Positions 1 to 18,770 of a DNA stretch of 18,770 bases are shown piece after piece (the stretch's first letter is position 1; every line of letters starts with the position of its first letter). The DNA is taken from NCBI GenBank assembly GCA_027445725.1, contig DAIAVG010000009.1:1-18770 (forward strand), given 5' to 3'. Below the pieces are notes generated by a model, which was given only the letters and a program-made list of their open reading frames with translations, was not told the origin of the DNA and did no database searches. This stretch comes from Acidithiobacillus sp. GTDB lineage: Bacteria > Pseudomonadota > Gammaproteobacteria > Acidithiobacillales > Acidithiobacillaceae. The translations under genes were made by a program, and so were the position numbers.

Positions 1-283
1 GCATTATATTCAGGTACAGATACAGTTGAAAACCTATAATTCTGTCGTCGAAACCGCAGTAAAATCTTTTATGCCAGAAATTCGTAATGGTATTTTGATG
101 CTGCTCAGCGCCCAGAATGCTGACAAGGTCAGTGAGCCCGCAGTGCGTGATCAGTTGCTGCAAGAGATAAAGCAGCAAGTGAATAATACGCTGGAGACCG
201 ACGGCGGGGTACTGAAAGCGCCCCCGACAGAGAAAAATCCGCCCATTGCCGCCGTTTACTTTGCCAGTTTCGTTGTCCAGTAA
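1..283 (+). CDS. fliL: FliL, flagellar basal-body/stator-associated protein (C-terminal part)
   Basis: The reading frame is already open at the window edge (first full codon at base 2), so this is the 3' end of a gene that starts outside. The visible 93 residues match the periplasmic C-terminal domain of FliL: a beta strand (HYIQVQIQL), a helix beginning with E-T-A-V and running to RNGILMLLSAQ, the A-V-R-D-Q-L-L-Q-E-I helix, and the very typical closing strand AVYFASFVVQ at the C-terminus. FliL is a single-pass inner-membrane protein that forms a ring around the MotA/MotB stator and supports torque under load. A TTG at 26 could be mistaken for a start, but the upstream codons read as FliL. 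The gene is followed 15 bases later by motA, in the same frame, which suits a stator role. Family assignment is confident; N-terminal features cannot be seen. Confidence 0.88.
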   Translation, partial: HYIQVQIQLKTYNSVVETAVKSFMPEIRNGILMLLSAQNADKVSEPAVRDQLLQEIKQQVNNTLETDGGVLKAPPTEKNPPIAAVYFASFVVQ

Positions 284-298
284 GTAGATGATGACATT

Positions 299-1159
299 AT
301 GTTCTTACTAGTCGGTTATGTAATTGCTCTGGGTGCCATTTTTGGCGGATTCACGTTGGAGGGTGGACAAGTCGCCGCCCTCATTCAGCCTTATGAATTG
401 CTCATGATTGGCGGCGGGGCATTCGGCGCGTTTTTTGCCGCCACTTTTCCGAGGACTTTCAAATCGGTATTCAAAGCGTTACCACTGGCATTTAAAGGTT
501 CCAACTATACCAAAGCCGTCTATATGGAACTGCTTAGTTTGCTCAATGAGCTGTTTGCAAAAATCCGGCAGGGCGGTTTGATGTCCATTGAGGGCGATGT
601 GGACGATCCGCAATCCAGTGAGCTCTTTAAAAAATACCCTCGTATTCTCGCTGATCATCATGTTCTGGAGTTTATTACGGACTATTTGCGGCTTATGGTG
701 GGCGGAAATATGGGGGCTTTTGAGATGGAAAATCTCATGGATGTGGACATAGATACGCATCATCGTGAGCAGGAAATTCCTATTCACGCGTTGACACGCA
801 CCGCGGATGGTATGCCGGCGTTCGGGATTGTGGCGGCGGTGATGGGCGTGGTGAATACGATGGGCTCCGTAGATAAGCCACCGTCCGTATTGGGCGAGCT
901 GATCGCCGCCGCATTGGTGGGTACTTTTCTCGGCATTCTGCTGGGTTATGCGATTGTGTCGCCGTTGGCGGCACGCCTTGAAGATCGTGCTGCTGAAGCC
1001 AGTAAAATGTTTGAGTGTATCAAGGTTGCCCTGCTGGCGACGATGAATGCCTATCCCCCCCAGGTCGCTGTCGAGTTCGGACGCAAGGTGCTTTATTCGA
1101 CGGAGCGCCCCAGTTTCCAGGAGCTGGATTCACATCTGCGTGGATTGAAAGGCAAGTAG
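299..1159 (+). CDS. motA: MotA, flagellar motor stator subunit A
   Basis: The 286-residue protein is a proton-channel subunit of the flagellar motor stator, in the inner membrane with MotB. It is of the E. coli type, and key residues fall at the E. coli numbers: Arg90 and Glu98 in the cytoplasmic loop that meets FliG, and Pro173 and Pro222 in the transmembrane helices. Four membrane segments are visible at about residues 2-20, 33-52, 172-192 and 199-222, with the family stretch FGGFTLEGG near the N-terminus and DGMPAFGIVAAVMGVV at 170-185. ATG 299 is the first start after an in-frame stop (the fliL stop at 281-283). The Shine-Dalgarno match is weak, so translation may depend on fliL. motB follows after 6 bases. 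Conservation of these residues points to a working, H+-type stator. Confidence 0.96.
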   Translation: MFLLVGYVIALGAIFGGFTLEGGQVAALIQPYELLMIGGGAFGAFFAATFPRTFKSVFKALPLAFKGSNYTKAVYMELLSLLNELFAKIRQGGLMSIEGDVDDPQSSELFKKYPRILADHHVLEFITDYLRLMVGGNMGAFEMENLMDVDIDTHHREQEIPIHALTRTADGMPAFGIVAAVMGVVNTMGSVDKPPSVLGELIAAALVGTFLGILLGYAIVSPLAARLEDRAAEASKMFECIKVALLATMNAYPPQVAVEFGRKVLYSTERPSFQELDSHLRGLKGK

Positions 1160-1165
1160 TGCATT

Positions 1166-2095
1166 ATGGCCGGTGACGATAAAACCAAACCGATAGTCAT
1201 CAAACGCATCAAAAAAGGCGGTGGCACACACGGCGGTGCATGGAAAATTGCTTACGCTGATTTTATTACGGCGTTGATGGCGTTCTTTCTGCTGATGTGG
1301 CTCTTGGGATCCACCACAAAAGCGCAATTGCAGGGTATTGCCCAGTGGTTCAAAAATCCTGAGCAAGTGTCTCTGATGGGCGGGCCGGGTAGCGGATCAT
1401 CCAACTCCATTCTGCCTGGCGGTGGGAGTAATTTGGATAAAACGGTCGGGGAGGTGCAGCGCGGTCAGAAACGGCAGGTCATGGCGAGTAATGAAACACC
1501 TGTCAACAGCGCAGAGCGTGCTGATCAGCACAACCTCGAACAGCTCAAGAAGGCACTGGATGCGCAAATTGCCAGTAATCCGGCACTGGCGGCGTTCCGG
1601 AAACATCTGCTCATAAATATCACCCCGGAGGGGTTGCGTATTCAGGTCGTGGATAGTGCTAAAAGATCTATGTTCCCCAACGGAAGCACCATACTGGAAC
1701 CTTACGCCCGCGCTATTTTCCAGGCTATCGCGCCGACCCTGAATCATTTGCCTAACGAGATCAGTATAACCGGCCATACCGACGCGTTGCGTTATCTCAA
1801 TGACGGGAAGGGCTATAGTAACTACAATTTATCCGCGGGCCGGGCGAACGCGGTGCGGCAGACCCTGGTACAAAGCGGGCTGGATGAAAGCAAGATCCTG
1901 CGTGTTGTCGGTATGGGCTCGGCGGTACTGTATGTTCCCAAAGAGCCGAATTCTCCGCTGAATCGCCGGGTAAGTATTGTCGTGCTCAGTCAGGAGGCAG
2001 CCAGACGTATTATTTATAATCAGCAGGCAGAAAATAATGTGGTATCATCTGACGCCGCGGAGCAGGTCTTAACAAAAGCTGTTACCTTATTTTAA
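1166..2095 (+). CDS. motB: MotB, flagellar motor stator subunit B
   Basis: The 309-residue protein has the MotB plan: a short cytoplasmic basic tail (KRIKKGGG), one membrane helix at about residues 28-49, a linker, and an OmpA-like peptidoglycan-binding domain at about 165-280. The proton-carrying aspartate is Asp32 in YADFITALMAFFLLMW, the same position as in E. coli. The OmpA core is seen as SITGHTDA and the NYNLSAGRANAVRQTL helix, followed by RVVGMGSA and LNRRVSIVVL. It anchors the stator to the cell wall and forms the ion path with MotA. The start lies 6 bases after the motA stop. The last 9 bases overlap the end of the EAL-HDOD gene on the other strand (2087-2095), and no clear terminator lies between the converging genes. 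Confidence 0.96.
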   Translation: MAGDDKTKPIVIKRIKKGGGTHGGAWKIAYADFITALMAFFLLMWLLGSTTKAQLQGIAQWFKNPEQVSLMGGPGSGSSNSILPGGGSNLDKTVGEVQRGQKRQVMASNETPVNSAERADQHNLEQLKKALDAQIASNPALAAFRKHLLINITPEGLRIQVVDSAKRSMFPNGSTILEPYARAIFQAIAPTLNHLPNEISITGHTDALRYLNDGKGYSNYNLSAGRANAVRQTLVQSGLDESKILRVVGMGSAVLYVPKEPNSPLNRRVSIVVLSQEAARRIIYNQQAENNVVSSDAAEQVLTKAVTLF

Positions 2096-3343
2096 ACTCG
2101 CTGCCCAGGCCATGGACTCCAGCGACATGTTGGTGATGTCTGCTACCGATAAGCCCAGTGCTTGACCAACGTTCTGCACCACCTCGATGTCACCATTTTC
2201 GGCCGCTTCGACGATAAGAAGCAGCATGCCATCCTCCCCCTCATGCCGCAGTATGGCGGCATGCATTTCCCGTGAGAGTCGCAACTCATCCAGCAGTTCA
2301 GGCAGTGGTTGATTGAGGCAGGCATCCAGCAAGGAGAGCATACCCGCTAAAAATGAGCGATGCAGTGCCAGTGGTTGCGCATCCAGTTTAGGAGAACGCT
2401 CACGTAGCAGCTCAGCAAGGCGTGCGCGGGTCGCGGCCATCGTCAGCAATGGCGTTTTACGCGCACCTTGGCTGGCAAAAAGTAACAGCGTTAACCAGCG
2501 TTGCAAGGGGTGTCTGCCCAGTAATATGAGCGCCCGGCGAATACTGTCAATTTCCTGGCCCCGGGTCAGTCCTGCAGAATTCAGATAGCGGAGTAACTGA
2601 AAAGACAAGCCGGGATCGCGGCGAAAAGTTTCTTCAATATCACCGACTGGGTTCTCCTCGGCAAGCAGGTTTAACAGGTTGAAGATGGTGTGTTGATTGG
2701 CAGCAAGACTCCTCCCACTGATAATTTCCGGACGCATGAAATAGTAACCCTGGCTATAGTCCACCCCTGCCTCAAAGCAGCGTCGCGCCATGATTTGGGT
2801 CTCAACCCGGGTAGCGATAATGGCTGGAGTATTTGCAATATCAGCTTTGCGAACTAGTTGTATCCACGCTTCCCATTCGCTGGGTTCATTGAGATAGGTA
2901 TCTATTTTGACGAAATCCACGACCTTGAGTAAGCCGATCTGCCATGGCGCTGCTTCAAAACGGTCCAAAGCGAGGCGAAATCCGCGTTTGCGCAAATTGA
3001 GAATATTATCAATAAACTCACGTGTTGGCGCTTCGGTAATGGTAAATTCCGGAATTACTTGTGTGGCTGGAAAAAGTTCTAAACTTTTTTCATCAAAATT
3101 GCTATTGGTAAAATTAATAAAGGCTGGTTTCCCGCCGAGTAACTGTTCGATATTGAATACGCTGAATGTTTTTATCAGTACTCTGGCCGAGCAAAGGAAC
3201 GGATCCTCCAGTGGTCCGCTGGCTTCTTCTCTCGCAAATAGTTCATAGCCGATTACCTCGCCATGATGACCCAGAATGGCTTGGCGGGCAACGAGCTCTT
3301 GGATGGCGTCGGGCGCGGGTGTGTCTGCAAATTTTGAGTTCAT
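2087..3343 (-). CDS. EAL-HDOD protein with a degenerate EAL domain (YuxH/CdgJ-like)
   Basis: The 418 residues split into an N-terminal EAL-like domain (about 18-210) and a C-terminal HDOD domain (about 215-405), the architecture of YuxH and of Vibrio CdgJ, a motility regulator. The EAL fold is recognisable (YELFAR at 33-38, INFTN at 76-80, TITE at 101-104, VKID at 145-148, QGYYF at 198-202), but catalytic positions are lost. The DDFG motif reads DRFE (127-130) and AEGVE reads ATRVE (177-181). Cyclic di-GMP hydrolysis is therefore unlikely; a binding or scaffold role is more plausible. The HDOD part shows the helix DPGLSFQLLRYLNSA and a following IRRALILLGRHPLQRW. The start codon is one base after the stop of the globin-like gene, so the two are translationally coupled. 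The end overlaps motB by 9 bases. Location suggests a role in motility control (inference). Confidence 0.88.
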   Translation of the reverse strand: MNSKFADTPAPDAIQELVARQAILGHHGEVIGYELFAREEASGPLEDPFLCSARVLIKTFSVFNIEQLLGGKPAFINFTNSNFDEKSLELFPATQVIPEFTITEAPTREFIDNILNLRKRGFRLALDRFEAAPWQIGLLKVVDFVKIDTYLNEPSEWEAWIQLVRKADIANTPAIIATRVETQIMARRCFEAGVDYSQGYYFMRPEIISGRSLAANQHTIFNLLNLLAEENPVGDIEETFRRDPGLSFQLLRYLNSAGLTRGQEIDSIRRALILLGRHPLQRWLTLLLFASQGARKTPLLTMAATRARLAELLRERSPKLDAQPLALHRSFLAGMLSLLDACLNQPLPELLDELRLSREMHAAILRHEGEDGMLLLIVEAAENGDIEVVQNVGQALGLSVADITNMSLESMAWAASLK

Positions 3344-3344
3344 T

Positions 3345-3884
3345 TCATACCGTCATGAGGCGATCTAACAAGGTTTTCGAGATGCCTGTTACTTCCAGCA
3401 GGCGTGCCGTATAAGCGCGGTCCGTGAGATACTGACAGAGATCCAGCATGCGCAGGATGGCTGCTGTTAAAGCGCCTTCGCTGTATTGTTGGGAAACGCC
3501 GTGGGTACCTAATAATTGCGGTAAGGCGGCTCGCAAAAAGCTCATGGCAAAGGCGGTATACAGCGGCGGAATGCGTTTTTGTACATTGTTGCTGCCCTCC
3601 TGATGCTGGGCTTCCAGAAACTGCTGATCGTGCGGACCGGTGAACAGGTTGCCGAGCCAATGGGTCAGATGTCGTGGAAAATCCTGATGTGCAGTCGCGA
3701 GCCTCTGCTCTACTTCGGGGACGGCCTTCAGGTGCTGAAGGAAGAGGGCAACGACTTCCGGCAGCAGCGCCAGTGCCTGGGGTGCGGCAGACTGGATGAG
3801 ATGCACATCCGTTTCCTTCAACCCTGCCATCTGCACAAAAATCGCCAGGTTCTGATCTTTGTTCACTATTTCTAAGAAATCCAT
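3345..3884 (-). CDS. Globin-sensor-like (protoglobin fold) single-domain protein without proximal histidine
   Basis: The 179-residue protein resembles the globin domain of globin-coupled sensors (HemAT, DosC/YddV). It has W76 with NLFTGPHD (79-86), the F-helix region ending in RIPPLYTAF (104-112) and a long C-terminal helical part. In heme-binding members the F helix reads G-x-x-H followed by about five residues and then a proline. Here the equivalent is G97-S-N-N100, so the proximal histidine is replaced by Asn100. Heme binding is thus doubtful, as in the non-heme globin domain of RsbR. No output domain is attached; the EAL-HDOD gene one base downstream is the likely partner. I chose ATG 3884 rather than ATG 3908 because a strong AGGGGG ribosome site lies 8 bases before it. 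The longer form would add MRHQGVKR. Family assignment is by motif only and should be treated as probable. Confidence 0.72.
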   Translation of the reverse strand: MDFLEIVNKDQNLAIFVQMAGLKETDVHLIQSAAPQALALLPEVVALFLQHLKAVPEVEQRLATAHQDFPRHLTHWLGNLFTGPHDQQFLEAQHQEGSNNVQKRIPPLYTAFAMSFLRAALPQLLGTHGVSQQYSEGALTAAILRMLDLCQYLTDRAYTARLLEVTGISKTLLDRLMTV

Positions 3885-3892
3885 ACGCTTTA

Positions 3893-3898
3893 CCCCCT
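3893..3898 (-). promoter_or_regulatory. Ribosome binding site that fixes the start of the globin-like gene
   Basis: On the minus strand AGGGGG lies 8 bases before the ATG at 3882-3884. The upstream ATG at 3906-3908 has no comparable site, which favours the shorter 179-residue protein. Confidence 0.6.
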
Positions 3899-3978
3899 GG
3901 TGTCTCATTGATGTTCTAATCTAATCTGCTGGAGATTACACGATATCGGCAAGATTGCCAGAGGTCCACCGGAGTCAC

Positions 3979-4006
3979 TAAAGTTTTGCGGAGATAGTGT
4001 CGTAAA
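3979..4006 (+). promoter_or_regulatory. Candidate FliA (sigma-28) promoter for the chemotaxis operon
   Basis: TAAAGTTT at 3979-3986 is an exact match to the sigma-28 -35 element. After 12 bases GTCGTAAA at 3999-4006 matches the -10 consensus GCCGATAA at 5 of 8 positions, within the tolerated spacing of 11-12. Transcription would begin about 35-40 bases before the ATG at 4051. This is the only such site I found in the window, and it stands in front of the long co-oriented set that begins with the soluble receptor and cheY. The intergenic space (3885-4050) also must hold the promoter of the minus-strand operon, for which I found no convincing element. A short GGCAAGATTGCC inverted repeat lies at 3948-3959. 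Confidence 0.68.
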
Positions 4007-4050
4007 GTCGATGTACCCATCTTTTTTACGCAGCGGACACAGAGAATAAA

Positions 4051-4983
4051 ATGACGGATAATCTCCCTTTCGATCAGATACTTGACCAGGCTTTTCAGGT
4101 GCTGGTGTCCCAGATCAAATCTGGTCGGACACAGATGGAACAAGCGGTTTCTGACATTATGAGCCGCTTCGTCAGCCTCCATGAGCGTCTGGGTAATGCC
4201 GTGCAAGCCTCGCGGGGCGCGGCGCGGGCCGAAGAGGGAAATCCGGATATGGGCAGTTTGTTCAGCACGAGTGAGGCGGAACTCCTGGGCGTACTCCAAC
4301 ATATCGGCACGGCTACCCAGCAGCATGAAGCGCAGCAGCAGGTAATATCGGCGCTCTTGTCGCAGATCAATACGCTGGAGCGTATGGCGCAGGATGTGGG
4401 GGAAATCGCCTCCCAGACAACTTTGCTCGCGCTCAACGCGGCCATAGAAGCGGCACGCGCTGGCGAGCATGGCCGCGGTTTTGCCGTGGTGGCCGATGCG
4501 GTGCGCAAGCTATCCACGCGCTCCAAGGAAACCAGCCAGCAAATGAGTGAGAGCGTTAAAGCCATCAGCACGGCCATTCGTGGTGTGGTCGCACAAACGG
4601 CAACGGCTATTCAGCAAGAAAGGCAGTTCCTGACCAATGCAGAGCTGTCGATCCGCAGCGTATTGCATCGCCTGCAAGACATGACAACCCGCCTTTCCGG
4701 CTCCGCAGATATTCTGCAAAACGAGGCACAAAGGATCGGTGAAGAAATGGATCAGTTACTGGTTGCCCTGCAATTTCAGGATCGGGTCAGTCAGGTGCTG
4801 ATGCATGTGGAAGAGGGAATGAGTGATCTGCCCCCGCACCTCGCACAGGGAAATCCCGGGAGTGGGATAGAAGAATGGCTGCAGGCGTTGACCAGAAAAT
4901 ATACCACCCACGAAGAACGCGCCATTCATCATGGTGAAGGCACTGCGGCCCCGGACGCCGGTCAAGATATCACCTTTTTCTAA
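4051..4983 (+). CDS. Soluble chemoreceptor-like signalling protein with a CheZ-like FQDxxxQ motif
   Basis: The 310-residue protein has no membrane segment and no sensor domain. A helical hairpin occupies about residues 1-255, with a clear receptor tip ([20 protein letters not shown] from 116, then [15 protein letters not shown] at 141-155) of the kind that binds CheA and CheW. Near the base of the returning helix stands [12 protein letters not shown] (239-250). This resembles the CheZ active segment AQDFQDLTGQVI; Asp244 and Gln248 match the catalytic D143 and Q147 of E. coli CheZ. A 55-residue low-complexity linker containing KYTTHEER leads to the tail DITFF at the end. CheZ also ends, 67 residues after its glutamine, in a phenylalanine-terminated CheY-binding peptide; here the distance is 62. 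The gene follows a sigma-28-like promoter and precedes cheY by 24 bases. Receptor assignment is firm; phosphatase activity is inference. Confidence 0.88.
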
Positions 4984-5007
4984 AATAACAGGCAAGGAGT
5001 TCGCGAA

Positions 5008-5379
5008 ATGGCAAAAACAGTTCTTGTAGTTGATGATTCTGCATCCTTGCGGCAAGTGGTCAGCATTGCGCTGAAAGGGGCAGGGTATGAAGTCATCGAG
5101 GCCTGTGACGGTGTCGACGGCCTGGCAAAACTGGGCGCAGCAGCCAAAGTCCATCTCATCATCAGTGATGTGAATATGCCCAACATGGATGGCATTACCT
5201 TCGTCAAGGAGGTCAAGCAGAAGCCGGAATACAAATTCACGCCGGTGATCATGCTCACCACTGAGGCGGAAGAAGAGAAAAAACTCCAGGGACAGGCGGC
5301 TGGCGCTAAAGCTTGGGTGATCAAGCCGTTCCAGCCTCAGCAGATGCTGGCCGCGGTAGGCAAGCTGATTTTGCCCTGA
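5008..5379 (+). CDS. cheY: CheY, chemotaxis response regulator
   Basis: The 123-residue single receiver domain has all the landmarks: acidic pair Asp9-Asp10, phospho-acceptor Asp54 in IISDVNMPNMDG, Thr84/Thr85 in MLTTEA and Lys106 in VIKPF. The switch aromatic expected three residues before the lysine is Trp103 instead of the E. coli tyrosine. Phosphorylated by CheA, it would bind the flagellar switch and change rotation. AAGGAG about 9 bases before the ATG is a good ribosome site. It is the second gene after the sigma-28-like promoter, and its stop shares one base with the start of the STAS gene (TGATG). No separate cheZ follows, which is where that gene often sits in beta- and gammaproteobacteria. 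Confidence 0.95.
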   Translation: MAKTVLVVDDSASLRQVVSIALKGAGYEVIEACDGVDGLAKLGAAAKVHLIISDVNMPNMDGITFVKEVKQKPEYKFTPVIMLTTEAEEEKKLQGQAAGAKAWVIKPFQPQQMLAAVGKLILP

Positions 5380-5711
5380 TGGCTATGGAAATTCAGCAGG
5401 AGCGGCAGGGTGCCAACCTGCAAATCCGGTTATCCGGCGATCTGGATATTTACGCTGCGGCGCCCTTGCGTACGCATTTGTTGACCGTGCTCCAGCAGCA
5501 TCATGAAATTGAACTGGTTTTAGACGAAGTGGCTGAAGTGGACGGGGCCGGTTTGCAAATATTATTGGCGACTAAAGCCGAAGCCATGCGCCTTGGTGTG
5601 ACTCTGCGACTCACCGGACATTCAGCCGCTATGGTTCGGGTACTACAGTTGTGCCGTCTGACGGCCTATTTTGGTGATCCCGTTATTCTGACGCGGGAGA
5701 TGGCCGGATGA
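5379..5711 (+). CDS. STAS-domain protein of the chemotaxis operon
   Basis: The 110-residue protein is a single STAS domain: LQIRLSGDLDIYAAAPLRTH in the first half, then ELVLDEVAEVDGAGLQILL and the closing helices. In phosphorylatable anti-sigma antagonists such as SpoIIAA the loop is D-S-S-G; here it is D-G-A-G, so regulation by serine phosphorylation at this site is excluded. STAS proteins between cheY and cheA recur in proteobacterial chemotaxis clusters, where their role is not well defined; binding to CheA or receptors is possible. ATG 5379 overlaps the cheY stop and no clear ribosome site is present, so translation is probably coupled. ATG 5385 is an equally possible start, and an upstream start at 5313 would lie wholly inside cheY and is unlikely. 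The end overlaps cheA by ATGA. Confidence 0.85.
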   Translation: MAMEIQQERQGANLQIRLSGDLDIYAAAPLRTHLLTVLQQHHEIELVLDEVAEVDGAGLQILLATKAEAMRLGVTLRLTGHSAAMVRVLQLCRLTAYFGDPVILTREMAG

Positions 5712-7909
5712 TTGACCTTGATCCGCAAATGGCAGCGGCACTACAGACTTTTTTTGAAGAAAGTCGTGAATTGCTGCAGGACATGGAAAATGCGCTGTTG
5801 TTCATGGAGAATGCGGGCGCTGATTCGGAACGTATAAACGCAGTTTTTCGGGCGGCGCATACCATCAAGGGGTCTGCTGGCCTGTTCGGGCTGGAAGAAG
5901 TGGTGCGTTTTACCCATCGTCTGGAGAATCTGCTGGATCAAATCCGGTCGGGAGTGACGGATCTCACGCCGGTGCGCATCACTTTGCTACTTTCTTGTGG
6001 CGATCATATCGCGGGCTATTTGGACCGAATTGCCACTGACTCGTCATTGGATCAGGTTTTTCTTGCGGAGGATTTGCGGCTGCTCGGAGATCTTGCGGCC
6101 CAATTGGGTTCTAGCCCGGTAGCCAGCATCGCACCTGCCATAGCACCTGCTCTCGCCCCGACAACGTTGGCACTAACCGTACCCCCTTCACCGGAACCAG
6201 AGTTCAGCAACTCGCCCGGTTCGGTGCAAACGGGCAACTGGCATATTTCCCTGCGTTTCGGGCTCGACACGTTTCGCGATGGCATGGACCCCCTTTCTTT
6301 TCTGCGCTATCTGGAGCAGATCGGCGAAATCATAGGGATCGTCACCTTGACCGACAGCCTGCCAGCACTGTCCCAGATGGACGCAGAAAGCTGCTATCTG
6401 GGTTTTGAAATCAGCTTCAGGAGTTCCGCCGACAAGGCGAAAATTGCCGATGTTTTTGATTTCGTCCAAGAATCCAGCACGATTCACATCCTCCCTGCAC
6501 ATAGCCAGATCACTGCCTATCTGCAGCTTATTCAGCAGCTCCCGGAAGCCGATCAGCATCTCGGGGAAATACTCGTCTCCGTCGGATCGCTGACCGAAGA
6601 GGAACTGCAAAAGGCCCTCACTTTGCAGGACGCGGGAAATCAGGGGGGTCAGCATCAACCACTCGGCGAGATTCTGGTGGCTCAAAAAATGGTGCAGGAG
6701 CCGGTGGTGCAGGGCGCTCTGGAGAAACAGCAGCAACAGCGCGAACATCAGGTGGTCGAGCGCCAGATGCTGCGTGTACGCGCTGCCGATCTGGATCAAC
6801 TGGTGAACCTGGTCGGGGAGCTGGTCATCGCCAGTGCCGCCAACAGTCTTTATGCAGCGCAGAGCAATGCCGAGGAACGCGTCGAATCCGCCGCTCAGGT
6901 GGCGCGCCTAGTGGAAGATATCCGCGATGGTGCTCTCCACCTGCGAATGATTGATGTAGCCGAGGTCTTTCAGCGTTTTCCCCGTGTGGTGCGGGATACT
7001 GCACGTACTCTGGGCAAGGATATTCGTCTGGAGATCAGCGGCGAAGGGACGGAACTCGACAAGAGCATGGCGGAAAAAATCACCGATCCGCTCATGCACT
7101 TGGTGCGTAATGCCATGGATCACGGCATTGAGAGCGCGGAGCGCCGTCACGCGCTCGGCAAACCGGCTCAGGGTTGTATCAGCCTGCATGCCTGTCACGA
7201 TGCCGGCGGCATCATCATCGAAGTGCGCGACGATGGCGGCGGACTCAATCGCGAGAAAATTCTGGGCAAGGCCATAGAAAAGGGGCTGGTCACTCCAGAG
7301 CAACAGCTCAGTGACCAGGAAATCTACGCGCTGATATTCGCCCCTGGGTTTTCCACAGCCGATCAGGTGAGCGACATTTCCGGGCGCGGGGTGGGGATGG
7401 ACGTGGTGCGTCAAAATATCGAGGCTATCCGTGGCAGTATCGAAATCCACTCCACTCCCGGTGCAGGCAGCACCATGCGCATTCGTCTGCCACTCACCTT
7501 GTCTATTATCGACGGCTTTCTCGTCAAGCTGGCGACGGATACCTTTGTCATCCCCGCTGAATCCGTTGAGGAATGCCTGGAATATCCGGAACAGCAAGGA
7601 ACCGTCGGATATATGGTATTACGCGATCAGGCTCTGCCGCTACTGCATTTGACCGGAGTTTTTCGGTTTGATGCCCAACCCGAAAAGCGTCGCAATGTCA
7701 TTGTCGTGCGTCATGGTCAGGACCGGGTTGGCATGGTAGTCGGGGCTATCCTCGGCAATCAGCAGACGGTCATCAAGCCGCTCGGCAAGTTGTTCGATCA
7801 GGTACCGGGGATATCGGCAGCGACCATTCTCGGCAATGGCGACGTCGCCCCCATTCTGGATATTCCGGCGCTGATTCACCATCACGCTTCCGCAAAACAC
7901 ATTCATTGA
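5708..7909 (+). CDS. cheA: CheA, chemotaxis histidine kinase
   Basis: The 733-residue protein is the kinase that phosphorylates CheY and CheB. Domains in order: P1/Hpt at about 10-125 with phospho-acceptor His51 in [10 protein letters not shown]; a Pro/Ala-rich linker (138-170); a conserved region at about 177-263 in place of the usual P2; two GspE/MshEN-like 24-residue repeats (284-307 and 318-341); the P3 dimerisation helices (about 350-425); the P4 ATPase domain with N box [10 protein letters not shown] (464-473), G1 DDGGG (508-512) and G2 GRGVGMDV (559-566); and a P5 CheW-like domain (about 597-725). The catalytic motifs are intact. The repeats resemble cyclic di-GMP-binding segments, but the spacer is 10 residues rather than 5. 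The start overlaps the STAS stop (ATGA). A chemoreceptor gene follows after 22 bases. Confidence 0.96.
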
Positions 7910-7931
7910 TTTACACCAAGAGGAATTCATT

Positions 7932-9581
7932 ATGTTCGGGAATATGCGTATTGGCCTGCGCTTGGGCGCCAGTTATGGCGTGATCATCATCCTGCTGATC
8001 CTTATGGCGGCAACGGCGATGGTGCAACTGCAGAAAATCAAGGGCGATACCGATAACATTACCGGCGTGGTGTGGCCCAATGCCCATCGCGCCAATGAAC
8101 TCCACCTCGCGGTCCTGGCCATGGCCAGTGACTGTCGCGATGTGTTGTTAAACCAGCCCCCCGGGCAACGTGCCCAAGGTCAAAAGAACATCCGGAATCT
8201 GCAATCGCGGAGTCAGGATATTTTGACGGCGCTTCATGAAGATGTCCAGCCTCCGCAGGGCAAATTGCTGGTGGAAAAAATCCAGGGCCACATGGGAGAC
8301 TACAATTCCGCGCTAAAGGTCTGTCTTCAAGACGCGGATGCCGTCACCGCAGGAACCGCCAGTGCGGCGACCAATAGTGCCGCCATCACGCAGTTTCAGC
8401 AGCAGGCTGTCCCCCAGGAAGACCGGCTTCGCGCTGAAATCACTCAACTCAGTAAAAACATAGTCGCCCGTTTTGGTACGGCGACGCAGCAAAGCAATGC
8501 CGATTATGTCAGGGCCCGTGACCTGGCTGCCGGGATCGGCGTTGCCGCTATTCTCATGGCGATTTTGATGGGGTTTTTCCTGACCCGCTCCATCACCCGC
8601 CCCTTGAATGAGGCCGTCGGCGTGGCCGAACTGGTTGCCGATGGTGATCTCTCCATGCAGGTGGCATCTCGGACCCACGATGAAACGGGCCGCTTGATGG
8701 CGGCGATGGCCACTATGGTGGAGCGCCTGACCCAAACCATTGGCGAGGTGCGTAGTGCTGCAGACAATCTCTCCAGTGCCTCCGAGCAGGTGAGCGCAAC
8801 TTCTCAGTCCCTCTCTCAGTCCGCCCCTGAGCAGGCCGCCAGTGTCGAGGAGACTTCCGCCACTCTGGAAGAGGCCGCGGCTTCCATCAAGCAAAACGCG
8901 GAGAATGCGCGGGTGACCGACGACATCGCCATCGGTGCCGCCAAAGAGGCGCGTATGGGCGGCGACGCAGTTACCCAGACGGTGCAGGCTATGAAGAATA
9001 TTGCCGATAAGATTGGAATCATCGACGATATCGCCTATCAGACCAATATGCTGGCACTCAACGCCGCTATCGAGGCCGCCCGTGCTGGTGAACATGGCAA
9101 GGGCTTCGCCGTGGTCGCCGCCGAGGTCCGTAAACTGGCGGAGCGCAGTCAGGTGGCGGCACAGGAAATTGGCGCACTGGCCAGCAGCAGTGTGCAGGTG
9201 GCGGAGCAGGCCGGAAGCGCTCTGACCGCCCTGGTCCCTGCGATCGGCAAAACCTCTGACCTGGTGCAGGAAATCAACGCCGCTTCCAATGAACAGGCGG
9301 CCGGCATTGATCAGATCAACTTGGCGGTGGGGCAACTCAATCAGGTCACCCAGCAAAATGCGTCCGCCTCGGAAGAACTGGCGGCGACGGCAGAGGAGAT
9401 GAGCGGACAGGCCGAACAACTTCAGCAGTTGATGGCGACGTTCCGGCTACGCACGCAGGGCGGCGGATCTTCTACCAAAGCCAGTGCGCATAAAGGCTCT
9501 GCGGCAGTAGCACACCTCCAGGGACGTGGACAGGATGCGGCGCCAGTAAGTGCTGACAGCCACGATTTCGTACGCTTCTGA
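7932..9581 (+). CDS. Methyl-accepting chemotaxis protein (transmembrane receptor)
   Basis: The 549-residue receptor has a membrane helix at about 13-32, a periplasmic helical sensor of about 160 residues (four-helix-bundle type), a second membrane helix at about 197-217, HAMP at 218-270 and a full signalling hairpin with the tip [19 protein letters not shown] (365-383) and [18 protein letters not shown]. Methylation-type segments occur on both arms ([10 protein letters not shown], then [15 protein letters not shown]). After a flexible linker the protein ends in DFVRF, which fits the x-[FW]-x-x-[FW] pattern of CheR-tethering pentapeptides. AGAGGAATT before the ATG is a good ribosome site. The ligand cannot be told from the sequence. 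It lies between cheA and cheW, so it is likely the main partner of this array. A serine-proline replaces the more usual glycine-alanine in SQSAPEQ. Confidence 0.95.
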
Positions 9582-9586
9582 GGAGG
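9581..9586 (+). promoter_or_regulatory. Ribosome binding site that fixes the cheW start
   Basis: AGGAGG lies 5 bases before ATG 9592. The earlier in-frame ATG at 9550 lies inside the receptor gene and has no such site, so 9592 is preferred. Confidence 0.75.
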
Positions 9587-9591
9587 CGTCC

Positions 9592-10119
9592 ATGAATATG
9601 CTGCCAGCAGGAGATGGTGCCGCCCAGGTTGGACATTGGGGAGGGCAATATCTGATTGTCCAGTTACAGGCGGAACCCTTTGGTGTGGATATTACGGCGG
9701 TGCGAGAGATCATCGCCTATGTCGTCCCTACCCAGATTCCCATGATGCCGGATTTCGTGGTGGGGGTGATCAACCTGCGTGGTCAGGTGGTGCCCGTGAT
9801 CGACATAGCGCTCCGTTTCGGACGTCCGGCGACTGCCATTCATAAACGGAGCTGCATTATTATCGTGGATCTGCAGGAAGGGGAGTCGCGACAGCGCCTC
9901 GGCGTCATCGTCGATGCCGTCAACGAGGTGCTGGAGTTCCCGGGGGAACAGATAGAACCGGCGCCGCAATTTGGTGCCGGTTTGCGCACCGAGTTCATCC
10001 GGGGTATGGGCAAGGTGGCTAATCAATTTATTGTCCTGCTGGAAATGGCCCGGGTGCTCTCCATGGACGAAATGGCCGAACTCGCCGCGATCGCGGCCGG
10101 TGCGACGGCCGGTGCATAG
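9592..10119 (+). CDS. cheW: CheW, receptor-kinase coupling protein
   Basis: The 175-residue protein is a CheW: two SH3-like beta barrels that bridge receptor tips and the P5 domain of CheA at the membrane array. Landmarks are YLIVQLQAEPFGVDI, the loop VREIIAYVVPTQIPMMP, the hallmark VVGVINLRGQVVPVIDI, then RLGVIVDAVNEVLEF and FIRGMGK. The start at 9592 is chosen for its perfect AGGAGG. The gene begins 10 bases after the receptor stop and ends 3 bases before cheR. The C-terminal run AELAAIAAGATAGA is alanine-rich and probably disordered. Confidence 0.95.
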   Translation: MNMLPAGDGAAQVGHWGGQYLIVQLQAEPFGVDITAVREIIAYVVPTQIPMMPDFVVGVINLRGQVVPVIDIALRFGRPATAIHKRSCIIIVDLQEGESRQRLGVIVDAVNEVLEFPGEQIEPAPQFGAGLRTEFIRGMGKVANQFIVLLEMARVLSMDEMAELAAIAAGATAGA

Positions 10120-10122
10120 TCC

Positions 10123-10932
10123 ATGTCGCTGACCGCTCCCGTATCCACCTTGAGTGATGCCGACTATCGACGTATCCAGGCTTTTTTGCGGAAAGAGGCT
10201 GGAATCACCCTCGGCCCGGCCAAAAAGCCGCTGGTGATGGGGCGGTTGGGGAAACGCCTGCGGGCACGAGATTGCGGTAGTTATGATGCCTATTTGCGCC
10301 TGCTCGACAGCGAGGCGACTGAGCGGCAGCAGGCCGTGGATCTACTCACGACCAATGAGACCTACTTCTTTCGTGAGACCAAGCACTTCGCCTTTTTGAG
10401 TGAACAGATTATCCCACAGCGGGCTAACCAGTCGGAGCTTCGTATCTGGAGCGCCGCCTGTTCTTCCGGTGAAGAGCCCTACAGTATCGCCATGGTGCTG
10501 GCCGAACGCCGCGGCCGCGGCTGGGAAATTCTGGCCTCTGATCTGAGTACCCGTATGCTGGCCTCGGCGGCGCAGGGTATTTACCCCATGGAGCGTGCCG
10601 AGAAAATTCCTAAAGCCTATTTGAAGCGCTATTGTCTGCGTGGTGTGGGCCGACAAGAGGGATCATTCAGTATCGTGCCGGAGCTACGCAAGTCGGTGAA
10701 ATTTTCGCAAATCAACCTGAATCAACCACTGCCTGCCGTGGGGGATTTTGATGTGATTTTTTTGCGCAATGTGCTGATTTACTTTGATCCGCCCGCTAAG
10801 GAGGCCATTTGTTTGCGCCTGCTCGCGCACCTGCGTCCCGGCGGATATTTTTTGGTGGGGCACTCCGAAAGTCTCAATGGTGTTGTCGATGGTCTGCGAC
10901 TTGTTCAACCGGCGGTCTATCGGAGGGATTGA
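10123..10932 (+). CDS. cheR: CheR, chemoreceptor glutamate methyltransferase
   Basis: The 269-residue enzyme transfers methyl groups from S-adenosylmethionine to receptor glutamates for adaptation. The N-terminal helical domain (about 10-75, with GRLGKRLR) precedes the methyltransferase fold. Key motifs are LTTNETYFFRE (75-85), the SAM loop WSAACSSGEEPYS (109-121), the acidic ASDLST following it and FLRNVLIYFD near the end, then RPGGYFLVGHSES. It has no TPR or other extension. It follows cheW by 3 bases and precedes cheD by 3, indicating one transcript. The receptor upstream ends with a pentapeptide that could tether this enzyme. Confidence 0.96.
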   Translation: MSLTAPVSTLSDADYRRIQAFLRKEAGITLGPAKKPLVMGRLGKRLRARDCGSYDAYLRLLDSEATERQQAVDLLTTNETYFFRETKHFAFLSEQIIPQRANQSELRIWSAACSSGEEPYSIAMVLAERRGRGWEILASDLSTRMLASAAQGIYPMERAEKIPKAYLKRYCLRGVGRQEGSFSIVPELRKSVKFSQINLNQPLPAVGDFDVIFLRNVLIYFDPPAKEAICLRLLAHLRPGGYFLVGHSESLNGVVDGLRLVQPAVYRRD

Positions 10933-10935
10933 CGC

Positions 10936-11505
10936 ATGGGTATCATGGAGATTTTTCTGCAACCGGGAGAGTGGTATTTCGGAGATCGGGATACGCGTAT
11001 CCGCACCCTGCTCGGTTCCTGTATCGCCATTACCCTCTGGCATCCCCGTCTGCAGGTGGGCGGAATGTGTCACTTCATGCTCCCTAGTCGAGGCAGTCCG
11101 CGCCCGGCAGCGGCGTCTCTGGACGGTCGGTACGGCGATGAGGCGGTGGCCGCGCTGATGCAGGAGCTGCGCCAGCAGCGCACTCATCCCAGTGACTATG
11201 TGTGCAAGCTATTTGGTGGCGGTAATATGTTTCGCCAGCAGCCTGGCAGAACCATTATGGACGACGACAAGGCGATAGGCACCGCCGCGCACGGCGAGCG
11301 CGTCCACCGCCATACGTCGGAAGCCTGCGCTGATGTCCCTTGTAAAAATGTGCGGGCAGCAAGGCAATTGATCGGGCAGGCTGGTTTCGGTATTGCTGCC
11401 TCGCACCTTGGGGGGCAAGGTCACCGCAATCTTTATTTTGAAGTATGGTCGGGTGCGGTGTATTTGAAATTCAGCGGGCGAGGCGCCGCTATCCATGCGG
11501 GTTAA
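10936..11505 (+). CDS. cheD: CheD, receptor glutamine deamidase
   Basis: The 189-residue protein matches CheD, which deamidates receptor glutamines and in many bacteria binds CheC or CheY. The catalytic Cys29 (TLLGSCIAITLW) and His46 (GGMCHFMLP) are present with the family spacing of 17, and Thr24 lies just before the cysteine. Further landmarks are KLFGGGNMF and, towards the end, NLYFEVWSG. GGAGGG stands about 9 bases before ATG 10936; ATG 10945 is a possible alternative. It is placed between cheR and cheB as in many proteobacteria. No cheC is visible in this window, so it probably acts only on receptors. Confidence 0.94.
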   Translation: MGIMEIFLQPGEWYFGDRDTRIRTLLGSCIAITLWHPRLQVGGMCHFMLPSRGSPRPAAASLDGRYGDEAVAALMQELRQQRTHPSDYVCKLFGGGNMFRQQPGRTIMDDDKAIGTAAHGERVHRHTSEACADVPCKNVRAARQLIGQAGFGIAASHLGGQGHRNLYFEVWSGAVYLKFSGRGAAIHAG

Positions 11506-11535
11506 TAAACAGATAACTATTGAGCTAAGCTTCTT

Positions 11536-12615
11536 GTGAAGAAAATACAAGTGTTCATTGTAGACGACTCTGCGGTCGTGCGGCAGGTGCTGCAAGCGGC
11601 CCTGACGCAAGACCCGGATATCGCCGTACTGGCGACCGCCCATGACCCGATTTTTGCTTGGGATCGCATGCAGCGGCAATGGCCCGATGTGGTCATACTC
11701 GATATCGAAATGCCGCGTATGGACGGCGTGACTTTCCTGCGCAAAATCATGGCGGAACATCCCTTACCAGTAATCATCTGTTCCACTCTGGCGGAATCTG
11801 GGGCGCAGATTACTTTGAATGCCTTGTCTGCCGGCGCCGTGCAAATCATCCAGAAACCCCATTCCGGTCTGCGCGACTTTTTGCAAAAAGATGCACCGGA
11901 GATCATTCAGGCGGTCAAGGCTGCGGCGCGTGCCAACCTGCGTAATGTTCGTCCTGCACCTGCCGCCAGTTTTGCCGCCACTACTGCCGTTGCTCCCGAT
12001 GTGTTGCTACAGAAGAGCACGGAAAAAGTCATTGCCATCGGCACCAGTACCGGCGGCACACAGGCACTGGAAGTGCTGCTCCGTGCGCTCCCGGTAACGG
12101 TTCCGGGGGTGGTGGTGGTCCAGCACATGCCGGAAAAATTTACCGCCGCCTTTGCGGCCCGCCTCAATACGATCAGCGCCCTGGAAGTGCGTGAAGCGTG
12201 TGATGGTGACCGGGTTTTGCCCGGCCTCGCCCTCATCGCGCCAGGTGGTAAGCACATGCGTTTGATACGCAATGGCGCCCAGTTTGCGGTGCAGGTGTTT
12301 GATGGTCCCTTGGTGAAGCATCATCGTCCCTCCGTCGATGTGCTCTTCCGCTCCGTGGCGCAGGTGGCGGGACGGAATGCCTGGGGTGTCATCATGACCG
12401 GCATGGGCGATGATGGCGCGCAGGGGCTCGCCGAGATGCACTGCGCCGGCGCGCATACCATTGCCCAGGACGAGGCGAGTTGCGTGGTTTTCGGTATGCC
12501 TAAAGAAGCCATTCGCTTAGGCGGGGTGGATGAGATTCTCCCGCTGCAGGGCATTGCGATGCGTCTGCCGCGTTCCATACCGGCAGGCGGAGGCAAAGCG
12601 TGCGTGGCAAGATGA
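11536..12615 (+). CDS. cheB: CheB, chemoreceptor methylesterase/response regulator
   Basis: The 359-residue protein joins a receiver domain (1-125; Asp10-Asp11, phospho-acceptor Asp56 in ILDIEMP, Lys107 in IIQKP) to a methylesterase domain (about 163-350). The catalytic triad is Ser171 in GTSTGG, His197 in VVQHMPE and Asp293 in TGMGDDGA. The linker at 135-160 is rich in Ala and Pro. It removes receptor methyl groups when phosphorylated by CheA. The start is a GTG with only a weak ribosome site (GAGC about 10 bases before), 30 bases after cheD, so initiation is the least certain of the che genes. The end overlaps the next gene: its GTG start at 12600 lies 16 bases inside cheB, and an ATGA overlap also exists at 12612. 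Confidence 0.95.
12589..12593 (+). promoter_or_regulatory. Ribosome binding site favouring the GTG start of the GGDEF-EAL gene
   Basis: GGAGG lies 6 bases before GTG 12600. The ATG at 12612, which overlaps the cheB stop, is 18 bases away from it. The site lies inside the cheB coding region. Confidence 0.55.
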
Positions 12616-15428
12616 CGACTCCGGATACTCGGCCGGTGGATATCACTCAGCAAAAGATGGCGGCAATGATTGCGGCGGGGCGTCGGGCCAAAAGGCGCCA
12701 ACCCCTTTTTATGCTGGGGATTGCTTTGATCTTTATGATGGTGGCGGGGCTTACCTACTCAAACAGTCAAGACTGGCAGCGTCGGCTTGTGCAACGGGCG
12801 GCGTTCAGTGAACAACAGGCCGGACAGAAATTGGCTGACAGCGTTGCCATAAATTTGGCCACGATGTTGCAGATGCACGTCAGAGACTTAAGGTTTTTGG
12901 CGGGGCTTCCGGAAAAAGAGCTGACCGCTGATATGGTGACGCACTTTGACAATGTGCATAGCTGGCTTGCCAAAGTATCGTGTAATGCGCAAAAGCCTAG
13001 AGTACAGAGTCCTTCAGATGATTATTCCTTGAAGCTGAGCACTGATGCGGCTGAGGCATTCGGGATGGTAAGCGCCTTCCACGGAAGCATCGGTGTACCG
13101 GGCATTTCCGCAGACGGAATTTTACATATACCCATGAGCGTGACTGCGCATCACCCAGAATCCTTAAATGGGTCTGGTGTTCCCGTTTGCTCCGCTGATT
13201 TATTGTTTGGGAATCAGCATGTCATGGACTCCCCCAGGGCTGATCATATAGTGCTACTGCTGGATAACCTCCACCGGGTACTCGCCGTCTGGCGCCAAGG
13301 GCACTGGTCATTACCGGACGGTTCATTATCAGGAAGGTTGTCTGCGCACATCGATGTTCCAATTGTCGGAACCCCTTGGATGATCAGCGCTCGATGGAAT
13401 CCCGCCCCGGCGAGCGGCTTACAACGCCAGTTGGATCGTATTGGCGCGTGGACGGTGCTGTTGATGGCCGCTGAAGCGATTCTGGCCATGATCGCGCTGA
13501 TCTGGAGGTATCGACGCTTTATGGAAGTCCGTTATCAGCGCGTGCATCAGGCATTACAAGAGTTAATGGTGGAGAGCACCTGTGTGCAAGATTTCTACGC
13601 GAAACTGGTACAGATCAGTGTATTCGCGACGGGCGCCCTGGCGGCCTATGTGGCGGTGCCGGATCATGCCAGTGGAAAGCTGCCGGTACACGCCGCCCAC
13701 GCTCAAGATCCCCGGTTGCAGGAAATTCTGGGCAGTCTGCCGCTCTCATTAGACCCCGATGTGTTCCCCTGGGGCCAGATGTCGCCCTGCCTGGCATATC
13801 ATCGCAAACAGGCCGTGGACCCACGTTCTCCCCATGTTTCCGGAGTGATGATGCGGGTCATCCAGCAGTATCCAGAATTGCGTCATTATCGTGAGGTGAT
13901 TGCCTGGCCGATCATGCTGTCCGGCGTAAAAAATCCTTGCGCAATTTTCGTGCTGGAAATCACCCGGATTAACCGTTGGTTTTTTGGAAAAAGCCTGATC
14001 GCCCATTGGGAGTCGCTGCTGCACGACGTAGAACGTTACCTCGAACGATTAGAGGCACACAGTGAGCAGGAACGCCTGATACAGACGGATATGCTTACCG
14101 GTCTGCCTAATCGGACCCGTTTTTCCGAACAGGCCGAATGGTTGTTGCGCGCAGTGGAGCATGAACCCGTATCCTGGGGTATCGCTGTATTGGATCTGGA
14201 TCTCTTTAATGAAATCAATACCTCCTATGGCCCTCATCAGGCCGATAACTGTTTGCGGATGATCGCCCACAATCTCGGGGAGGCACTGGCAGAAAAAGAC
14301 GCGCTCCTGGCGCGCATCGGTGGTGATGAATTCGGCATCATGATACCGGTCACGGAGACTGGGCAGGTTGCTGATATCACTCCGCAGCTTTTGCTCGCGG
14401 TAACTGCGGCAGCGCGGCGCATACTGGATGCGCCGCTGTCCACCTCTATCGGATGGTCATTTTTTCCTCAGGACGGGCAGAATGTTCATACCCTCATGGC
14501 CCAGGCCGACGAGGCTATGGCCGAGGCGAAAAAGGCAGGCGGAAACGAATACCGGGTTTATAGTGGCGCCGTGGCACAGCGCGCTGTACAGCGGCTTTGG
14601 GTGCATCGTTCCTTTCCGGGGGCCATTGAGCGCGGAGATGTCCATTTTTTTCTGCAGCCCAAAGCCGACATGCTCGCCGTCCGGCTTACCGGTGTCGAAA
14701 TGCTTGCCCGTTGGCGCTCTGTGGAAGGGCGTTGGATTTGGCCGGGTAAATTTATGCCGTATGTCGAAGAAAACGCGCATTTAATTCGTTTGTTGGGTAT
14801 TCGGGCCTTGCAGGAGGCGGTGCGTCTGCGTGAGCGTATGCACGACGAGCATTTGTCTCTGCAAATCTCCATCAACATTGGTGCCAAACATTTTTTGAAT
14901 CCCGCTTTTATTGGTGATTTAGAGACACATTGCCCGGACGGTCGGGGGATTACGCTCGAAATTACGGAAACCGCTTCGGTTACGGGCAGGAAATCTGCCC
15001 AACCCATCATGGAATGGTGCCAGAGTCGTGGTTTCGCTCTGTCTATGGACGATTTTGGTACTGGATATTCTTCATTGCTGTCGGTGGCACGCCTGCGCTT
15101 TAATGAACTTAAGCTGGACCAAGGCTTTATTCGTGCCTTCCGCAAGGACTTGGCCAGTTTCGGTGTTGCCGGAGCCAGCCGGTTGCTCAGCCAGATTGCG
15201 CAATGCGATCTGGTAGCCGAAGGGGTTGCCACCCCCGATGAACTGCATTTGTGGCTACTGCTCGGCGGACGCTACATACAGGGGTATCTGCTGGCTCCAC
15301 CGCTCCCTGAGAATGCTTTCTTCACCTGGCAAAACTGGTTGCTGCCTGCGATTCTGCGGCCCACCCGTGCCATCGCCCTACAGGATATGGCGGCCTTGTG
15401 GCAGCAGTTGCAACAGGAGAATGCCTGA
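12600..15428 (+). CDS. Membrane-bound sensor GAF-GGDEF-EAL protein (cyclic di-GMP turnover)
   Basis: The 942-residue protein has a membrane helix (about 35-53), a periplasmic region (54-280) with exactly two cysteines (Cys128, Cys197), a second membrane helix (281-303), a GAF-like region (about 315-485), a GGDEF domain with an intact GGDEF at 574-578, and an EAL domain (about 650-905). EAL motifs are mostly kept: VEMLAR (Glu700), [24 protein letters not shown] (Asp817-Asp818), LKLDQGF and IQGY. The usual EGVET is EGVAT, keeping Glu874 but not the second glutamate. The RxxD inhibitory site before GGDEF is absent (EKDA). Both cyclase and phosphodiesterase activities are possible; which dominates cannot be told. 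Translation is coupled to cheB. The PilZ brake gene follows after 99 bases, suggesting a local signal-receiver pair. Confidence 0.93.
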
Positions 15429-15527
15429 CGGGACAGGTCGACCGAGTACTGCTAAGATGACACAAAACAGGGTCTGACGTGACACGCAGGACCGGTTAGA
15501 GTCCGGCCGGGAGGTAGAGGGGAAACG

Positions 15528-16319
15528 ATGACGGAGCAGATTCACGAGGCCCGCCAGCACCTCTTTGCCGACCGCTATCGGGTCAGTTCTTGGCTGCATG
15601 CGACCAACGTCTTGGCGAGACTCATTCGGGATCATATTTTTTGTACCTTGTGGCTGGACGGTCAACCCGAGAGTTTCAATACGCTACTGCTCGATATGCA
15701 GGAGGAGCTTCTCTGGGTGGATGTTCCGCTCAATTTTCCGCAGAACGTGCGCCCGGAATGGCCCGTTACGATTATTACCCGCATGGATGGTCTGGTTAGC
15801 GGATTCCGCAGCAGCATAGTTCGGATGGAAGAAGAGGCGGTCGTGGTCCGTTACCCGGATGCCCTTTATCAACTGCAGCGTCGTCAGTTATACCGGGTCC
15901 CGCCGACCGTGCAGGATCCGGATCAGGTAGAGGCATATCGGCAGGGCGCGCAGATGATTACAGGACGGATGCAGGATATCAGTGCAGGTGGCTTGCGCAT
16001 GCTTAGCCGTTGTCCAAAAGATTTTCCCTTTCAGCCGGGAGAGCGAATACCACAACTCATCTTCGGTATTCGTGACAGTGCGCCACTGCGTATGCCAGCT
16101 ATCGTACGCTTTGTGGATGCTTATGCGACTGATGTCTCCGGTGTTATTCTGGGGCTCGCGTTTCTGGATCCGCCCGCCGCAGATCAGGAAAAAGTCGCGC
16201 AATATGTGCAGGCCCGTGACCGGGAAATCTTACGTTTGTTGAGCATTGGTTTACGCAGTTCTGCCAAGGCAGAGCCTACGTCCTGGAAAGGCCGGATCAA
16301 GCGCTGGTGGAAAACATGA
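15528..16319 (+). CDS. ycgR: YcgR-like PilZ flagellar brake protein
   Basis: The 263-residue protein has a YcgR N-terminal beta domain (about 30-110) and a C-terminal PilZ domain (about 116-235). The cyclic di-GMP-binding motifs are complete: RRQLYR (118-123, fitting RxxxR) and DISAGG (150-155, fitting D-x-S-x-x-G), with LGLAFLD further on. When loaded with cyclic di-GMP, YcgR proteins bind the stator or switch and slow the motor. The last 25 residues are basic and tryptophan-containing (WKGRIKRWWK) and may touch membrane or the motor. GAGGGG about 7 bases before ATG 15528 is a clear ribosome site. The 99-base gap upstream (15429-15527) shows no convincing promoter, only a weak CCGG stem at about 15492-15506. 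The gene symbol is used for the family; specific orthology is not proven. Confidence 0.9.
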   Translation: MTEQIHEARQHLFADRYRVSSWLHATNVLARLIRDHIFCTLWLDGQPESFNTLLLDMQEELLWVDVPLNFPQNVRPEWPVTIITRMDGLVSGFRSSIVRMEEEAVVVRYPDALYQLQRRQLYRVPPTVQDPDQVEAYRQGAQMITGRMQDISAGGLRMLSRCPKDFPFQPGERIPQLIFGIRDSAPLRMPAIVRFVDAYATDVSGVILGLAFLDPPAADQEKVAQYVQARDREILRLLSIGLRSSAKAEPTSWKGRIKRWWKT

Positions 16320-16332
16320 TCACCAAGGATGA

Positions 16333-16722
16333 ATGCTGATGTGGTTTCTTTTGCTGGTTCTCGCGCTGATTATTATTGCTGCCCAAGCGATGTTGTGGCG
16401 TTTGCAGCGTCGCTTGCTGACGAATCTGCAGATTTCTCAAGAGCGTGTGCGGGCGCTGGAGGAGACTGTGAGACGCCTTACCGTCGGCCACACGACAAAA
16501 GAAACGAATGCTTCCCACGCCGCGCGCGACACACATGGCGGAGGTCTCAAGGTCCAGTCACGGCCGACGGAGGAGAGCGAGGAGAAAGGAAACCGTTATC
16601 GGCGCGCCCGCATGCTGGCCGAGTCGGGGCGTAACGCCTGCTATATTGCGAGCGCCTGCCAGATCGGTGAAGAAGAGGCGGAACTCCTGATCCGCCTGAA
16701 CAATCGGCCGCCGCAAAAATGA
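16333..16722 (+). CDS. DUF2802 membrane protein of the flagellar cluster
   Basis: The 129-residue protein has one N-terminal membrane helix (about 3-23), a predicted coiled coil (about 25-50, RRLLTNLQISQERVRALEE), a hydrophilic linker rich in charged residues (52-86) and a C-terminal helical motif RYRRARMLAESGRNACYIAS followed by CQIGEEEAELLIRL. That last part is the DUF2802 signature and looks like a helix-turn-helix-type fold. Genes of this family are found beside fliK and an FlhB-like gene in polar-flagellar clusters, as here. Function is not established; a cytoplasm-facing membrane anchor near the export gate is an inference. AAGGA at 16325-16329 is 9 bases before the in-frame ATG 16339 and only 3 before ATG 16333, so the protein may begin at MWFLL. 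The end overlaps fliK by ATGA. Confidence 0.82.
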   Translation: MLMWFLLLVLALIIIAAQAMLWRLQRRLLTNLQISQERVRALEETVRRLTVGHTTKETNASHAARDTHGGGLKVQSRPTEESEEKGNRYRRARMLAESGRNACYIASACQIGEEEAELLIRLNNRPPQK

Positions 16723-17780
16723 CGCCTTCCGCCAGCGCCCTGACGCCCATGCGCGTTGTTGGCGCGGTACTTATTCCAAATGCGGCTACAGCGCTTGCGA
16801 AAACCATAACACCCGGCACCCTCCTGGAGGGGCGGGTGTTACAAAGCGCCAATGCGCAGACGCTCATAGCGGTAGCGGGGAAGACGCTGGCCTTTCAGTT
16901 GCCCGGCCAGTGGGCAGCGGGAGACCGCTTGCAGTTGCTCTATTTGGGAGGCCGTTCCCGTCCCGCCTTTTTGCTCACGACCTCGGCAGCAGCGTCGTTG
17001 CCGGATCGTGTGGGCTTGTCGAGTACGGCGCAGTCTCTTCTGGGTTTGTCTCCAGCCGAGAGTGGCAGCGGGCTCCGCAGCTTACAGCCATTGCTGCCGC
17101 AGCCACCCTCAGCAAGTGCCCCGCTCGCGCAGTTGCTGCAGCAGTCCATAACGCAGAGTGGGCTCTTTTATGAAAGCCATCTGGCGGCTTGGGTGCAGGG
17201 CCAGCTGTCGCTGCAAAACCTGCGCGCAGAGCCACAGAATGCGTCCTTATTGCCGGTGCCAGAAGGCCCTTTACCGCAGACGACACTGGCGGCCAGCCAG
17301 ACCCCGGAACGTGTCTTACCCGATCGTGTCGCGGGGGCGATGACGTACACCCAGATTGCCGATTTGGGAAAGCCGGCTATCCGCTATGCGTCTGCATCGA
17401 TGACCGGAGATATTGCCGGCCTTGTGGGCCGCCAGATTCAGGTGCTGAACCAGCAGCAGATCACCTGGAACGGCCCGGTTTGGCCGGGGCAGTTTGTGCA
17501 ATGGATGGTCAGCCGACGCGAGGAGCGTGTGGGAGAGAATGCACGCTCCCCGGTGACGACGTCGGAGACAGCGCCGCATTGGGATAGCACATTGACGCTG
17601 CAAATGCCCCATTTGGGGAATATTCAGGCGAAGCTGCATTTGCATCGCGACACGCTGAGCCTGGCCATCACTGCGGATCAGGCGGCAGCTTTAAGAAATC
17701 ATTGGGGGGATTTGAAGGCGGCTTTGCGGGCGCTGGGCCTGCGTGTAACGCAGCATGAGATCCGCGCATTTGATGGATAA
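16719..17780 (+). CDS. fliK: FliK, flagellar hook-length control protein
   Basis: The 353-residue protein is low in conserved motifs over most of its length, with a Gln/Ala/Pro/Ser/Leu-rich middle (about 95-210), as expected for a hook-length ruler. The C-terminal domain (about 285-350) is the Flg_hook type: STLTLQMPHLGNIQAKLHLH, then DTLSLAITADQAAALR and a closing amphipathic helix DLKAALRALGLRV. FliK is secreted during hook growth and makes FlhB switch to filament substrates. It overlaps DUF2802 at the start (ATGA) and FlhX at the end (8 bases), so the three are surely cotranslated. A FlhB-type partner directly downstream supports the call. The N-terminal part (VGAVLIPNAATALA onwards) is a folded region not named by me. 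Confidence 0.85.
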   Translation: MTPSASALTPMRVVGAVLIPNAATALAKTITPGTLLEGRVLQSANAQTLIAVAGKTLAFQLPGQWAAGDRLQLLYLGGRSRPAFLLTTSAAASLPDRVGLSSTAQSLLGLSPAESGSGLRSLQPLLPQPPSASAPLAQLLQQSITQSGLFYESHLAAWVQGQLSLQNLRAEPQNASLLPVPEGPLPQTTLAASQTPERVLPDRVAGAMTYTQIADLGKPAIRYASASMTGDIAGLVGRQIQVLNQQQITWNGPVWPGQFVQWMVSRREERVGENARSPVTTSETAPHWDSTLTLQMPHLGNIQAKLHLHRDTLSLAITADQAAALRNHWGDLKAALRALGLRVTQHEIRAFDG

Positions 17781-18069
17781 CCAGCCAGAAAACCCGCCCA
17801 ACGCCGTGGCCTTGCGCTATAGTGGCAAGGATTCGGCGCCCATTGTCGTGGCGAAGGGGCGGGGATTGGTTGCTGAACAAATTATCGCGAAAGCCCATGA
17901 GGCAGGGGTTTTCGTGCATGAATCCAAGGAACTGGTGAGCTTGCTGATGCAGGTTGATCTCGACCAGCAGATTCCGCCACAACTCTATCAGGCCGTCGCA
18001 GAAGTTCTGGCATGGGTTTATCGCATAGAACAGAACGGGGCCAAGAGTTCCCAAGATCATCTGAAATAG
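17773..18069 (+). CDS. flhX: FlhX, FlhB C-terminal-domain paralogue
   Basis: The 98-residue protein aligns with the cytoplasmic C-terminal domain of FlhB/YscU export-switch proteins: NAVALRYSG, PIVVAKGRG, the helix VAEQIIAKAHEAGVFVHE and the end LYQAVAEVLAWVYRIE. It has no membrane helices. The autocleavage motif NPTH is absent; the matching place reads ENPPNAVALRY. It therefore resembles the half of FlhB downstream of the cleavage site. Similar small proteins can substitute for the corresponding FlhB fragment in some bacteria (established for FlhX in H. pylori, to my knowledge); here the role is inferred. The start ATG 17773 lies within fliK. ATG 17755 would add six residues. A weak terminator follows at 18131-18156. 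Confidence 0.84.
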   Translation: MDNQPENPPNAVALRYSGKDSAPIVVAKGRGLVAEQIIAKAHEAGVFVHESKELVSLLMQVDLDQQIPPQLYQAVAEVLAWVYRIEQNGAKSSQDHLK

Positions 18070-18130
18070 GGGCTGTGGCCTGTGTCCGTTGGACAAGTAG
18101 AGGATCATCCCGCAAGATACGCCCAATACG

Positions 18131-18156
18131 CGGGTTCACGCCCGTTCGCTTTTTTT
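18131..18156 (+). terminator. Candidate terminator of the flagellar/chemotaxis transcript
   Basis: CGGG (18131-18134) and CCCG (18141-18144) can form a short stem with loop TTCACG. After TTCGC comes a run of seven T at 18150-18156. The stem is short and the T-run is five bases away, so it is a weak candidate. GCGGG (18130-18134) can instead pair with CCCGC at 18109-18113. Confidence 0.4.
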
Positions 18157-18236
18157 GGAGGGTGCTTCGGATTGCAGAGCATGAATAAACAATGTGGCAA
18201 CAGAGTGTGGCAGAGACTGCTTTCCCGCGTCAGTAT

Positions 18237-18276
18237 AAAAAAAGCAGGCAGGAAACCCGTAGATTCCCTGCCTGCT
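18237..18276 (-). terminator. Rho-independent terminator of tRNA-Leu
   Basis: On the minus strand GCAGGCAGG pairs perfectly with CCTGCCTGC (plus strand 18244-18252 and 18267-18275); three more pairs can extend the stem into the loop. It is followed directly by seven T on the minus strand (A at 18237-18243). It lies 8 bases beyond the tRNA 3' end, so it ends the tRNA transcript. Confidence 0.9.
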
Positions 18277-18283
18277 CTGTTTG

Positions 18284-18370
18284 TGGTACCGGGGACTGGA
18301 TTCGAACCAGCACAAGCTTTCGCTCACTAGGACCTGAACCTAGCGCGTCTACCAATTCCGCCACCTCGGC
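18284..18370 (-). tRNA. tRNA-Leu, anticodon CAG
   Basis: The 87-base minus-strand gene folds as a class II tRNA with a long variable arm. The anticodon stem is CTAGG/CCTAG with loop TTCAGGT, giving anticodon CAG (reads CUG). The T arm is GCTGG-TTCGAAT-CCAGT. The acceptor 5' strand is GCCGAGG and the 3' strand CCCCGGT, followed by discriminator A and encoded CCA (18284-18286). A73 and the long arm support leucine identity. The acceptor stem contains G1-U72 and an A5-C68 mismatch. It has its own promoter (18380-18408) and terminator. Confidence 0.95.
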
Positions 18371-18379
18371 GTGAGCGGA

Positions 18380-18408
18380 ATAATCATTTATTAAGGAGCA
18401 TTTGTCAA
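18380..18408 (-). promoter_or_regulatory. Sigma-70-type promoter of tRNA-Leu
   Basis: On the minus strand a perfect -35 TTGACA (18403-18408) is followed by a 17-base spacer and -10 GATTAT (18380-18385, 4 of 6). The start would be about base 18373, just before the tRNA 5' end at 18370. The -35 overlaps the A of the rnr start codon, and the spacer holds the rnr ribosome site AAGGAG (18393-18398). Confidence 0.75.
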
Positions 18409-18770
18409 TGCCGGAAACACAAGAGCCTGCATCGCTGAGCGAGCGCGATCCCATGTTCGAGCGGGAAAAAGAAAAATATGAACGACCTATCGTCAGCCGG
18501 GAATACATTCTCAGCTATCTGGAGGGTGCTGGCCAGCCACTGACTCTGGAAGACATTATCGCTGAACTCGAGGTGGCCGAAGATGATCAGGAAGCCTTGC
18601 GGCGTCGTCTACGGGCCATGGAACGGGATGGTCAACTGGTTCGCAACCGCCGCGGCGCTTACGGAATCGTTGAGGCGATGGAATTGGTGCGCGGTACGGT
18701 CAGCGCCCACCCCGACGGCTTTGGTTTCCTGATCCCCGAGGGGGGCGGGAAGGATCTCTTCCTTTCTCCG
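18408..18770 (+). CDS. rnr: Ribonuclease R (N-terminal part)
   Basis: The frame is open to the window end, giving 121 residues of a much longer protein (family about 700-850). RNase R is a 3'-to-5' exoribonuclease that degrades structured RNA and acts in tmRNA and rRNA quality control. Visible parts are the typical opening DPMFEREKEKYERPIVSREY (about 14-33), an N-terminal winged-helix region with LTLEDIIAELEV and LVRNRRGAYGI (about 40-95), and the beginning of the first cold-shock domain, VRGTVSAHPDGFGFLIP with DLFLSP. The catalytic RNB domain lies outside. ATG 18408 is supported by AAGGAG 9 bases before it. The gene is divergent from tRNA-Leu; their control regions overlap. Confidence 0.94.
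   Translation, partial: MPETQEPASLSERDPMFEREKEKYERPIVSREYILSYLEGAGQPLTLEDIIAELEVAEDDQEALRRRLRAMERDGQLVRNRRGAYGIVEAMELVRGTVSAHPDGFGFLIPEGGGKDLFLSP

Follow-up and report, generated by a model that had tools for sequence, protein, structure and literature searches.

A soluble McpA/CttP-like chemoreceptor from an F7-type gene cluster carries a CheZ-like C-terminal module and is a candidate phosphatase for the adjoining CheY

Results

Gene content of the locus

The window analyzed here, a stretch of 18,770 nucleotides from contig DAIAVG010000009.1 of Acidithiobacillus sp. (assembly GCA_027445725.1), is a flagellar and chemotaxis region whose gene order was established from Pfam matches. Its left part carries the end of fliL, motA, motB, and, on the minus strand, genes for an EAL/HDOD protein and a protoglobin. 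The receptor gene studied here, P0001, is followed rightwards by cheY, a STAS protein gene, cheA, a gene for a HAMP-containing receptor, cheW, cheR, cheD, and cheB, and 3' of cheB lie genes for a GGDEF/EAL protein, a PilZ protein, and a DUF2802 protein, then a fliK-like gene and a flhB-like end (Table 1). The protoglobin gene (3345-3908) starts 142 bases before the receptor gene and is divergent from it. CheZ is the enzyme that inactivates the chemotaxis messenger CheY; in line with the initial annotation, which saw no cheZ in the window, Pfam CheZ matched none of the 20 window ORFs scanned at E 0.001. The receptor gene thus adjoins a cluster with cheY, STAS, cheA, cheW, cheR, cheD, and cheB, which we assign to class F7 from its gene order and PMC7184735 rather than from a CheA classifier.

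Table 1. Coordinates of the receptor gene, its features, and the genes immediately downstream
Feature	Position in window	Strand	Evidence
McpA/CttP-like chemoreceptor gene P0001, 310 aa, with CheZ-like C-terminal module	4051..4983	+	translation, Pfam MCPsignal, homologs, gene order
Receptor hairpin tip, about residues 126-154	4426..4512	+	conserved columns in two homolog alignments
CheZ-like helix stretch, residues 207-269	4669..4857	+	gap-free with CheZ via the family profile (hhalign with controls); helix 138-265 in the model
FQDRVSQ, residues 242-248 (Asp244, 4780-4782; Gln248, 4792-4794)	4774..4794	+	Asp and Gln invariant in 28/28; over CheZ FQDLTGQ in five profile alignments
C-terminal peptide DITFF, residues 306-310	4966..4980	+	last Phe invariant in 28/28 and 22/22
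cheY, F7 type (proposed substrate)	5008..5379	+	Response_reg, 90.4 bits
STAS-domain gene, start overlapping the cheY stop	5379..5711	+	Pfam STAS; ATG at 5379 is the chosen start
cheA	5708..7909	+	Hpt, H-kinase_dim, HATPase_c, and CheW domains

The receptor and its family

The gene had been read as encoding a soluble chemoreceptor with a CheZ-like active segment, and the translation bears out the details: FQDRVSQVL occupies residues 242-250 with Asp244 and Gln248 at the expected places, the protein ends in DITFF, and 24 bases separate its stop from the start of cheY. From Gln248 to the C terminus there are 62 residues, compared with 59-110 in 17 CheZ proteins, of which 13 have 67-76. The label soluble fits P0001 itself; many of its relatives, of ~390-430 aa, bear what by eye is a hydrophobic N-terminal extension. 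Pfam finds MCPsignal only (82.6 bits, cut-off 34.6), and the receptor hairpin tip is the region expected to bind CheA and CheW. The family comprises receptors of ~310-430 aa, with source names that include Acidithiobacillus, Thiomonas, and Pseudomonas.

In P0001 and its relatives, the conserved C terminus (DITFF and kin) lacks the CheR-pentapeptide aromatic residue at position 2, following the definition in the part of PMC7184735 available to us. By gene order and C terminus, P0001 fits the McpA/CttP-like receptors of the ancestral F7 cluster kind. The same part of that paper describes McpA/CttP-like receptors as adjoining F7 clusters and co-evolving with F7 yet being dispensable for the F7 array, and calls their strikingly conserved C terminus important, its role being unclear; McpA showed no interaction with any of four CheR proteins. 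In organisms of stages 1 and 2, cheY is found there in both clusters and cheZ with F6 only. The accessible portion of a review (PMC7534058) states that the Pseudomonas member clusters with F6 proteins.

Conservation of the motif and the C terminus

The motif of the P0001 family is not a chance occurrence, because FQDR[VT][SN]Q is kept in 119 of 121 proteins (P0001 and the best 120 of 7989 scored homologs); one of the two exceptions reads QFHDRVNQ, and the other, of 204 aa, has no motif. The distance from tip to motif is 112 residues in 120 of these 121. When 28 homologs taken from the matches listed were aligned without regard to the motif, Gln241, Phe242, Asp244, Arg245, Gln248, and Thr308 to Phe310 were invariant, and the conserved D-x-x-x-Q pair on a helix, a feature of CheZ, is therefore present in this family (28/28, with the helix taken from the model described below). 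A set of 27 more divergent F7-type receptors, from which L085 was excluded as nearly the window's own gene, retained Phe40, Gln241, Gln243, Asp244, Arg245, Gln248, Tyr284, and Phe310 as the invariant positions outside the tip region; 15 of the 27 had been selected by a QFQDR..Q pattern, one that all 16 module ORFs at L084-L099 satisfied. Across a wider set of 22 C-terminal modules, most of them selected by a motif pattern, invariance is limited to Q, F, D, Q, and the final F. Two loci (L010 and L011) keep the motif, tail, and cheY neighbor despite a degenerate tip.

Profile-profile comparison with CheZ

The CheZ profile was built from 17 of 20 fetched CheZ loci, the other three having been dropped because no ORF matched the motif pattern; motif patterns also guided the choice of part of the receptor sets. 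Aligned to it with hhalign, the F7-type modules (23 rows) gave p 1.8e-4, the modules of other receptors (23 rows) p 1.1e-5, and a third set (22 rows, 16 of them from genomes outside the window's class) p 8.8e-4, and the combined sets reached p 2.6e-6 (46 rows) and 3e-6 (68 rows). Each of the five alignments begins at CheZ column 176 and runs for 63-66 columns with no gaps, placing the motif over FQDLTGQ with Asp on Asp and Gln on Gln. As controls, reversed CheZ gave p 0.005 to 0.08, and 13 generic receptor profiles, overlapping because their sets were drawn from 75 sequences, gave p 0.005 or worse, none of them reaching the CheZ Asp column. Masking 14 motif columns left this register on top, at weak p-values (0.0065 to 0.03), and three tests with shuffled flanks (100 shuffles each) never gave a score as high as the real one. 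Heptad periodicity favors in-phase registers, so the register supports common descent without proving it. At the level of these profiles, the resemblance of the module to CheZ is more than a heptapeptide, and the CheZ-like motif observed in the initial annotation is confirmed in a stronger form than was stated there: the profile-profile comparison that it had proposed returned an exact register under controls, joined by the Pfam scan, the reciprocal profile matches, and the conserved Asp and Gln.

Database and single-sequence searches

In a comparison of 22 module pieces with 24736 Pfam families (E up to 1), 8 pieces matched CheZ (best E 0.0016) and 2 the next family, making CheZ the only family matched by more than two. 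With 22 generic receptor pieces, 22 families were matched by at least two pieces each; CheZ was not one of them, and DUF1664 was matched by 8. Because an unrelated coiled-coil family can reach such a count with generic pieces, the 8 module matches carry weight only through the identity of the family as CheZ. P0001's own module piece matched no Pfam family even at E 1. The full protein gave no CheZ match in a Pfam scan at E 0.001, staying below the gathering cut-off of CheZ (PF04344), and an NCBIfam scan at E 1 returned receptor families and weak coiled-coil matches with no CheZ family; the case therefore rests on family profiles. In the reverse direction, the module profile matched 29 CheZ ORFs in 232 genomes (hand count among the matches listed), and Pfam CheZ weakly matched module ORFs, which made up 6 of 10 sub-cut-off rows in one search and 4 of 10 in another, one being shared.

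In local HMM scans, the likeness was weak for single sequences. The CheZ profile reached at least 15 bits in 8 of 46 motif receptors and in none of 82 generic ones; its best match spanned both Asp residues in 40 of the 46, with a gap-free alignment of Asp on Asp in only 19. The combined receptor profile scored at least 15 bits in 10 of the 17 CheZ proteins, and of three generic profiles, one did so in 2/17 (best 22). In a PDB search, E. coli CheZ came at rank 12 (E 1.0), behind unrelated or designed coiled coils, and the motif pair fell on its residues 143 and 147.

Structure models and the C-terminal tail

AlphaFold models, which are monomers, show P0001 fused to CheY in one chain as a long hairpin, with helix 138-265 running through the motif and a disordered linker beyond it. 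The tail forms a short strand (307-309) at low confidence in the window pair; in the L023 pair, modeled with the same fused design, there is no tail strand and the tail is disordered. Foldseek and VIA searches with the fused receptor-CheY model returned lists filled by CheY chains rather than by matches to the CheZ-like part.

The tail of CheZ, of DDLLxxLGF type, is a helix that binds CheY, and it is absent from P0001. Most of the 17 CheZ proteins fetched end in DDLLSSLGF or close to it (FQDLTGQVI itself occurs in 3/17), and DITFF is unlike this helix, so that the tail likeness is, as had been noted at the outset, weaker than that of the motif. A receptor with a zinc-binding region that looks CZB-like by eye (L054:120-1301) ends in GDVDLF and has no D-x-x-x-Q motif. 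Judging from the occurrence of the C-terminal peptide on other receptor types, it may have a partner of its own.

Pairing with cheY

The adjacency to cheY is frequent among relatives of P0001. Among 97 receptor ORFs at the loci first retrieved, which were found with the window family and so lean toward it, a single-domain cheY lies directly downstream of 10 of the 16 with motif and tail and of none of the 81 without the motif. At F7-type loci (best matches and hand picks, 16 plus 5 more, not all matches, from 21 genomes including G001), a single-domain F7-type cheY follows on the same strand in 21/21, within 62 bases in 20 and at 308 in one. Other loci (L100-L113) have a single-domain response regulator at most 52 bases downstream in 3/14, two of these low-scoring. 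Of 120 listed relatives of the F7 cheY, 119 carry Asn at D+2 and Glu at T+2, the residues of E. coli CheY at 59 and 89.

CheZ elsewhere in the genomes

The idea that the receptor stands in for a missing cheZ, with a genuine cheZ elsewhere in the same genome named as evidence against it, did not survive for the F7-type members: each of the 21 F7-type genomes examined gave a Pfam CheZ match above the cut-off, and replacement of a missing cheZ is rejected for them. The co-occurring cheZ removes the argument from substitution and leaves that from pathway specificity in place. In 20/21 of these genomes, several of them drafts, a different contig carries CheZ or its distance from the receptor locus exceeds 400 kb. 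In the nearest genome, G001, the gene for a CheZ of 183 aa, with QDLAGQ and the tail DEVDALLAELGI, neighbors another cheY and what by eye is a cheA. Genome G221 is the one in which receptor and cheZ lie close together. An F6-like set (a cheY scoring 82, cheZ, and cheA) comes first there, and after it lie the receptor gene, an F7-type cheY scoring 218, one more ORF, and another cheA; cheZ is thus grouped with the F6-like cheY and the receptor with that of F7 type, which gives each cheY a partner of its own. A phylum sample, at least 90% complete except for G001, held 63 genomes with the module at E 1e-8. Within the window's class, 29/29 had a CheZ match at E 0.001, and outside it 32/34 had none at that threshold (hand count); outside the window's class, the module may still replace a missing cheZ.

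Relatives without a receptor tip

Five relatives (L183, 207 aa; L158, 234 aa; L168; L170; L172) lack the tip and retain the motif together with the tail. A single-domain cheY follows L183 at a distance of 80 bases, and for the other four, a response-regulator ORF lies upstream at a distance of at most 82 bases or overlaps; for L170 and L158 the distance is no more than 80 bases, or there is overlap. In 16 genomes outside the window's class (L165-L180), ORFs of ~330-370 aa carry QFED...Q and endings of the form [SN][ML]D[EK]G[DE][IV][ED]LF with tips altered or missing; 0/16 of these genomes gave a CheZ match at E 0.001.

A family of small proteins, ~160-225 aa and mostly with QFYD...Q, gave 1444 matches in a large database, and every name shown among the 120 matches listed is "hypothetical protein." The family may be a stand-alone relative of that module. 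Its profile matched the F7-type receptor module at p 3.9e-14 (HMM-HMM) and gave no match with CheZ (p 0.14). Members lie directly before cheR in 4 of the 7 loci whose neighbors were inspected (by Pfam in all four), with CheD confirmed in two and a CheB-like start seen by eye; the remaining three have no che gene directly adjoining. Nearly all members at L114-L115, L117, L118, L120, L121, L123, L124, and L126-L132 end in a peptide like [DE][IVF]E[LF]F.

Discussion

We propose, with moderate confidence, that P0001 is a receptor-borne, CheZ-related phosphatase for the adjoining CheY, its catalytic step being conjectural. The initial annotation had suggested that a receptor tip and CheY-P dephosphorylation may be combined in one protein; the CheZ likeness, the conserved Asp and Gln, and the pairing with cheY support this in part, and substitution for a missing cheZ and a CheZ-like tail are not supported. 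In the proposed mechanism, the receptor hairpin would run into the CheZ-related module as one continuous coiled coil, and the receptor dimer would present Asp244 and Gln248 at the end of the bundle opposite the tip. The phosphorylated CheY of the F7 system would dock there, Gln248 would position the attacking water as it does in CheZ, and dephosphorylation would follow. The DITFF peptide probably tethers CheY or another partner, and the receptor tip would place the phosphatase in an array or couple its activity to receptor signaling. Because the F7 cluster has its own CheY and no CheZ, such a protein would be a pathway-specific off-switch, and Gln248 offers a one-residue test of it. Several results weigh against this reading: P0001 by itself gives no CheZ match, CheZ is present in the F7-type genomes examined, the tail differs from that of CheZ and a similar ending occurs on a receptor with no motif, the small family does not align with CheZ, and the Pseudomonas member is reported to cluster with F6 proteins.

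The similarity might be one of architecture only, P0001 being an ordinary cytoplasmic chemoreceptor whose likeness to CheZ is coiled-coil convergence. Both proteins are helical bundles, designed coiled coils ranked above CheZ in the PDB search, and generic receptor pieces matched several unrelated coiled-coil families; we nevertheless regard convergence as very improbable, given that none of the 13 overlapping generic profiles, at p 0.005 or worse, reached the CheZ Asp column and that CheZ was singled out among 24736 Pfam families. A relationship to CheZ, or a shape like it, could on the other hand be retained without catalysis, the module binding CheY or CheY-P as a dock, a sink, or a delivery site beside CheA. 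The adjacency of cheY would suit such a role, as would a conserved C-terminal peptide able to tether a partner and the one low-confidence model with a tail strand, whose putative partner may be CheY; the second model, however, has no such strand, and a module used for docking alone would have little reason to conserve an Asp and a Gln at i and i+4 across such divergence, which makes this alternative unlikely in our view.

A similarly low probability is given to the possibility that motif and tail serve the receptor only, in helix packing at the bundle end or in docking CheD, CheB, CheR, or the F7 cluster's STAS protein. The tail-type ending on the CZB receptor that has no motif points this way, as does the position of the small relatives before cheR, with CheD nearby in two loci, and the role of the C terminus is called unclear in the available part of PMC7184735, although McpA interacted with no CheR there. 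Such a role would leave unexplained the CheZ register, obtained with controls, and the retention of the motif in relatives that have no receptor tip. For the phosphatase reading, the comparison with CheZ (PF04344) is the closest: the two share a helix with D-x-x-x-Q, a register-exact profile similarity over ~63 columns, a cheY neighbor, and a terminal Phe, whereas the module of P0001 is fused to a receptor hairpin, scores below the Pfam cut-off, and has a short ITFF tail in place of a DDLLSSLGF-type helix. By score and tail the module is not Pfam CheZ, yet it probably works like CheZ.

Phosphatase motifs of this form occur on other helical bundles. HisKA_3 histidine kinases, for example, carry DxxxQ on a helical bundle and act with it on a receiver domain; unlike them, P0001 has no histidine next to the Asp and no kinase domain. 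In R. sphaeroides, the part of PMC2829493 at hand describes CheA3 as having a phosphatase domain specific for CheY6 that is likewise built into a chemosensory signaling protein, but there the phosphatase is carried by CheA and here by a receptor. A full-text literature search, mainly of non-subscription journal articles and with most matches judged from listings, returned no title or passage on a CheZ-like chemoreceptor.

More tentatively, at somewhat below even confidence, we suggest that a widespread chemoreceptor class consists of receptor-borne CheZ-related phosphatases, many dedicated to an adjoining CheY, that the relatives with degenerate or missing tips and the small family of ~190 aa would be free-standing versions, and that an ancestral coiled-coil response-regulator phosphatase would be common to CheZ and these receptors. 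If true, sensing and signal termination would be joined in one protein and receptors would have a concrete evolutionary link to CheZ. The module would then supply the off-switch missing from F7 clusters, which have cheY and no cheZ in the portion of PMC7184735 available, and a phosphatase class would make sense of McpA-like receptors that co-evolve with F7 while the F7 array can do without them; confirmation would account for a widely conserved receptor family of puzzling role.

P0001 shares with the McpA/CttP-like receptors of stage 1-2 F7 systems (PA0180 and VCA1088, compared by description, the Pseudomonas members of the P0001 family being known by source name) the position by cheY, the signaling domain, and the conserved C terminus with Val or Ile replacing the CheR-pentapeptide aromatic residue. 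The available parts of PMC7184735 and PMC7534058 do not mention a CheZ likeness for them, and P0001 differs in being soluble and in having a neighboring receptor of HAMP rather than Aer2-like type. The window's cluster looks intermediate between stages 2 and 3 of PMC7184735. Its second receptor (7932-9581) has HAMP and a borderline four-helix-bundle sensor instead of PAS repeats, and the McpA-like gene is still there. Residues 285-341 of the window's CheA give a sub-threshold NCBIfam match to an MshE-related c-di-GMP-binding domain (34.5 bits, cut-off 38), and genes for EAL, GGDEF, and PilZ proteins share the window with it.
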